From contig JAJDAP010000026.1 of NCBI GenBank assembly GCA_029261795.1, forward strand, positions 1 through 64,000: 64,000 bases of DNA, written 5' to 3'. This DNA is from Deltaproteobacteria bacterium. Its GTDB lineage: Bacteria; Myxococcota_A; UBA9160; UBA6930. The notes beneath the pieces are model-generated. The model did no database searches. It had not been told where the DNA came from and was given only the letters and a program-made list of their open reading frames with translations. A program made the translations under genes and the position numbers. Shown here piece by piece: positions 1 through 64,000 of this stretch (position 1 is its first letter; every line of letters starts with the position of its first letter).

Positions 1-514
1 GATTCGCACAGTGCTGGCCGTGCGCTTCATGTGCCGCCGAGCATTCATCAGCACGTAGCGCAGTGCATTGCGCACCTGGGTGGGCGTCTTCAACACCACA
101 TGGTGATACCGGTCCTTCAGGACCGGTCCAGAGCGCGCGAACACCCGATTCACCGCACGCGCCAGGCGCGCGCCCAGCGACTTCATTCCACGCCCAAGGG
201 CATCCGCATCCTTCGCTTCCACCAACAGCTGGACGTGATTCGCCTGGATCGAATAGTGCGCCAGCCGGAAGTCCCCGCGATCACAGGCCTTTGACCAGGA
301 GCGTTCGAGTTCACGTACGAGCTTCACGGTTCGAAGGGAGGGAACGCCATCGCGCACCTTCAGGGCGACGTGGCAGGGGAAACCGGGAAGCGAGTCCCGT
401 TCGGCGGAGATGAGGAATACCGGACCCCGCCTGCGGCTTTCGGCCGGCACCAGGCCGCTTCCCGCCCCACCCGGAGTGGGGTAGTTCGAGCTGGGTGCCG
501 GATGCCTTACGTCG
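1..514 (-). pseudogene. REP-associated tyrosine transposase (RAYT)/IS200-like Y1 transposase, frameshifted and cut by window edge
   Basis: Minus strand reads MRRKASGTQLELPHSGWGGKRPGAGRKP...RTGLASRFP, then in a second frame CHVALKVRDGVPSLRTVKLVRELERSW...FRLAHYSIQANHVQLLVEAKDADALGRGMKSLGARLARAVNRVFARSGPVLKDRYHHVVLKTPTQVRNALRYVLMNARRH. Typical RAYT features; frames join if one base is removed from the GGGG run at 376-379. Confidence 0.8.
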
Positions 515-799
515 CATAGTGGATCCGCCGCCCCACGCCCGCTCGCGCCCTCGACCCCGACCCGAATGCCTAACATCCGCGCAAACCACCCCCTCAACAG
601 CCCTCCGGGACCCAAATCTCTAGAGCGACCTTTACCCCTCCTCGAGACATCGTTCGAGCCGCCGCAGGCCCACCGTGGGCGGATTCCTGGCAGAGGGGTG
701 GTGTCGCGTTCGAGACCCGAGGGCTGTCGAGGGGGTGGTACAGCTCGCTACCTACCAGATCGGGGCATGGTCGAGGGTGCAGGCCCTGCGCGGAGGTTC

Positions 800-2044
800 C
801 TAGACGAGCCGAATCGATTCGACCGGATCGATCCGGCCGGCGCGCCAGGCGGGGTAGATGCCGGCGAGCATGGTGGCCAGGAATGCCGCGGCCAGGATCA
901 GCAGGAAGTTCTCTGGGTAGATCTCGGCTCGGAGCACCAGCCCGACCGTCACGCCCGAGATCTCGGCACTCTCGACGCCGGCGAGGCCGCGCATGTCGAT
1001 GCCCACACGGTTCAGGTAGTAGTAGGGCCAGGCGGTCATCAGGATGCCGGCGAGGCCGCCCGTCAACGCGAGCCAGAAGCTCTCGCACATGACCAGGGCG
1101 AAGAGCCGGCGCGGTGTGAAGCCGATCGCCAGCAAGACACCGAACTCGCGCAGGCGTTCCATCACGCTCATGAATAGCGTATTGAAGATGCCGGCCGCCA
1201 CGAGTACGAGGACGAGTAGCTCCATGACGAGGGTGCCGCCGACCTTCATGGCGATGAAGCCTGCGAGTTCCGGATTGACCTGCTGCCACGCCAATGCCTC
1301 GACCTCACCCTCGAGTTCACGACCGAGCCGCGCAGCCACGACATCCGCCCGGCGCTGATCTTCGAGGAAGACGGCGACCTGCAACGTCTCGTCCGTCCCG
1401 TAACCCAACGTGTCCTTCACGAGCGCCAACGGCAACAACACGAGCCCGGAATCCGGCGTAGGCGAGCCCGTTCTCAACAGACCCGTCACGCGCACGGCCT
1501 CCTGCACGATCTCGCCATTCTTGTCCGTCACGGTCAAGACCACCCGCCGGCCGATGCCGCCACCGAGGCGCTCGGCGAGGCCGACGCCGACGATGATTCC
1601 CGGCCGGCCCGACGAGCTCTCGAAGGAACCCTCGACGATGGATTCGAGCAGTGACAGCGTCGTCTCGTCTTCGATGCCCGGATCGAAGGCGATGAATCCG
1701 GCGCCGGTACTCTTCGAGGCTGTCGCCAACATCACGTTTCCCGTGATGCGTTGAACCACCTTGTAGACATCGGGATCCGCCAACGCCAGGCGTTGCAACC
1801 CGGCTGCGCCGGAAACGTTGCGACTGAGCGTGGGCGAATCGAGATACTCCGCGTGCTGGATCGCGACATGGCCGGTCCCCATCCGCGCTGCGAGATCGAT
1901 CATGTCGCCATAGTTGGCGTCGCCGATCGCGGTCATGATCGTCGCCAGCAGGATTGCGAAGGCGATGGAGGAAGACGTAATCAGCGTGCGCCGACGTTGG
2001 CGCCAGAGGTTTCGCCATGCGGTCGCGGGAATGTTGGTTGCCAT
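800..2044 (-). CDS. ABC transporter permease, FtsX/MacB-like
   Basis: 414-aa ORF, N-terminal TM (WRNLWRQRRRTLITSSSIAFAILLA), C-terminal FtsX-like block (MSVMERLREFGVLLAIGFTPRRLFALVMCESFWLALTGGL). Confidence 0.85.
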   Translation of the reverse strand: MATNIPATAWRNLWRQRRRTLITSSSIAFAILLATIMTAIGDANYGDMIDLAARMGTGHVAIQHAEYLDSPTLSRNVSGAAGLQRLALADPDVYKVVQRITGNVMLATASKSTGAGFIAFDPGIEDETTLSLLESIVEGSFESSSGRPGIIVGVGLAERLGGGIGRRVVLTVTDKNGEIVQEAVRVTGLLRTGSPTPDSGLVLLPLALVKDTLGYGTDETLQVAVFLEDQRRADVVAARLGRELEGEVEALAWQQVNPELAGFIAMKVGGTLVMELLVLVLVAAGIFNTLFMSVMERLREFGVLLAIGFTPRRLFALVMCESFWLALTGGLAGILMTAWPYYYLNRVGIDMRGLAGVESAEISGVTVGLVLRAEIYPENFLLILAAAFLATMLAGIYPAWRAGRIDPVESIRLV

Positions 2045-2059
2045 GAGAACCTCCGCCGA

Positions 2060-3292
2060 CTACTGGTGGCGCATCGCCGCGACCGGATCGACACGCGCCG
2101 CTTTCACGGCCGGAAACGCGACGGCGGCCGAAACGATCGCGATGAGCGAGGCCACCGGCCCAAGATAGGTTTCGATGCCAGCGACCGGATACCAGACCGG
2201 TTGCATCGCGATCCCGACCACGGACACACCGGTCAAGCCGCCCACGTCGAGCCCGAAGCGAGCCCAGTAGAGCAGCGTGGGAACCGCGAACACCAACCCG
2301 ATCGCCACCGCGATCGTGGCCTGGAGAGCGGCCTCCGTGGCCATCAAGGCAAAGATGCGACCCGGACCGACGCCGAGCGCCTTCAACACACCGATTTCGC
2401 GGATGCGCTCGAAGGTGGCCATCAACATCGCGTTCAGGATGAGAATCGCGACGGCCACGTAGACGATCATGTACATCAAGCCCATGGCCTGCCGGCTCGA
2501 ATCGAGCATCGAGGACAGGGTCGGATTCAGTTCTCGCCAGGTGCGCACGTCGAGGTCCGGCATCAGGCGGCGAAGTTCCACCGCGGCGGTCTCGAGGTCA
2601 CTTCCATCCGGCCTGCGAACCACGATCTGGTGGACACCCTCTTCCACGCCTACGAGCGCTCGAAGCGTCTCGGCGAGCATGAACACCCCGGCCATGTCAG
2701 TGGCGTCTCCAATCGACTTCAAGATGCCGTGGACTTCGACCAGTTCGTACGCCATGGCCCCGTCGATGCCCTGGGTCACCACCACGAGCTCGCCCCCGAC
2801 CTTCGTGCCTAACATCCGCGACAGCCGTCGACCGATCACGACGCCTTCGGGGACCGCGGGATCGAGCCAGGCCCCGGCGTCGACGTGCTCGCTGATCCGG
2901 CTCACAGCGGCATCGGCCTCGATCTCGACGCCCCGAAACTGGACGCCGGCGGAGGATTCCTCTGCCGCCACCAACCCCCAGGCGAGCAATCTCGGGCTAG
3001 CACGAAAGCCCGTCTCTCGAAGTGCCCGAACCACCGCCGCGCTGTCGTCGATGCGCGTATAGAGATCGGGATCCTTGCGGTAGCCGAGGGGCGACACCTG
3101 CGCGTCGCCCACTTCGAGTTCGACGATGTTTGCTTCCATGTCGCGCAGATAGCCTGCCAGCAACCCGGAGTAGAGAATCAGCACGAAGAGGGCCAGCGTC
3201 ATCGCGGCGATCGTCGTGCCGCTCCTTCTCGGATTGCGCCACACATTGCGCCACGCCGTGCGAAAGACATCCACGACCGGACGATAGACCAC
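2060..3292 (-). CDS. ABC transporter permease, FtsX/MacB-like
   Basis: 410-aa ORF paralogous to 800-2044 (AWRNVWRNPRRSGTTIAAMTLALFVLILYSG; FERIREIGVLKALGVGPGRIFALMATEA). Confidence 0.85.
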   Translation of the reverse strand: MVYRPVVDVFRTAWRNVWRNPRRSGTTIAAMTLALFVLILYSGLLAGYLRDMEANIVELEVGDAQVSPLGYRKDPDLYTRIDDSAAVVRALRETGFRASPRLLAWGLVAAEESSAGVQFRGVEIEADAAVSRISEHVDAGAWLDPAVPEGVVIGRRLSRMLGTKVGGELVVVTQGIDGAMAYELVEVHGILKSIGDATDMAGVFMLAETLRALVGVEEGVHQIVVRRPDGSDLETAAVELRRLMPDLDVRTWRELNPTLSSMLDSSRQAMGLMYMIVYVAVAILILNAMLMATFERIREIGVLKALGVGPGRIFALMATEAALQATIAVAIGLVFAVPTLLYWARFGLDVGGLTGVSVVGIAMQPVWYPVAGIETYLGPVASLIAIVSAAVAFPAVKAARVDPVAAMRHQ

Positions 3293-3329
3293 CCTTCCCC
3301 TGAGGGCGGATCCGCGGAATCATGCATCG

Positions 3330-4265
3330 ATGCCGAAGCTTCAGGTGGGGACCCTTGCGGACGAGGTGATGCTCTACGGCGATCCCGAGCGGCGAAGGCG
3401 ACTTCTCGCTCGCGCCGCGGACGCGGGCCTGGATCATCTGTTCGTGGCCGACCACGTCAGCTTTCATCAGGGCATCGGCATGGACGGTCTGGTCCAGGCC
3501 ACGATCGCCACGAGTATCGAACCGCGACTTCCCGTCTACGTCGGGATCTACCTGCTCGCGCTGCGGCGGGTCGCCCCGGTCGCGCGCCAGATCGCGACCC
3601 TGTGCCGCGCTGCACCGGGCCGTCTGATCCTCGGCGTCGGCGTCGGGGGCGAGGACCGCCACGAGATGGAGGTCTGTGAGATCGACCCGGGCAGCCGCGG
3701 CCGCCGAACCAACGAGTGCCTCGAGGTGCTGCGGGCACTTCTCGTTGGCGAGCCCGTTCAGTATGCGGGCGAGTTCATTCAGCTCGAGGATGCCTGGATC
3801 CGACCGCCACCGGATCCGCCGGTGCCGCTGACGGTTGGCGGCCGCAGCGATGCCGCAGTGCGGCGCGCAGCCCTGCTAGGCGACGGCTGGCTGGCAACCT
3901 GGTGCTCGGCGCTTCGCTTCGCCGAGGTGGTCGCCAGGATCGACGAACTCGCCGGCGAAGCGGGCCGCGAGGGGGTCGCCTGGCGCCACGGCCTCCAGAC
4001 CTGGTGCGGGGTCGACGCCGACCGGGACAAGGCACGCGCCTTCGTCGCCGACGGCATGGAGCAGCTCTACCGGATTCCCTTCGAGCGCTTCGAGAAGTAC
4101 ACACCCCATGGCAGCGCCGAAGAAGTGGCCGAGTTCCTGGCGCCGTATGTTCGCGCCGGTGCCTCGGACTTCAACATCACGGCCCAGGCCGCCAGCAGCG
4201 AAGCCGCCCTCGATGCCACGGCCGAGATCCGAGAACGCTTGATCACGCTGACCGCGCAGTCGTAG
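3330..4265 (+). CDS. LLM-class (luciferase-like) flavin/F420-dependent oxidoreductase
   Basis: 311-aa ORF with luciferase-like TIM-barrel motifs (AADAGLDHLFVADHVSF; GRLILGVGVGGEDRHEMEVCEIDPGSRGRRTNECLEVLRALL). Confidence 0.85.
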   Translation: MPKLQVGTLADEVMLYGDPERRRRLLARAADAGLDHLFVADHVSFHQGIGMDGLVQATIATSIEPRLPVYVGIYLLALRRVAPVARQIATLCRAAPGRLILGVGVGGEDRHEMEVCEIDPGSRGRRTNECLEVLRALLVGEPVQYAGEFIQLEDAWIRPPPDPPVPLTVGGRSDAAVRRAALLGDGWLATWCSALRFAEVVARIDELAGEAGREGVAWRHGLQTWCGVDADRDKARAFVADGMEQLYRIPFERFEKYTPHGSAEEVAEFLAPYVRAGASDFNITAQAASSEAALDATAEIRERLITLTAQS

Positions 4266-4287
4266 ACTGGCAGCCCAGGGAGATTCC

Positions 4288-4782
4288 ATGACATCGGCGA
4301 CGCGCACCCTCCAGATCCACCCGGATCGCTGTACCGGTTGCAAGCAGTGCGAGCTGGCTTGCTCCTGGGTCCAGACCGGAACCTTCCAACCCTCGCGCTC
4401 GCTGATTCGCGTCCACGTTTTCGACGAAGAGGCGAGCTTCGCGCCCTATACCTGCTTCCAGTGTGATGAGGCCTGGTGCATGCAGGCGTGTCCGGTCAAT
4501 GCCATCGACGTGGAGCCGGACACCCAGGCCAAGGTCGTGATCGACGACGTCTGCGTGGGCTGCGGCCTCTGTGTGATCGCCTGCCCGTTCGGCACGATGT
4601 TCTTCGACCGCGGCAGTCACACCGCGGAGAAGTGTGACCTGTGCGCGGACGATCCGGCTTGCGTCCACGCCTGTCCGACGGCCGCCATCGAGTACGTCGA
4701 AGCCGATCCCGTCGGGTGGATCAGTGCCTTCGGAGAGAAAGTGGATGCGGGCCGCCGAGACAGCCTGAAAGGAGAGCTCTGA
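4288..4782 (+). CDS. aorA: 4Fe-4S ferredoxin-like subunit of aldehyde oxidoreductase (AorA-like)
   Basis: Multiple 4Fe-4S motifs (CTGCKQCELACSW, CFQCDEAWCMQACPVNAI, CVGCGLCVIACPFG, CDLCADDPACVHACPT); stop overlaps start of the AOR gene. Confidence 0.8.
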   Translation: MTSATRTLQIHPDRCTGCKQCELACSWVQTGTFQPSRSLIRVHVFDEEASFAPYTCFQCDEAWCMQACPVNAIDVEPDTQAKVVIDDVCVGCGLCVIACPFGTMFFDRGSHTAEKCDLCADDPACVHACPTAAIEYVEADPVGWISAFGEKVDAGRRDSLKGEL

Positions 4783-6626
4783 TGCTGAAGGGATGGACCG
4801 GGACGCTGCTGCGCGTCGACCTCACCAACGGCAACATCGAGCGCGAGGCGGTCCGTGAAGACTGGGCCCGCGACTTTGCCGGCGGGCGCGGCATCGCGGC
4901 GAGGTATCTCAGCGAAGAAGTCGATGCTCGCGTCGATCCCCTCGCCCCCGCCAACTCGATCATCTTCGCGACGGGACCGCTGACCGGAACCAACTCGTCA
5001 ACCGGCGCCCGCTACATGGTCGTGACCAAGGGCCCGCTCACGAACTGCATGACCACCTCGAACTCGGGCGGCCTCTGGGGCCCGGAGCTCAAGTTCGCCG
5101 GCTACGACCTGCTGATCCTCGAGGGCCGCTCGCCCGCGCCGGTGTATCTCTGGATCCATGACGAAGCGGTTGAACTACGCTCGGCCGAACACCTCTGGGG
5201 CAAGGGCGTGTTCGAGACCGAGGACCGGGTGAAAGAAGAGACCGGCTTCCCGGACACCCGCGTCACCACGATCGGGCCCGCCGGCGAAAACCTGGTGAAG
5301 TATGCGGCGATCGTGAACGACAAGTTCCGCGCCGCCGGCCGCAGCGGTGTCGGCGCCGTGATGGGATCGAAGAATCTCAAGGCCATCGCCGTCCGGGGCA
5401 CCGGTGCCGTCGAGGTCGCGGATCCGGCCGGCCTGATGCAGGCCCAGTGGGCGCAGAAGCACGCGCTCACCCAGGCCCCGCTCACCTCGGAGGGATTGCC
5501 CGGTTACGGAACCCTGGCGCTGATGAACGTGGTCAACGAGCACGGCGCCCTGCCCACCCGCAACTTCCAGCAAGCCCAGTTCGAGGGTGCCGAAGAGATC
5601 TCGGGCGAGCGGTTGGTCGAAACACGCCTGCAGACGAACAAGGCGTGCTTCGCCTGCACCATCGCCTGCGGCCGCGTCTCCAAGGTCTCCGAGGAAGGCC
5701 AGGGCCGCTACACCCTGAATACCAGCCCACGAAACTGGCGCGAAGCCACCGAAGGGCCCGAGTACGAGAACGCCTGGTCGCTGGGAGCGGATTGTGGGAT
5801 CGACGATCTCGACCTGATCCTCAAGGCCAACACCCTGTGCAACGACCTCGGCCTGGATCCGATCACCCTAGGCGCCACGATCGCGGCAGCCATGGAGCTC
5901 TACGAAGACGGCGTGCTCACGGACAAGGAAGTCGGCATGCCGTTGCCGTTCGGCAGTGGCGAAGCGCTGATCGCGCTCACCGAGAAGACGGCCAGTCGCG
6001 AGGGCTTCGGCGACCTGCTCGCCGAGGGTTCGAAGCGCATGGGCGATGCGCTCGGACGGCCCGACGTCTTCATGGGTGTGAAGGGCCAGGAGTTTCCGGC
6101 CTACGACCCGCGTGCGATCCAGGGAATGGGTCTCGGTTATGCGACTTCGAACCGGGGTGCCTGCCATCTACGGGCCTATACGATCTCGGCCGAGATGCTC
6201 GGTGTCGGCGACGCCGAAGGCCCCGAGAGCCCGGTCGGAAAGGGCGAACTCGCCGCGGCCTTCCAGAATGTCTCCACCGCCGTCGACGCCACCGGGCTTT
6301 GCTTGTTCCTGACCTTCGGCGTCGGGCTCGACGAGATCGCGCCGCTGATGGCGGCAGCCACCGGCCATCCCTACACGCCCGCGGAACTCGAACTCGCGGG
6401 CGAACGAATCTGGAACCTCGAACGCGTCTGGAACATGCAAGCGGGCATCACGGCGGCGGACGACACGCTACCGAAGCGAATGCTCGAACAACCGATCCCC
6501 GCCGGCCCCACCAAGGGCCAGACCAGCCGCCTCGCCGAAATGTTGCCCGACTACTATGCGGCACGCGGCTGGAGCGAAGACGGGCATCCCAGCCAGGAGA
6601 AACTCCGTGCACTCGGACTCGGATAG
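4782..6626 (+). CDS. aorB: aldehyde:ferredoxin oxidoreductase, tungsten-pterin catalytic subunit
   Basis: 614 aa from ATG 4782: GWTGTLLRVDLTNGNIEREAV, ARDFAGGRGIAARYL, NSIIFATGPLTGTNSSTGARYMVVTKGPLT, KACFACTIACGR. AOR family. Confidence 0.92.
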   Translation: MLKGWTGTLLRVDLTNGNIEREAVREDWARDFAGGRGIAARYLSEEVDARVDPLAPANSIIFATGPLTGTNSSTGARYMVVTKGPLTNCMTTSNSGGLWGPELKFAGYDLLILEGRSPAPVYLWIHDEAVELRSAEHLWGKGVFETEDRVKEETGFPDTRVTTIGPAGENLVKYAAIVNDKFRAAGRSGVGAVMGSKNLKAIAVRGTGAVEVADPAGLMQAQWAQKHALTQAPLTSEGLPGYGTLALMNVVNEHGALPTRNFQQAQFEGAEEISGERLVETRLQTNKACFACTIACGRVSKVSEEGQGRYTLNTSPRNWREATEGPEYENAWSLGADCGIDDLDLILKANTLCNDLGLDPITLGATIAAAMELYEDGVLTDKEVGMPLPFGSGEALIALTEKTASREGFGDLLAEGSKRMGDALGRPDVFMGVKGQEFPAYDPRAIQGMGLGYATSNRGACHLRAYTISAEMLGVGDAEGPESPVGKGELAAAFQNVSTAVDATGLCLFLTFGVGLDEIAPLMAAATGHPYTPAELELAGERIWNLERVWNMQAGITAADDTLPKRMLEQPIPAGPTKGQTSRLAEMLPDYYAARGWSEDGHPSQEKLRALGLG

Positions 6627-6910
6627 TGCCGACGGCTCGCTTCCTCGGCATTCAGTTGCGCAAACTGGCGGGCGGAACCGAGCTCTCGCTCGAGGGCGAT
6701 ACCGTCGGCAAACTCCTCGAAGCGTTGATCGCGAAGGCTGGCCCGGAGATGGAGCACCTGCTGTTCAGCGAGGGCGGCCTCTCCCGCGATGCGCGCATCC
6801 TCAAGAACGGCCGCAACATCGGGCTGCTCGACGCGTTGGCGACCCCGCTCGAGCAACGCGACACGGTGACCGTCTACTTCTTCGGTTCGAGAAGCTATCC
6901 CGGAGGCTGA
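6626..6910 (+). CDS. MoaD/ThiS-family sulfur carrier (GTG start overlapping AOR stop)
   Basis: ~94 aa, ubiquitin-like fold pattern (GTELSLEGDTVGKLLEALIAKAG...LKNGRNIGLLDALATPLEQRDTVTVYFF) ending in Gly-Gly (SRSYPGG). Confidence 0.75.
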   Translation: MPTARFLGIQLRKLAGGTELSLEGDTVGKLLEALIAKAGPEMEHLLFSEGGLSRDARILKNGRNIGLLDALATPLEQRDTVTVYFFGSRSYPGG

Positions 6911-6914
6911 GCGC

Positions 6915-8279
6915 ATGACCCGACACGTAATCCTGGGAGGCGGTCCGGCCGGCATCCACGCCGTCGAAACCATCCGACAGCTCGACACGGAGGCCGACGT
7001 CACGCTCGTCTGCGACGAAGCACCGTGCGCGCGCATGGTGCTGCCGTATCACCTCGCCGGGACCATCGCACCCGGCACGCTCTTCACGACCGACGACGCC
7101 TGGGCCCTCGAGCACCAGGTCGCGCTCGAAATCGGCTGCCGCGCCCACAGGATCGATGCCGCCGCCCACAGGATCGAACTCGATGACGGCCGCTCGCTCG
7201 ACTACGACCGGCTGTTGGTCGCCACGGGTTCGAGCCCGGCACGCCCACCGATCGAGGGCCTCGACTCGCCACGGGTCGTCGACATGTGGACCGTGGCGGA
7301 TGCCGGCACGTTCCTGGAACAGGATCCCAAGGACGTCGTCATCGTCGGGGCCGGCTTCATCGGCCTGGTGATTCTCGATGCGCTGATCAAACGGGGCTGC
7401 CGCGTGCGCTTCCTCGAGATCGCGTCCGTGATCCTGCCGCGCATGCTCGACGCCAACGCGGCCGGATTGATCTCGGCACATCTTGCCAACAAGGGCATCG
7501 AGATTCTCACCGGCGAGGCGCTCTCGCAGATCGAAGACACGGGCAGCGGCTGTCGCCTCACACTGGCGGGCGGCGACACGCTCGATTGCGATCTCGTGGT
7601 GATGGCGACGGGCATCCACGCCAATCGTGGTTTCCTGGAGGGCGCCGGAATCGCCACGGACGCGGGCATCCTCGTGGACGATCACCTGCGCACGACCGAT
7701 CCCGCAATCTTCGCTGCCGGTGATGTTGCAGAGGGACCGGATCTCCTCACGGGCGGCCACGCCGTCCACGCGATCCAACCGACCGCGATCGATCACGGCC
7801 GCATCGCGGGCGCGAACATGGCCGGCCTCGACGCCGCCTACTCGGGCAGCCTCGCCATGAACGTGCTCCACACCCAGGCCCTCGAGTCCTGCAGTTTCGG
7901 ACGCTGGTCGCCGGAAGGCATGGAGAGCACGGGGCTATCGAACCCGGGCGCCGGGATCCATCGCCAATACATCTGGGAGGACGACCGGCTGGTGGGCGGC
8001 TCGCTCGTGGGCCCCACTGCTGCGGTATCGGGCGCGAACGATGCTGGGATGCTGAAAGGCCTCGTTCAAACAGGGATTTCGCTGGGAACCTGGAAGGACT
8101 ACTTGAAGGATCACCCGCTCGACCTGCGCCGCGTCTACGTCGCCAGTGGCGCGCCGAAAGCGCTGCTTTCGAGCAACCTCCTGACCGGACGGGCCTCCAC
8201 CGGGGGCGGCTATCGCTTCCCCCCGCGGCCGCCAAAGCGACCGCGCTCGACGCACCATGCCGTCCTCGTGACGCGCTGA
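6915..8279 (+). CDS. aorC: FAD/NAD(P)-dependent oxidoreductase (AorC-like subunit)
   Basis: GGGPAGIHAVETIR FAD-binding start, second GXGXXG (VIVGAGFIGLVILDALIKRG), ATGIHANRGFLEGAGI...IFAAGDVAEGPDLLTG. Confidence 0.82.
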   Translation: MTRHVILGGGPAGIHAVETIRQLDTEADVTLVCDEAPCARMVLPYHLAGTIAPGTLFTTDDAWALEHQVALEIGCRAHRIDAAAHRIELDDGRSLDYDRLLVATGSSPARPPIEGLDSPRVVDMWTVADAGTFLEQDPKDVVIVGAGFIGLVILDALIKRGCRVRFLEIASVILPRMLDANAAGLISAHLANKGIEILTGEALSQIEDTGSGCRLTLAGGDTLDCDLVVMATGIHANRGFLEGAGIATDAGILVDDHLRTTDPAIFAAGDVAEGPDLLTGGHAVHAIQPTAIDHGRIAGANMAGLDAAYSGSLAMNVLHTQALESCSFGRWSPEGMESTGLSNPGAGIHRQYIWEDDRLVGGSLVGPTAAVSGANDAGMLKGLVQTGISLGTWKDYLKDHPLDLRRVYVASGAPKALLSSNLLTGRASTGGGYRFPPRPPKRPRSTHHAVLVTR

Positions 8280-8281
8280 GC

Positions 8282-8536
8282 TTGGAGGTTCAGATCCGCC
8301 TGTTCGCCAGCCTGCGGGAATGTCTGCCACAGGAACTGCGCGGAGTCACGACGCTGGAACTCGCCGAGGGTGCCAGCGTGGTCGACGTCATCGAACACTT
8401 CGCGATCGAACGTCGGCTGGCGCAGATGGTGCTCGTCAACGGCGTCCAGATCTCGCGACGTTTCGAGGAGCGCCAGGCGCACAAGCTCGCGGCCGGCGAC
8501 ACCGTCAGCATCTTCCCGCCAGTCGCCGGTGGTTGA
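8282..8536 (+). CDS. second MoaD/ThiS-family sulfur carrier (TTG start)
   Basis: 84 aa: MEVQIRLFASLRECLP...VLVNGVQISRRFEERQAHKLAAGDTVSIFPPVAGG, C-terminal GG. Confidence 0.85.
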   Translation: MEVQIRLFASLRECLPQELRGVTTLELAEGASVVDVIEHFAIERRLAQMVLVNGVQISRRFEERQAHKLAAGDTVSIFPPVAGG

Positions 8537-8566
8537 CCTATTCTGCGGCTTTCCGAAGGAGATCCC

Positions 8567-9418
8567 GTGCCCGACTCTCAGGTCGCACTCGTCACTGGCG
8601 CCAGCCGCGGCATTGGCCGCGCCACCAGCCTCGCCCTGGCTGAGGCAGGCTTCGATGTCGTCGTCGCCGCTCGCACCGTCACCGGTAGCGAGGTCCACAA
8701 CTACGGGTCGAGTCGCGATCGGCCGCTCGAACGCGCGATGCCGGGCAGCTTGGAAGAAACGGCCGAAGCGATTCGCGAACGAGGTCAACGCGCTGCCGTG
8801 GTGCGCCTCGACCTGCTCGACCGGGGCTCGGTAGAAGAAGCCGCGAAAGCTGCGAGCGAAGCCTTTGGCCAGATCGACCTGCTGGTGAACAACGCCGTCT
8901 ACCAGGGGCCGGGCACGATGGACCCGGTCCTCGAGTTGGAACTGGATCACGTCGAGACCATCTACCGCGCGAACGTGGTGCACCAGCTGCTGCTCGTTCA
9001 ACGCCTGATGCCGGCCATGGTCGAGCGCGGTAACGGTACGATCATCAACGTGGTTTCAGCGGCCGGCATGAGCGATCCGGGGTTGCCGCCGGATGCCGGG
9101 GGCTGGGGCTTCGCCTACGGCTCGTCGAAGGCCGCCCTGATCCGCATGAGCGGTTGCCTGCTCGCCGAACACCGCGGCTCCGGCGTGCGCTTCTTCAACA
9201 TGGAGCCGGGCTTGATCCTGACCGAGAGCATGAAGGCCCAGGGCCTCGATGAGGCACTCATCAAGGAATACGGGGGCGCGCCCCCGATCGTCCCGGCCGC
9301 CGTGATCCGCTGGCTCGCGACGGCAGCGGAGGCCGAGGCCTGGAACGGCAAGGTCCTTCACGCCCAACCCCACGCCAAGGAGTTGGCGCTGGTTCCCGGC
9401 TGGCCGCCTGCCGGTTGA
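8567..9418 (+). CDS. short-chain dehydrogenase/reductase (SDR)
   Basis: TGASRGIGRATSLALAEAGFDVVVAAR; NNAVYQGPG; YGSSKAAL. Confidence 0.88.
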   Translation: MPDSQVALVTGASRGIGRATSLALAEAGFDVVVAARTVTGSEVHNYGSSRDRPLERAMPGSLEETAEAIRERGQRAAVVRLDLLDRGSVEEAAKAASEAFGQIDLLVNNAVYQGPGTMDPVLELELDHVETIYRANVVHQLLLVQRLMPAMVERGNGTIINVVSAAGMSDPGLPPDAGGWGFAYGSSKAALIRMSGCLLAEHRGSGVRFFNMEPGLILTESMKAQGLDEALIKEYGGAPPIVPAAVIRWLATAAEAEAWNGKVLHAQPHAKELALVPGWPPAG

Positions 9419-9449
9419 AACTCGCAACGGACGAGGACCGCAAGCGCAC

Positions 9450-10310
9450 ATGACGGATCCGAAGATCGCGCTGAACCAGGCCTGGTGGGACGAGCGTGCG
9501 CCGCTTCACGTCGCCGGTGACTTCTATGACATCGAAGCGTTCAAGCGGGCCGGTGCCAGCACCCTGCAAGCCTTCGAGATCGACGAACTCGGTGATGTTG
9601 CCGGCCTCGATCTGGTGCACTTGCAATGTCATTTTGGGCTCGACTCGCTCTCCTGGGCCAGACGAGGCGCACGCGTGACCGGCCTCGACTTCTCGCCGAA
9701 CGCGATCACGGCAGCCGCCGAGCTGGCGAGCCAGATCGAGGTCGATGCTGCCTTCGTGGCTTCAGACGTCCACGATGCGGTCGAGGCCCTTGGCGAGCGC
9801 CAGTTCGACGTGGTCTACACCGGCCACGGGGCGCTCTGCTGGTTGCCCGACCTGGAGCGCTGGGCAGGCGTCGTCGCGCGCCTGCTGAGAGCCGGCGGGC
9901 GGCTCTATCTGGCCGAGTTCCACCCCCTCGTGGACGCCCTCGGCGAGGAGGAGCCGGTCTTCGAGATCGACTATTTTACGGGCCCAGCGGGGTTCAAGTG
10001 GAACGGTCCCGGAAGTTATGCGACGAGCGAGCCGACCGAGTTCGACGACAACTGGGAATGGATCCATCCCCTCGGCGAAGTCGTCAGCGCCCTCGCCGGG
10101 GCAGGCCTACGCATCGACAAGCTGACCGAGCGCGAAGAAACCTTCTTCCCCCGCTTCCCGTTCCTGGTCGAGAACCCCGGCAAGATCTACCGGATGCCCG
10201 CAGGCCGCCCCCGCATCCCCCTCAGCTACTCCCTGCTCGCCACGAAACCCAGAGCGGGGACGGACTCCTCAAGTTTCAAGATTGCAAGTTTTTCAAACTT
10301 GCAAACTTGA
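9450..10310 (+). CDS. class I SAM-dependent methyltransferase; last ~16 aa supplied by palindromic repeat
   Basis: LDLVHLQCHFGLDSLSWARRGARVTGLDFSPNAI..., FDVVYTGHGALCWLPDLERWAGVVARLLRAGGRLYLAEFHP; ends RAGTDSSSFKIASFSNLQT inside repeat 10249-10337. Confidence 0.85.
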   Translation: MTDPKIALNQAWWDERAPLHVAGDFYDIEAFKRAGASTLQAFEIDELGDVAGLDLVHLQCHFGLDSLSWARRGARVTGLDFSPNAITAAAELASQIEVDAAFVASDVHDAVEALGERQFDVVYTGHGALCWLPDLERWAGVVARLLRAGGRLYLAEFHPLVDALGEEEPVFEIDYFTGPAGFKWNGPGSYATSEPTEFDDNWEWIHPLGEVVSALAGAGLRIDKLTEREETFFPRFPFLVENPGKIYRMPAGRPRIPLSYSLLATKPRAGTDSSSFKIASFSNLQT

Positions 10311-10337
10311 AACTTGAGGAGTCCGTCCCCGCTCTGG
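10249..10337. repeat. near-perfect 89-bp palindrome (REP/MITE-like)
   Basis: Arms ccagagcggggacggactcctcaagtttcaag (10249-10280) and its exact reverse complement (10306-10337), 32/32; then one mismatch and ten more pairs to a ~3-nt centre. Confidence 0.9.
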
Positions 10338-10729
10338 TGGCACGGCGCATGCGTTCCATTTCTTCCCAGCCGATGTAGTGGGTGGGGCCGTTGTCGTCGA
10401 AGAAGAGTACGGGGCCTTCGCAGATGAAGAGATACTCGGTGTCTTCGAGCGCCGTGTTCGTACAGGTAGTCGCCGGCAGAGACGTAGCCGTCGCGCACCT
10501 CGAGCTTTCCTTTCAGCACGTAGGTGTGGGCGGCAGACAAGTGCTTGTGGGCTTCGGCCACGTAGCCCTTGTTCCAGCGGAATAACGCCGCCCATTGGCC
10601 ACTCTCGGAGCCGGTCCAGAGCACCTTGATCCAGGCATTCTCGCCGGTCGGCAACCAGCCGGCCTCAGCCGAGACCAGCGTGTCCATCAGCTCGGGGTTG
10701 AGGGGTGAGATGTCCTGGGCCAGCGCCAT
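10276..10729 (-). pseudogene. cupin-domain protein with internal frameshift; C-terminus supplied by palindrome
   Basis: Frame 1 MALAQDISPLNPELMDTLVSAEAGWLPTGENAWIKVLWTGSESGQWAALFRWNKGYVAEAHKHLSAAHTYVLKGKLEVRDGYVSAGDYLYE; frame 2 TALEDTEYLFICEGPVLFFDDNGPTHYIGWEEMERMRRATRAGTDSSSFKFASLKNLQS*. Frame changes at ~10455-10462. Confidence 0.7.
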
Positions 10730-10757
10730 GTTCGGTTCCTCGGGTTCAGCCCGCCGC

Positions 10758-11447
10758 CTAGCGAGCCAGATGCTCGCTGATCACCTGCTCCCATTCGGAG
10801 GGGCGGAAGAACATCGGCCCCATTCCGCCCTTGTAGGCGACCTCGCCGCCCTTGGCGATCAGGTAGAGCCGCTCGGGCATTGCCGCGTAATCCTTGGCAA
10901 CGGCATCATCCATCTCGTCGACCAGTGCGGGCATTTCCAGGGCCAGCTTGACCATGCACGCCTGGCCTACTTCGACCCGCTCGTCCATGGATTCGTGCTG
11001 GGCGAAGAGCACGGCGTCCTGCTCGTTCTCCTTCACCTGCCAGCCGTCGGTCGGGTGAATCTCGCGCAGGTAGATCACGTAGAAGTCGACCTGCTCGCGG
11101 AACTGCTGATAGATCCGATTGAGGGTCCCAGCCTGGGCCCGGAACGGCGGTCAGGTGTAGGACCCGAAGATCAAGGCGACAGGCCTTTCTGCGAAGCGAT
11201 CGGAGAGCCGCAGGGTCTCGCCTTCGCTACCCCCGTAGCCGGGCATGAAGGGGAGCTCGAAATCCCGGGCAGGCTCGCCCTGCTGGACCGAATTCGCCTC
11301 GCGCGGCATCAGCTCGGCAACCACTTCTGCGGCTTTCGGATGCGCCATCGCCGCCGCGAGATCGTCCTTGTCGAGGCCTTCCATGGCGTCGCCTTCGAGC
11401 CGTTCGAAAATCTCGGCCTTGAGGGCATCGAGGTCCTGGTCAGGCAT
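10758..11447 (-). CDS. iodothyronine-deiodinase-like (thioredoxin-fold) selenoprotein, in-frame UGA (Sec) at 11151-11153
   Basis: ORFs 11151-11447 and 10758-11078 share a frame with no other stop between: ...FAERPVALIFGSYT-U-PPFRAQAGTLNRIYQQFREQVDFYVIYLREIHPTDGWQV.... Matches deiodinase Sec context FGSxTUPPF. Confidence 0.85.
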
Positions 11448-11580
11448 CCGGGCTCCTCCCTATGGGCGGCGAAACGGTACCTCAAGCACCGGTACAGCCC
11501 AGGCCGGCATTGACCGATACGCCTGCCTGTAACTTGCCGCCTGCCCGACGGCCGATTCTCGACATCAAAGGATCCGAGCT

Positions 11581-12285
11581 GTGGCCAAAGAGCCTCCGGT
11601 CCTGGTCTATGGAGACCGGGCGGACAGACAATTCTCGAGCAGATTGCTCGGCCTGGGCTTCCGTGCGCTTCGGGCGGGCGACGCCAATGAAGCCCGCGAG
11701 CAGCTCGAAGGCGCCGGGGACGTCGTCTATGCCGCCCTGATCGACGGCTCCTCGGACCCTGGCGAGATCCGCGCGCTTTCGAGACTCGCCAAAGACCTCC
11801 AGATCTTCGTGGTCGGGCCGCGACCCGACGATGTCCAGATCAGCGCGCTTCGCGGCCTGCGCCTCCAGATCGGACTGTTCGACCCGCTCGAGGACGGCGT
11901 GCTGCAGTTCTGCCTCGGCCAGGCCGCCCTGGCCCGTGGCGGATCCGAGGGCCGCCGCGATGGCCGCGTCCCGACCGACCTCACGGCCCTGGTGCGCGCC
12001 AAGACCGGCCCGCGCACCGCGGGCATCCACGAGATGTCGGTGAGCGGCGCCTACCTCACGACGCTCCGACCGCTGATGAAGGGCGCCGTGATCCCGATCG
12101 AGCTCCGGCTGCCGGAAGGAGAGATCCTGGTCGAATCCACCGTCGTCTGGAGCAACGTCATCGGCAACCTGCGCCGCGATCGCCACCCGACGGGCATGGC
12201 CGTGAAATTCGGCCCGCTAGGCGAAGCGGAGATGGCAGCGTTGGCCCGCTACCTCCGCCAGCAGCTCGAACGCTTCCGCCTCTGA
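11581..12285 (+). CDS. PilZ-domain protein with N-terminal receiver-like region
   Basis: RRDGRVPTDLTALVRAKTGPRTAGIHEMSVSGAYLTT...TVVWSNVIGNLRRDRHPTGMAVKFG, PilZ pattern. Confidence 0.7.
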   Translation: MAKEPPVLVYGDRADRQFSSRLLGLGFRALRAGDANEAREQLEGAGDVVYAALIDGSSDPGEIRALSRLAKDLQIFVVGPRPDDVQISALRGLRLQIGLFDPLEDGVLQFCLGQAALARGGSEGRRDGRVPTDLTALVRAKTGPRTAGIHEMSVSGAYLTTLRPLMKGAVIPIELRLPEGEILVESTVVWSNVIGNLRRDRHPTGMAVKFGPLGEAEMAALARYLRQQLERFRL

Positions 12286-12361
12286 TCCGGTCCCTGACGG
12301 CGGCCTTGCTGGGTTAGCATCGCTTCATCCGGACGCGCCCGCGTTGCCGGAGGGAGACCGA

Positions 12362-13825
12362 ATGATCGAGCTGTTGACTACCTTCGGGATCGGACTGTTC
12401 ACGATCTTCTTGCTCTACGTGTTCGTCCGCACCCGCTACAAGAAGGCCGGCCCCGACGAAGCGTTGATCGTCTTCGGGCGCCGCAAGTTGTTGGGCGACA
12501 AGGTCGTCGACGAAGATGGCAACACCCAGGGCTTCCGAATCGTACGGGGCGGCGGCACCTTCATCTGGCCGGGTTGGGAAGCGCACGATCGTCTCTCGAT
12601 GAAGATGATGACGCTCGAGATCAACATGCCGCACGTCTACACCGAGCAAGGCATTCCGATCAACGTGCGTGCCGTTGCCCAGGTAAAGATCGAGGCGAAG
12701 ACCGCGTCGATTCGAAACGCCGCGGAGTCATTCCTCGGCATGCCCGTGGAAGATGTCCGCTCGACGATCCAGGAGACCGTGGCCGGCCACCTGCGTGGAA
12801 TCATCGGCACGCTGACGATCGAAACGCTCTATCGCGACCAGAAATCGTTCCAGGAGAAGGTCCGTTCCGAGGCGCAAGAGGATCTGATCGCGATGGGCTT
12901 CGAGTTCAAGTCCTTCGTGTTCCAGGAGATCCAGGACGACCAGGGCTACCTCGACGCGCTGGGCCAGCCCAAGATCCAAGAGGCGCTGAAGCAGGCGCGC
13001 ATCGCCACCGCGAATGCCGACCGCGACGCCAAGATCGAGGAAGAGAATGCCAGGCGCGCCAAGGAGCAACAACGCTTCAGCGTCGACACTGAGGTGGCCG
13101 ACGCCGAGAAGGAGCTCTCTCTAAAGCAGGCCAGCATCAAGGAAGAAGTCGACGTTGCGCATGCCCAGGCCACCAAGGCCGGTGAGATGGAGACCAAGGT
13201 CCAGAACATCGCGATCGCAGCGAAGGAAGTCGATCGCCAGAAGCTCGAACTGAACGCGCAGGTGCGCGAGCAGGCGGACGCACGCAAGTACCAGGTGGAG
13301 CGCGACGCCGACGCCTCCCGCTACCGGATCGAGAACGAGGCGGCAGCCGAGCGCAAACGGCGCGAGGAGATCTCTGAAGCCGTCCGAGCCGAGGGTTTGG
13401 CGACCGCGGCGGCCGAGGCCGCCCAGCGCCGCGACATCGGTATCGCCGATGGTGATGCGATTCTGGCGCGTGGTCAGGCCGAAGCCGAGGCCCGGCGCCA
13501 GCTCGCGGAAGCCTTGAAGCTCTACAACGAAGCCGGCCTCTCGATCGAAGCACTCAAGGTGCTGCCCGACATCGCGGCCGCGATCAGCGAACCGCTCTCA
13601 CGCGCCGGCAGCACCACGATCATCAGCAACGGGGGCGCGCCCGGTTCGGGAACCGGCACGGCCAAGCTGACCGAGGACGTGGTGCAGGTCCTCAGCCAGC
13701 TGAGCCCGATCCTGAATCAGCTCGCCGGTGTCGAGCTGAACGACTTCCTGCGCGGCATCGCGGCGCTTCCGGGCGCGGCCGCCCAGAACCTGAGCGCCGG
13801 GGACGCCCAGGATTCCGAAGGTTAG
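12362..13825 (+). CDS. flotillin/SPFH-domain protein
   Basis: GPDEALIVFGRRK; GGTFIWPGWEAHDRLSMKMMTLEI; long Ala/Glu-rich coiled coil. Confidence 0.85.
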   Translation: MIELLTTFGIGLFTIFLLYVFVRTRYKKAGPDEALIVFGRRKLLGDKVVDEDGNTQGFRIVRGGGTFIWPGWEAHDRLSMKMMTLEINMPHVYTEQGIPINVRAVAQVKIEAKTASIRNAAESFLGMPVEDVRSTIQETVAGHLRGIIGTLTIETLYRDQKSFQEKVRSEAQEDLIAMGFEFKSFVFQEIQDDQGYLDALGQPKIQEALKQARIATANADRDAKIEEENARRAKEQQRFSVDTEVADAEKELSLKQASIKEEVDVAHAQATKAGEMETKVQNIAIAAKEVDRQKLELNAQVREQADARKYQVERDADASRYRIENEAAAERKRREEISEAVRAEGLATAAAEAAQRRDIGIADGDAILARGQAEAEARRQLAEALKLYNEAGLSIEALKVLPDIAAAISEPLSRAGSTTIISNGGAPGSGTGTAKLTEDVVQVLSQLSPILNQLAGVELNDFLRGIAALPGAAAQNLSAGDAQDSEG

Positions 13826-13828
13826 TTC

Positions 13829-14851
13829 GTGGCGACTACCGCGCTCAAGGATCTGCTGCGAGAACTCGAGAACGCCCGGGGTCTGCGCGGCCGGCTTGGC
13901 ATCCTGGCGCGCTCCTTTGATCTGCTCCGGAAGCTCAGCCCCGCCGACCGCGAGCGCGTTGCACTGAGGGTCGGTAGCGACTGGGCCTGGGGTCAGATCG
14001 AGCGCTCGTTCATGAAGGACGGCAAGCTCTCGGAAGCCGAACAGGTCATCCAGCAAGCCTTCGAGACGATTGGCTCGGCGGACCCCTCCGAGCTTCGTCA
14101 GGCGGCGCGCAGGATCCGCGAACGAGACACCGACGGCCTCGAGCAAGCCGCCATCCAGACGCTGGAACGGATCCTCGAAGAGGACGGTGCGCTCACCGCG
14201 CCGCCGGGCGAGGCGGTTGCGACCCCGCTCGGCGTGAATGCCGCACTCGACACGGTGGCCAAGAGCGAGGACGTGGCCGTCACGGAAACGTCCGAGGCGA
14301 CCCAACCCGCTGCAGCCAAGAACGCTTCAGAGGCGCCGGCCCCGGCCGAGCCGAAGCCCGCCGCCATCACGCCGAGGCGGCGCCTGCCGAGCCCGGGGCA
14401 ACCGACCCCCCGAAAGCAACCGCCGCCTCCCCCTCGACGTCCAGCCCCAGCGCGATCCCGGGCAGCCCGTCGCGATGAGCCGACGGCCCCCGATCCGCCA
14501 GCGGCGCTGGCGTTCCCGAGCAGCGCCGAGCGGCTCCGCGCCTTGCGCAGCCTGCGGACGCCCGGGCACGCCGCGAGCCTCGGCTCTGCGACGCGCAGAC
14601 AATGGATCGCGGGGCTCGGCAGCAGCTGGGCCGGCCGCCGCGCGCTCTCCTCGATGATCCAGGCGGGTGCCCTCGAGGATCTCGACGAAGCGCTGACGCT
14701 GATCGATCTGCTCGAACGCGATTCCGACAAGGTCTGGTGTTTGATCGATTGGGTCGAAAGCCAATCGCCGGCGGCTCCCGAACGAGCTCGGCTGCTCGAG
14801 GCGGCGCCGTCGCCGAGTTCGCGCCGTCGCCTCGAGCGGCGCCTCGTCTGA
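13829..14851 (+). CDS. hypothetical protein, Ala/Pro-rich linker
   Basis: 340-aa ORF (GTG) directly after flotillin; low-complexity centre. Confidence 0.55.
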   Translation: MATTALKDLLRELENARGLRGRLGILARSFDLLRKLSPADRERVALRVGSDWAWGQIERSFMKDGKLSEAEQVIQQAFETIGSADPSELRQAARRIRERDTDGLEQAAIQTLERILEEDGALTAPPGEAVATPLGVNAALDTVAKSEDVAVTETSEATQPAAAKNASEAPAPAEPKPAAITPRRRLPSPGQPTPRKQPPPPPRRPAPARSRAARRDEPTAPDPPAALAFPSSAERLRALRSLRTPGHAASLGSATRRQWIAGLGSSWAGRRALSSMIQAGALEDLDEALTLIDLLERDSDKVWCLIDWVESQSPAAPERARLLEAAPSPSSRRRLERRLV

Positions 14852-14903
14852 GCCAAGTCTTGCGAGGTGTTCTGCCAGACCTGAATCCGACGAGGAGAAC
14901 CCG

Positions 14904-15614
14904 GTGATCGACTACTTCGGCTACATCACCACCATGAGCTGGCGCGTGGGCATCGCGCTGGAAGAGTTGGGCCTCGAATACGGCTTCACGTCGGTGAACA
15001 TCGGCAGCGGCGAACAATTCACGTCGGAACACACGGCGCGAAATCCGATGCAGAAGGTTCCGGTCATCATCGACCACGACCCGGCAGATGGTGGCGAAGC
15101 CATTACGGTCTTCGAATCCGGCGCGATCCTCTGGTACCTGGCCGAGAAGACCGGAAGGTTGATGCCTGGCAACCCGCGCGCGCGGGCCGAGTTCCACGCC
15201 TGGTTCTTCTGGATCGTCACCGGCTATGGAAACGCCCTCAGCTGGCCCGGCGCGACCTTCCACACCGACCCCCGGTATCGCCTCTTCGACAAGACCGACT
15301 ACGGGCAGGCGACCTACGAACGCTTCACCAACGCGAGCATCCAGGCCCACGCCAAACTCGACGAAAGGCTCGAGGGCCGCGAATTCATCTGCGGCGACTA
15401 TTCGATCATCGACATCGCGGCCATGGGCTCGACGGTTCCCCTCCTCCTGCACGGCGTCGAGGATCTCTCCAGGTACCCGAATCTCGAGCGCTGGTATGGT
15501 GCCGTGCGCAGCCGCCCGGCAGTGGCGCGCGGCATCGCCCTCGGCGACGAAGCGCGATCCAAGCTGCCGGATTACTACGCGGCCGCGCTCTTTGGAGAGC
15601 CCTGGCCGGCCTGA
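14904..15614 (+). CDS. glutathione S-transferase family protein
   Basis: SWRVGIALEELGLEYGFTSVNIGSGEQFTSEHTARNPMQKVPVIIDHD...ITVFESGAILWYLAEKTGRLMP. Confidence 0.88.
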   Translation: MIDYFGYITTMSWRVGIALEELGLEYGFTSVNIGSGEQFTSEHTARNPMQKVPVIIDHDPADGGEAITVFESGAILWYLAEKTGRLMPGNPRARAEFHAWFFWIVTGYGNALSWPGATFHTDPRYRLFDKTDYGQATYERFTNASIQAHAKLDERLEGREFICGDYSIIDIAAMGSTVPLLLHGVEDLSRYPNLERWYGAVRSRPAVARGIALGDEARSKLPDYYAAALFGEPWPA

Positions 15615-15742
15615 CCAGCCCACCTAGCCTCGAGACCGGACCTCGAGCCCTGACCGCGGGTCTTGACGGCGGGCCGCGAATCCCCGCGGATTGGCCTATC
15701 TTCGCGTCCGAGACGGGGAGACGCCGACAGGATTACAACCGC

Positions 15743-16768
15743 GTGGGTAGTACCTACGATCGCCTCCGACGGGCCGATGCCATCCGGCAGCGCAAGGCCG
15801 AACGGCGCCGCGCGCCCGGCCCCCGCCGCTATAAGGTCCTCACGATCGCGAACAACAAGGGCGGCGTCGGGAAGACCACCCTCGCGCTCAATCTGGCGGT
15901 CTACCTGCGCGCCCGGCGCGAGGACTGGCCGGTCCTGGTCGTCAACCTCGACGACCAGGACACCATGGATCGTGCGCTGACGCTCGGCGAGCGGCGCCAT
16001 CGCATCGACATCCTCCGCGCTGCCCGGGATCGCCGACTCGATCGTTCCATCTGCCCCGGACAATTCGGCCTCCAGTACGTGCCTGCCACACAGGATCTCG
16101 AAGCCCTCGCCGCAGCCTGGCCAGGTGGCGACGGCCTCGATCTGTTGTTGCAGGCCAGTGGCTTCGAGGGCCTGGTCATCGTCGACACCAAGAGCGATCT
16201 CGGCCCGGTGACCCGGAGCGCATTGGCCGCGAGCGATCGTGTCCTGGTTCCGGTGAAGGACCTCGGTTCGCTCCGCGAAGCCGAGCGGTTGTTCGCCATG
16301 CTCACCGAATGGGGCCGACCCGTCGCGCATGCGCGCGTGCTGTTCTCGCTCATCGACCTGCGCGTCAAGGTCAAGGCCGATGGCAATTCGGTCGACGTCC
16401 TCGCGCTCCTGCTGAGAGAACTGCGGGAACGCAGGTGGCCCAACCTACCGACCTTCCTGTCACGAAGCGCCGCGGTAGAGGCACTGGCCAACCACCCCGA
16501 CGGGCGCCCACGAACCGTCCTGCACGGTGCGCCGCGCTCGGTCGTGCATCGCCAGTTCCGCTCGCTGGCCGATGAGGTGATCGAAATGATCGACGCCATC
16601 GAAAGTGTCCCGACGGCGGCGCCGGAACCGATCGAAGTTCTTGCGAATGGGAAGCGCGAGCCCTCGCCGCCGCCAGCTACGGCGCCGGACGCGACAACGG
16701 AAGCCGCACCAGCGCGCTCCTTCGCACGTTGGAGGTTCGGGCGCGGCGGAGCGAAAGATCCTCTTTGA
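15743..16768 (+). CDS. ParA/MinD-like P-loop ATPase
   Basis: VLTIANNKGGVGKTTLALNLAVYL (deviant Walker A), LVVNLDDQDT. Confidence 0.82.
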   Translation: MGSTYDRLRRADAIRQRKAERRRAPGPRRYKVLTIANNKGGVGKTTLALNLAVYLRARREDWPVLVVNLDDQDTMDRALTLGERRHRIDILRAARDRRLDRSICPGQFGLQYVPATQDLEALAAAWPGGDGLDLLLQASGFEGLVIVDTKSDLGPVTRSALAASDRVLVPVKDLGSLREAERLFAMLTEWGRPVAHARVLFSLIDLRVKVKADGNSVDVLALLLRELRERRWPNLPTFLSRSAAVEALANHPDGRPRTVLHGAPRSVVHRQFRSLADEVIEMIDAIESVPTAAPEPIEVLANGKREPSPPPATAPDATTEAAPARSFARWRFGRGGAKDPL

Positions 16769-16809
16769 CTTTGCACTGCCCCGTCGAGCGCGCGCCAGCA
16801 CCGGACCCA

Positions 16810-17622
16810 TCACTCCGCGGGGCGATTGAAGGTGTAGAGCTGCACGCCGTCCGCGATGATGCGCTCCGTCGCGACCATGCGCATTCGCTCGCCACAGTTG
16901 GGCGAGGCATCGTGCAACAGCCAGGGGTGCATGAAGAACACGTCGCCCGGCTCGCCCGTGGCTTCGAGCACGCGAAGAGGCACGCCCTCGTGCTCGCTGG
17001 TGTGCGCCATGAAGCGCTCGTACCGTTCATCGGCTGGTCCCTCGCGCCATAGATCGCGAAGCCAGGGAACATTCCGGGCCAAAGCCTTTCGCAGCTGTGC
17101 GGAGTGCCCCTCGTAGTCTCGCTCCTGGCGTTCGGACAACCGGAACATCAGCCGATGCGAGCCGCCGACGAACAACGTGCCCCCTCCCCTCGCTTCGAGC
17201 CGCTCGAGCAGCAAGAACAACTGCACACCGGGGAGCTCGTCGCCCACCCATCCCGGAGCCGGGAAGTCGGTATGCCACACCTTGTGGGGCAGCACCCAGC
17301 TGGCGGCATCCGGTGGCGACATGAGAAGCTGGCCGATCGTTTTCGGGCGCTGCCAATTCCCCGAGCCCAGCAGTGCGTCGATCCCGACGCAAACCCCAGG
17401 ACCTAGCAATGGATCGAAGAGCCCCTCGTCCTCGCGCAGCTTCTTGACGAGCGCGGGCGGAACGCGCTGCCAGGTTGTGGGATCGCTCCGAGCGATGCCT
17501 CGCCGACGCTCGGCCTCTTCCCAGAGCCGGTCTCGAATCGCCTCGACCACAGCCCCATCGACGGCCTCACGCATACAGGTGAGACCATCGCGCTCGAATT
17601 CCTGGAGCTGTTCCGGGTTCAT
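16810..17622 (-). CDS. phytanoyl-CoA dioxygenase (PhyH) family protein
   Basis: LQEFERDGLTCMREAVDGAVVEAIRDRLW; VWHTDFPAPG; GDVFFMHPWLLHDASPNCGERMRMVATERI. Confidence 0.82.
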   Translation of the reverse strand: MNPEQLQEFERDGLTCMREAVDGAVVEAIRDRLWEEAERRRGIARSDPTTWQRVPPALVKKLREDEGLFDPLLGPGVCVGIDALLGSGNWQRPKTIGQLLMSPPDAASWVLPHKVWHTDFPAPGWVGDELPGVQLFLLLERLEARGGGTLFVGGSHRLMFRLSERQERDYEGHSAQLRKALARNVPWLRDLWREGPADERYERFMAHTSEHEGVPLRVLEATGEPGDVFFMHPWLLHDASPNCGERMRMVATERIIADGVQLYTFNRPAE

Positions 17623-17658
17623 CGTTGCACCAACGCGCGCAAGACCGCGCCAGGGAGG

Positions 17659-18105
17659 TCAAGGACTGGAATCACCCAGCCGTTTTCGCATCGGACGGCC
17701 CCGATCCGTAGGTTTCCCACCCAGGGCTTCGTAGCCGCGCCCCAGATAGAATGGCTCGGCATTCAAGCTCGCGTCCAGGGCAACTGTGAGATGACCCGCA
17801 GATTCGATCTGCGATTCGGCGTGCCGCAGCAGTGCCGAACCCACGCCGATTCGAGCGTATTCGGGCCGCACGTAGAGGCCTTCGACGCGATCCTCATCGA
17901 TCTCCACCCACCCACCAAGTTCATCACCGCGCGTGGCGACCCACACCTCGTTGAGATCGAGCGCACGTTCGATCCGCTCACGGCCCGAGCCCTCCGCCCA
18001 CTCCCGTGCGCGCCCTACGCCATAGGCAGGGGCCGCGAGCGTTAGGATCGCTTCGCGCCGGATTGCCAGCAGGATGCTGGCCTCCGCGGGGGTCGCTCGA
18101 CGCAT
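17659..18105 (-). CDS. GNAT-family N-acetyltransferase
   Basis: MRRATPAEASILLAIRREAI...VEGLYVRPEYARIGVGSALLRHAESQIESAG. Confidence 0.82.
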   Translation of the reverse strand: MRRATPAEASILLAIRREAILTLAAPAYGVGRAREWAEGSGRERIERALDLNEVWVATRGDELGGWVEIDEDRVEGLYVRPEYARIGVGSALLRHAESQIESAGHLTVALDASLNAEPFYLGRGYEALGGKPTDRGRPMRKRLGDSSP

Positions 18106-18228
18106 CGCGAGCAGCGAATTCACGGGAGCTTTGGGATCCGTATGAACCTCCTCGCCCATGTCGCCTCATCAAACAACTCATGGCTCGCGGGGTCGACCAT
18201 GATCAGTCATTCGGGCGAGAAGTGGTGG

Positions 18229-19650
18229 TCAGCCCCGATCGTGCGCAACCGACTGCCGCTCTTCGACGAAGAGCAGCAGGCCGAAGCCGATCACCATCAG
18301 GACGGTCAGCGAGGCGAAGCCTGCCCGTTGGCTGCTCATCAGGGAGGTCACGGTACCGACCAGCAGCGGGGCCAGGAATGCGGTGACGGTGCCGGAGAGC
18401 GCGAAGAGGCCGAAGAACTGGGTCGCCATCTCCGGAGGCGAGATCCGCGCCATCAGGGTCCGCGAGGAGGACAGCCCGGTCACGAAGAAGAGCGCGAAGA
18501 CCTGGTTCGTGATCAGGTAGGCGAGTTCGGGGACGGTCTGGAAGTAGGGAAAGCTCCAGACGGGTTCGGCGCCGACGGAGACCCCGAAGAAGATCGTGTC
18601 GGGCTGGTACGAGACGAGCGCCACCAGCAGCACCGAGCTTGCCGCGATCGAGAACTGGAGGGTGCGGTGGGAACCGAAGCGGTCGTCGATGCGGCCGCCG
18701 AGCCAGGCGCCGATCATGGCCGAGAAGCTGGTTGCCAGGCCGAAGATCAGAAGTGAGGTGGAGCCCCAGCCGAAGGTTCCGCTGGCATAGACGCCGCCGA
18801 AGGTCATCACGCCCACCATGCCGTCGATCATGAACATCCGGGCGAGCAGGTAGCGGGCGATGTTGGCGTAGTGCTTCAGCTGCCGGAAGGTGGCGAGGAC
18901 GTCCTGGATTCCCTGACGCGCCGCTTCCCGTACGGGAAGGCTCGTCCCCGCGCCATCGGGCGTGAATAGCAATAGCGGTACGGTGAAGACGAGCATCCAG
19001 GCCGCGGCAAGCGGCCCCACGATACGATCCTGCTCGTGGGTCGCCTGGTCGAGACCGAAGAGCGGCGCGTCGGGCAGGAAGGACCATGGCTCGTTGCCGG
19101 GGAGCGAGAAGGCGAAGAGCACGAACAACATCAATCCCAGCCCGCCGAAGTTCCCGATCGAGAAGGCCAGCCCGGAAACCGATCCCACACGCGAGAGCGG
19201 CGCCACACTGGGAAGCATGGCGTTGTGGAAGACCTCGGAGATCGTGAAGGCGATGTTGATGCCGATGATGAGCGCGAGCGTGGCCGGGATGCCCAGCCCT
19301 CCTCCCCCGGGCAGTACGCCCCAGAGCGCGATGGCACCTCCGACCATGGCGAGCACCGTGCCCGCGACCCAGGGCTTCCGCCGGCCGTTCTTGTCGGCGA
19401 CCGCACCCAACACGGGGGCCAGCAACGCGAGCGCGAAACCCGCCGCCGCGTTCGTGTAGCCAAGCAGGCTCTGTCCCTCGATCGGATCCCCGACCACCGT
19501 GTTGCTGAAATAGGGGTAGAAGATGTAGATGACGACGAGGATGTAATACGGGTCGCGGGCGCCCTGCCCGAACGCCCAGCTCGCTTGCCCGAGCCGGCTG
19601 GCCGCCGGCGTCCCGGCGAGAGAGAGCTCACTCGGAGCGGCTTGGTGCAT
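18229..19650 (-). CDS. MFS transporter, UMF1/Atg22-like
   Basis: 473-aa multi-TM ORF; ASWAFGQGARDPYYILVVIYIFYPYFSNTVVGDP; LAPVLGAVADKNGRRKPW. Confidence 0.82.
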   Translation of the reverse strand: MHQAAPSELSLAGTPAASRLGQASWAFGQGARDPYYILVVIYIFYPYFSNTVVGDPIEGQSLLGYTNAAAGFALALLAPVLGAVADKNGRRKPWVAGTVLAMVGGAIALWGVLPGGGGLGIPATLALIIGINIAFTISEVFHNAMLPSVAPLSRVGSVSGLAFSIGNFGGLGLMLFVLFAFSLPGNEPWSFLPDAPLFGLDQATHEQDRIVGPLAAAWMLVFTVPLLLFTPDGAGTSLPVREAARQGIQDVLATFRQLKHYANIARYLLARMFMIDGMVGVMTFGGVYASGTFGWGSTSLLIFGLATSFSAMIGAWLGGRIDDRFGSHRTLQFSIAASSVLLVALVSYQPDTIFFGVSVGAEPVWSFPYFQTVPELAYLITNQVFALFFVTGLSSSRTLMARISPPEMATQFFGLFALSGTVTAFLAPLLVGTVTSLMSSQRAGFASLTVLMVIGFGLLLFVEERQSVAHDRG

Positions 19651-19813
19651 CAGATGGGGCGTCCACGGCGGGCGAGCTTACCTCGGATCGTGCTCGGAAA
19701 GCGGGCGTCCCGGAAAGCGGAGACCGCCCCAACGATTCCGCGTGCCCCGATCACTCGCCTGGCCACACTCTCCACACGCTATTCCGCGCTATGCATGCTA
19801 GAGGTGATCCCGG

Positions 19814-20326
19814 TTGGAACCCTTTGAAACGCTCTCGCTCTGCGCCGAGATCGCAATCGCGATCACCGGCTTCTCGGGTGTGGTCGTTGCACTGGGCGAG
19901 AGAGGCGGCAGCCGCTGGTCGGCAGGCGATCTCGTTCGGTTCCGGCTGCTCCTTTCTGCCACGCTTGTTCCACTCGGTCTGATCGCGCTGGCGTTCGTCC
20001 TGGATGCGTCCGACTTCGATCGCATCGCAACCTGGCGTGCCTGTAGCGCGGTTCATGTCGTCGCAGTTTCGTTGTCCGCCTTCCTCAACGTTCGCGCGGG
20101 CGCACGGGCCGATTCCGGAGATCCGAACCTGCAGATCCCTCGCTTCGCCAACGTCTGGCGAGGAGGTTCGATCGCACTGATCGGGGCCCTGCTCGTCGTG
20201 GCGCTGCAGCTTGCCAACGCGGTGAGCTTGCAATCGTTCTGGCCCTTCCTGGTCGCCATCTGGTGGGGCATCGGACTCAGCCTGTTCGCCTTCGTCGGCC
20301 TGCTCTTCCCATCGCCAGCGAAGTGA
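19814..20326 (+). CDS. hypothetical membrane protein
   Basis: 170 aa, about four hydrophobic segments. Confidence 0.6.
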   Translation: MEPFETLSLCAEIAIAITGFSGVVVALGERGGSRWSAGDLVRFRLLLSATLVPLGLIALAFVLDASDFDRIATWRACSAVHVVAVSLSAFLNVRAGARADSGDPNLQIPRFANVWRGGSIALIGALLVVALQLANAVSLQSFWPFLVAIWWGIGLSLFAFVGLLFPSPAK

Positions 20327-20418
20327 GCGGTCTCCCCTGTGCGGCCGGGGTGCGGCCCAGTTGGCTCGCCCATTGGCACACCGGATCCGGGTAGACTCCT
20401 CCTGAACGGGGAGGCGAC

Positions 20419-20934
20419 ATGAACTGGGAAGCGGTCGGGGCGATTGGCGAGGTGGCTGGCGCACTGCTCGTGGGCGCGACGCTCCTCTATCTCGCGATGC
20501 AGGTCGGGCAGAGCACCCGCAGCAACAGAGCGGTGCTGTCGTGGTCGCTGAACCAGGCGCTCGCGGATCTGAACGGCAGACTCTCGAGTGACGCTGGACT
20601 AGCAGACATCTGGTTGCGTGGCTGCGATTCGATGGATGCGCTAGATCCGATCGAGCGAGAGCGATTCACGAGGTATGCCATGGATCGCCTGAACCTCGCC
20701 GAGTATGTCCACAGCTCCTTCGCGCATGAAAAAGCGACCGACCTGCACATCGACTATGTGGCGTGGATGGTGCGCTCGGTCGCGGTTTCGCCGGGTCTCC
20801 AGCAGCTGATCGAATCCTTCGAAGGGAAATGGGTCGGATCACCGGAACTCTATGAGATGTACCGGAGAGCGAGTGAACGGGGCGGAGCGGGGCCGGAGAC
20901 TCGATCGCCAACCGCAGGACGCGAGTTCCTCTAG
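20419..20934 (+). CDS. hypothetical protein with N-terminal TM
   Basis: 171-aa ORF; hydrophobic start then helical soluble region. Confidence 0.6.
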   Translation: MNWEAVGAIGEVAGALLVGATLLYLAMQVGQSTRSNRAVLSWSLNQALADLNGRLSSDAGLADIWLRGCDSMDALDPIERERFTRYAMDRLNLAEYVHSSFAHEKATDLHIDYVAWMVRSVAVSPGLQQLIESFEGKWVGSPELYEMYRRASERGGAGPETRSPTAGREFL

Positions 20935-20989
20935 CCCGCTGCGATCCAAGGCCGCGAAAACGCCCGCCCGATCGCCATCCCGGGGGCGT

Positions 20990-21574
20990 TCAGCGATCGA
21001 ACCGGCGGACAACCGGGAAAGCGAGTGCCACGATGCCGAGCAGCCATCGACTCGGTTCGGGAACTGGAGTCAGTGTGATGTTGTCGATGAAGCCGAGCGT
21101 GGAGGTTGGATGGGTCGGGTCGAGCGGATCACAGAGCAGGCAGAGCCACACGATCCCCAGAGTGTGAACTCCGGTGCTGCCGAGCCCCAACGTCCACACA
21201 CCCGGATTGGAGGCGGCCACTCTCTGACTCCCGAAAAAAATTCCCTCGAGCAAGAACCCGAAGCCCACGAATGCGTATTGGTCGGCAGGCCCACCGGCGA
21301 AGAATTGTTCGACGCTGATGGCACCAACGCCGGTGAGGTCTATCTCCAGGAAGAGGCCGGTTCTACCCCCCACCCCGCCGTCTCCAAAAATCGCCCACTG
21401 GCCCCCGAGAACCTGGGTGTTGACTCGCTGTGCGGAGCCCTGCGTAGTCCAACCCTGGAGCCCGTTCTCGAAATCGAAAACAACCGGTCCAGACGAGAAG
21501 TCGGGGACGAAAGGCGTTGCGAGCGCGGGCGTTGCGCACACTGCAACGAACAGAATCGCCACCAGAACGCGCAT
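20990..21574 (-). CDS. PEP-CTERM protein, paralog 1
   Basis: Signal peptide MRVLVAILFVAVCATPALA; VVFDFENGLQGWTTQGSAQRVNTQVLGGQWAIFGDG; C-term VPEPSRWLLGIVALAFPVVRRFDR. Confidence 0.85.
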   Translation of the reverse strand: MRVLVAILFVAVCATPALATPFVPDFSSGPVVFDFENGLQGWTTQGSAQRVNTQVLGGQWAIFGDGGVGGRTGLFLEIDLTGVGAISVEQFFAGGPADQYAFVGFGFLLEGIFFGSQRVAASNPGVWTLGLGSTGVHTLGIVWLCLLCDPLDPTHPTSTLGFIDNITLTPVPEPSRWLLGIVALAFPVVRRFDR

Positions 21575-21607
21575 CGGGACCTCCACCTAGGAGAAGTGGC
21601 TCGGCCC

Positions 21608-21622
21608 GGCCGAAAGTGGCAC
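21608..21622 (-). promoter_or_regulatory. shared upstream motif GTGCCACTTTCGGCC, paralog 1 copy
   Basis: Forward ggccgaaagtggcac; same motif before the other PEP-CTERM paralogs. Confidence 0.4.
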
Positions 21623-21889
21623 GGCCAACCCGCTCGGTTGATGGGCGCTCCCACGGAACGCGGTGTCAGCCGCTCACGGCGAGCCCCGCGATACGCTCTT
21701 GCGTTGCCCCAACGAGAGTGACAAGGGCGGACTTCCCCGGGATGCGCGCGGTCTGGTTGGCGTAGCGCTGCGAGTGTTGCGGCCGAGTTGCATATTGCGT
21801 GGGTCGCGAGGTGACCTTGCGATCTACCCTCGGAGGCGGAAAACGTCGGAGTGGTCACCGTTTCATCGGGGCCAACGGAGTAGGCTCTC

Positions 21890-21898
21890 TGCCACTTC
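21890..21898 (+). promoter_or_regulatory. shared upstream motif TGCCACTTCG, paralog 2 copy (degenerate)
   Basis: tgccacttcg ~30 nt before the GTG at 21926. Confidence 0.3.
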
Positions 21899-21925
21899 GT
21901 AGCCTGCAACGCCACATAACTACTC

Positions 21926-22564
21926 GTGGTGCGCTTTCTTCTCCTCTGCTTCCTTCTAGCTGCTACCTGCCCGGCCTTTGCGACCCCATTCTCCCCGGAC
22001 TTTTCCGCAGGTCCCGTCGTCTTCGACTTCGAGGATGGACTTCAGGGCTGGACCGCTCAAGACTCCCCCCAACGGGTCAATACCCAGGCCCTTGGGGGCG
22101 AGTGGGCCATATTCGGAGATGGGCTGGCCTCTGGCCTTGCGCGCCTTTGGCTCGAGGTGGACCTGACCGATGTCAGCGCGGTCAGCTTCGAGCAACTCTT
22201 CCTTGGGCCAGCCGCGCCTGAGTACGGGTTTGCACTTCCTGGCATTCAGGAACCCTCCGGGCCGCAGACATTTTCTTTTCGCGGCGTCCCGTTCGTCTCA
22301 CCGTTCTCGAACCCAGGCGTCGTCGTCGCGGACTTCAGCACCGTAGTCGGGGTAAACCGGCTCATGCTCGTCTGGATTTGCCCATCCTGCGATGGGGGCG
22401 TACCCGACCCGGCTGCGTCGCTAGGGCTCGTGGACAACATCACGCTGATCCCCGTGCCCGAGCCGAGCACACTATTCCTCGGAGTATCCGCGCTCGGGTG
22501 GTTGATTGGCAGGCCATCGAGTCGCCCGAGCTGCGTGTTCCAAAAGTCCATGCCGCCGACCTAG
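21926..22564 (+). CDS. PEP-CTERM protein, paralog 2
   Basis: VVFDFEDGLQGWTAQDSPQRVNTQALGGEWAIFGDG; C-term VPEPSTLFLGVSALGWLIGRPSSR. Confidence 0.82.
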   Translation: MVRFLLLCFLLAATCPAFATPFSPDFSAGPVVFDFEDGLQGWTAQDSPQRVNTQALGGEWAIFGDGLASGLARLWLEVDLTDVSAVSFEQLFLGPAAPEYGFALPGIQEPSGPQTFSFRGVPFVSPFSNPGVVVADFSTVVGVNRLMLVWICPSCDGGVPDPAASLGLVDNITLIPVPEPSTLFLGVSALGWLIGRPSSRPSCVFQKSMPPT

Positions 22565-22606
22565 TTCCGACCCGATTGCTCCCGCGCGTCCGGTTGGCAC
22601 CCCCGG

Positions 22607-23269
22607 CTAACAGCGGATGCGGCTCGCGCGCCGGAACCTCCAGCTGCAGAGAGCGGCGGAGACCAGAAGGAACGCGCTTGGCTCGGGAACCTGGGAAAAT
22701 GCGATGTTGTCGATGAATCCAAGGCCAGCCGCTAGATCGGTTGGATTCGGGAGGCAGCTGAAGCATCGCCAATGGATCGTGAGACTTGTGACACCGACGA
22801 TCTGACTTAGGTCCGCCACAAGGATGTCAGGGTTCGAGCCCGGGGCGCTCAACGGGATGGTGCCGGAGCCGGCGACTGTGATCCCGCCCGGCCCTTGCGG
22901 TTCTGGCCTGGACAGGAGTAGGAAGTCAGAGGGGTGACCCGCTGGACCGGCATAGAATTGCTGAATGCTGATAGACGCTACATGAGTGAGATCAACGGCC
23001 GACAGAGTGAGAGAGGTCTCAAACAATCTGACGACGGAGATGCCATCAATGGTCAACTCGATGAACGTGAGACCGTCACCGAAAATGGCCCACTCCCCTC
23101 CGAGGACTTGAGTGTTCACACGCTGCGCCGAGCCTGTAGCGACCCAGCCTTGCAGTCCACCCTCGAAGTCAAAGACGAGGGGGCCGGCAGAGAAGTCCGG
23201 CACGAATGGGGTCGCGAAGGCCGGATTCGATGCGGCGAGCACGATTAGAATCGTCAGGATCGTACGCAT
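22607..23269 (-). CDS. PEP-CTERM protein, paralog 3 (copy A)
   Basis: MRTILTILIVLAASNPAFATPFVPDFSAGPLVFDFEGGLQGWVATGSAQRVNTQVLGGEWAIFGDG...QVPEPSAFLLVSAALCSWRFRRASRIRC. Confidence 0.85.
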   Translation of the reverse strand: MRTILTILIVLAASNPAFATPFVPDFSAGPLVFDFEGGLQGWVATGSAQRVNTQVLGGEWAIFGDGLTFIELTIDGISVVRLFETSLTLSAVDLTHVASISIQQFYAGPAGHPSDFLLLSRPEPQGPGGITVAGSGTIPLSAPGSNPDILVADLSQIVGVTSLTIHWRCFSCLPNPTDLAAGLGFIDNIAFSQVPEPSAFLLVSAALCSWRFRRASRIRC

Positions 23270-23314
23270 TGCTCGCAGTCTGCCGTGAGGCCCCCGGTTA
23301 AGGTGGTGCCGCAG

Positions 23315-23327
23315 GGCCGAAAGTGGC
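23315..23327 (-). promoter_or_regulatory. shared upstream motif GCCACTTTCGGCC, paralog 3 copy
   Basis: Forward ggccgaaagtggc ~46 nt upstream of ATG 23269. Confidence 0.4.
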
Positions 23328-23518
23328 GCTGAATGCGCGTCGCCTGGCTTGCGCACTTCGACCCCAGCCTCCCCTTTGAATCCCTTGCGTGGACACGGGG
23401 AGCCGAGACGTTCACTCGTCGCGCGAAAACGCGTCGTTCCGAAGCCGGCGCAGCGGCGGCTGCTCGAGTCGGATCCCATCGAGCTATGTGTGCGGCTCTC
23501 CGGCGGGCTCTGAGCGCG

Positions 23519-23908
23519 TCACGATCTCCTGATAGTTCGCGATCGTGTCCGCGCCCGGGCGCAGAACCCATTAGCCTGGATGAGGTGGCGGACGCGCTCA
23601 ACGTTCGGGAGATCTCCACCCGCGGCGATGAACTCCTCGAGCGCTTGGCGCGTCCCCCGGACACACCGACCGACGCGCGAGAGGTGTGCCCGGCCTCGAG
23701 ATTGATTGGAGGCTGCCTCGTGGATTATGTTCCAGATCGCGTTCCGGAGCCGAGGCGTGATCTCGTCCACGGCGAGAAGGTCCGCGGCAGTCGGCTGCGC
23801 CCCGATGCGTTCCGAGAACCCTCGCACTTTACTACGCGGCCTACCTACTGTCGGCCGCACCGGCAGTCCTGCTCGCGCTCGCCTCCCATGCAATCCGGTT
23901 CGACCCAA
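23519..23908 (-). pseudogene. fragment resembling AbiJ N-terminal domain (AbiJ_NTD4-like)
   Basis: Minus strand KVRGFSERIGAQPTAADLLAVDEITPRLRNAIWNIIHEAA resembles FSERxGxxP...LRNxLWN of AbiJ N-termini. Recognition only. Confidence 0.4.
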
Positions 23909-23910
23909 GC

Positions 23911-24228
23911 GTGCGGGACCGCACTCCCGGGGCGCAGTACGAGCGAAGTCGTCAGCCCGTGTGCTGCCTGCTCGCGCTGCTCCCCGTCCTCTTGTACCTC
24001 CGCGTCGTCTACCTCTGGGGAGGATTCCGTCCCGCTCTCGACGCGACGCCCGACCCCGGCCGGATCGTCATATTCTTCGGGGGATTCGCGCTCACCACGC
24101 TGTGCTTTGCTTGGCTTGCCACGACCGGGCGTTCCAGCCACCAGTGGATCGGCTGGAGCATCGCGTGGGCCGTGCAACTGGTGCTGATCTCAGCGTTGCT
24201 CCCAGACCTCGCGCCGGTCGACCCCTGA
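23911..24228 (+). CDS. hypothetical membrane protein, possibly 5'-truncated
   Basis: Same frame open upstream with hydrophobic YYAAYLLSAAPAVLLALASHAI but no clear start; several TM-like segments. Confidence 0.45.
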   Translation: MRDRTPGAQYERSRQPVCCLLALLPVLLYLRVVYLWGGFRPALDATPDPGRIVIFFGGFALTTLCFAWLATTGRSSHQWIGWSIAWAVQLVLISALLPDLAPVDP

Positions 24229-24265
24229 GATCGACCCGTCGGATGCTGCTGCCTTGTGCTCGCAA

Positions 24266-24312
24266 TGGTCGGGCCGGCGAGATTCGAACTCGCGACCTCC
24301 TGACCCCCAGTC
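24266..24312 (-). repeat. displaced 3' fragment of tRNA-Pro (attL-like)
   Basis: 47-bp tggtcgggccggcgagattcgaactcgcgacctcctgacccccagtc identical to 27778-27824 (3' half of tRNA-Pro with CCA). Confidence 0.92.
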
Positions 24313-24437
24313 CGCCAGAGCGAGCGCGGTGGAGCGAGTACCGTTAGGTGGAGGTTGCAATTCCGCACACTTACGAGCACGGGCCGCGAGGCTAGGCGGG
24401 TGCAGATTGGTGCCGCGCGTCGGGTTGGCACCCCCGG

Positions 24438-25019
24438 CTAGCAGCGGATGCGGCTCGCGCGCCTGAACCTACAGCTGCAGAGAGCAGCGGAGAGCAGAAG
24501 GAACGCGCTTGGTTCGGGCAATGGGAAGAACGTGATGTTGTCTACGAAGCCAAGTCCAGATGTCGGTCCGGATCTGTTGCCGATCCACAGAATTCCCACC
24601 CCCTGCGTTTCAATCGCGGGGAAGCTGCTGAGCGTCCAGGTGCCTGGGTTCGAAGTCGCAGCCATGTCTTCCGCGAGGATGACGATCCCCCGAATGCCCA
24701 GCCGCGCGAAGGTAAACGGCGGGCCGGAATCGCCTGCGGAGAACTGCTCGACAACGATGGAACCGACATTGGTAAGGTCCACGTCCAAGAAGAGGTTTGT
24801 GTGGCCGCGGGGGTTCGCGCTCCCGTCTCCGAAGATGGCCCATTGCCCTCCGAGGACTTGGGTATTCACCCGCTGCGCGGAGCCGGTGGCGACCCAGCCT
24901 TGCAGCCCGTCCTCGAAGTCAAAGACGACGGGGCCGGCAGAGAAGTCCAGCACCAATGGTGTCGCGACGGCCGGATTCGATAGGGCGAGCACGATTAGAA
25001 TCGTGAGGATGGTACGCAT
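24438..25019 (-). CDS. PEP-CTERM protein, paralog 4 (copy B)
   Basis: MRTILTILIVLALSNPAVATPLVLDFSAGPVVFDFEDGLQGWVATGSAQRVNTQVLGGQWAIFGDG...LPEPSAFLLLSAALCSCRFRRASRIRC. Confidence 0.85.
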   Translation of the reverse strand: MRTILTILIVLALSNPAVATPLVLDFSAGPVVFDFEDGLQGWVATGSAQRVNTQVLGGQWAIFGDGSANPRGHTNLFLDVDLTNVGSIVVEQFSAGDSGPPFTFARLGIRGIVILAEDMAATSNPGTWTLSSFPAIETQGVGILWIGNRSGPTSGLGFVDNITFFPLPEPSAFLLLSAALCSCRFRRASRIRC

Positions 25020-25064
25020 TGCTCGCAGTCCGCCTTGAGGACCCCCGCTAACGTGGTGCCGCAG

Positions 25065-25078
25065 GGCCGAAAGTGGCA
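25065..25078 (-). promoter_or_regulatory. shared upstream motif TGCCACTTTCGGCC, paralog 4 copy
   Basis: Forward ggccgaaagtggca ~46 nt upstream of ATG 25019. Confidence 0.4.
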
Positions 25079-25515
25079 CTGAATGCGCGTCCTCTGGCTT
25101 GCTCACTTCGACCCCAGCCTCCCCTTTGATTCCCTTGCGTGGACAGGGGGAGCCGAGACGTTCACTCGTCGCGCGAAAACGCGCCGTTCCGAAGCCGGCA
25201 CAGCGGCGGCGGCTCGAGTCGGATCCCATCGAGCTATGTGTGCGGCTCTCCTGCGGGCTCTGAACGCGTCACGATCTCCCGATAGTTCGCGATCGTGTCC
25301 ACGTCCGGGCGCAGAACCAGTTGGCCTGGATGAGGTGGCGGACGCACTCAACGTTCGGGAGATCTCCACCCGCAGCGATGAACTCCTCGAGCGCTTGGCG
25401 CGTCACCAGGACACACCGACCGACGCGCGAGAGGTGTGCCCGGCTTCGAGATTGATTGAAGGCTGCCTCGTGAATCATGTTCCAGATCGCTGCAGCTGAC
25501 TGCCTGGGCCTCTAG

Positions 25516-25606
25516 CCAAACGTGGCGTGGTAAGCTCGCAACGAACCAGGCGGTCAGGTGGCGTGCGCCGGCAGCAGCTGAGCGCCATGTCCGTTTGACG
25601 GCGAGA
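25516..25606. repeat. attC-like repeat, copy 1
   Basis: ...gaaccaggcggtcaggtggcgtgcgccggcagcagctgagcgccatgtccgtttgacggcgagag; same layout as 26010-26145. Confidence 0.4.
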
Positions 25607-25608
25607 GA

Positions 25609-26012
25609 TTGAACCGATTCCGAGGTACCGACTTGGAACACTTCGCGCTCGAAGGCTTCACTGAGTACTCCGGGGAGTTGGTTGAGGTCCCATATCGCGA
25701 CCAGTTCTCACCCGACGAAGTCGCGCTCATCGTCGCGGCCAGGTCCCCCGAGACATGGATGAGAAGTGGACCTTCCAGCTCGAACATGAGCGCCTGTGCA
25801 TCTACCGCACGATTTTTCCGAGCCCATCGTTTGTCGTGGAGTTGGAGTTTTTCTCGAACGGCTCCGCATGCGTTCACACCGCCGGTTGCGCGGCTGAACT
25901 CAGTGAGGGTTTTGGCGAGTTCTGGGCTCGGATGTTCTCTTGGCTAGTCCAGAACCATCTGCTCGGTCGAGACGTCGGGCCGCCACCCGAGCTGCCGAGG
26001 ACGGCCTCCTGA
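25609..26012 (+). other. small hypothetical coding region(s) after attC-like copy 1
   Basis: ORFs 25609-25947 and 25755-26012 overlap in different frames; which is real is unclear. Confidence 0.3.
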
Positions 26013-26145
26013 CAAGGCTCTGCAGAAACGGGCCGGGCGTAGCCGTTGCTGGCCGTGGTAGGGTGCAGAGGAACCGGCGGTCAGGAATCAGGCAGCAGTG
26101 CGCCGCCTGCAGCTGAGCGCCATGTCGGTTAAACGGCGAGCGAGA
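26010..26145. repeat. attC-like repeat, copy 2
   Basis: cctgacaaggctctgcag...aaccggcggtcagg...gccgcctgcagctgagcgccatgtcgGTTAAACggcgagcgagagg; contains GTTRRRY. Confidence 0.4.
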
Positions 26146-26153
26146 GGTTGCGG

Positions 26154-26546
26154 GTGGATCTCACAGTCATCCTTGGCCTCGTGATGATCGCCGCGGCGGT
26201 TCGAGAGTTCTTCCGTGCCGACGGCAGGCAGGGCCTAGCCATACTGCTCTTCTTCGGCGGCGTGCTCGTGGCCGGGTACTAGGCGGCGATCTACTGTTGG
26301 AGCGGAAATGCGATCGATCATCCGATTCTCCGTGGACGGGAGCCTGACAGCAGGCTCCGGAATCTCCTCGCCAAGATCCTCAAGGACGCCGGCTACCTAT
26401 TGAACCCCAAGGTGACGGCGACATACGAGCATTCGAATATCACCGCGGCGGATCTCGCACAGGTTATGCAGGACTTCTGGCATCAGACCAACAACCCACC
26501 CAACCAGGCAAGCGTCGATCACGTTCGGATCGAGCTGAAGAAGTGA
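26154..26546 (+). pseudogene. small hypothetical gene with in-frame TAG at 26280-26282
   Basis: VDLTVILGLVMIAAAVREFFRADGRQGLAILLFFGGVLVAGY*AAIYCWSGNAIDHPILRGREPDSRLRNLLAKILKDAGYLLNPKV...VDHVRIELKK*. Confidence 0.5.
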
Positions 26547-26562
26547 GCCGACACGCTTGCCG

Positions 26563-27747
26563 CTATTCTGTCTCTTCCCCGTTTCGGGTGGACTCCGGAG
26601 GATCTACCAGCAGAGGGTAGCCACGCTGCTTCGTCGCCTGTTCGCTCTCCAATATGTCGATCAGGAAGTGAGAGGGCACGACGGCAGCCAGTCCGCTGTT
26701 TGCGAGGGTGACCGTGATGCTGTCCTTGTTCGGCTCGTCGGTATTGAGCTGCAGCTCCTTGGTCTCCTCGTACTCGTTGAATCTGCCCTTCATGACGCCA
26801 GAAAGGAGGATGTCAGTGCCCCCGAAAACCATCGCATTCCCTCTCGCACGGACTCGGCCGAACTCATAGAACACCGGTGACCCGCTGTTCCCGCCGTAGC
26901 TTGTCGTTTCAACGACATGCAGCGCCGTAGGAACACGCTTCGAGCCCCACGGAATTCGCTCGGTAGGAATCAATGAGACTCGTCCGAACCGGACAATCGG
27001 CTGGTTCTTCTGACTCCCTTGAAACCCTACGAAGAGGCCAGCGAAGAAGACGTTCGTCCCCTCGGATACGCCCTGATCCTTGAACTTCTTCCGCGTCGCA
27101 ATCCGATGGCTGAAGACGCACTGTACGTCTAGTTCGTTGATAGGAAGGCGAATAGGAGCGACCGCAAGATCGACAGTCTCGTCTTCGTGTTCCCAGAAGG
27201 TCGGACTACCGTCTCCGCTGACCAACGGGAAGCTGAACTCATGCAAGCCGCCGGTTTTTTGGGTGAACCTAATCTTGGCGGTCTTGTACCAGACCTCCTT
27301 CTCCCCCTGGAGCACATGCCGAGCGGTCACGAGGTAGATCACCTGCTTTTCGCCAGACCGATCGTTCGCACAGACAAGGAACGCCGTGCCATTGGGCCGC
27401 CATGTTCCTCCCTTCTCAACAAGCACGAATGCGACTGACTTTCTGACCCACGGCGGCACCGGGTCTCCCGATGCAGAGCTGGACGCAAGAAGTGTCACGA
27501 AGAAGCAGCAGACTAGAACTGCGACAGGTGTCCGATTGATGGATCCGAATCCCAGTTCGACGAGCTCAAGGAGGCGACCGCGGTATCGGCTGGCGGCTCT
27601 TCGCGGACACACCTTCGCCTTCTCATGGAACACACCAGCCCGCTCAATCCCACTGCGGTTTATCGCTTGCATCGCGATCGCTGTTCCCACGGGTCCTGCC
27701 GCCGTTCCGCGAAGCCGCGTGGCCGAGGATTGGCACACCATTCGCAC
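26563..27747 (-). CDS. trypsin-like serine peptidase, secreted (start uncertain)
   Basis: YLVTARHVLQG (His), TSYGGNSGSPVFYE (Ser), plausible Asp between; hydrophobic N-terminal segment. Confidence 0.72.
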   Translation of the reverse strand: MRMVCQSSATRLRGTAAGPVGTAIAMQAINRSGIERAGVFHEKAKVCPRRAASRYRGRLLELVELGFGSINRTPVAVLVCCFFVTLLASSSASGDPVPPWVRKSVAFVLVEKGGTWRPNGTAFLVCANDRSGEKQVIYLVTARHVLQGEKEVWYKTAKIRFTQKTGGLHEFSFPLVSGDGSPTFWEHEDETVDLAVAPIRLPINELDVQCVFSHRIATRKKFKDQGVSEGTNVFFAGLFVGFQGSQKNQPIVRFGRVSLIPTERIPWGSKRVPTALHVVETTSYGGNSGSPVFYEFGRVRARGNAMVFGGTDILLSGVMKGRFNEYEETKELQLNTDEPNKDSITVTLANSGLAAVVPSHFLIDILESEQATKQRGYPLLVDPPESTRNGEETE

Positions 27748-27777
27748 ACTCTTCAGACGCCCGGATCGCGTAAGTAC

Positions 27778-27854
27778 TGGTCGGGCCGGCGAGATTCGAA
27801 CTCGCGACCTCCTGACCCCCAGTCAGGCGCGCTACCAAGCTGCGCCACGGCCCG
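27778..27854 (-). tRNA. tRNA-Pro (GGG), CCA encoded
   Basis: CGGGCCGTGGCGCAGCTTGGTAGCGCGCCTGACTGGGGGTCAGGAGGTCGCGAGTTCGAATCTCGCCGGCCCGACCA; anticodon loop CTGGGGG. Confidence 0.95.
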
Positions 27855-27902
27855 ATGAATGGAGAGGGTTAGCCCCCCGCCGATGCCTTGTCGAGCGGAT
27901 CG

Positions 27903-28691
27903 TCAGCCCTCGTAGGGTGGACGACCGGACAGATTGATGTGCGCGGTGAGACCGCCGTCGATGGTCATGGCATGGCCCGTCACGGCGCTGGCGTCTTCGC
28001 TGCACAGGAACGCGACGACGGCTGCGATCTCGTCCGGGCGGATGATGCGCCCGATGGCGTGGAGATTTCCGAGTTCTTCCGGGGTGCGCGTCGATGCGGC
28101 GTTGAAGGCTTCGGCCAACGGCGTTGCGACGATGCCCGGGCAGATCGCGTTGGCCCGGATGCCCTTGCGGCCATACTCGATCGCAACGTTGCGCGTGAAG
28201 TTTACGACGCCGGCCTTGGCCGTCGCGTAGGGACTCGCCTGCATCTCACCGCCGAACGCTTCGATCGAAGCGGTGTTGACGATCGAGCCGCGGCCGCGTT
28301 CGAGCATGGCCGGGATCGCGGCGCGGCAGCCGTAGAAGACAGCCGTCAGCATGATCTGGATGCTGCGCTCCCAGCCCGCTGGATCGATCTCGTGCACCCA
28401 GCCGCCGCTCGACCAGAAGGCGTTGTTCATCATGATGTCGAGGCCGCCGCACTCGGACCCCGCGAACGCGACGCAGGCCTCGAGCTGGTCGAGTTCGCCG
28501 ACGTCGCAGTGCTGGAAGAACGCCTCGGCACCCTCCCCGCGCAGCTGGCTCGCGACCTCGGCGCCGGCCTCGTCGTTGATGTCGGCGATGATGACGGCGG
28601 CGCCCTCGCTCGCGAGCCGCTGCACCGTTGCCGCACCGATCCCCGAGGCGGCCCCGGTCACGATCGCCACCTGTCCCTCGAATCGTCGCAT
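27903..28691 (-). CDS. SDR family oxidoreductase
   Basis: VAIVTGAASGIGAATVQRLASEGAAVIIADIN...YATAKAGVVNFTRNVAIEYGRKGIRANAICPG. Confidence 0.9.
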   Translation of the reverse strand: MRRFEGQVAIVTGAASGIGAATVQRLASEGAAVIIADINDEAGAEVASQLRGEGAEAFFQHCDVGELDQLEACVAFAGSECGGLDIMMNNAFWSSGGWVHEIDPAGWERSIQIMLTAVFYGCRAAIPAMLERGRGSIVNTASIEAFGGEMQASPYATAKAGVVNFTRNVAIEYGRKGIRANAICPGIVATPLAEAFNAASTRTPEELGNLHAIGRIIRPDEIAAVVAFLCSEDASAVTGHAMTIDGGLTAHINLSGRPPYEG

Positions 28692-28694
28692 CGT

Positions 28695-29954
28695 CTAGTG
28701 CGCCGAGGGCGGCGCCACCTGCCCCTTCTTCTCGTAGAGCGCCTTGCGCAGGTTCGGGCTGGTCACCCCTTCGGGAATCTTCTCCAGCTCCTGTGCCACG
28801 TCCTTCGGCATCACGGCAGCGCGCGCCGCGTGCGGCTTCAGGGCCTCGAGATCGAAATTGTAGAACCTGGCCGCGTTCCCGCCTAGCAACGCCCGCACCT
28901 CGTCCTCGCCCAGGCCCGCGTGCGCGAGCCGCATGGCCTCGCGCGAGTAGGGGAAACTACCTTCGTAGTGGGGGTAGTCGCTGCCCCACATCACCTTGTC
29001 GATGCCCACTTCGTAGCGACCCTCGATCTCTGCCTTGCCGGGGAAGCTCGTGCCGTAGTAGCAGTTGCGCTTGGCATAGAAGCTAGGCGGCTCGGGCAAC
29101 GCCTCGACTTCGCCGTAATCCATCTCGCCCATCATGCCGGACTGGATGCCCTGGTGGATGCGATCCATCCCCTGCAGGAACTGGGGCACCCACTGGCAGC
29201 CCGCCTCGGTCAGCGTGTAGCGCAGCTTCGGGAAGCGCTCGAAGACGCCGCCCCAGATCAGCGACTTCATGCCGCGCTGCGAGAAGAAGCCCACCTCGGA
29301 GATCCAGAACGGATGCGCGGCCGCATAGGGCCCGTAGTCCGGCGCGCCCACACCCGAGTGCTGGTTGATGGGCAGGTCCAGATCCTGGATCACCGCCCAG
29401 AGTCGATCGTACTCGGGCGCATAGAGCGGAAGCAGGTGCTTCATGTCGTCGGGCGGCTGCGGAATCAGCACGCCGCCGCGCAGGCCCTGTTCGGCGATCC
29501 ACTTGACCTGTTCGATCGCGTCGTCGATCGAATTCAGGTGGACGAGCCCGATCCCGGCGCGTCGCTCCGGAGCGATCGCGCAGAAGTCGACGAGCCAACG
29601 GTTGTGCGCCTGGCAGCCCGCGTTGTAGCGCTCGTACTGCTCCGGGGTCGGCGGTGCACAGATGTGGAAGGCCTTCGGGTAGAACGGCGGCACGGTGTTC
29701 GGGAACACCACCTCGGCGACGACGCCGTCCTTCTCGAGATCGGCGAAGCGCTCGTCGCTATCCCAGTTCTTGGTCTTCTTGCCGCCGATGTGTCCCTTCG
29801 ACGGATTCTTGTAGCCCCCGCGCCATTCGTCGAAGGCCTCGCGATACTTCGGATCCAGGTACTCGCGATAGGTCGCCAGGCTTGCGCCCGCGTGGGTGTC
29901 GGCGGTGATGACGACATAGGGATCGTCGGAATAGCTGTGCTCGGGGTTCGCCAC
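28695..29954 (-). CDS. amidohydrolase-family (ACMSD-like) protein
   Basis: VITADTHAGASLATYREYLDPKY...INQHSGVGAPD...KVMWGSDYPHYEGSFPYSREAMR. Confidence 0.82.
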   Translation of the reverse strand: MANPEHSYSDDPYVVITADTHAGASLATYREYLDPKYREAFDEWRGGYKNPSKGHIGGKKTKNWDSDERFADLEKDGVVAEVVFPNTVPPFYPKAFHICAPPTPEQYERYNAGCQAHNRWLVDFCAIAPERRAGIGLVHLNSIDDAIEQVKWIAEQGLRGGVLIPQPPDDMKHLLPLYAPEYDRLWAVIQDLDLPINQHSGVGAPDYGPYAAAHPFWISEVGFFSQRGMKSLIWGGVFERFPKLRYTLTEAGCQWVPQFLQGMDRIHQGIQSGMMGEMDYGEVEALPEPPSFYAKRNCYYGTSFPGKAEIEGRYEVGIDKVMWGSDYPHYEGSFPYSREAMRLAHAGLGEDEVRALLGGNAARFYNFDLEALKPHAARAAVMPKDVAQELEKIPEGVTSPNLRKALYEKKGQVAPPSAH

Positions 29955-30025
29955 GGGTCGCTCCTTGGGTTGCCGGGAGCGACATCATATCGGGTTCGAC
30001 TGGCATTCGTCAGCCGGATTCCCGA

Positions 30026-30898
30026 TCAGCGGCGGCGACGACGGCGGCGACGGGCAGAAGCGCCTGACGCATCGGCCGCCAGCGCGGTCCCTGGCACTTC
30101 ACCCGGCTCCACTTCCGGCGCGCATTCAGGCTTCTCGCGATCGAGACTGTCCAGTTCGACGCCCACTTCGTCCGTATCGAGCCAGAGACTGCGATCCGAC
30201 ATGAACGTGTCCGGCGCGGCTCCGCCCGAGTACAGCAGCCAGGTGGCGAGGCCGTGCAGCACCCGGGGGTTTCCTGCCGACTCCCGGTGCAGCCAGGCCA
30301 TCCGTTCTTCGGGCAGGCGTTCCCGGATCTCGCCAGGATCGGGCAGGCGGTCGAGCCGGCCGGCGATGTAGCGCAGGCTCTCGGCTTCGCTCATCGGCTC
30401 GCGCAGACGTAGATCGAGCACGTCGTCGCCCAGGGCAGCGAGCACGCGGCCGGCGCGATCGTCGTCGATCGGAACGAAGACGAGGCGTAACGCACCGTCG
30501 AAGGCGTGGGCCCAGCTCACCAGATCCCGCGCCGTGTCGAGCGGCAAGGCACTGGCGTCGTCGAGCAACAGCAACAAGGGGCGGCCGGCCGCCGCGAGCG
30601 TTCGCAGCGCGGCCTCGGAGCTTCCCATCTGCTGTGGCGCGTCGAGCAGGCCGAACACCCACTCCACCAGATCTTGCGTCGAGAGCGCTGCGTAGGGCAG
30701 ATGGAGACAGCGCGCCTCGGCCGCCAGGCGCTGTTCGAGCACGCGCAGCACCATCGTCTTGCCCAGGCCGCCGGGACCCGAAAGGGCCATGACGCGCCGC
30801 CCGGCTCGAAAGCCCGTTTCGAGGGCGTCGAGCATGCGATCGGTCGCCGGCCTCGGCAGATAGGCAGCCGGGTCGCAGGTAGGCGGAAACGGGTCCAA
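30026..30898 (-). CDS. ExeA/GspA-like AAA ATPase (probable TTG start)
   Basis: LDPFPPTCDPAAYLPRPATDRMLDALETGFRAGRRVMALSGPGGLGKTMVLRVLEQRL (Walker A), LLLLLDDASALP (Walker B); Arg-rich tail. Confidence 0.72.
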   Translation of the reverse strand: MDPFPPTCDPAAYLPRPATDRMLDALETGFRAGRRVMALSGPGGLGKTMVLRVLEQRLAAEARCLHLPYAALSTQDLVEWVFGLLDAPQQMGSSEAALRTLAAAGRPLLLLLDDASALPLDTARDLVSWAHAFDGALRLVFVPIDDDRAGRVLAALGDDVLDLRLREPMSEAESLRYIAGRLDRLPDPGEIRERLPEERMAWLHRESAGNPRVLHGLATWLLYSGGAAPDTFMSDRSLWLDTDEVGVELDSLDREKPECAPEVEPGEVPGTALAADASGASARRRRRRRR

Positions 30899-31019
30899 GA
30901 TGCTGCAGGATCGGCCGAACGGGGCGAGAACCCAAGTTCGGCCTTCGCATGGCCTCGAAGCGCGCCCCGCCCCTTCAGAATAACTACCTGGCGGCCGATG
31001 ATTGCAGAAGGCTCGCCCC

Positions 31020-31583
31020 ATGCAGTACTTCGCACCCCGAAATCGATCCGGCTTCACCTTGATCGAACTGATGATCGTGGTCGCGATCATCGGAATCCTG
31101 GCCGCCATCGCGGTTCCGAATTTCATGCAGTTCCAACTCCGCTCCAAGGTCGCGGAAGTGCGGGTCAACATGAAGGCGATCGCGACGGCGCAGCACTCGT
31201 ACTTCGCCAACTCCGGCATTTACGTCGCCGCCGCTGCCACGCCGGCCGGTGCCGCCGGCACCAACAAGCGCCCCTGGGTGGGCGGCGGCGTTGCCGCGTT
31301 CAATGTGATGGGCTGGTCACCGGAGGGCAACGTCTTCTTCACCTATCAAACCGATCTTGCCGGCGGCGGTGCCGGATTCACGACCGGTGCCGTTGCGGAT
31401 CTGAACGGCAACGGAACCCTCAGCGAATTCGGTTACATCCACCCGGTGGCGGGCACGGCGATCACCGTTGGATCGGGGCTCGCCACGACCTGCAACCCGG
31501 CCGGCACCTTCCACCCGACGCTGGGTTTCGAGCTCGATGTACCGGGCCCCTGCACGGCCTTCGACGGCTTCTCCGAGTTCTAG
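31020..31583 (+). CDS. type IV pilin-like prepilin
   Basis: SGFTLIELMIVVAIIGILAAIAVPNFMQFQLRSKVAEVRVNMKAI; prepilin peptidase site. Confidence 0.9.
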   Translation: MQYFAPRNRSGFTLIELMIVVAIIGILAAIAVPNFMQFQLRSKVAEVRVNMKAIATAQHSYFANSGIYVAAAATPAGAAGTNKRPWVGGGVAAFNVMGWSPEGNVFFTYQTDLAGGGAGFTTGAVADLNGNGTLSEFGYIHPVAGTAITVGSGLATTCNPAGTFHPTLGFELDVPGPCTAFDGFSEF

Positions 31584-31739
31584 CCCGGACTCAAGCTAGG
31601 CCAAGAAGGTTCACCGGGGGCAGGCACGATTGGTGCTACCTGGTGCCGTTTGAGCGTGCCCGGGTGCAGCTTCATGCAGTCTCCCGCCACGGCCAACCCC
31701 GCAACCTACCCGACTTTCCTTGGGTCTCCCGGCAAACTC

Positions 31740-31862
31740 TCCGATTCCGGCGTCCTCGTCCTTCGAGAGCCGGAGAATCTCGATCACCACCCCTGGCATG
31801 CTGGGGAGACTGTCGGCGGTCGCGATGCTCTCCGGCAACTCCAGGTCTAGAAGATCCGACAT
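31740..31862 (-). pseudogene. 5' fragment of an HDOD-domain gene
   Basis: MSDLLDLELPESIATADSLPSMPGVVIEILRLSKDEDAGIGEFA, then homology lost. Confidence 0.5.
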
Positions 31863-32119
31863 CTCGACCCCTCCTTGGATACACCTCTTCCGTCGTCCGC
31901 TGGCAGCGGGGCTTGATCTTCGATTCACACGAGCGTTCGATCCGCAGCGACCCGGGCGTTTTAGATTGAAGCCCCTTGTGGCGTCCGGGACAACCTAACA
32001 ATTTCGTCCAGCTGGCCGCCCGGGTGGGCGGCTGCCTGGGCCCCACCTCCGGCGCCCGATTCGGGGTGGCGGAGCGTGGCGCGGTAGATCGCGTACCGTC
32101 GGGGAACGAGAGCAGGGCC

Positions 32120-32380
32120 GCTGCGACCGGTCACGACCGAGGGGGCCGAAGCGTTCCATCGGGATGGCGCCGTCCTGGTCAAGGGGGTCCTCGATTCCGA
32201 GTGCGTCGACCTGGCGCGAGCCGGCCTCGACGCCGCGATCGCCGAGCCCGACGCCATGTCCGGGGTGCTCGATCGCGAGCTGCGGGTGGACCAATTCCCG
32301 GCGGCTCGTTCGACCGCACCGCGACGGATCGTCGAGGAGTCCCCCGTCGCCGAGATCGTGGAAAGCGCGCGTGCGCTAGT
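32120..32380 (+). pseudogene. fragment of a PhyH-like dioxygenase
   Basis: RPVTTEGAEAFHRDGAVLVKGVLDSECVDLARAGLDAAIAEPDAM...[14 protein letters not shown], then runs into the histidine kinase 3' end. Confidence 0.5.
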
Positions 32381-34622
32381 CGAGCGGGAGTCGAATGATG
32401 AACGTCGTGCCTTCGCCGACTTCGGTCTCGAAGCTCAGCGTGCCGCCGTGCTTCTCGGTGATCGCCCGATAGGAGATCGCCAGTCCCTGCCCGGTTCCCC
32501 TTCCGACTTCCTTGGTCGTGAAGAACGGATCGAAGACCTTCTCCCGGATGGCCTCGGGGATGCCCGTGCCCGTGTCAGTGACCCGGATCTCGGCGAACCC
32601 GTCGCCGTGCAGGGTGGCGACGGTGATCGCCCCCTTCTCCGTCTCGCTCCCTCCGGCTGCGGCGATCGCGTGCGCGGCGTTGACGATCAGGACCAGGACG
32701 ACTTGATTGAGTTCCTGGCGGAAGCAGGGGACGGCCGGCATGTCCTCGGCGAACTCGGTCACGATGTCGGCGGCGTACTTCCATTCGCTCGATGCAACCG
32801 TGACCGTGCTTTCGATCGCACTCTTCAGGTCGGTCCGCTCGCGCGTGTCACCACCGCCAGGATGTGAGAACTCCTTCATCGCAGCGACGATCTTCGCGAC
32901 TCGTTCAACCCCTTCACGAGCCTGGGCGATCGCCCTTGGGATCTCCTCGACCAGGTAGTCGCGGTCGGCGTCGGCCACCCGCTCTTCCGTCTCCTTCACC
33001 AGCTCCGGCGTTGCGTTGCCTGCCCGGGCAGCGTCCAGGAGCGAGGCGTAGGCCTTCTCCAACGAGGCCAGGTCGTCGAACGCATCCTGCAGGAAACCGA
33101 TGTTGTCGCCAACGAACTGGATCGGCGTGTTGATCTCGTGGGCGACTCCAGCGGCGAGCTGTCCGATCGATTCCAGCTTCTGCGCCTGGACCAGCTGTGC
33201 CTCGAGCAGCCTCCGCTGGCTGATGTCGAGGATGATCGCAAGAAAGACCGGCTCGGACCCGAAAGTGGACAGCTGCAGATGGACCTCGACCGGATACAAC
33301 GAGCCGTCCTTGCGCCGATGGACCGTCGTGAACTTGATCGTGTCCTCCGCTCGCGTCCTCAGCGGCTCGACGCGTTCTGCAAAGTCATGCGCCGAAAGCT
33401 CCGGCTTCAAGTCCATCGGCGTCAGCCCGGAGAGCTCATCGAGCGAGTACTGCAGGTTCGCGAGCGCACCCGCGTTCGCATGGACGAAGCGGAGCGTGTC
33501 CGCATGGAAGACGTAGATCTCGTTCAACGAGCTATTGAGGATCTCTCCCATTTCCGCGATCCGCGCCTGCTGGCTGCTGTCCTGGAAGGTAACCACCGCG
33601 CCGACGACTGTTCCCTGCCCATCCCGCATCGGGGCACTGAGATACTCCACTGGGAAGCTGCTGCCGTCCCTCCTCCAGAAGACTTCATTCCGGACCTTGT
33701 GGACTGCGCCGTCCCGCAGGGTTGCGTAGATCGGACACTCGTCTGCTGGGTAGGGAGAGCCGTCCGGTCGGCCGTGATGGCAGATCGAGTGCATGGCGTG
33801 TCCGATCAGCTCGGCTTCGTCACGGCCCATCAACTGCAGCGCCGCAGGATTGACGAAGGTTGCCCGCCCATCGAGGTCGATTCCGTAGATCCCCTCCCCG
33901 GCCGATTCCAGGATCGCGTCGCTCCGCGCACGGCTCTCGCGCAGATCGCGCGACGTCCTCTCGAGCGAGAGGTTTCGCTCCGCGAGTGCGTCCACTGATC
34001 CGCCCTTGAGCCATTCGTAGAGAACGGCATTCGCACCCAGGACGAAGACGATCGCCAGCGCGCCGTGAAACTGCCGTTGATAGGCGGCCTCGAGGCTCGG
34101 CGCCTCGGCGAAGACGTAGCCGTTCACGTGCATCGCGTGGAGTCCCAGCAGGCCGGCGCACGCGACGACTGCCCATACTGCGCCCGAGCGTCTGCCGGCT
34201 AGCAGCGCGGCGGTCAGAGGAAGCGTGCCCGCTGCAAAGCTCGCGGGCAGGCCGATGCCACCGGTGCGCAGCGACGAGAGCGCCATGACTGCGAACAGGA
34301 CCGCCATCATCACGTTCCCCGAGATCACCAGCGAGCCGGTGGCTCGGAGCAGCCAGGGACAGCCCAGGAACAGTGCAGCTCCGATGGCGCTCGCGATGGC
34401 GGGCGTGCCGATACCCGCCTCCGAGAAGATCGAAATCGACAAGCTGCCGAGAGCCAGCGCGGCAACGAGGCTCATCCCCACCACCAGACGGGCCCGCCGA
34501 AGGTGGTCCTCGCCGAACTCAGAACATTCCGCGGGAAGAGCAGAATCGAGCGATCGCAGGAGGCTCGGCCCGAGCCACCCGGCGGGGGCCACTTTCGAAC
34601 CGGTGGTATCGGAGTTCTTCAA
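32376..34622 (-). CDS. PAS-domain sensor histidine kinase
   Basis: Multi-TM N-term, two PAS regions, [23 protein letters not shown]-box, [52 protein letters not shown]. Confidence 0.92.
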
Positions 34623-34808
34623 GTTGAGCTCTACCCGCGTCTGTCTGGCTGTGCGCTTCCGGGCCGACCGTAGTCGTTAAGCGTAGTAGCGCGGCCCTTT
34701 CTATCGGGCTGCCGGCTTCCGCGCTCAAGCTCGATCGTTCACAAACGAGGCGTCGGTAGAACTACGTACTGGTCTACGTCGAAGTGCTCCGCGGTATCCG
34801 CGAATCCA

Positions 34809-36986
34809 ATGGTGTTAGTTCGGGCAAGGCCCGATGGGGGCGAGATTATTGAAAGATCACGCAAAGGATCGCCAACTGAGACCTCACTCTCGGCTTCCGC
34901 GATGCCGACGAGCCCAGAAGCAGCAAAGCGCAACGCGAAAAGTTCGCACTCGAAGGACAACCCAGTGAAGCACTTCCTGATGTTCCTGGACGGAAGCGAG
35001 GATCTGAGCCAGGCGCTAGTCGGCGAGTACGATCTCCGGCTCGTCGCGCTGTCGATAATGGTCGCCAGCATCGCGGGGTACGCGGCGCTGCTGATATCGG
35101 ACCGTATCGCGAGCAGCGGCGTCCGGCGGACGCGCATCATCTGGCTGACCGCGGGTGCCCTCGCGATGGGCTGCGGAATCTGGACGATGCACTTCGTCGG
35201 CATGCTCGCCTTCCAGCTGCCCGTGACGGTCGGCTACAGCCCGCTCCTGACCCTCCTCTCCGTGGTTCCTGGAGTCGCCGGTGCGGCCGTCGCGCTCGGT
35301 TCCATGAGCCGCGAATCAGTGGGGTTCGCCCGGCTGAATCTCAGCGGGCTCGTGATGGGCTCGGGCATCGGCGCAATGCACTACACCGGCATGGCCGCGA
35401 TGGTGATGTCAGCATCCATGAAGTACTCGCTGCCGCTGTTCGCGCTGTCGATCCTGGTGGCACACGTTCTCGCGACTTTCTCGCTGTACGTGAAGTTCGT
35501 GCTCGCGCGAAACAGGAACTGGAGTTCGGCTCACGGCAAGGGCATCGCCGGGTTGATCATGGGATGCGCAGTCGCCGGAATGCACTACACGGCCATGGTG
35601 GCCGCGGTCTACTTCCCGGGCGATGGCGGCGCGCGCCCTGACCTCGTCCTGGCCCCCCTGACCCTCGGTCTCGCGGCGGCATTTGGAACCACCGTCGTTC
35701 TCGCCACTGCGATCCTCGCCACGATCGTCGACCAGCGTATGCAGGGTATCAGCGAGGCGCTGCTCGCGAGCGAGACGCGCCACCGTCTGATCCTGGAGAC
35801 CGCGGGTGAAGGAATCCTGAGCACGGATGAGAAGGGTCTCGTGGTCAGCTTCAATTCCGCCGCCGCGAAGATCTTCGGCTACTCGGTGGAGGACGTCGTC
35901 GGGTCCAACGTTTCGATGCTGATCCCCGAGGAGACGGCCCGGAACCACGACGAATTCATCGCACGCTACCTGGTAGACGGAACGAGCAACGTCGTGGGCG
36001 CCACTCGCGAGCTGGATGCGAGACGATCCGACGGCACGCCGTTTCCGATCTCGTTGACCGTGAGCGAGTGCGAGGTTCTCGGACAACGGGCCTTCAGCGG
36101 GATCTTTCGCGATCTGAGCGAGAAACGCGGCCTCGAGGCGCAGCTTCTCCAGGCACAGAAGCTCGAGTCGATCGGACAGCTTGCTGCCGGCGTCGCCCAC
36201 GAGATCAACACGCCCGCGCAGTACGTGGGTGACAACATCGAATTCCTGAGCGAATCGCTGGGCGAGCTGATGGGCGTCTTCAAGAAGTTCGATGGGTTGC
36301 TGCAGGCGGCGGTGTCTTCCGGGGTTCTCGAGGAGGTGGTCGCTGAGGTCCGCGAGGCGCTCGAGGCCGCAGACTTCGAGTTCCTCGAGGAAGAGGTTCC
36401 CCGAGCGCTCGGTCAATCGAGCGAGGGAATCAAGCGCGTCACGAAGATCGTCACGGCGATGAAGGAATTCTCGCATCCGGGGGCGCACGAGAAGATGCCG
36501 GTCCAGATCAACAGGGCGATCGAGAGCACGCTGACCGTGGCCTCGAACGAATGGAAATACGTCGCAGAGGTCGAGACCGACCTCGAGCAGAGCCTGACGC
36601 CAGTGGCTTGCTTTGCCGCCGAGTTCAACCAGGTGATTCTCAACCTCGTGGTCAACGCTGCGCACGCGATCGACGGGCAGGATCGCGAGGCCAGCGAGAA
36701 GGGGAAGATCACCATTCGAACCCGACGCGACGGGGACTGGGTCCAGATCGAGATCAGTGACGATGGGCCGGGCATTCCCAAAGAAGTCTGCTCGCGCATC
36801 TTCGATCCATTCTTCACGACCAAGGAGGTCGGCAAGGGCACGGGACAAGGGCTGGCGATTGCGCGATCGGCGATCGTCGACAAGCACGGGGGAACCATCG
36901 AGGTGGAGAGCGAACCGGGTAGTGGCACGACGTTCAGGATCCGGCTGCCAATCGGGGCCGAATCGCCTTGCGAGGCCGAAGCATGA
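34809..36986 (+). CDS. MHYT-domain PAS sensor histidine kinase (start uncertain)
   Basis: MHFVGMLAFQLP / MHYTGMAAMVM / MHYTAMVAAVYF repeats, [26 protein letters not shown]-box, HATPase_c. Confidence 0.92.
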   Translation: MVLVRARPDGGEIIERSRKGSPTETSLSASAMPTSPEAAKRNAKSSHSKDNPVKHFLMFLDGSEDLSQALVGEYDLRLVALSIMVASIAGYAALLISDRIASSGVRRTRIIWLTAGALAMGCGIWTMHFVGMLAFQLPVTVGYSPLLTLLSVVPGVAGAAVALGSMSRESVGFARLNLSGLVMGSGIGAMHYTGMAAMVMSASMKYSLPLFALSILVAHVLATFSLYVKFVLARNRNWSSAHGKGIAGLIMGCAVAGMHYTAMVAAVYFPGDGGARPDLVLAPLTLGLAAAFGTTVVLATAILATIVDQRMQGISEALLASETRHRLILETAGEGILSTDEKGLVVSFNSAAAKIFGYSVEDVVGSNVSMLIPEETARNHDEFIARYLVDGTSNVVGATRELDARRSDGTPFPISLTVSECEVLGQRAFSGIFRDLSEKRGLEAQLLQAQKLESIGQLAAGVAHEINTPAQYVGDNIEFLSESLGELMGVFKKFDGLLQAAVSSGVLEEVVAEVREALEAADFEFLEEEVPRALGQSSEGIKRVTKIVTAMKEFSHPGAHEKMPVQINRAIESTLTVASNEWKYVAEVETDLEQSLTPVACFAAEFNQVILNLVVNAAHAIDGQDREASEKGKITIRTRRDGDWVQIEISDDGPGIPKEVCSRIFDPFFTTKEVGKGTGQGLAIARSAIVDKHGGTIEVESEPGSGTTFRIRLPIGAESPCEAEA

Positions 36987-38194
36987 AGCGCGTACTCTTC
37001 GTGGACGATGAGCCCAAGATCCTCGACGGTCTGCGGCGTACCCTGCGCCCGCTCCGAAAGGAATGGGACATGGTATTCGTAGCCAGTGGGGCAGAGGCCA
37101 TCGAAGAGACGGGCAAGGAACCATTCCAGCTGGTCGTGACGGACATGCGGATGCCCGGTATGGACGGCGCCGAGCTCCTCGCTTGGTTCCACGACAACCA
37201 TCCGAGGACGATCCGCTTCGCGCTCTCGGGCCACGCGGAGGCGGAAGGCGTCATGCGCGCCGTGCCGATCGCGCACCAGTTCATGTCCAAGCCGTGCGAC
37301 GCCAAGCAGCTCAGAGAGGTAGTGACCCGAGCCTTCGACCTGCAGGAGCTTCTCGGCGACTCGCGCACCCAATCCCTGGTCGGAACGATGAGTGGCCTGC
37401 CCTCGCGACCAACGACCTACACGGCCGTGCTGCAGGCGATCGCCGATCCGGAAGTCGAACTCGCGCAGATCGCCCAGATCATCGAGTCGGACGTGGCTAT
37501 GTCAGCGAAGGTGTTGCAGCTGGTCAATTCGGCGTTCTTCGGAATGCAGCAGAACATGGCGGACATCGGCCGAGCCACCAACTTCCTGGGTCTCAACACC
37601 ATCCGAGACCTCGTACTCTCGGTCGAAGTCTTCCGGCCGCCTTCGAATTGCGCCAAGGAAGTGGAGGCGTTCCTCGAGGCGCTGCAGATGCGTTCCATCT
37701 GGACGGGGGCCGTGGCGAAAAAGATGTTCGAGGACAAGCGTTCGTCCGAGCTGGCCTTCACGGCGGGTGTCCTTCACGACATCGGAATGCTGATGCTCGC
37801 GACCCGGCTTCCCGAGCAGTACTCGACCGTATTGAAGGAGGCAGGCGAGACGCTGCGCCCGCTGTCCGAGATCGAGATCGAGATCTTCGGGGTTAGCCAC
37901 GAGGCGATCGGCGCCTACCTGCTCGGTGTCTGGGGGCTGCCGTACCCGATCCTCGAGACCGCCGCCTATCATGATCGGCCAGCCAGAATCGAGCAGACGG
38001 GCTTCTCCGAGCTGGCGGCCGTGCACGTCGCGAGTGCACTCGTCGAGACGAGCCTGGCGGAGTCCGGTGCGCCCTTCGCCTGGGGGAGAGCTGTCGACTC
38101 GGACTACCTGGAATCCCTCGGTGTGGCGGACCGCCTTCCCGAGTGGGAATCCATCGTCGCCCGTGACGCGGCGCAAGGTGGAGACCCGGAATGA
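36983..38194 (+). CDS. response regulator with HDOD output domain
   Basis: MKRVLFVDDEPKILDGLRRTL; VVTDMRMPGMDG; HDOD LPSRPTTYTAVLQAIADPEVELAQIAQIIESDVAMSAKVLQLVNSAFFG. Confidence 0.92.
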   Translation: MKRVLFVDDEPKILDGLRRTLRPLRKEWDMVFVASGAEAIEETGKEPFQLVVTDMRMPGMDGAELLAWFHDNHPRTIRFALSGHAEAEGVMRAVPIAHQFMSKPCDAKQLREVVTRAFDLQELLGDSRTQSLVGTMSGLPSRPTTYTAVLQAIADPEVELAQIAQIIESDVAMSAKVLQLVNSAFFGMQQNMADIGRATNFLGLNTIRDLVLSVEVFRPPSNCAKEVEAFLEALQMRSIWTGAVAKKMFEDKRSSELAFTAGVLHDIGMLMLATRLPEQYSTVLKEAGETLRPLSEIEIEIFGVSHEAIGAYLLGVWGLPYPILETAAYHDRPARIEQTGFSELAAVHVASALVETSLAESGAPFAWGRAVDSDYLESLGVADRLPEWESIVARDAAQGGDPE

Positions 38195-38427
38195 GCGCCG
38201 GCAAGGTCAAGATCCTGTGCGTAGACGATGATCCGAATCTCCTCGACGGATTGCGACGGAACCTCCGCAGACACTTCGATGTGAGAACGGAGGAGAGCGG
38301 CGCCAACGGTCTGCGAGCGATCGAGGAGACCGAGGGCGGCTTCGCCGTCGTGGTCTCCGATCTCCGCATGCCCGAGATGAATGGAATCGAGTTCCTCAGC
38401 AACGTTCGCGGGATCGCGCCGGACACT
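38191..38427 (+). pseudogene. response regulator receiver domain, truncated at 3' end
   Basis: MSAGKVKILCVDDDPNLLDGLRRNLRRHFDVRTEES...VVVSDLRMPEMNGIEFLSNVRGIAPDT, then antisense of sugar dehydrogenase. Confidence 0.75.
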
Positions 38428-39480
38428 GAGACTGGCAGGGAGGCCGGTCGTATCTCCGACGATGCCGACGCCGGGGACGAACTTGAAGCTGCCCTCCTTG
38501 AGGTTCCAGCCCAGGTTGGCGCCGGCATCGCCGAGGAACGAGAGACGGTTGATCTCCTCGACCGTGCCCTGCCCCACGTCGGGAAGCCAGATCGTGGCGT
38601 CACTCGTGGCCGGATCGACGTCGATGCTGAATCGGAACGGATTGCGAACGCCCGAGTACAGGATCTCGGAGAGAGCGCTGGCACTCCCGACGAACGGATT
38701 GTCGGCCGGGATGCCGTAGGCGCCGTTCGCCGAGTTCGTTCCGAGCGGGTCGATCCGCAGGACGTTGCCGAGAACCGTCGTCGGGTCCTGGCCGTTCCCG
38801 GTCGCGCCGTGGCCCGCTCCGACGTCGTCGGCCGCGCCTCCATCGCCAAATCCGATGAGCAGCGTTCCGTCCGGCGCAAAGGCGAGCTGTCCGCCATTGT
38901 GATTGTTCTGGGGCTGATCGACGCGCATGATCTCCCGACGGCTACCGGAGAATGTCGCGGCGCCGGGATCCGTCATCGTCCACTCGGTGATGACCGCCTG
39001 GTGATCGAATGTCTCGCCCGCATTCAGCGGTACCGTGAAGTCAGCGGTGCCACCGCCAGGCGAGCTGTGGTGGGTGTAGAAGCGTCCTGCACCCGGGGTC
39101 CCGGCATTTCCGAAATCGGGATGGAATGCCAATCCGATCAGGCCCCGTTCACTGAAAGGTGGAATCGCACCGATCTCGCTGGAAAGGTCGAGGAACGCCG
39201 TGGCGGACTGGGTGCCTCCCTCGACGACGGAGATCTCGCCCAGCTGATCGAAGACGAACAAGCGATCCGACCCGTCGTCGGCGTGGGTGGCCCCGATCGG
39301 CGCGACGAGACCGCTCGCAACCACGTCGAGCTCGACGACGACGCTGCTCTTGGGGATCGGCGCCGGAAAAGGATCGGCAATCGCCTGGCCCAGGGCGGGC
39401 GCGACCAGCAGCAGGATTCCGAGTGCGCTGACGCCCGGCAGGGTGATTCGGGGATTCCTGAGACGCATGGCTGCCTCCAC
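38425..39480 (-). pseudogene. secreted PQQ-dependent sugar dehydrogenase-like protein, C-terminally truncated
   Basis: DDGSDRLFVFDQLGEISVVEGG...GLAFHPDFGNAGTPGAGRFYTHHSSP...NNHNGGQLAFAPDGTLLIGFGDGG; family homology ends near GDTTGLPASLSV. Confidence 0.75.
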
Positions 39481-39656
39481 TCACTCGCTGATCCGCGATG
39501 TCGTGGAAGTCTGTGGCTCCGGGTGAGAAAAAATGGCGCAGCAGCAGCCCCGGAAGGCACCTTGCTCCTGGCTCGGGCCGTCGTAGCCTCGCTAGCGGCG
39601 TAGCGCGCTCATGAATAGTCCGGGCTAGAGCAGGGCTAGAGCCGACCTCGCGCCTG

Positions 39657-40088
39657 TCAGGCCAGCGTCGCTCGGATCTCCTGCAGACTCTGACGAATGC
39701 GTCGCAGCTGGCTGCGCGGATCGGCGTCGAGCGCCATCTCGAGCTGGGGCGTATCGAGGGCCTTGCCGACGCCGAGTTCGGAGAGTTTTCGGCGTGCACC
39801 GGCGATGGTGAACTTCTCTTCCCAGAGCAGACGCTTGATCAGTTGGATGATCTCGATATCGCGCTGGCGGTAGAGGCGTTGCTTGGAGCGCGATTTGGTC
39901 GGCGCCATCCAGCGGAACTCGCTCTCCCAGTAGCGGAGCACGTAGGGCTTCACGCCGGTGAGCTTGCTGACTTCGCCGATCCGGTAGTAGCGTTTGCCAA
40001 CGTCTTCGCGGGCGCGGGAACGCGCACTCTTCCGTCCACTGGTCCCATCTTCAGCCACGGCACCCTCCTGACGGTCTTGTTGTAGCAC
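39657..40088 (-). CDS. MerR-family regulator
   Basis: YYRIGEVSKLTGVKPYVLRYWESEFRWMAPTKSRSKQRLYRQRDIEIIQLIKRLL. Confidence 0.9.
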   Translation of the reverse strand: MLQQDRQEGAVAEDGTSGRKSARSRAREDVGKRYYRIGEVSKLTGVKPYVLRYWESEFRWMAPTKSRSKQRLYRQRDIEIIQLIKRLLWEEKFTIAGARRKLSELGVGKALDTPQLEMALDADPRSQLRRIRQSLQEIRATLA

Positions 40089-40100
40089 GCCGGGAACGCT

Positions 40101-40415
40101 CTAGTAGCTGGGCGGGCGCTCAGGTGTCTCGGACGGAAGCTCGTCGTTCAACTCATCCTTCAAGACGTTGCTCGGCTTGAAGGTGAGCACGCGACGCGCG
40201 GCCAGCCGGATCTCTTCGCCGGTCTGCGGGTTGCGACCCTTGCGAGCGTTCTTCTCCCGGACGACGAAATTGCCGAAGCCCGAGATCTTGACCTTCTCCC
40301 CATCCGCAAGGGTGTCCTTGATGATGTCGAAGATCCGCTCCACCAGCTCTGCGGACTCTTTCTTCGAGAATCCGACGCGCTCGTAGATCTGCTCGACGAT
40401 GTCTGCCTTGGTCAC
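40101..40415 (-). CDS. ihfA: integration host factor subunit alpha
   Basis: MTKADIVEQIYERVGFSKKESAELVERIFDIIKDTLADGEKVKISGFGNFVVREKNARKGRNPQTGEEIRLAARRVLTFKPS, next to pheT. Confidence 0.92.
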   Translation of the reverse strand: MTKADIVEQIYERVGFSKKESAELVERIFDIIKDTLADGEKVKISGFGNFVVREKNARKGRNPQTGEEIRLAARRVLTFKPSNVLKDELNDELPSETPERPPSY

Positions 40416-40452
40416 GGCTCTCTCCCCCTGTTGGCGGCCTCGAGCGGCCGCC

Positions 40453-42852
40453 CTAACGGAGTTCTCCCCCGAACTGACGCGAAAGGAGTTCGACGACCCG
40501 ATCGGTGGATTTTGCCACCTCCGGTTCCGTCAGGGTCCGATCGCTGCGCTGGAAGACCAGGCGAAATGCGACGCTCACCTTGCCCTCCGGAACACCCTTG
40601 CCCTCATATCGGTCGAACACGCGGACCGACTGCAGGGAGCCGCCGGCCTTTTTGCGGATCGCCTCGAGGATCTCGCCGGCCGGTACCGCAGCATCGAGCA
40701 GTACCGCCAGATCGCGCAGCACCCGCGGATGACGCGACACTTCCTGGTACTGGGGCGGGCCGCCTGCGGCCGCGTCCAGGGCATCGACATCGATGACGGC
40801 CAGCGCGACGCTGGGCTCGAGTTCGAAGCGCCGGGCGGTCTCGGGATGCAACTCGCCGACCGTGGCAACCACCTGGCCGCCGACCCGGAATTCACCGGAA
40901 GCACCGGGGTGGAAGAACGGCTCGACCTCGCCGCCCCGGAATTGGAAGCGATGCCCCAGATCGCTCAACAAGCGCTCCACGACGCCCTTTGCGCGGAAGA
41001 ACACAGGGATCTCAGCACGGTCCCACAAGGCCGGGTCCCGGGGCAAGGAGATCAAGGCGACAGCCTGGAAGCGTTCGTCGGGCAGCGCGCCGACCTCGCC
41101 CGCGCCGAACACGCGGCAGCACTCGAAGATGCGGAGCGCGTCGGCCTGGCGCGCCAGGTTGCCGTGGGCCACCCGCAGGATCGAACCCACGAGCTGCGAA
41201 CGAAGCCCGGGCAGTTCGGCGTGGATCGGGTTCTGGAGCCGCACCGCGGCGCGACGTGGATCTTCCTCGGACAGACGCAAGGCGTCCGGCTCGCTGGTCG
41301 GGATCCAGGGCGCCGTCATGATCTCGGTCAGGCCAGATGCGACCAGGCTGTCCTTGGTCGCCTGTACGGTCTTCCGTCGCGGAGGCTGGGTCGTTCCATC
41401 GACGGCGCCGCCCGGGAGTGTGGGCTCGATGGCATCGTAACCGTAGATCCTGGCGACCTCTTCGATCAGGTCCTCGGGAAGGTGGAGATCGCCGCGGTAG
41501 CGCGGCGGCTGCCCGGTCAACATCTCGCCGCTTCGCGTGGTCTCGACATCGACGCGTGCAAGGAGCGAGACGATCTCGTCCGTCGATAGCTTCGTGCCGA
41601 GCAGCCGATTCACCCGCAGCGGATCGAGCGCGATCGGGTCCGCTACCGGCACCGGCTCTCCCGACGCTTCCACTTCTCCGCGCGAGACGGTTCCACCGGC
41701 GAGTTCGGCCAGCAGGACGGCGGCCCGGGCCGCGGCACGGGATTGTCCGTCGGGGTCGACGCCTCGCTCGAAGCGATAGCTCGCATCGGAATGGAGACCG
41801 AGCCGCCGCGCGGTTCGGCGAATCCGCGACGGGTCGAACCGTGCGCTCTCGATCAGGATTTCGCTGGTGCCGTCGCTGACTTCGCTATCCACGCCGCCCA
41901 TCACGCCGGCAATCGCGATCGCGCCGGAATCATCGGCGATCACCATGTCATCGGCGAGCAACTTCCGGAGCTGATCGTCGAGGGTGCGAATCTCCTCGCC
42001 GGCTTCCGCGCGTCGAACCCGCACTGGTCCCTTCAGCTTGGCCAGATCGAAGATGTGAAGCGGCTGACCGAACTCGAGCATCACCAGATTCGATATGTCG
42101 ACGACGTTGCTGATGCTGCGGATCCCGCCCGCCTCGAGTCGCGCGACCAGCCAGTCGGGTGAGGGCCCGATCTGGATACCGCGAACCACCCTGGCGACAT
42201 AACGGGAGCAGCCCTCACGATCCTCGATCGCGACCTGAGCGTCCTCGGATGCGGCGCGATCGCCCTCTTCCGGCAGATAGCCTGGCATGCGCAGCTCGCC
42301 GCCAAAGTTGGCCCGCACCTCACGCGCCATACCGAGCATCGAGACCCAGTCTCCACGGTTCGGTGTCACCTCGAGATCGAAAACCGTTTCGCCCGCATCG
42401 GCCACGCTTGAAACAGGTGTTCCCGGCGCCGCGTCCGTATCGAGCACCAGGATGCCGTCGTGCTCGTCGCCGAGGCCGAGTTCGCGGCTCGAGCAGATCA
42501 TCCCGTTCGATTTCACGCCGCGGATCTTGGAACGCTTGATCTTGAGACCGTCTGGCATCACCGTCCCGTGCCGCGCGATGGCAACGCGTTGGCCCGCAGC
42601 CACGTTCGGAGCGCCGCACACGATCACGAGGGGCTCGTCTCCGCCGACATCGACGCTGCAAACAGAGAGCTTGTCGGCGTCCGGATGCTTCTCGCGCGTC
42701 TCGACGAGCCCCACGACGAAGCTCGACAGGTCCGCGCCCATCTCGATGACTTCTTCGATCTCGAGGCCGGCCGAGGTCAGCCGGGAACCGAGTTCATCCT
42801 GCGATTCTGGGAGATCGATCCATTCCGAGAGCCAGCCAAGCGGCATCCGCAT
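40453..42852 (-). CDS. pheT: phenylalanyl-tRNA synthetase beta subunit
   Basis: MRMPLGWLSEWIDLPES...FVVGLVETREKHPDADKLSVCSVDVG... Confidence 0.95.
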   Translation of the reverse strand: MRMPLGWLSEWIDLPESQDELGSRLTSAGLEIEEVIEMGADLSSFVVGLVETREKHPDADKLSVCSVDVGGDEPLVIVCGAPNVAAGQRVAIARHGTVMPDGLKIKRSKIRGVKSNGMICSSRELGLGDEHDGILVLDTDAAPGTPVSSVADAGETVFDLEVTPNRGDWVSMLGMAREVRANFGGELRMPGYLPEEGDRAASEDAQVAIEDREGCSRYVARVVRGIQIGPSPDWLVARLEAGGIRSISNVVDISNLVMLEFGQPLHIFDLAKLKGPVRVRRAEAGEEIRTLDDQLRKLLADDMVIADDSGAIAIAGVMGGVDSEVSDGTSEILIESARFDPSRIRRTARRLGLHSDASYRFERGVDPDGQSRAAARAAVLLAELAGGTVSRGEVEASGEPVPVADPIALDPLRVNRLLGTKLSTDEIVSLLARVDVETTRSGEMLTGQPPRYRGDLHLPEDLIEEVARIYGYDAIEPTLPGGAVDGTTQPPRRKTVQATKDSLVASGLTEIMTAPWIPTSEPDALRLSEEDPRRAAVRLQNPIHAELPGLRSQLVGSILRVAHGNLARQADALRIFECCRVFGAGEVGALPDERFQAVALISLPRDPALWDRAEIPVFFRAKGVVERLLSDLGHRFQFRGGEVEPFFHPGASGEFRVGGQVVATVGELHPETARRFELEPSVALAVIDVDALDAAAGGPPQYQEVSRHPRVLRDLAVLLDAAVPAGEILEAIRKKAGGSLQSVRVFDRYEGKGVPEGKVSVAFRLVFQRSDRTLTEPEVAKSTDRVVELLSRQFGGELR

Positions 42853-43841
42853 CAGAATTGCTCCAACACGCGGACATCGCCGTCGAATAACAATTGGATG
42901 TTGGGGATCCCCGAGCGGATCATCGCAGCGCGATCGAGGGCCATGCCGAAGGCGAAGCCCTGGAAGCGGTCCGGGTCGATGCCGCAATTGAGCAGTACGC
43001 GCGGATGGATCATTCCGCAGCCGCCCCACTCGAGCCAACCTTCGCCCCAGGAAACGTCCATCTCGGCCGAGGGTTCGGTGAACGGGAAGAAATGAGCACG
43101 GAAACGCAGCTCGGCCTGTTCCCCGAAGAGATGGCGCGCGAACGCGTAGAGCGTGCCCTTGAGGTCGCCGAGCGAAACGTCCTCACCGACGCAGAAGCCC
43201 TCGATCTGATGGAACATCGGGTAGTGGGTCGGATCGAGGTCGTAGCGATAGACCCGGCCGGGCACGATGAAGCGGAACGGCGGCTCGCGCTCGCTCATGG
43301 CACGAATCTGGACCGGAGAAGTGTGGGTGCGCAGCACGTTGGTGCTGCCCTCGACGAAGAACGTGTCCTGCAGATCCCGGGCCGGATGGTCCTCGGGAAA
43401 ATTCAGTGCGCCGAAGTTGTTCCAGTCGCTCTCGACTTCGGGGCCGTCTTCGACCGAATAGCCGAGCCCCTTGAAGAACTCGCACATGTCGCGCTCGACT
43501 AGCGTGATCGGATGCAGATGCCCACGGGTGGGCGCGGCGCCCGGCAGCGATACGTCGAGGTGGTGTTCGCTGAGGTTCTGGCTCTCGGCGGCCGATTCGA
43601 GCGCGCCCTTGCGCGCTTTCACCAGGGCTTCGATCTCGGCCTTGGCCTGGTTCGCGGCCTGGCCGACGGCCCCGCGTTCTTCCGGCGCGAGCGTTCCGAT
43701 CGCACGCAGTACCGATGCGACCGATCCCTTCTTGCCGAGGAACCGGGAGCGCACTTCTGCCAGCTCCTGGGCGGAACCCGCATCCTGGATGACCGTTCGC
43801 GCCTCCGCCAGGAGCGCGTCGAGATCGGCAGCGGCCGACAT
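42852..43841 (-). CDS. pheS: phenylalanyl-tRNA synthetase alpha subunit
   Basis: HLHPITLVERDMCEFFKGLGYSVEDGPEVESDWNNFGALNFPEDHPARDLQDTFFV. Confidence 0.97.
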   Translation of the reverse strand: MSAAADLDALLAEARTVIQDAGSAQELAEVRSRFLGKKGSVASVLRAIGTLAPEERGAVGQAANQAKAEIEALVKARKGALESAAESQNLSEHHLDVSLPGAAPTRGHLHPITLVERDMCEFFKGLGYSVEDGPEVESDWNNFGALNFPEDHPARDLQDTFFVEGSTNVLRTHTSPVQIRAMSEREPPFRFIVPGRVYRYDLDPTHYPMFHQIEGFCVGEDVSLGDLKGTLYAFARHLFGEQAELRFRAHFFPFTEPSAEMDVSWGEGWLEWGGCGMIHPRVLLNCGIDPDRFQGFAFGMALDRAAMIRSGIPNIQLLFDGDVRVLEQF

Positions 43842-43849
43842 CGGCGCGC

Positions 43850-44206
43850 CTAGCCCGCGTTCGCCTTCGCGACTTCGGCCAAGTCGGAAAACGCCTTGGG
43901 ATCCGATACGGCCAGGTCGGCCAGATTCTTCCGATCGACCTCGACGCCCGCCGTGATCAACCCGTGGACCATCTTGCTGTAGGACATCCCGTTCTCACGG
44001 GCTGCGGCGTTGATGCGCGCAATCCAGAGCGCACGGAACTGGCGCTTGCGCTGCTTGCGGTCGCGATAGGCGTACTTCCAGCCCTTCTCGACCGCTTCGC
44101 GCGCCGTCTTCAACAGACGATGGCGGGTGCCCTGATAGCCCTTGGCATGACGCAGGATGCGCTTGTGCCTTCGGTGGCTGGTAACTCCGCGCTTGACTCG
44201 CGGCAT
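43850..44206 (-). CDS. rplT: 50S ribosomal protein L20
   Basis: [68 protein letters not shown]. Confidence 0.98.
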
Positions 44207-44278
44207 CTTCTACTCCTTCGCTCGCCTTCGACGCGCGGCAGTTGCGGCCGCGAACCGGTGACGTGATTGAACGCTTGT

Positions 44279-44476
44279 CTAGATGTACGGGACCATCTGG
44301 CGCAGTCGCTTCTCGTCCGACTTGCAGACCACACCGTCCTCGCGCAGATGGCGCTTCCGCTTGCTCGACATCTTGGTGAGGATGTGGCGCTTGTTCTTCT
44401 TCTGGAACTTCAGCTTGCCCGTTCCCGTCTTGCGGAAACGCTTGGCAGCGCCGCGGTGGCTCTTCATCTTCGGCAT
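44279..44476 (-). CDS. rpmI: 50S ribosomal protein L35
   Basis: [45 protein letters not shown]. Confidence 0.97.
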
Positions 44477-44477
44477 T

Positions 44478-45188
44478 TCAGTCTCCTGCCGGCGCCTCGA
44501 CGGGCGCCTCGGCTTCTTCTTTGGCGGCAGCCTCGACCGGGGCTGCTGCTTTCTTTGCCGGTGCCTTGGCAGGCGCCTCGGCTTCGGTTTCGGCTTCTTT
44601 CGGGGCCAATGCGGCCTCGCGCTTCTTGGCGGCTTCGACCGCGGGCCGGTTCGGCACCAGCACCATCGACAAGAAACGGCCGTTCATCTGCGGCGGGTTT
44701 TCGACGGATATGAGTTCGCCTAGCAAGTCTTCGACTTCCTGGAGCTTGTCGTATCCATTTCTTCGGTGCGCCATCTCCCGGCCACGGAACATCACGGTCA
44801 CCTTGACCTTGTCCCCGTCCATCAGGAATTTGCGCGCGTTCTTGAGCTTGAACTGAAGGTCGTGTTCGTCCGTGTTCGGACGCATCTTCACTTCCTTCAT
44901 CACGGCAGCGCGGCCCTTGCCTGCGGCCTTGCTCGCCGCTGCCTTCTTCTTCAGCTCGTACTTGTACTTGCCGTAGTCCATGATCCGGCAGACTGGCGGC
45001 CGCGAATTCGGCGCCACCTCGACGAGGTCGTAGCCTCGCTCTTCTGCCAGCACCCGGGCCGCTTCGGAAGTCATCTCGCCCAGCTGTTCGCCGTTCTCGT
45101 CGATCAACCGGACCTCTCGGGCACGAACGCGTTCGTTGATCCGCGTGGTGTCCTTGTCCTGGACTCTCGGGTCTCCTCGTCCTCTCAT
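44478..45188 (-). CDS. infC: translation initiation factor IF-3 with Ala/Glu/Pro-rich C-terminal extension
   Basis: [62 protein letters not shown]. Confidence 0.95.
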
Positions 45189-47134
45189 ACTTCCCTTCGG
45201 GCTACTCGCCCGGTCAGGTCCTCGACGAAAGCGTCCACCGCCAGCGCCTCGGCCCTGTGCTCACCCGCGCGCCGAACGCGGGGTGAGACGGTTCCGGCCT
45301 CTTCTTCCTGATCGCCGACCACGCACATGATCGGAATCTTCTGGAGTTCGGCCTCTCGAATCTTGTAGTTCAGCTTCTCGGAACGGTCATCGACGAAAGC
45401 GCGCAGACCCGCCGCCAGCAGTGCACCGGCGACTTTGGCCGCGTAATCGTGATGACGGTCCGTGATGGGAAGGATCGCAACCTGAACGGGCGCGAGCCAC
45501 AGTGGAAAGTCACCGGCGAAGTGCTCGATCAGGATGCCGATGAAGCGCTCGAACGAGCCGAAGGGCGCGCGGTGGATCATGACTGGCCGATGGAGTTGGC
45601 CATCTGCACCGGTGTATTCGAGCCCGAAGCGCTCGGGCAACACGTAGTCGAGTTGAGCCGTCCCCAGCTGCCAGGCGCGCCCGATCACATCGGTGACGTG
45701 GAAATCGACCTTGGGACCGTAGAAGGCGGCCTCGCCCACCTCGTGCACGTAGTCGAGCCCAAGGTTGTCGAGAACGCGCGCCAGCGTCGCTTCGGCTTGG
45801 TCCCAGAGCGCAGGATCGCCCGCGTACTTGTCGTCGTCAGGGTCTCGCGCGCTCAAGCTGATCCTCACGTCCTCGAACGCGAAGGTCGAGAGCACGAACT
45901 GGACGAACTCGAGCACCGAGGTGAACTCCGCCTCCACGTGCTCGGGCGTGCAGAAGATGTGCGCGTCGTCCACGGTGAGCGCGCGAACGCGCGTGAGGCC
46001 GTTCAACTCGCCGGACTTCTCGTACCGATAGCAGGTCCCAAACTCCGCCAGACGCAACGGCAGATCGCGGTAGCTGCGCTTCTCGTGCGCGTAGATCTGG
46101 ATATGATGCGGGCAGTTCATGGGCTTGAGCAGGTACTGCTCTTCCCCGTCGCCGACGCTCACCGGTGGGTACTGCGAGTCGGCGTAGTACGGGTAGTGAC
46201 CACTCGTTTCGTAGAGCTCGACGCGTCCGATGTGCGGCGTGATCACGGGTTGGTAGCCCCGCTTTGCCAGTTGCTCCTCGAGGAACGTGCCGAGCTCGCG
46301 GCGCAACACCGCGCCCTTGGGCAACCACATCGCGAGCCCCGATCCCACCGTTTCCGCGGAGAGGAAGAAGAGCCCGAGCTGCTTGCCGATCACGCGATGG
46401 TCGCGCGTCTTCGCCTCTTCGATGCGTTCGAGGTGCGCTTTCAGCTCATCCTTGCTGGCGAAGGCCGTGCCGTAGATGCGTTGGAGCATCTCGTTGGACT
46501 CGTCGCCCCGAAGGTAGGCGCCGGCGGCTTCGAGCAACTTCATGGCACCGATCTGCTTGACGTTGCGAACGTGCGGGCCGCGGCAGAGATCGACGAACTG
46601 GCCGTGACGGAAGAGCGTGATCTCGACGCCGTCGGGGATATCGGCCAGGCGTTCGACCTTCAGCTGCTCACCGAGCTCGGCGAAGATCTGTCGGGCTTCC
46701 TCACGGCTGACGACTTCACGGCTGAAGTCGGACTTCTCCTTGAGGATCTTCTTCATCTCCGCTTCGATCGCTTCGAGATCATCGGGGCTGAATGGATTGG
46801 CAGTCCGGAAGTCGTACTGGAACTTCTCGGAGTGGTCGCTGCGGCCGGCGTCGACCTGGGCGTCGGGGAACAAGCGCTTGACCGCGTCGGCCATCACGTG
46901 CTCGGCGGAGTGGCGAATCACATCGCCGCCTTCCGGATCTCGTGTCGTCACGATCTCGAGCGCACAGGATTCCGCGAGCGGTTGGCGCAGGTCGACCAAC
47001 GAACCGGCGATACGTCCGGCCAACGCGGCGCGCGCGAGGCCAGCGCCAATCTGCTCGGCCACTTCGAGCACCGTGATGCCCGTCGTCACCTCTAGCGTTC
47101 GACCGTCGGGAAGTCCGACTTCGATCGTGCTCAT
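45185..47134 (-). CDS. thrS: threonyl-tRNA synthetase
   Basis: TGS domain MSTIEVGLPDGRTLEVTTGITVLEVAEQIG; FRHGQFVDLCRGPHVRNV; YLLKPMNCPHHIQIY. Confidence 0.97.
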   Translation of the reverse strand: MSTIEVGLPDGRTLEVTTGITVLEVAEQIGAGLARAALAGRIAGSLVDLRQPLAESCALEIVTTRDPEGGDVIRHSAEHVMADAVKRLFPDAQVDAGRSDHSEKFQYDFRTANPFSPDDLEAIEAEMKKILKEKSDFSREVVSREEARQIFAELGEQLKVERLADIPDGVEITLFRHGQFVDLCRGPHVRNVKQIGAMKLLEAAGAYLRGDESNEMLQRIYGTAFASKDELKAHLERIEEAKTRDHRVIGKQLGLFFLSAETVGSGLAMWLPKGAVLRRELGTFLEEQLAKRGYQPVITPHIGRVELYETSGHYPYYADSQYPPVSVGDGEEQYLLKPMNCPHHIQIYAHEKRSYRDLPLRLAEFGTCYRYEKSGELNGLTRVRALTVDDAHIFCTPEHVEAEFTSVLEFVQFVLSTFAFEDVRISLSARDPDDDKYAGDPALWDQAEATLARVLDNLGLDYVHEVGEAAFYGPKVDFHVTDVIGRAWQLGTAQLDYVLPERFGLEYTGADGQLHRPVMIHRAPFGSFERFIGILIEHFAGDFPLWLAPVQVAILPITDRHHDYAAKVAGALLAAGLRAFVDDRSEKLNYKIREAELQKIPIMCVVGDQEEEAGTVSPRVRRAGEHRAEALAVDAFVEDLTGRVARREV

Positions 47135-47232
47135 GAGAGGTTGAGAGAGCTTGAGTCCATGGGTTCGGTGGCGCTCGCTGGATTCCGGAGAGAGACGTCC
47201 CGTTGCACGGGACCTGGGACTTGAAGAGAAAC

Positions 47233-47309
47233 TGGTAGACACGGGCGGACTCGAACCGCCGACCTCCGCCATGTCAAGGCGGCGCTCTAACCAACTGAGC
47301 TACGTGTCC
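47233..47309 (-). tRNA. tRNA-Val (GAC), CCA encoded
   Basis: GGACACGTAGCTCAGTTGGTTAGAGCGCCGCCTTGACATGGCGGAGGTCGGCGGTTCGAGTCCGCCCGTGTCTACCA; loop TTGACAT. Confidence 0.95.
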
Positions 47310-47384
47310 GCCCAGCAGCCAGACCGCGAATGCGTTCCTGACAGCCCTAACGGCCCGGAATCTATATCGATTTGGCTAAAAATG

Positions 47385-48146
47385 TCAATCGAGAGGGTCC
47401 TGCGCCGGGCTCTCGGGCTCGAGCAGGTGGAGCCGCACGCGGGGTGCATCCCCTCGCACCAGCAGCTCGACTTCCATCCCCTCCGGGGGATCCGCCACCA
47501 CCCGAGCCAGGATGGACGCTGGTGCACCGCGTCCGCCGTCCACCGAGATCTGCATGCCGGCATCGGAGATCTCGCTCGGAACCACCCGCTCGGCGCCAGC
47601 CATCAGCAGCGCGCGCCGAAAGCGGACCCAGCTCGACCATTGGAGCGGCGCTTCGATCCAGTAGCTCCGAGTACCACCATCGGCCACGTCCTGCTGCCAG
47701 AGGCCCACTGCGGCGAGTGCGTTGGTGAGTCGGGGCGTATCCACGTGGACCTGGATTCGAGCCGCGTATTCGCGGGCCGGCGGCGGCGCCTGATCCAGCA
47801 GGATCAGCGTGTCCCGCTCGCCGATGCGCTCCATGACCCGGTAGCGGAGCACGAAATCGCGGGGCGTTCCACCGATCCGGGCCAGCGGTTCCAGCTCCGA
47901 AGGGTCCGTCAGATAGCGGCCGGCGACCTCCGCGACGGCCATTTCGAGCGCGCGGGCGACGACCCGCTCACGGGCCGGCGCACCCGGCAGCGCATCGGCG
48001 CCGGCGGCGACCGCGGCTTCGACTTCGACCGCCGTCGAGCTCGGCACACTGGCGGCCCAGGCCGCCGCACTGGCCATGCCGGAGAGGAGCCACAGCGCCA
48101 GACCGAGTCTGGCGGCGGCCCGGCTGGATTCGCACGAGAGCGACAT
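47385..48146 (-). CDS. DUF2066-like secreted protein
   Basis: Signal-peptide-like start; ARERVVARALEMAVAEVAGRYLTDPSELEPL...YWIEAPLQWSSWVRFRRALLMAG. Confidence 0.6.
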   Translation of the reverse strand: MSLSCESSRAAARLGLALWLLSGMASAAAWAASVPSSTAVEVEAAVAAGADALPGAPARERVVARALEMAVAEVAGRYLTDPSELEPLARIGGTPRDFVLRYRVMERIGERDTLILLDQAPPPAREYAARIQVHVDTPRLTNALAAVGLWQQDVADGGTRSYWIEAPLQWSSWVRFRRALLMAGAERVVPSEISDAGMQISVDGGRGAPASILARVVADPPEGMEVELLVRGDAPRVRLHLLEPESPAQDPLD

Positions 48147-51100
48147 CAGAGAATCACGTCGGCCACCGGCCGCCCGAAGAGCGCATTGATTTCCCGTACC
48201 AGGGGTTCGCCCGGTTCGACGCCGCGCGCATCGGGTAGCGCCATCAGCGTCTCGCTCTCGCCCGGGATGACGAGGTGGAGGATCACGGCGCAATCCCCCG
48301 CGTGCTCCGCCAGGACCGTCTTCAGCGCGAGCAACCGGTCGCGACTCGCCTCTTCCGATGTCACCCGCACGTGAACCTCGGCTGCGAGGCGTTCCTTGGC
48401 CTCGGCGAGCTCGAAGAGATCCCGCACCAGGATCTTGGGCGGATCCTCCGATTCGAGTGTGCCACTCACGACCACGGGGATCGTGGGCTGGTCGGCCTCG
48501 GTGCCCGATGCGAGCGCCTTCTTCAACAGCTCCCGGTGGTTCGCGTAGGGCTCGGCGAAGATCACGAGCTCGAAGCTCCCTTCCAGATCTTCGAGGGTGC
48601 CGAACCCCATGCTCTGTCCGCGGCGGGTTCGGGTCTCGCGAACCTGGGTGATCAGACCGGCCGCGCGGACTTCTCGCCCGACCTTCTGCGTCGCCGTCGC
48701 CGCGGTGACGTCGGTCACCCGCGCCATGGTGGCCAGATGCGCTTCCAACGGGTGGCCGGTGACGTAGAAGCCGAGCACGTCCTTTTCATACCCGAGCCGC
48801 TCCGAATCGGTCCACGGCGGCGCATCCGGCAGCTCGAGATCGTCGACGCCGCCCCCGGTCATGTCGCCGAACAGGCTCTCCTGCCCGATTTCCTTGTCGC
48901 GTTGTGAGGCGGCCCCGGACTCGAGCGCGACATCGAGCGCACCCCACAAAGTCGCCCGGTTCGGATGGAAGGAGTCGAACGCGCCACACTTGACCATGGC
49001 CTCGACGACTCGGCGATTCGCCTTGCGGGCGTTCACGCGGCGCGCGAAGTCATAGAGGCTCTTGAACTCGCCCTCTTCGGCCCGGGTCTCGAGTATCGCG
49101 TCGATGGCGCCCTCGCCCACGTTCTTGACGCCGGACAATCCGAAGCGGATTCCTTCGGCCACTGGCGTAAATTCGCGCTGCGACTCGTTCACGTCCGGCG
49201 GGAGCACGTCGATCTTGCGCTCTTTCGAGTGGGCGATGTAACGCGAGAGCTTGTCGTGGTTGCTCGCTTCGATCGAAAGCACCGCGGCCAGGAACTCTCG
49301 CGGATGGTTCGCCTTCAGATAAGCCGTTTGATAGGTGATGAACGCGTAGGCCGTCGAGTGTGCCTTCGGGAAGCCGTAGCCCGCGAACTCGACGATCTGG
49401 TCGAAAAGCGTCCCCGCCTTCTTGCCGTCGATTGCGTTCGCCTCGCAACCGCCCACGAACTTGTCGCGGTGCTTGGCCATCTCTTCGGCCTTCTTCTTGC
49501 CCATCGCGCGCCGCAGCAGATCCGCCTCGCCGAGCGTGTAGCCCGCAAGCCGGTTGGCGATCTGGAGCACCTGATCCTGATAGACGATCACGCCCAGCGT
49601 CTCTTCGAGCAATTCCGCGAGTTCGGGGACCAGGTACTCGACCTTGGTGATCCCGTGCTTTCGCGAGACGTAGTCGTCGACCATGCCGGCGCCGAGCGGC
49701 CCCGGCCGGTAGAGCGCGATCAGCGGGATCACTTCCTTGAAGGTCCGCGGCTTCAGCTTCATCACGAGGTCGGTCATGCCGGAGGATTCCATCTGGAAGA
49801 CGCCTTCGGTATCTCCGCGGCATAACAACTCGTAGCTGCGTTCGTCGTCGAGGGGGATCTCTTCTGCGCTGAAACCTTCGAAACCCGCCGCGCGGATGTG
49901 CTTCTCCGCGTCCGCAATGATCGTCAGCGTGCGCAGGCCGAGGAAGTCGAACTTGATCAGCCCGATCTTCTCGACGCAGCGCATGTCGAACTGGGTCATC
50001 ACGTCACCGGACTTGGCATCGCGATAGAGCGGGACCATCTCGATCAGCGGTCGGGTGCCGATCACGACCCCGGCGGCATGGGTGGAGGCATGGCGTGTCA
50101 GACCCTCGAGCTTTCTCGCCGTGCTCATCAGCTTCGCGACCTGGCCGTCGTTCTCCGCACGCGCACGCAGGTCCGGGCTCTGATCGAGCGCGTCCGCGAG
50201 CGTGATGCCCAGGGTCTCGGGGATCAGCTTGGCGATCCGGTCGACGTCGCCGAAGGGCATGCCCATCACGCGCCCGACATCGCGAATCGCCGCGCGGGCC
50301 TGCAGGGTTCCAAACGTGATGATCTGGGAGACGCGTCGGCCGTCGTCGCCACGACCGGGCTCGTCGTACTTGTTGGAGACATACCGGATCACTTCGTCGC
50401 GGCCGCGCATACAGAAATCGACATCGATGTCCGGCATCGAAATGCGCTCGGGGTTCAGGAAGCGCTCGAAGATGATGTCGTACTCGATCGGGTCCACGCC
50501 GGTGATTCCGAGCCCGTAGGCCGCGAGGCTGCCGGCCGAACTACCGCGGCCAGGCCCGACCGGGATGCCGTTCTTCTTCGCATAACTGATGAAGTCGGCC
50601 ACGATCAGGAAGTAGCCGGCGAACCCCATCTGATTGATGACACCGAGTTCGTGCTCCATGCGTGGCACGTAATCGGAGAGCTTGCCCTCGAACGGCTGAT
50701 CCGCCTCCATGCCGAGGCGTTCCCGCAAACCGCGCCAGGCATCCTCCTCGACGACCTGCTCGCGCGTCTTCCCCGCCGGAACCTGGAACTCCGGCATGTG
50801 ATAGGTGTCCATGTCGAACTCGATCTCGCAGCGCTCCGCGATCTCCATCGAGTTGTGCACGGCCTCGGGATGATCGTGGAAGACCTCGAGCATCTCCTCG
50901 CCGCTCTTCACGAAGAAGCCCTGGCCATCGAAGCGAAGGCGCTTCGGTTCATCGATATTCGAGGCCGTGCCGATGCAGAGCAACGCGTCGTGGTGCTCGT
51001 GATCATCCTGCTCGAGGTAGTGGGCGTCGTTGGTCGCCAGAAGCGGCAGCCGGAGGTCCGACGACATCTTGATCAACTCGGCGTTCACGTGATCCTGATC

Positions 51101-51661
51101 CGGAATGCCGTGACGCTGCAGCTCGAGGTAATACCGGTCCTTGAAGATCTCGGACATCTCCTCGACCAGTTGCCAGGCGGCGTTCACTTCGCCGCCCATG
51201 ATGCGCCGACACACCATCGAAGAGAGGCAACCCGACGTCGTGATGAGCCCCTCGCTGTGCTTGGCGAGCAGTTCGAGATCGATGCGCGGCTTGTAGTAGA
51301 AGCCCTCGAGGTAGGCCCGCGAAACCAGCGTCATCAGGTTCCGGTAGCCGGTCTCGTTCATCGCGAGCAGCAGCTGATGGCTGATGGCGTCGTGGCCGGA
51401 GCTGTCGCGCTCGCGGCGCTCCTTGTCGAAGCGGGAACCGCCGGCGATGTAGGTCTCACAACCGATGATCGGTTTGATCCCGTTGGCGCGGGCCTTCTCG
51501 TAGAATTCGACGGCACCGAACAGGTTGCCGTGGTCGGTCATCGCGATCGATTCCTGGCCGAGCGCCTTTACCCGCTCGAACAGCGGATTGTGCTTGATGG
51601 CACCGTCCAGGAGCGAGTACTGGGTATGGAGATGCAGATGCGTGAAGGGAACGTTGGCCAC
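48146..51661 (-). CDS. dnaE: DNA polymerase III alpha subunit
   Basis: PHP start FTHLHLHTQYSLLDGAIK; PVGPGRGSSAGSLAAYGLGITGVDPI; PDIDVDFCMRGRDEVIRYVSNKY. Confidence 0.97.
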   Translation of the reverse strand: MANVPFTHLHLHTQYSLLDGAIKHNPLFERVKALGQESIAMTDHGNLFGAVEFYEKARANGIKPIIGCETYIAGGSRFDKERRERDSSGHDAISHQLLLAMNETGYRNLMTLVSRAYLEGFYYKPRIDLELLAKHSEGLITTSGCLSSMVCRRIMGGEVNAAWQLVEEMSEIFKDRYYLELQRHGIPDQDHVNAELIKMSSDLRLPLLATNDAHYLEQDDHEHHDALLCIGTASNIDEPKRLRFDGQGFFVKSGEEMLEVFHDHPEAVHNSMEIAERCEIEFDMDTYHMPEFQVPAGKTREQVVEEDAWRGLRERLGMEADQPFEGKLSDYVPRMEHELGVINQMGFAGYFLIVADFISYAKKNGIPVGPGRGSSAGSLAAYGLGITGVDPIEYDIIFERFLNPERISMPDIDVDFCMRGRDEVIRYVSNKYDEPGRGDDGRRVSQIITFGTLQARAAIRDVGRVMGMPFGDVDRIAKLIPETLGITLADALDQSPDLRARAENDGQVAKLMSTARKLEGLTRHASTHAAGVVIGTRPLIEMVPLYRDAKSGDVMTQFDMRCVEKIGLIKFDFLGLRTLTIIADAEKHIRAAGFEGFSAEEIPLDDERSYELLCRGDTEGVFQMESSGMTDLVMKLKPRTFKEVIPLIALYRPGPLGAGMVDDYVSRKHGITKVEYLVPELAELLEETLGVIVYQDQVLQIANRLAGYTLGEADLLRRAMGKKKAEEMAKHRDKFVGGCEANAIDGKKAGTLFDQIVEFAGYGFPKAHSTAYAFITYQTAYLKANHPREFLAAVLSIEASNHDKLSRYIAHSKERKIDVLPPDVNESQREFTPVAEGIRFGLSGVKNVGEGAIDAILETRAEEGEFKSLYDFARRVNARKANRRVVEAMVKCGAFDSFHPNRATLWGALDVALESGAASQRDKEIGQESLFGDMTGGGVDDLELPDAPPWTDSERLGYEKDVLGFYVTGHPLEAHLATMARVTDVTAATATQKVGREVRAAGLITQVRETRTRRGQSMGFGTLEDLEGSFELVIFAEPYANHRELLKKALASGTEADQPTIPVVVSGTLESEDPPKILVRDLFELAEAKERLAAEVHVRVTSEEASRDRLLALKTVLAEHAGDCAVILHLVIPGESETLMALPDARGVEPGEPLVREINALFGRPVADVIL

Positions 51662-51668
51662 GCCGCGC

Positions 51669-53261
51669 CTACTCCCACTCGATCGTGGCAGGCGGCTTGG
51701 ACGAAACGTCGTAGACGACGCGATTGATCCCGGCGACTTCGTTGGTGATTCGGCTGGAAATGTGGGCCAGCACCTCGTGCGGAATCCGCGACCAGTCCGC
51801 GGTCATGGCATCGACCGAGGAGACGCAGCGCAACGCGATGCAATCGTCGTAGGTCCGCGCGTCGCCCATGACGCCCACGCTCTGGATCGGCAGGAAGACG
51901 GCGAAGGCCTGCCAGATCTCGTCGTAGAGTCCGGCATTGCGGATCTCTTCGATCAGGATCGCGTCGGCTTCGCGAAGCAGGTCGCAGCGCTCTCGCGTCA
52001 CCTCCCCGATGATGCGAATCCCGAGGCCGGGCCCCGGGAACGGGTGGCGCCCCACGATGGTCTCGGGAACCCCGGCCAGGCGGCCCGCCTCGCGCACCTC
52101 GTCCTTGAAGAGTTCGCGGAGCGGCTCGACCAGATCGAGCTTCATGTGTTCGGGAAGACCGCCCACGTTGTGGTGCGTCTTGATGGTCGCCGAGGGCCCA
52201 CGCACCGAGACGCTCTCGATCACGTCGGGATAGAGCGTGCCCTGCACCAGATAATCTGCGCCGCCGATCCGCTCCGCTTCTTCGTCGAAGATCTCGATGA
52301 AGAGATGGCCGATGATGCGTCGCTTCTCCTCGGGGTCGGTCACGCCCTCCAGCGCCTGCAGGAACCGCTTGCTCGCTTCGACGGTGACGAGGGGAATGCC
52401 CAGGCTACCGGCGAACGCGGCTTCGACTTCGGCTCTTTCGTTCTTCCGCAACAAACCGTGATCGACGAAGATGCAAGTCAGTCGATCGCCGATCGCGCGA
52501 TGGACCAGCGCTGCGGCGACCGAGGAATCCACCCCCCCAGAGAGGCCACAGACGACAGCGCCGCTGTCTCCGACCTGGCCGCGCACCGCCTCGACGGCCT
52601 CCTCGACGAACGCTTCGACCGTCCAGCTGCCGGAGCAGCCGCAGATCCCCTTCGCGAAGTTTTCCAGTAGCTGGCTACCGCCTTCGGTGTGGACGACCTC
52701 GGGATGGAACTGGATGCCCATCATCGGAAGTTCGCGATGGGCGGCGGCCGCGAACGGCGAGCCATCACTGGTCGCGATGGCGTCGAAGCCCTCGGGCAGC
52801 CGCAGCACGCGATCCCCGTGACTCATCCAGACCTGACGTTCGCCGGCTTCGAGGCCCGCGAAGAGCGGGTGCGTTCGTTCGACCTTCAACTGGGCACGGC
52901 CGTACTCGTGGTCGTTCGCCTTCTCGACCAGGCCCCCCAGCTGCAGCGCCATCAGTTGGAGCCCATAACAAATGCCCAGTGTCGGTAGACCGAGTTCATG
53001 AATCGCAGGATCCATGGTCGGCGAATCCGCATCGAGCACGCTCGCTGGGCCACCGGAGAGAATCAAGCCGGCAGGCCGCCAGGCGAGAACCTCTTCGACA
53101 CTCAATGTCGGGGGATGGATCTCGCAGTAGACCTGATGCTCGCGAATGCGCCGAGCGATCAGTTGGGTGTACTGCGATCCAAAGTCCAGGATCAGGATCC
53201 GGTCGCGATGCGCGTCGGTCAACGTGGTTGCTCGGCTTCGTACCATCATGTGCGAAGCCAT
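51669..53261 (-). CDS. guaA: GMP synthase (glutamine-hydrolysing)
   Basis: [64 protein letters not shown]. Confidence 0.97.
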
Positions 53262-53326
53262 TGGGGGGTCGAGGAGGCGGCCCGGTGGAGGGACAGGAGC
53301 AGGGGTGGAGGCGAGCGGCTTCGACG

Positions 53327-54886
<1,560 letters not shown>

Positions 54887-54948
54887 CTAGTTGTCCGGGG
54901 TCCGTCCATCAACCGCGGCGCGGTCGTGACGCCAGCGGCGAGGCCGAT

Positions 54949-55368
54949 TCATCCGACCTCGTCGAGCCCGTCTCGCAGCAGGGTCGCCAGATCGGCGACG
55001 ACGGCCTCGAGGACCCGCACAGCGGCACGCGGCGCATCATCGGCAAAGCGATGAAACGCTGTTCGAGTCAGCAGGTGCACGGTGCAGTCGTCCTTGGCCA
55101 CCGCGGTCATCGCGCGCGTGCCGAGGGCCACCAGCGCGGCGCTGCCGAGAGCGGCCGGCGCCAACAGCTCGCCCTCATGGCCAGCCTCGGTTCGCGTCGA
55201 GAGGGAGCCCTGGGAGAGCAGCAGCAGGCCTTCGGCATCCCCGCCCTCTTGCAGGATTCGGCGACCCTTGGCGTACGCCTTCTCTTCGAACAGGGGTACC
55301 AGCAGCTCGAGTTCTTCCGCAGAGAGATCGCGGAACTGCGGGAATTGCTTCAGCTCGGTGGGATTCAA
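54949..55368 (-). CDS. cyclic nucleotide-binding-domain protein (TTG start overlapping upstream stop)
   Basis: NPTELKQFPQFRDLSAEELELLVPLFEEKAYAKGRRILQEGGDAEGLLLLSQGSLSTR; cNMP-binding fold without HTH. Confidence 0.7.
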   Translation of the reverse strand: MNPTELKQFPQFRDLSAEELELLVPLFEEKAYAKGRRILQEGGDAEGLLLLSQGSLSTRTEAGHEGELLAPAALGSAALVALGTRAMTAVAKDDCTVHLLTRTAFHRFADDAPRAAVRVLEAVVADLATLLRDGLDEVG

Positions 55369-56906
55369 GGTAGGACCCGGCCCAGCATCGTCTTCAGCAG
55401 CGAGACGGGGTCTCGACCACTTTCGATCTGGAGTAGAAACAGTGACGAAGAATCGAGCAGCGAGAACTTCTCGTGCACTTCCTCGGCTTGGACGCGTTCG
55501 CCCTTGCGCAGCAACAGGACATGGAAGATCCGGGCCTCGGGCAGATGGGCCAGGCGCTGCAGGAGGGGCCGAAGGGCCGCCTCGGCCTCTGCCGCGGGCT
55601 GCGAGAGCAACAGCAGCGTGCCCAGGGCGCCGTGGGCCATGACCGGCCAGGCCGGCGCGAAGGCCGGGTCCGTGGGCAGGTGAATCCAATCGATGCCGAG
55701 GCCCTCACCGGCTTCGAGGTGTCCCAACTCGACGATGTCGTTCGATTTCACCGGGCCATCGCTTCCGATCTCCATGCCGGGCAAGCCGGAGAGCAGCTGC
55801 ATGAAGTCACGCGTCGCCGACGGATCCGGCGAAGCCAGCAGCAACTTGGCGGCTGGCGGCTCGACGCCTCGCGGACGCCCCTCCTCGACCCAGTCGCGGA
55901 GCTGCCTGAGCTGTCCTGCATCGAACAAGGCGCCCCGGTCGATCTCCGCCCGTTCCGCCTCGCGCCGGAGTGTGATCAGACCGCGCTCGTCGAGGGCCTG
56001 AAGCGTCCGCAGGACTTGATAGTCCGGGTAGCCACAGTGATCGACGATCTCTCCCACTCGCTCATAGATCTCGAGCAGGAGCAGCACCTCCTGGGTAACC
56101 GGATGGACCGCGTTCGGCAGCTCGGCCTTGGGCACGGCGAGGGCCACGCCGGCGCCGAGCGGCGGCAGACTGCCCCGCATGCTTTCCCATTCGTCGAGCT
56201 GACGGACGCCCTCGAGAATCAGTGCGCGCGTCGGCGTCAGGATGCGCGCCGCAGCCGTCACCCGCGTCGGCGCAAAGGCGAAGCTGCCGTTGCGCCAGGA
56301 AAGCAGGCGATAGAGCGCCTTCTCTCCCTGAACCCGCGGGCCAGCCTGAGCCTGGATGACGTTGCCATCACGCAGCAGGACCTGGCCGCGCTCGCGGCGC
56401 CGCCCGGGTTCGCCGCGAACCAGTTCGAGTTCGCCGGTGCGGCGATTCATATGGAAGACCTGGAGCAGATCCGTCAACGGAATCTGCGACAGTTGGCCCT
56501 CGACTTCGTGGTCGGTCGAGGTCTCGCGACCGACGGCATCGATCCGCGCCCGGTGCGCCAGCAGCGCTTCGACGCGCCGGGCGACCTCTTGCTCGTGGAT
56601 ATTCGGTGCCAGCACGTCGTCGAACAGGCCCGCGGTCAGCCCACCCATGGTGTCTCGACCGAAGAGGATGAAACGCACGTGCTGGGTGCGCGGATTTGCG
56701 CGCAGGATCTCGGCCAGGCGGTAGGCGTCGATCAGGGCCAGATCGGCCGTTGCCACGATCAGCTCCGGCACTTCAGCGAGGGCCATTTCCAGGCCCACGG
56801 ATCCGGATTCGACCCGGGTCGGTTGCAGGCCCCGCTGGGACAGGGCCTCGGCAAGCCGCCGGCCCCGAGCCTCGTTGCTATCGGCGATCAGAATCGAGTT
56901 ACTCAC
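55365..56906 (-). CDS. receiver-like + DUF4388-like signalling protein
   Basis: SNSILIADSNEARGRRLAEALSQRG; EGQLSQIPLTDLLQVFHMNRRTGELELVRG...GQVLLRDGNVIQAQAG. Confidence 0.75.
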   Translation of the reverse strand: MSNSILIADSNEARGRRLAEALSQRGLQPTRVESGSVGLEMALAEVPELIVATADLALIDAYRLAEILRANPRTQHVRFILFGRDTMGGLTAGLFDDVLAPNIHEQEVARRVEALLAHRARIDAVGRETSTDHEVEGQLSQIPLTDLLQVFHMNRRTGELELVRGEPGRRRERGQVLLRDGNVIQAQAGPRVQGEKALYRLLSWRNGSFAFAPTRVTAAARILTPTRALILEGVRQLDEWESMRGSLPPLGAGVALAVPKAELPNAVHPVTQEVLLLLEIYERVGEIVDHCGYPDYQVLRTLQALDERGLITLRREAERAEIDRGALFDAGQLRQLRDWVEEGRPRGVEPPAAKLLLASPDPSATRDFMQLLSGLPGMEIGSDGPVKSNDIVELGHLEAGEGLGIDWIHLPTDPAFAPAWPVMAHGALGTLLLLSQPAAEAEAALRPLLQRLAHLPEARIFHVLLLRKGERVQAEEVHEKFSLLDSSSLFLLQIESGRDPVSLLKTMLGRVLP

Positions 56907-58734
56907 CGATCGGAATCCCCAGGTCGCGGCTCAGCTGGAAGGCCAGTTGCTCGACCACGATCGGGTCGGACGTGTGATAGAGGGCGACGTTCGAATCGCT
57001 CCCGGCCTCCCGCAAGAGCGCATAGGGCGGCCCCTCGCCGTAGTAGATCACGAACGGACAGTCCGTTCCGGTCCGCATCGGGGATACCCAGGTCACGGGC
57101 ACGGCGGGCTGAAGATCGCCACGTCGCTCGGCGATCAACACGATCTCGGTCTGGATGCCGGTATCGCGCAGTTCCGCGAGGCCGTCGCGTAGAGGTGCCA
57201 TCAAGCTGGCGCCAGGCGCCACGTAGAGCAGGCCTCGTTCATGGGGTCGTCGGCGGACCTCCGAAATCAGGAAGCGCGTCATCTGCTCGGCAGTCTCCGG
57301 CCGACCCATCGCGCCATCGCCTAGCAAGGTATCGACCAGATCTCGGAACGGCGCCTTCTCGAGTTCGAAGGCGCGCACCCAGCTGGCACGGTCCTCGTCG
57401 ATCCGGTCATCGAGACAGGCGCCGAGCGAGGAGAGGTCGCTGCCATCGAAGGGGAAACTCGCCGTCGCTGCCAGGATCGTGGGCCGATCCGCGGGATCGA
57501 TGGCCTCGAGGGCAGCGCTTCGCTCCAAGGCCGAGCGGAGCCGACGCTTGGCCACGATCGAGCCGATCGCTTCGGATTCGGGCAGCAGCGCACAGAAGCT
57601 CGCGTCCCCCTCGACCGCGAGCAGATCGGTACTCCGCAGAGCTCCGGTCAACTCGCCGGCCAGCCCTTCGAGCAGGCGCGCAACCTCCGACGGTGCGACC
57701 CGCTCGCGAAGCTCGCTCGGGTGATCGAGTTCCATCCGAACCAACGAGAAGGTGCGACCGAAGCGCTGGGCCTTCTGGATCTCGTTCTCGACGACGTCTT
57801 CGAAGTAGGCCCGCGAGTAGGCCTGGGTCGTGGCATCGCGAAACGAACGACGCTCGAGCGTGCGGAAGGCCAGCGCGTTCCCAACCGCGCGGGCGCCGAA
57901 CGGGGCGAGACGATCGGCGAGCTCGAGATCCTCGGAACCGAACGGGCCGCCGTTGATCTTGTCCGTCAGCCGCAGCACACCGAGCAGCGGCCCTTCGGCT
58001 CGGAACGGCACATACATGCTCGTCGGCCCCTCGGACCCCTTGCCCACGATCAGGGCGCCCTGGCCCTCGTCGCCGAGAACGCGGATTTCATCCGGTAGGT
58101 CCTCGAGGCCGATTTCGGCTTCCTCGTCTTCGACCCGAACCAGGCCACCCACGCCGGCCAGGCGCAGGCGGTTGCGTTCGCCGGGGCGCGTCAGCCAGAC
58201 GACACCACCGTGGGCGTTGGTCTCGAGACAGAACGTCTCGACCAGGCGATCGGCCAGCGCCTCGAGATCGAGGGTCGAGAACATGCCGAGGGCACGCTCG
58301 TACTGACTGAAGACCGAGAGATACTCGAGATTCTCGGCCACCAGCTGCCGATGCTCGTCACGGATCTGCTTCTGTTTGAGGATGCCGCCGAGGGATCGGA
58401 GCAGCGCGGCCTTGTCGAGCGGCTTCAGCAGGTAGTCGGTCGCGCCCAGCTTCATCGCGTCGACGGCCGTCTTCACGTCACCGATGCTGGTGACGACGAC
58501 GATCTCCTGGTTGGGCCAGCCTTCCTTGATGCGCTGGACCAGCTCGCTGCCGTCCATGCCGGGCATCACCAGGTCCGTGAGCACCACGTCGAAGACGGTG
58601 GTTTCGAGCAGCGCGAGCGCCTCTTCGCCACCACCGGCCGTTTCGACCTCGAAGCCGGACTCGCGCAGCAGGTCTTCCAGGAATACCCGGAAGTACAGCT
58701 GGTCATCGACCGCGAGAATCCGGGCCTGGCTCAC
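56899..58734 (-). CDS. response regulator REC-GAF with degenerate GGDEF
   Basis: ARILAVDDQLYFRVFLEDLLRESGFEV, VLTDLVMPGMDG; GGDEF-like region DATTQAYSRAYFEDVVENEI... with VEGDASFCALLPES at the active-site position. Confidence 0.82.
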   Translation of the reverse strand: MSQARILAVDDQLYFRVFLEDLLRESGFEVETAGGGEEALALLETTVFDVVLTDLVMPGMDGSELVQRIKEGWPNQEIVVVTSIGDVKTAVDAMKLGATDYLLKPLDKAALLRSLGGILKQKQIRDEHRQLVAENLEYLSVFSQYERALGMFSTLDLEALADRLVETFCLETNAHGGVVWLTRPGERNRLRLAGVGGLVRVEDEEAEIGLEDLPDEIRVLGDEGQGALIVGKGSEGPTSMYVPFRAEGPLLGVLRLTDKINGGPFGSEDLELADRLAPFGARAVGNALAFRTLERRSFRDATTQAYSRAYFEDVVENEIQKAQRFGRTFSLVRMELDHPSELRERVAPSEVARLLEGLAGELTGALRSTDLLAVEGDASFCALLPESEAIGSIVAKRRLRSALERSAALEAIDPADRPTILAATASFPFDGSDLSSLGACLDDRIDEDRASWVRAFELEKAPFRDLVDTLLGDGAMGRPETAEQMTRFLISEVRRRPHERGLLYVAPGASLMAPLRDGLAELRDTGIQTEIVLIAERRGDLQPAVPVTWVSPMRTGTDCPFVIYYGEGPPYALLREAGSDSNVALYHTSDPIVVEQLAFQLSRDLGIPIGE

Positions 58735-58776
58735 GCTTCCCCCCTGGGCTCCACCGAGCGGTGCAGCCCCTAAAGC

Positions 58777-60207
58777 CTACGCCATGGATGACGCCGGCTC
58801 CCTACCATCGACCAAACGGAGCGGATCCTTCAGTTCCGGACGGTCTTTCGGACGCTCTCCGATCAGACTGTGGGGGGTAGCCTCCACCAGCTCGACGCTG
58901 ACGAAGCTGCCGGTCGGCGGGGCCTCTTCCGGCTCCGGAACCGAGAAGTTCACGACGCGGTGATAGGGATCCCGACCCCTCTGCTGGCGCTCACCGCGGG
59001 CGCTCTGGCCCTCCACCAGGACCTCGGTGCGCTCTCCCACCCTGGCACGGTTGGCGGCCAGGGTGAGGTCGTGCTGGAGGGCCTGAAGCTCCGCCAGGCG
59101 CTCCTGGGCCTCGACCGGGTCGAGAGCGCCGTCCATCGCTGCCGCCGCGGTCTCGGGCCTCGGCGAGTACTTGAACGAGTAGGCGTCGACGAAGGCCACC
59201 TCGCCGACCACGGCCAGGGTTTCCTCGAACTCGGCCCGGGTCTCACCGGGAAAGCCGACGATCACGTCCGTCGTCAACGCGATGTCCGGGCGCGCCGCGC
59301 GCAGGCGCTCCACGATGCCGAGATACTCGGCCACCGTGTAACGCCGGTGCATCCGCTCGAGCGTGCGGTCGGAGCCGGCCTGGAGCGGCAGGTGGACATG
59401 TGGGCACACCTCCGGGATCTCGGCGTGGGCGCGGACCAGGGCTTCATCGAAGAAGAGCGGATGGGGGCTGGTGTAGCGGAGTCGCCGGATCTCGGGGATC
59501 TCGGCGAGGCGCGTCAGCAACTCGCCGAACGCCAGCGTGCCGGCCTCGGCCGTCTTGCCGCGCCGCAGGTCGTGGCGCCCATAGGCATTCACGGTCTGGC
59601 CGAGCAGCTTCAGCTCGACCACGCCCCGCCCCACCAGATCCTGGGCCTCCGCAAGGATGCCCGCAGCCGGCCGACTGATCTCACGACCCCGGGTACGGGG
59701 CACGATGCAGAAGGTGCAGAACATGTCGCAACCCTCCATCACCGTCAGGAAGGACTGGCCCGGGCGGGAACCCTCGAAGGCGGCATGTCGCTCGGGGAGA
59801 TCGAAGCGCTCTAGGGAGCGACTCTCCTCGGTTCGAGACTGGCGCTGCCCGCTGCGGGCGGCCTCGACCATGGCGGGCACCAGCCTCAGATTGTGGGTGC
59901 CGAAGACGAAGTCCAGATGCCGGAAGCGCCGCAGTACGCTGTCGCCTTCCTGCTGGGCGACGCATCCGCCAACGCCGAGCACGCGGCCTGGCCCCGCCGC
60001 CTTCCATTCCCGGAGTGCGCCGAGATCGCTGTAGAGCCGGTTCTCGGCCTTCTCCCGAATCGAACAGGTGTTGATGAGCAGGACCTCGGCATCCTGCTCA
60101 TGCTCGGCCGGCCGGAAGCCCGCGTGGTGGAGCAGGTTGGCCACCTTCTCCGAATCGTGGACGTTCATCTGGCAGCCGTAGGTTCGTAAGGCGTAGCGCG
60201 GGCCCAT
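58777..60207 (-). CDS. miaB: tRNA-2-methylthio-N6-dimethylallyladenosine synthase
   Basis: YALRTYGCQMNVHDSEKVANLL; GCDMFCTFCIVPRTRGREISRP radical-SAM motif. ORF open upstream to 60468, so start may be earlier. Confidence 0.93.
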   Translation of the reverse strand: MGPRYALRTYGCQMNVHDSEKVANLLHHAGFRPAEHEQDAEVLLINTCSIREKAENRLYSDLGALREWKAAGPGRVLGVGGCVAQQEGDSVLRRFRHLDFVFGTHNLRLVPAMVEAARSGQRQSRTEESRSLERFDLPERHAAFEGSRPGQSFLTVMEGCDMFCTFCIVPRTRGREISRPAAGILAEAQDLVGRGVVELKLLGQTVNAYGRHDLRRGKTAEAGTLAFGELLTRLAEIPEIRRLRYTSPHPLFFDEALVRAHAEIPEVCPHVHLPLQAGSDRTLERMHRRYTVAEYLGIVERLRAARPDIALTTDVIVGFPGETRAEFEETLAVVGEVAFVDAYSFKYSPRPETAAAAMDGALDPVEAQERLAELQALQHDLTLAANRARVGERTEVLVEGQSARGERQQRGRDPYHRVVNFSVPEPEEAPPTGSFVSVELVEATPHSLIGERPKDRPELKDPLRLVDGREPASSMA

Positions 60208-60361
60208 CGCCGGCAGGCTAACGGAAGAGGACGAGAACGGCGATTCACGGGCGCTGGGGATTTCTTTCTCAAGCGTTCGCATCGTCTGCATGAGTTCCTG
60301 CACGTCAACCGGCCAGTTTTGCTGGATTAACCCACTTCCGAACGCTGGGTGAAAAGGGGTT

Positions 60362-60391
60362 TGACAAGCACACCCCTGAGGGCACATACTG
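60362..60391 (+). promoter_or_regulatory. candidate sigma-70-type promoter TTGACA-N18-CATACT
   Basis: Consensus -35 (60362-60367), 4/6 -10 (60386-60391), intergenic. Confidence 0.45.
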
Positions 60392-60503
60392 CGGTCACGC
60401 ACCGAATCCATGGGTTTATGGAGGTGCGGTGGATATGGCACTTCTACCCGAATTGCCAAACCTCTCACCCCCCATCATCTATCCGCCGCCCTCCGCCCTG
60501 AAT

Positions 60504-60538
60504 AGAAGCCCCGTCCGGTCCTCCCGGGCGGGGCTTCT
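60504..60538 (+). terminator. strong hairpin, candidate intrinsic terminator
   Basis: agaagccccgtccgg-tcctc-ccgggcggggcttct, 15-bp stem (one G-U), 5-nt loop, followed by pyrimidine-rich ctctttcc. Confidence 0.7.
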
Positions 60539-60671
60539 CTCTTTCCAGCCCCAGATCGGACTGGCCACAGCGTCGATCCCGGATCGTTCCGAACGCGCGA
60601 CGTCCGGATCGGGGTCGTTGGTGGGGCGCGAGGACGACGCAGGCTCGGCCGCGTCCTAGCCTCGAAGGCGA

Positions 60672-62087
60672 CTAGAGAATCAGCCGGTCGATCACCTTGG
60701 AGAGTTGCTTCAGGTTGCGGCACTCCTCGGCGGCGTCGACGTAGGGCAGGTACTTGTCCATCACCGAATCGCCGAAGCCCCAGGCACTCGGGCTCTCGGG
60801 GTTCAGCCAGACGACGTTCTTGGCCTTCTTGTGGATGTCGCGCAGGCACCAGGCGCGCGGGTCGTTGTAGTTGTTGCGCGCGTCGCCCAGGATCAGGACC
60901 GTGGTCTTGTTGTCGATGGCCGAGAGCCAGTTCTGCCAGAACATGTGGAAGGCGTGGCCGAAGTTCGAGCGGGTGTAGACGTTGATGACGTCGCCGCCGT
61001 CGAGGGCCTTCTCGATGGCATCGCTGATGTCCATCTCCTTGAAGATGGGCGTCACTTCGCCCAGCTCGGAGACGAAGACGTAGCAGCGGATCTTCGTGAA
61101 GCATTCCTGCAGCGAGTAGGTGAACTGCATCATGAAACGTGACACGTTCGCCACCGAGGACGACACGTCGCACAGGATCACGAGCTTCGGCCGGTCCTTC
61201 CTGCGCTCCCGGAAGATCAACTCGAAGGGCACGCCACCGTGGCCGGCGTTGCGGCGCAGCATCGTCCGGAGATCGAGCTTGCCGCGCTTGAGCCGGCGCT
61301 TCCGGATCGAAAGCACGTTCTTGATGCGCTGGGCCAGGCGGTTGACCACCTCGCGCATCTTCTTGATCTCGTCCTCGGTCAGGTTGTAGAAGCTCTTCTC
61401 GAGCAGGCTCTCGCGGCGGAACTTCTCCATGTAGTCGAAGTTGCGCTGCTGGAGCTCGCGTTCGGTGAAGTTCCGCACGCTCTGGCGCAGCGCTTCCATC
61501 AGCTTGTCGACGAGCTCCATGAGTTGATCGACCTGGGCGTCGGAGAGGCCCGCGTCGCGTAGTTCCTGGGCGAGGTCGCGCATCTGGTCGCCGGCGCCAT
61601 CGGCGTCGAGCTGTTCCATGGTGCGGCGCGTGAAGAAGCCGAGCTGCAGCATGTTCTCGATGCGCTCGGTGCCGGCGGCCTCGGCGGCCTCCCGGATCAT
61701 CTTCTCGAGAGCGTTCAGGTCCTGGGTCAGCAGCGCCTTGGCGAGCTCCGACAGATCCATCTCGCCCTGCATGCCCTCCATGCCCTCGGCGATGGCCTTC
61801 AGCATCTCCTCGAGATCGAAGTCGCCGCCCATCCCCTCGTTGGCCTCGTCGAAGCTCTCGCGCAGGTTGTCGTGGAACGCCGACCAGTAGAGGTCGAACA
61901 ACGAGTCGAAGGTGGGGATGTCCTCGCCGCGCTTCACCATGGTGCAGCGCAAGGCATCCTTGAACACCTCGCGATCGCCGAGCGAGAGTTCGTCGATCGA
62001 GGAAAAGGCGTCGATCGATTCGGCGACCGAAACACGGATCCCGCTCTTCCGGAGCAGGTTGGTGAAATCGATGATCTTTTGTTCCAT
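60672..62087 (-). CDS. VWA-domain protein, CoxE-like
   Basis: LVILCDVSSSVANVSRFMMQFTYSLQECFTKIRCYVFVSELGEVTPIF; immediately follows the MoxR gene in the same transcriptional direction. Confidence 0.85.
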   Translation of the reverse strand: MEQKIIDFTNLLRKSGIRVSVAESIDAFSSIDELSLGDREVFKDALRCTMVKRGEDIPTFDSLFDLYWSAFHDNLRESFDEANEGMGGDFDLEEMLKAIAEGMEGMQGEMDLSELAKALLTQDLNALEKMIREAAEAAGTERIENMLQLGFFTRRTMEQLDADGAGDQMRDLAQELRDAGLSDAQVDQLMELVDKLMEALRQSVRNFTERELQQRNFDYMEKFRRESLLEKSFYNLTEDEIKKMREVVNRLAQRIKNVLSIRKRRLKRGKLDLRTMLRRNAGHGGVPFELIFRERRKDRPKLVILCDVSSSVANVSRFMMQFTYSLQECFTKIRCYVFVSELGEVTPIFKEMDISDAIEKALDGGDVINVYTRSNFGHAFHMFWQNWLSAIDNKTTVLILGDARNNYNDPRAWCLRDIHKKAKNVVWLNPESPSAWGFGDSVMDKYLPYVDAAEECRNLKQLSKVIDRLIL

Positions 62088-62147
62088 CGGTTCTTTCTGA
62101 CTTCGCTCGGCCCGAACCGTCGCTTGCGACGGAGTTCCGCGCTTCCG

Positions 62148-63158
62148 CTAGTGCAGCACACCCTTCTTCGGCGGGGCACCCGAGCCGCTCGCGGGCTTCC
62201 CAGCCGCTGCGGCCTCGGGTTCGCTCGCGGCGGCGCCCTCTTCCTCGGCCTTGCGCACGATCAAGCGGCCGAGCTCGCTCTGGGCCTTGTTGATATCGCC
62301 CTCGTATTTGAGGATGACGTTCAACGTGTCGGACACGATCGATTCGTCGAGCGTGTTCGCGTTCAGCGCGATCAGGGCGCGGGCCCAATCGAGGGTCTCC
62401 GCGATCGACGGCGTCTTCTTGAGGTCGAGCTTGCGAAGCCGCTGCATCACGCCGACCAACTCGTCGGCCAGGCGCTGCTCGATGCCCGGCACCTTCGTCG
62501 AGAGGATGCGGCACTCGAGCTCTTCGCCGGGGAAATCGATGAAGAGGTGCAGACAGCGGCGCTTCAGGGCATCGCTCATCTCTCGCGCGTCGTTGGAGGT
62601 CAGGAAGACGAGCGGCTTGTGGCGCGCTTCGAGGGTGCCGAGTTCGGGCACGGTAACCTGGAAGTCCGAGAGCACCTCGAGCAGGAACGCTTCGAATTCC
62701 GGATCGCTCTTGTCGACTTCGTCGATCAATAGCAGGGAGGGATCCTCGGCCTGGATCGCGTGGAGCAGCGGCCGTGCCACGATGAAGCGATCCGAGAAGA
62801 AAACACTGTCCTCGCGGCCAACGCGATCGGCGGCGTCCTGGACCGTGGTCGTCCCCGCCATCGATTCGGCGAACTTCTCCTTCAAGATCTGCGTGTAGAG
62901 CAGCTGCTTGGAGTACTCCCACTCGTAGAGGGCCTTGGCTTCGTCGAGGCCCTCGTAGCACTGCAGACGAATCAGCGGCCGCCCGGTCGCCGCGGCCACG
63001 ACCTTGGCCAGCTCGGTCTTGCCGACGCCCGCGGGCCCTTCGACGAGAACCGGCTTCTCGAGTTTCTCGGCCAGGTACACGACCGTGGCGATGTCCTTGC
63101 CACAGATGTAGTCCTGCTCGCCTAACTGCTGGATGACGTCATCGACGCTCTCGAACAT
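62148..63158 (-). CDS. MoxR-family AAA+ ATPase
   Basis: EKPVLVEGPAGVGKTELAKVVAAATGRPLIRLQCYEGLDEAKALYEWEYSKQLLYTQ; LLLIDEVDKSDPEFEAFLLEVLSDFQVTVPELGT. Confidence 0.9.
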   Translation of the reverse strand: MFESVDDVIQQLGEQDYICGKDIATVVYLAEKLEKPVLVEGPAGVGKTELAKVVAAATGRPLIRLQCYEGLDEAKALYEWEYSKQLLYTQILKEKFAESMAGTTTVQDAADRVGREDSVFFSDRFIVARPLLHAIQAEDPSLLLIDEVDKSDPEFEAFLLEVLSDFQVTVPELGTLEARHKPLVFLTSNDAREMSDALKRRCLHLFIDFPGEELECRILSTKVPGIEQRLADELVGVMQRLRKLDLKKTPSIAETLDWARALIALNANTLDESIVSDTLNVILKYEGDINKAQSELGRLIVRKAEEEGAAASEPEAAAAGKPASGSGAPPKKGVLH

Positions 63159-63170
63159 CTCCGCTCCTAA

Positions 63171-64000
63171 CTAACTCATCAAATGAAGGACGTGACCGAG
63201 TTTCTCTTTCTTCGTCCGGAGATACTCGAAGTTCTTCTCGTTGGGTTCAATCTCGAGCGGCACACGCTCGACGATGGTCAGGCCGTAGCCCTCGACACCG
63301 GCGCGCTTGCCGGGGTTGTTCGTGATCATGCGCATCTTGCGTACGCCGAGATCGTGGAGGATCTGGGCGCCGACGCCGTAGTCGCGCTGGTCGGCGGCGA
63401 AACCGAGTCGCTCGTTCGCCTGCACGGTGTCGAGGCCTTCGGAATCCTGCAGGCCGTAGGCCTCGATCTTCGCCTTCAAGCCGATGCCGCGGCCCTCCTG
63501 GCGCATGTAGAGGATGATGCCTCGGCCCTCTTCCTCGATCATCTTCATCGCGGCATCGAGCTGCTCGCCACAATCGCAGCGCAGCGAGCCGAAGGCATCG
63601 CCGGTCAGGCATTCGCTATGGACCCGCACGAGCACCTCGTGCTCCTCGCTGATCTCGCCCTTCACCAGTGCCATGTGGTCGACGTGGTCGATCTGGTTCT
63701 CGTAGACGATCGCGCGGAAGTCGCCGCCGAACTGGGTGGGAAGCGTCGCCTCGCTTGCGGCGCGGACGAGCTTCTCCTTCTTGAGCCGGTACTCGATCAG
63801 GTCCGCAATGGTCACGATCTTCAGCGCGTGCGTGCGCGCGAACTCGACCAGGTCCGGCATGCGGGCCATGGTGCCATCGTCGTTCATCACTTCGCAGATC
63901 ACGCCCGCCGGCTTCAAGCCGGCCAGCCGCGCCAGATCGACGGAACCCTCGGTCTGTCCGGCGCGACGCAACACGCCGCCCTTGCGGGCGCGCAGCGGAA
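63171..64000 (-). CDS. ribBA: bifunctional DHBP synthase/GTP cyclohydrolase II, N-terminus beyond window
   Basis: [35 protein letters not shown]-type RibB end ([16 protein letters not shown]...); [28 protein letters not shown] and [50 protein letters not shown] of RibA. Confidence 0.95.

Follow-up and report, generated by a model that had tools for sequence, protein, structure and literature searches.

Di Nocera et al. (2013) described TIRtrons with TIRYT transposases, and many of the TIRs share GGGGWSAS, a motif found in most known TIRs though not in every one (PMC3733652). Some TIRs form dispersed families, and also dimers or self-complementary units (PMC3733652). Most TIRYTs are placed in subclass 2.1, with helix-turn-helix-like C-termini (PMC6006769). 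The portions of PMC3733652 and PMC6006769 on which we draw contain no deltaproteobacterial TIRYT or TIR example. GTAG REPs adjoin the 3′ ends of ORFs and often supply the stop codon of the ORF next to them, and in some cases the repeat extends over the end of the coding sequence (PMC3733652). Rickettsia palindromic elements (RPE) are palindromic repeats that lie in frame inside ORFs and are translated within host proteins (PMC3733652).

The window analysed here is a stretch of 64,000 nucleotides from the genome of a Deltaproteobacteria bacterium (GCA_029261795.1, contig JAJDAP010000026.1). At 10249–10337 it holds a palindromic miniature element of the 75-nt core type, to which no strand is assigned. 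In an inverted-repeat search its arms (10249–10291 and 10295–10337) were 43 nt long and 98% complementary, with a 3-nt loop separating them. The outermost stretch of the arms pairs perfectly for 32 nt and is followed by a single mismatch, so that the 89-bp palindrome with 32-nt perfect arms described in an earlier note on this DNA is borne out, with arms that extend further. The family end motif GGGGACGGACTCC was matched at the left end on the plus strand (10256–10268) and at the right end on the minus strand (10318–10330). As RNA the palindrome folds with an energy of −82.4 kcal/mol (z = −16.4), as DNA with −53.4 kcal/mol (z = −17.8), and none of 200 shuffles folded as stably in either form. 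The inverted repeat is far above chance expectation. A search against Rfam gave nothing above threshold; its sole matches were microRNA hairpin models below threshold, which are meaningless here.

The palindrome is a member of a family of repeats. Matches to the half-site GGGGACGGACTCC at one mismatch or fewer number 159 in the genome from which the window comes (5.74 Mb, 139 contigs), compared with 9 for a reversed control pattern. The count of copies that the earlier note called for gave at least 52 full palindromes, and the family is thus multi-copy; its true copy number probably exceeds this count, since several copies sit at contig ends. There are three main length classes, with cores of 75, 82 and 84 nt, and the flank consensus at the palindrome ends is (T/A/G)GAGC followed by GGGGACGG. 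Among the 43 copies of the four commonest length classes, 28 have identical 36-nt arms, and changes shared by both arms outnumber one-sided changes (58 vs 25). When right arms were dealt out randomly, identical arm pairs were fewer than observed. The arms thus vary between copies yet match within copies, which indicates that copies are kept, or made, as hairpins. From their distribution we infer that the palindromes are mobile.

A single Y1/HUH tyrosine transposase gene is associated with the family (C79:21096-22013, minus strand). Family arms flank it at C79:21073 and C79:22113 as terminal inverted repeats of 41 nt that begin with GGGGACGGACTCC, and the transposase ORF itself terminates with NLQT within its own arm. 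Y1_Tnp (PF01797) matches the protein with E=2.6e-7, and the motifs NHAHLL (HUH) and YVHLNP (Y---NP) can be read in the ORF. The residue between its two histidines is Ala, which is not among the commonest residues there according to the part of PMC6006769 used here. A sequence comparison of the transposase with solved structures gave no match. In related genomes, many homologs of the transposase likewise stand between inverted repeats, which often start with GGGGACG[G/T] and differ in sequence. Because the arms of the palindromes also form the terminal inverted repeats around the transposase gene, the best reading of the palindromes is as miniature derivatives of this element. A fragment that resembles this transposase, with internal stop codons, is found at C18:62207-62425 and is likely a dead relative.

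The genome also contains a second high-copy family of Y1-transposase-like genes of about 230-240 aa, present at about 28 places (LRHSGWGGKRPGAGRKP...), for example at C37:27362, C76:25702 and C79:79990 (L079-L082, L084). Its coding part is conserved and its flanks diverge quickly, and many copies lie at contig ends. This family was rejected as the driver of the palindromes, as the flank consensus of nine copies was without such arms.

The closest known system is TIRYT/TIRtron, probably within subclass 2.1 as the consulted portions of PMC6006769 define it. The two share a HUH/Y1 gene between long terminal inverted repeats of the GGGG-starting type and dispersed repeats. They differ in that GGGGACGG agrees with GGGG[AT][CG]A[CG] at 7 of 8 positions and departs from it at one, in that many copies here are complete, near-perfect palindromes, and in that a C-terminal helix-turn-helix domain is weakly supported here (HTH_23 at residues 246-281, E=0.0085, a weak match below the cut-off). 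A single transposase gene accompanied by numerous short inverted doublets that form hairpins, chiefly at the 3′ ends of genes, is also what characterises REPIN/RAYT systems (Bertels and Rainey 2011, PMC3116915; Nunvar 2010, PMC2817692). A classical GTAG-tagged REP or REPIN that moves by means of a gammaproteobacterial-type RAYT would account for two inverted units making one long hairpin, for the kinship of the transposase with REP-associated tyrosine transposases and for a placement at 3′ ends that resembles that of REPs as PMC3733652 describes it in the part used. This origin is nevertheless improbable. The foot of the hairpin carries no conserved GTAG tag and instead ends with the flank consensus given above. 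The arms are the long terminal inverted repeats that bound the transposase gene, whereas REPs are 20-40 nt long, each with its own hairpin. The transposase scored 63.4 bits (E=2e-17) against REP_Tyr_transpos (NF047646), under the cut-off of 80 bits.

We therefore read the window palindrome, with high confidence, as a miniature non-autonomous derivative of a TIRYT element (TIRtron), in which a missing stop lets translation run on. The scattered palindromes are the arms of the transposase element joined by a short loop, with the gene absent. The transposase may recognise the hairpin in single-stranded DNA and copy it to new places. Copies lie directly behind stop codons, most often with the TGA of the gene overlapping the end of the element (TGA-GC, then GGGGAC), so that the host protein is normally unchanged. 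The copy in the window sits in the same register, where the stops of the convergent methyltransferase and cupin genes meet, with AGA and not TGA in both arms. Translation then enters the element and proceeds to a TGA beyond its centre, adding RAGTDSSSF..NLQ[T/S]. The TGA may have changed to AGA after insertion, or a copy ending in AGA may have been inserted as such, and the added tail is presumably tolerated. The earlier suggestion of a REP/MITE-like insertion thus stands as regards a mobile element, given the multi-copy family, the cognate transposase gene and the palindrome-free junction in a relative; the class fits TIRYT/TIR and is not that of a classical GTAG-tagged REP.

This palindrome-free junction was found in the one same-genus genome used for comparison (G001), which has neither a transposase match nor GGGGACGGACTCC. 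An identical methyltransferase tail suggests that this genome is that of Deltaproteobacteria isolate OFTM60. The order of methyltransferase, cupin and deiodinase-like genes is common to the window and this relative. The stops of its methyltransferase and cupin genes overlap at CTAG, and the proteins end with ..ARKPGDSGR and ..ERMRVAAA, respectively. The comparison with repeat-free orthologs proposed in the earlier note therefore gave a pair without the palindrome and with different tails. The boundary of the insertion can be placed only approximately, because the methyltransferase of the closest relative is just 58% identical.

The relation of the family to stop codons is close. Of 60 gene ends that face a repeat, 49 have a stop codon no more than 13 nt away from the GGGG core. 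In 23 facing genes the stop is a TGA exactly two bases ahead of the core (TGA-GC, then GGGG), and most of the remaining facing genes end with TAG or TAA just ahead of (G)AGC. These gene ends were taken from a simple codon-usage gene finder that mis-called at least the cupin region, and individual calls are approximate. TGA serves as the stop of the gene in 23 of 26 stop-facing TGAGC arms, compared with one third expected by frame (p=9e-9). TGAGC also occurs in 13 of 42 arms without a nearby facing gene end, so that it is at least partly the end of the element and not host sequence alone. AGAGC ends are likewise present in other copies of the palindrome. At the other junctions the C-terminus of most proteins coincides with that of the ortholog or differs from it by a few residues. 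This comparison covered confidently paired orthologs in G001, matched by shared 3-mers, with low-3-mer pairs (such as L211, L214, L218 and L221) left out. The conservation of these C-termini indicates that the insertions scarcely truncate proteins. As with GTAG REPs, the element ends often supply the stops of flanking genes; the difference is that TGAGC, through its TGA, takes the part that GTAG plays there through its TAG, and that the stop is missing in the window copy. A preference of the transposase for stops, in which target recognition reads TGA/TAG-like trinucleotides by the element end and the palindrome docks at stops and normally restores them, is rather unlikely in our judgement. 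Placement near 3′ ends can reflect selection against other insertions, the choice of target or a beneficial role at the 3′ end.

The class I SAM-dependent methyltransferase ORF (9450–10310, plus strand) consists of a native-like part (9450–10250) and an element-encoded tail (10251–10307), with the stop TGA at 10308–10310. It terminates inside the palindrome with RAGTDSSSFKIASFSNLQT, a run-on of 19 residues. Both arms of the window copy have CAGAGC, and the AGA triplets stand in the TGA register at 10251–10253 on the plus strand, where it is a codon of the methyltransferase, and at 10335–10333; half of the stop-facing arms have at this position the TGA of TGAGC followed by GGGGACGG. AGA in place of TGA in both arms is sufficient to explain the run-on into the element. 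The earlier statement that the palindrome replaced both stops can accordingly be refined: most copies adjoin a stop, and it is the arms in the window that read AGA at the position of TGA. Among 63 methyltransferase orthologs from several phyla, which usually end 2-6 residues past a SLRA-like motif, none has the tail. A change of the methyltransferase 3′ end by the palindrome, as claimed in the earlier note, is thus upheld, and the opposite case of palindrome-free orthologs with the same tail was sought among these orthologs and not found. The end sequences and coordinates that the note gave for both tails, with stops at 10310 on the plus strand and 10276 on the minus strand, are also right.

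The situation of the cupin on the minus strand is more complex. The minus frame entered at 10338 reads RAGTDSSSFKFASLKNLQS up to a stop at 10278–10276. The element-encoded tail in this frame, which is also the frame of the cupin's C-terminal half, extends over 10276–10338 (TRAGTDSSSFKFASLKNLQS); the edge of the element falls within the first codon of the tail, ACC, and the mirror AGA lies at 10333–10335. Alignment to the same-genus ortholog showed that the cupin in the window is 26 nt shorter near 10450, just past the conserved ..GDYLYE. Because of these missing nucleotides the cupin start is out of frame with the tail ending in NLQS, whose frame is shared by no more of the cupin than its conserved C-terminal half (THYIGWEEMERMR). 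Read from its own start (ATG at 10729), the ChrR-type cupin gene (Cupin_7, 10226–10729) is shifted in frame by the deletion and then crosses the palindrome from end to end, stopping at 10226 with ...SGDGLLKFQVCKFEKLAILKLEESVPALGFVASRE. Hence the tail proposed earlier for the cupin is correct as a minus-frame sequence and does not belong to an intact cupin gene; likewise, the palindrome altered the cupin 3′ end only in the frame that the C-terminal half uses and not in the frame from the gene's own start. The methyltransferase carries the tail, and the cupin carries it only in the C-terminal-half frame.

The cupin frameshift is either a sign of a decaying gene or an assembly error. In an assembly of 139 contigs, the letters inside the palindrome may contain an error as well. 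The 26 missing nucleotides, a genome fragmented into 139 contigs and the many copies at contig ends could suggest that the palindrome or the frameshift came from misassembly. We consider such an artefact very unlikely, as the copy is embedded in a 137-kb contig (C26) with unique flanks and with the gene order of the relative.

The tails of the two frames are alike because the palindrome is symmetric and is entered in equal phase from both sides, and the likeness is not owed to any coding function. The idea that the shared tail is a selected peptide which the element adds to host proteins draws on this likeness and on the fact that NLQ[T/S/L] also terminates the transposase and a second run-on gene (C82:81452-81991). 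The latter enters its copy in another phase and gains a different tail, RLSGDGLLKASKLQVSLWGNLQL, in place of the ..ILRYTPL with which its ortholog ends. As nearly all other facing genes stop ahead of the element core, and as symmetry and entry phase already produce the likeness, selection for the peptide is extremely improbable. What looked like a further run-on at L136 (C79:19840) was discounted, as the ORF lies antisense to a dehydrogenase-like gene and is likely spurious. The tails resemble RPE in that a palindromic repeat is translated as part of a host protein; unlike RPE, they are rare exceptions and are located at C-termini.

The hairpin might be kept chiefly as a bidirectional terminator or as a stabiliser of mRNA 3′ ends, which would explain its persistence and is compatible with an origin by transposition. 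Its high stability, the placement of the copies surveyed (18 convergent, 21 tandem and 4 divergent) and the maintenance of arm complementarity while copies differ are consistent with such a function. A U-tract is absent at the window palindrome, which therefore does not fit a classical intrinsic terminator, a terminator scan of both strands gave no match there, and the end motif is missing from the same-genus relative, where the corresponding gene pairs are palindrome-free. Complementarity is equally expected from hairpin transposition or from template-switch correction. We regard this as a doubtful main reason for the hairpin, although an RNA-stabilising or Rho-related role of the palindromes is possible.

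Other features of the window were also recorded. An iodothyronine-deiodinase-like protein is encoded at 10758–11447 on the minus strand (T4_deiodinase, E=9e-31), and its gene has an in-frame TGA at the SYT-U-PPF position, which the same-genus relative has too. Searches of the window's genome for selB and tRNA-Sec each gave a match above the cut-off. From these sequence features, the deiodinase-like protein is likely a selenoprotein. Identical 47-nt direct repeats at 24266–24312 and 27778–27824 look like the 3′ parts of tRNA genes, and duplicated blocks of 300 nt and 155 nt lie near them at 22574–25122.

Our data indicate that a TIRYT repeat family of a kind little studied so far has clearly expanded in one lineage, with dozens of copies in this genome compared with none in the same-genus genome, and palindrome-free junctions exist for comparison with the expanded family. 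For annotators, there is a warning that similar C-terminal tails on convergent genes can arise through the symmetry of a palindrome. The locus shows how a mobile palindrome that abuts stop codons becomes a protein tail where the stop is missing.
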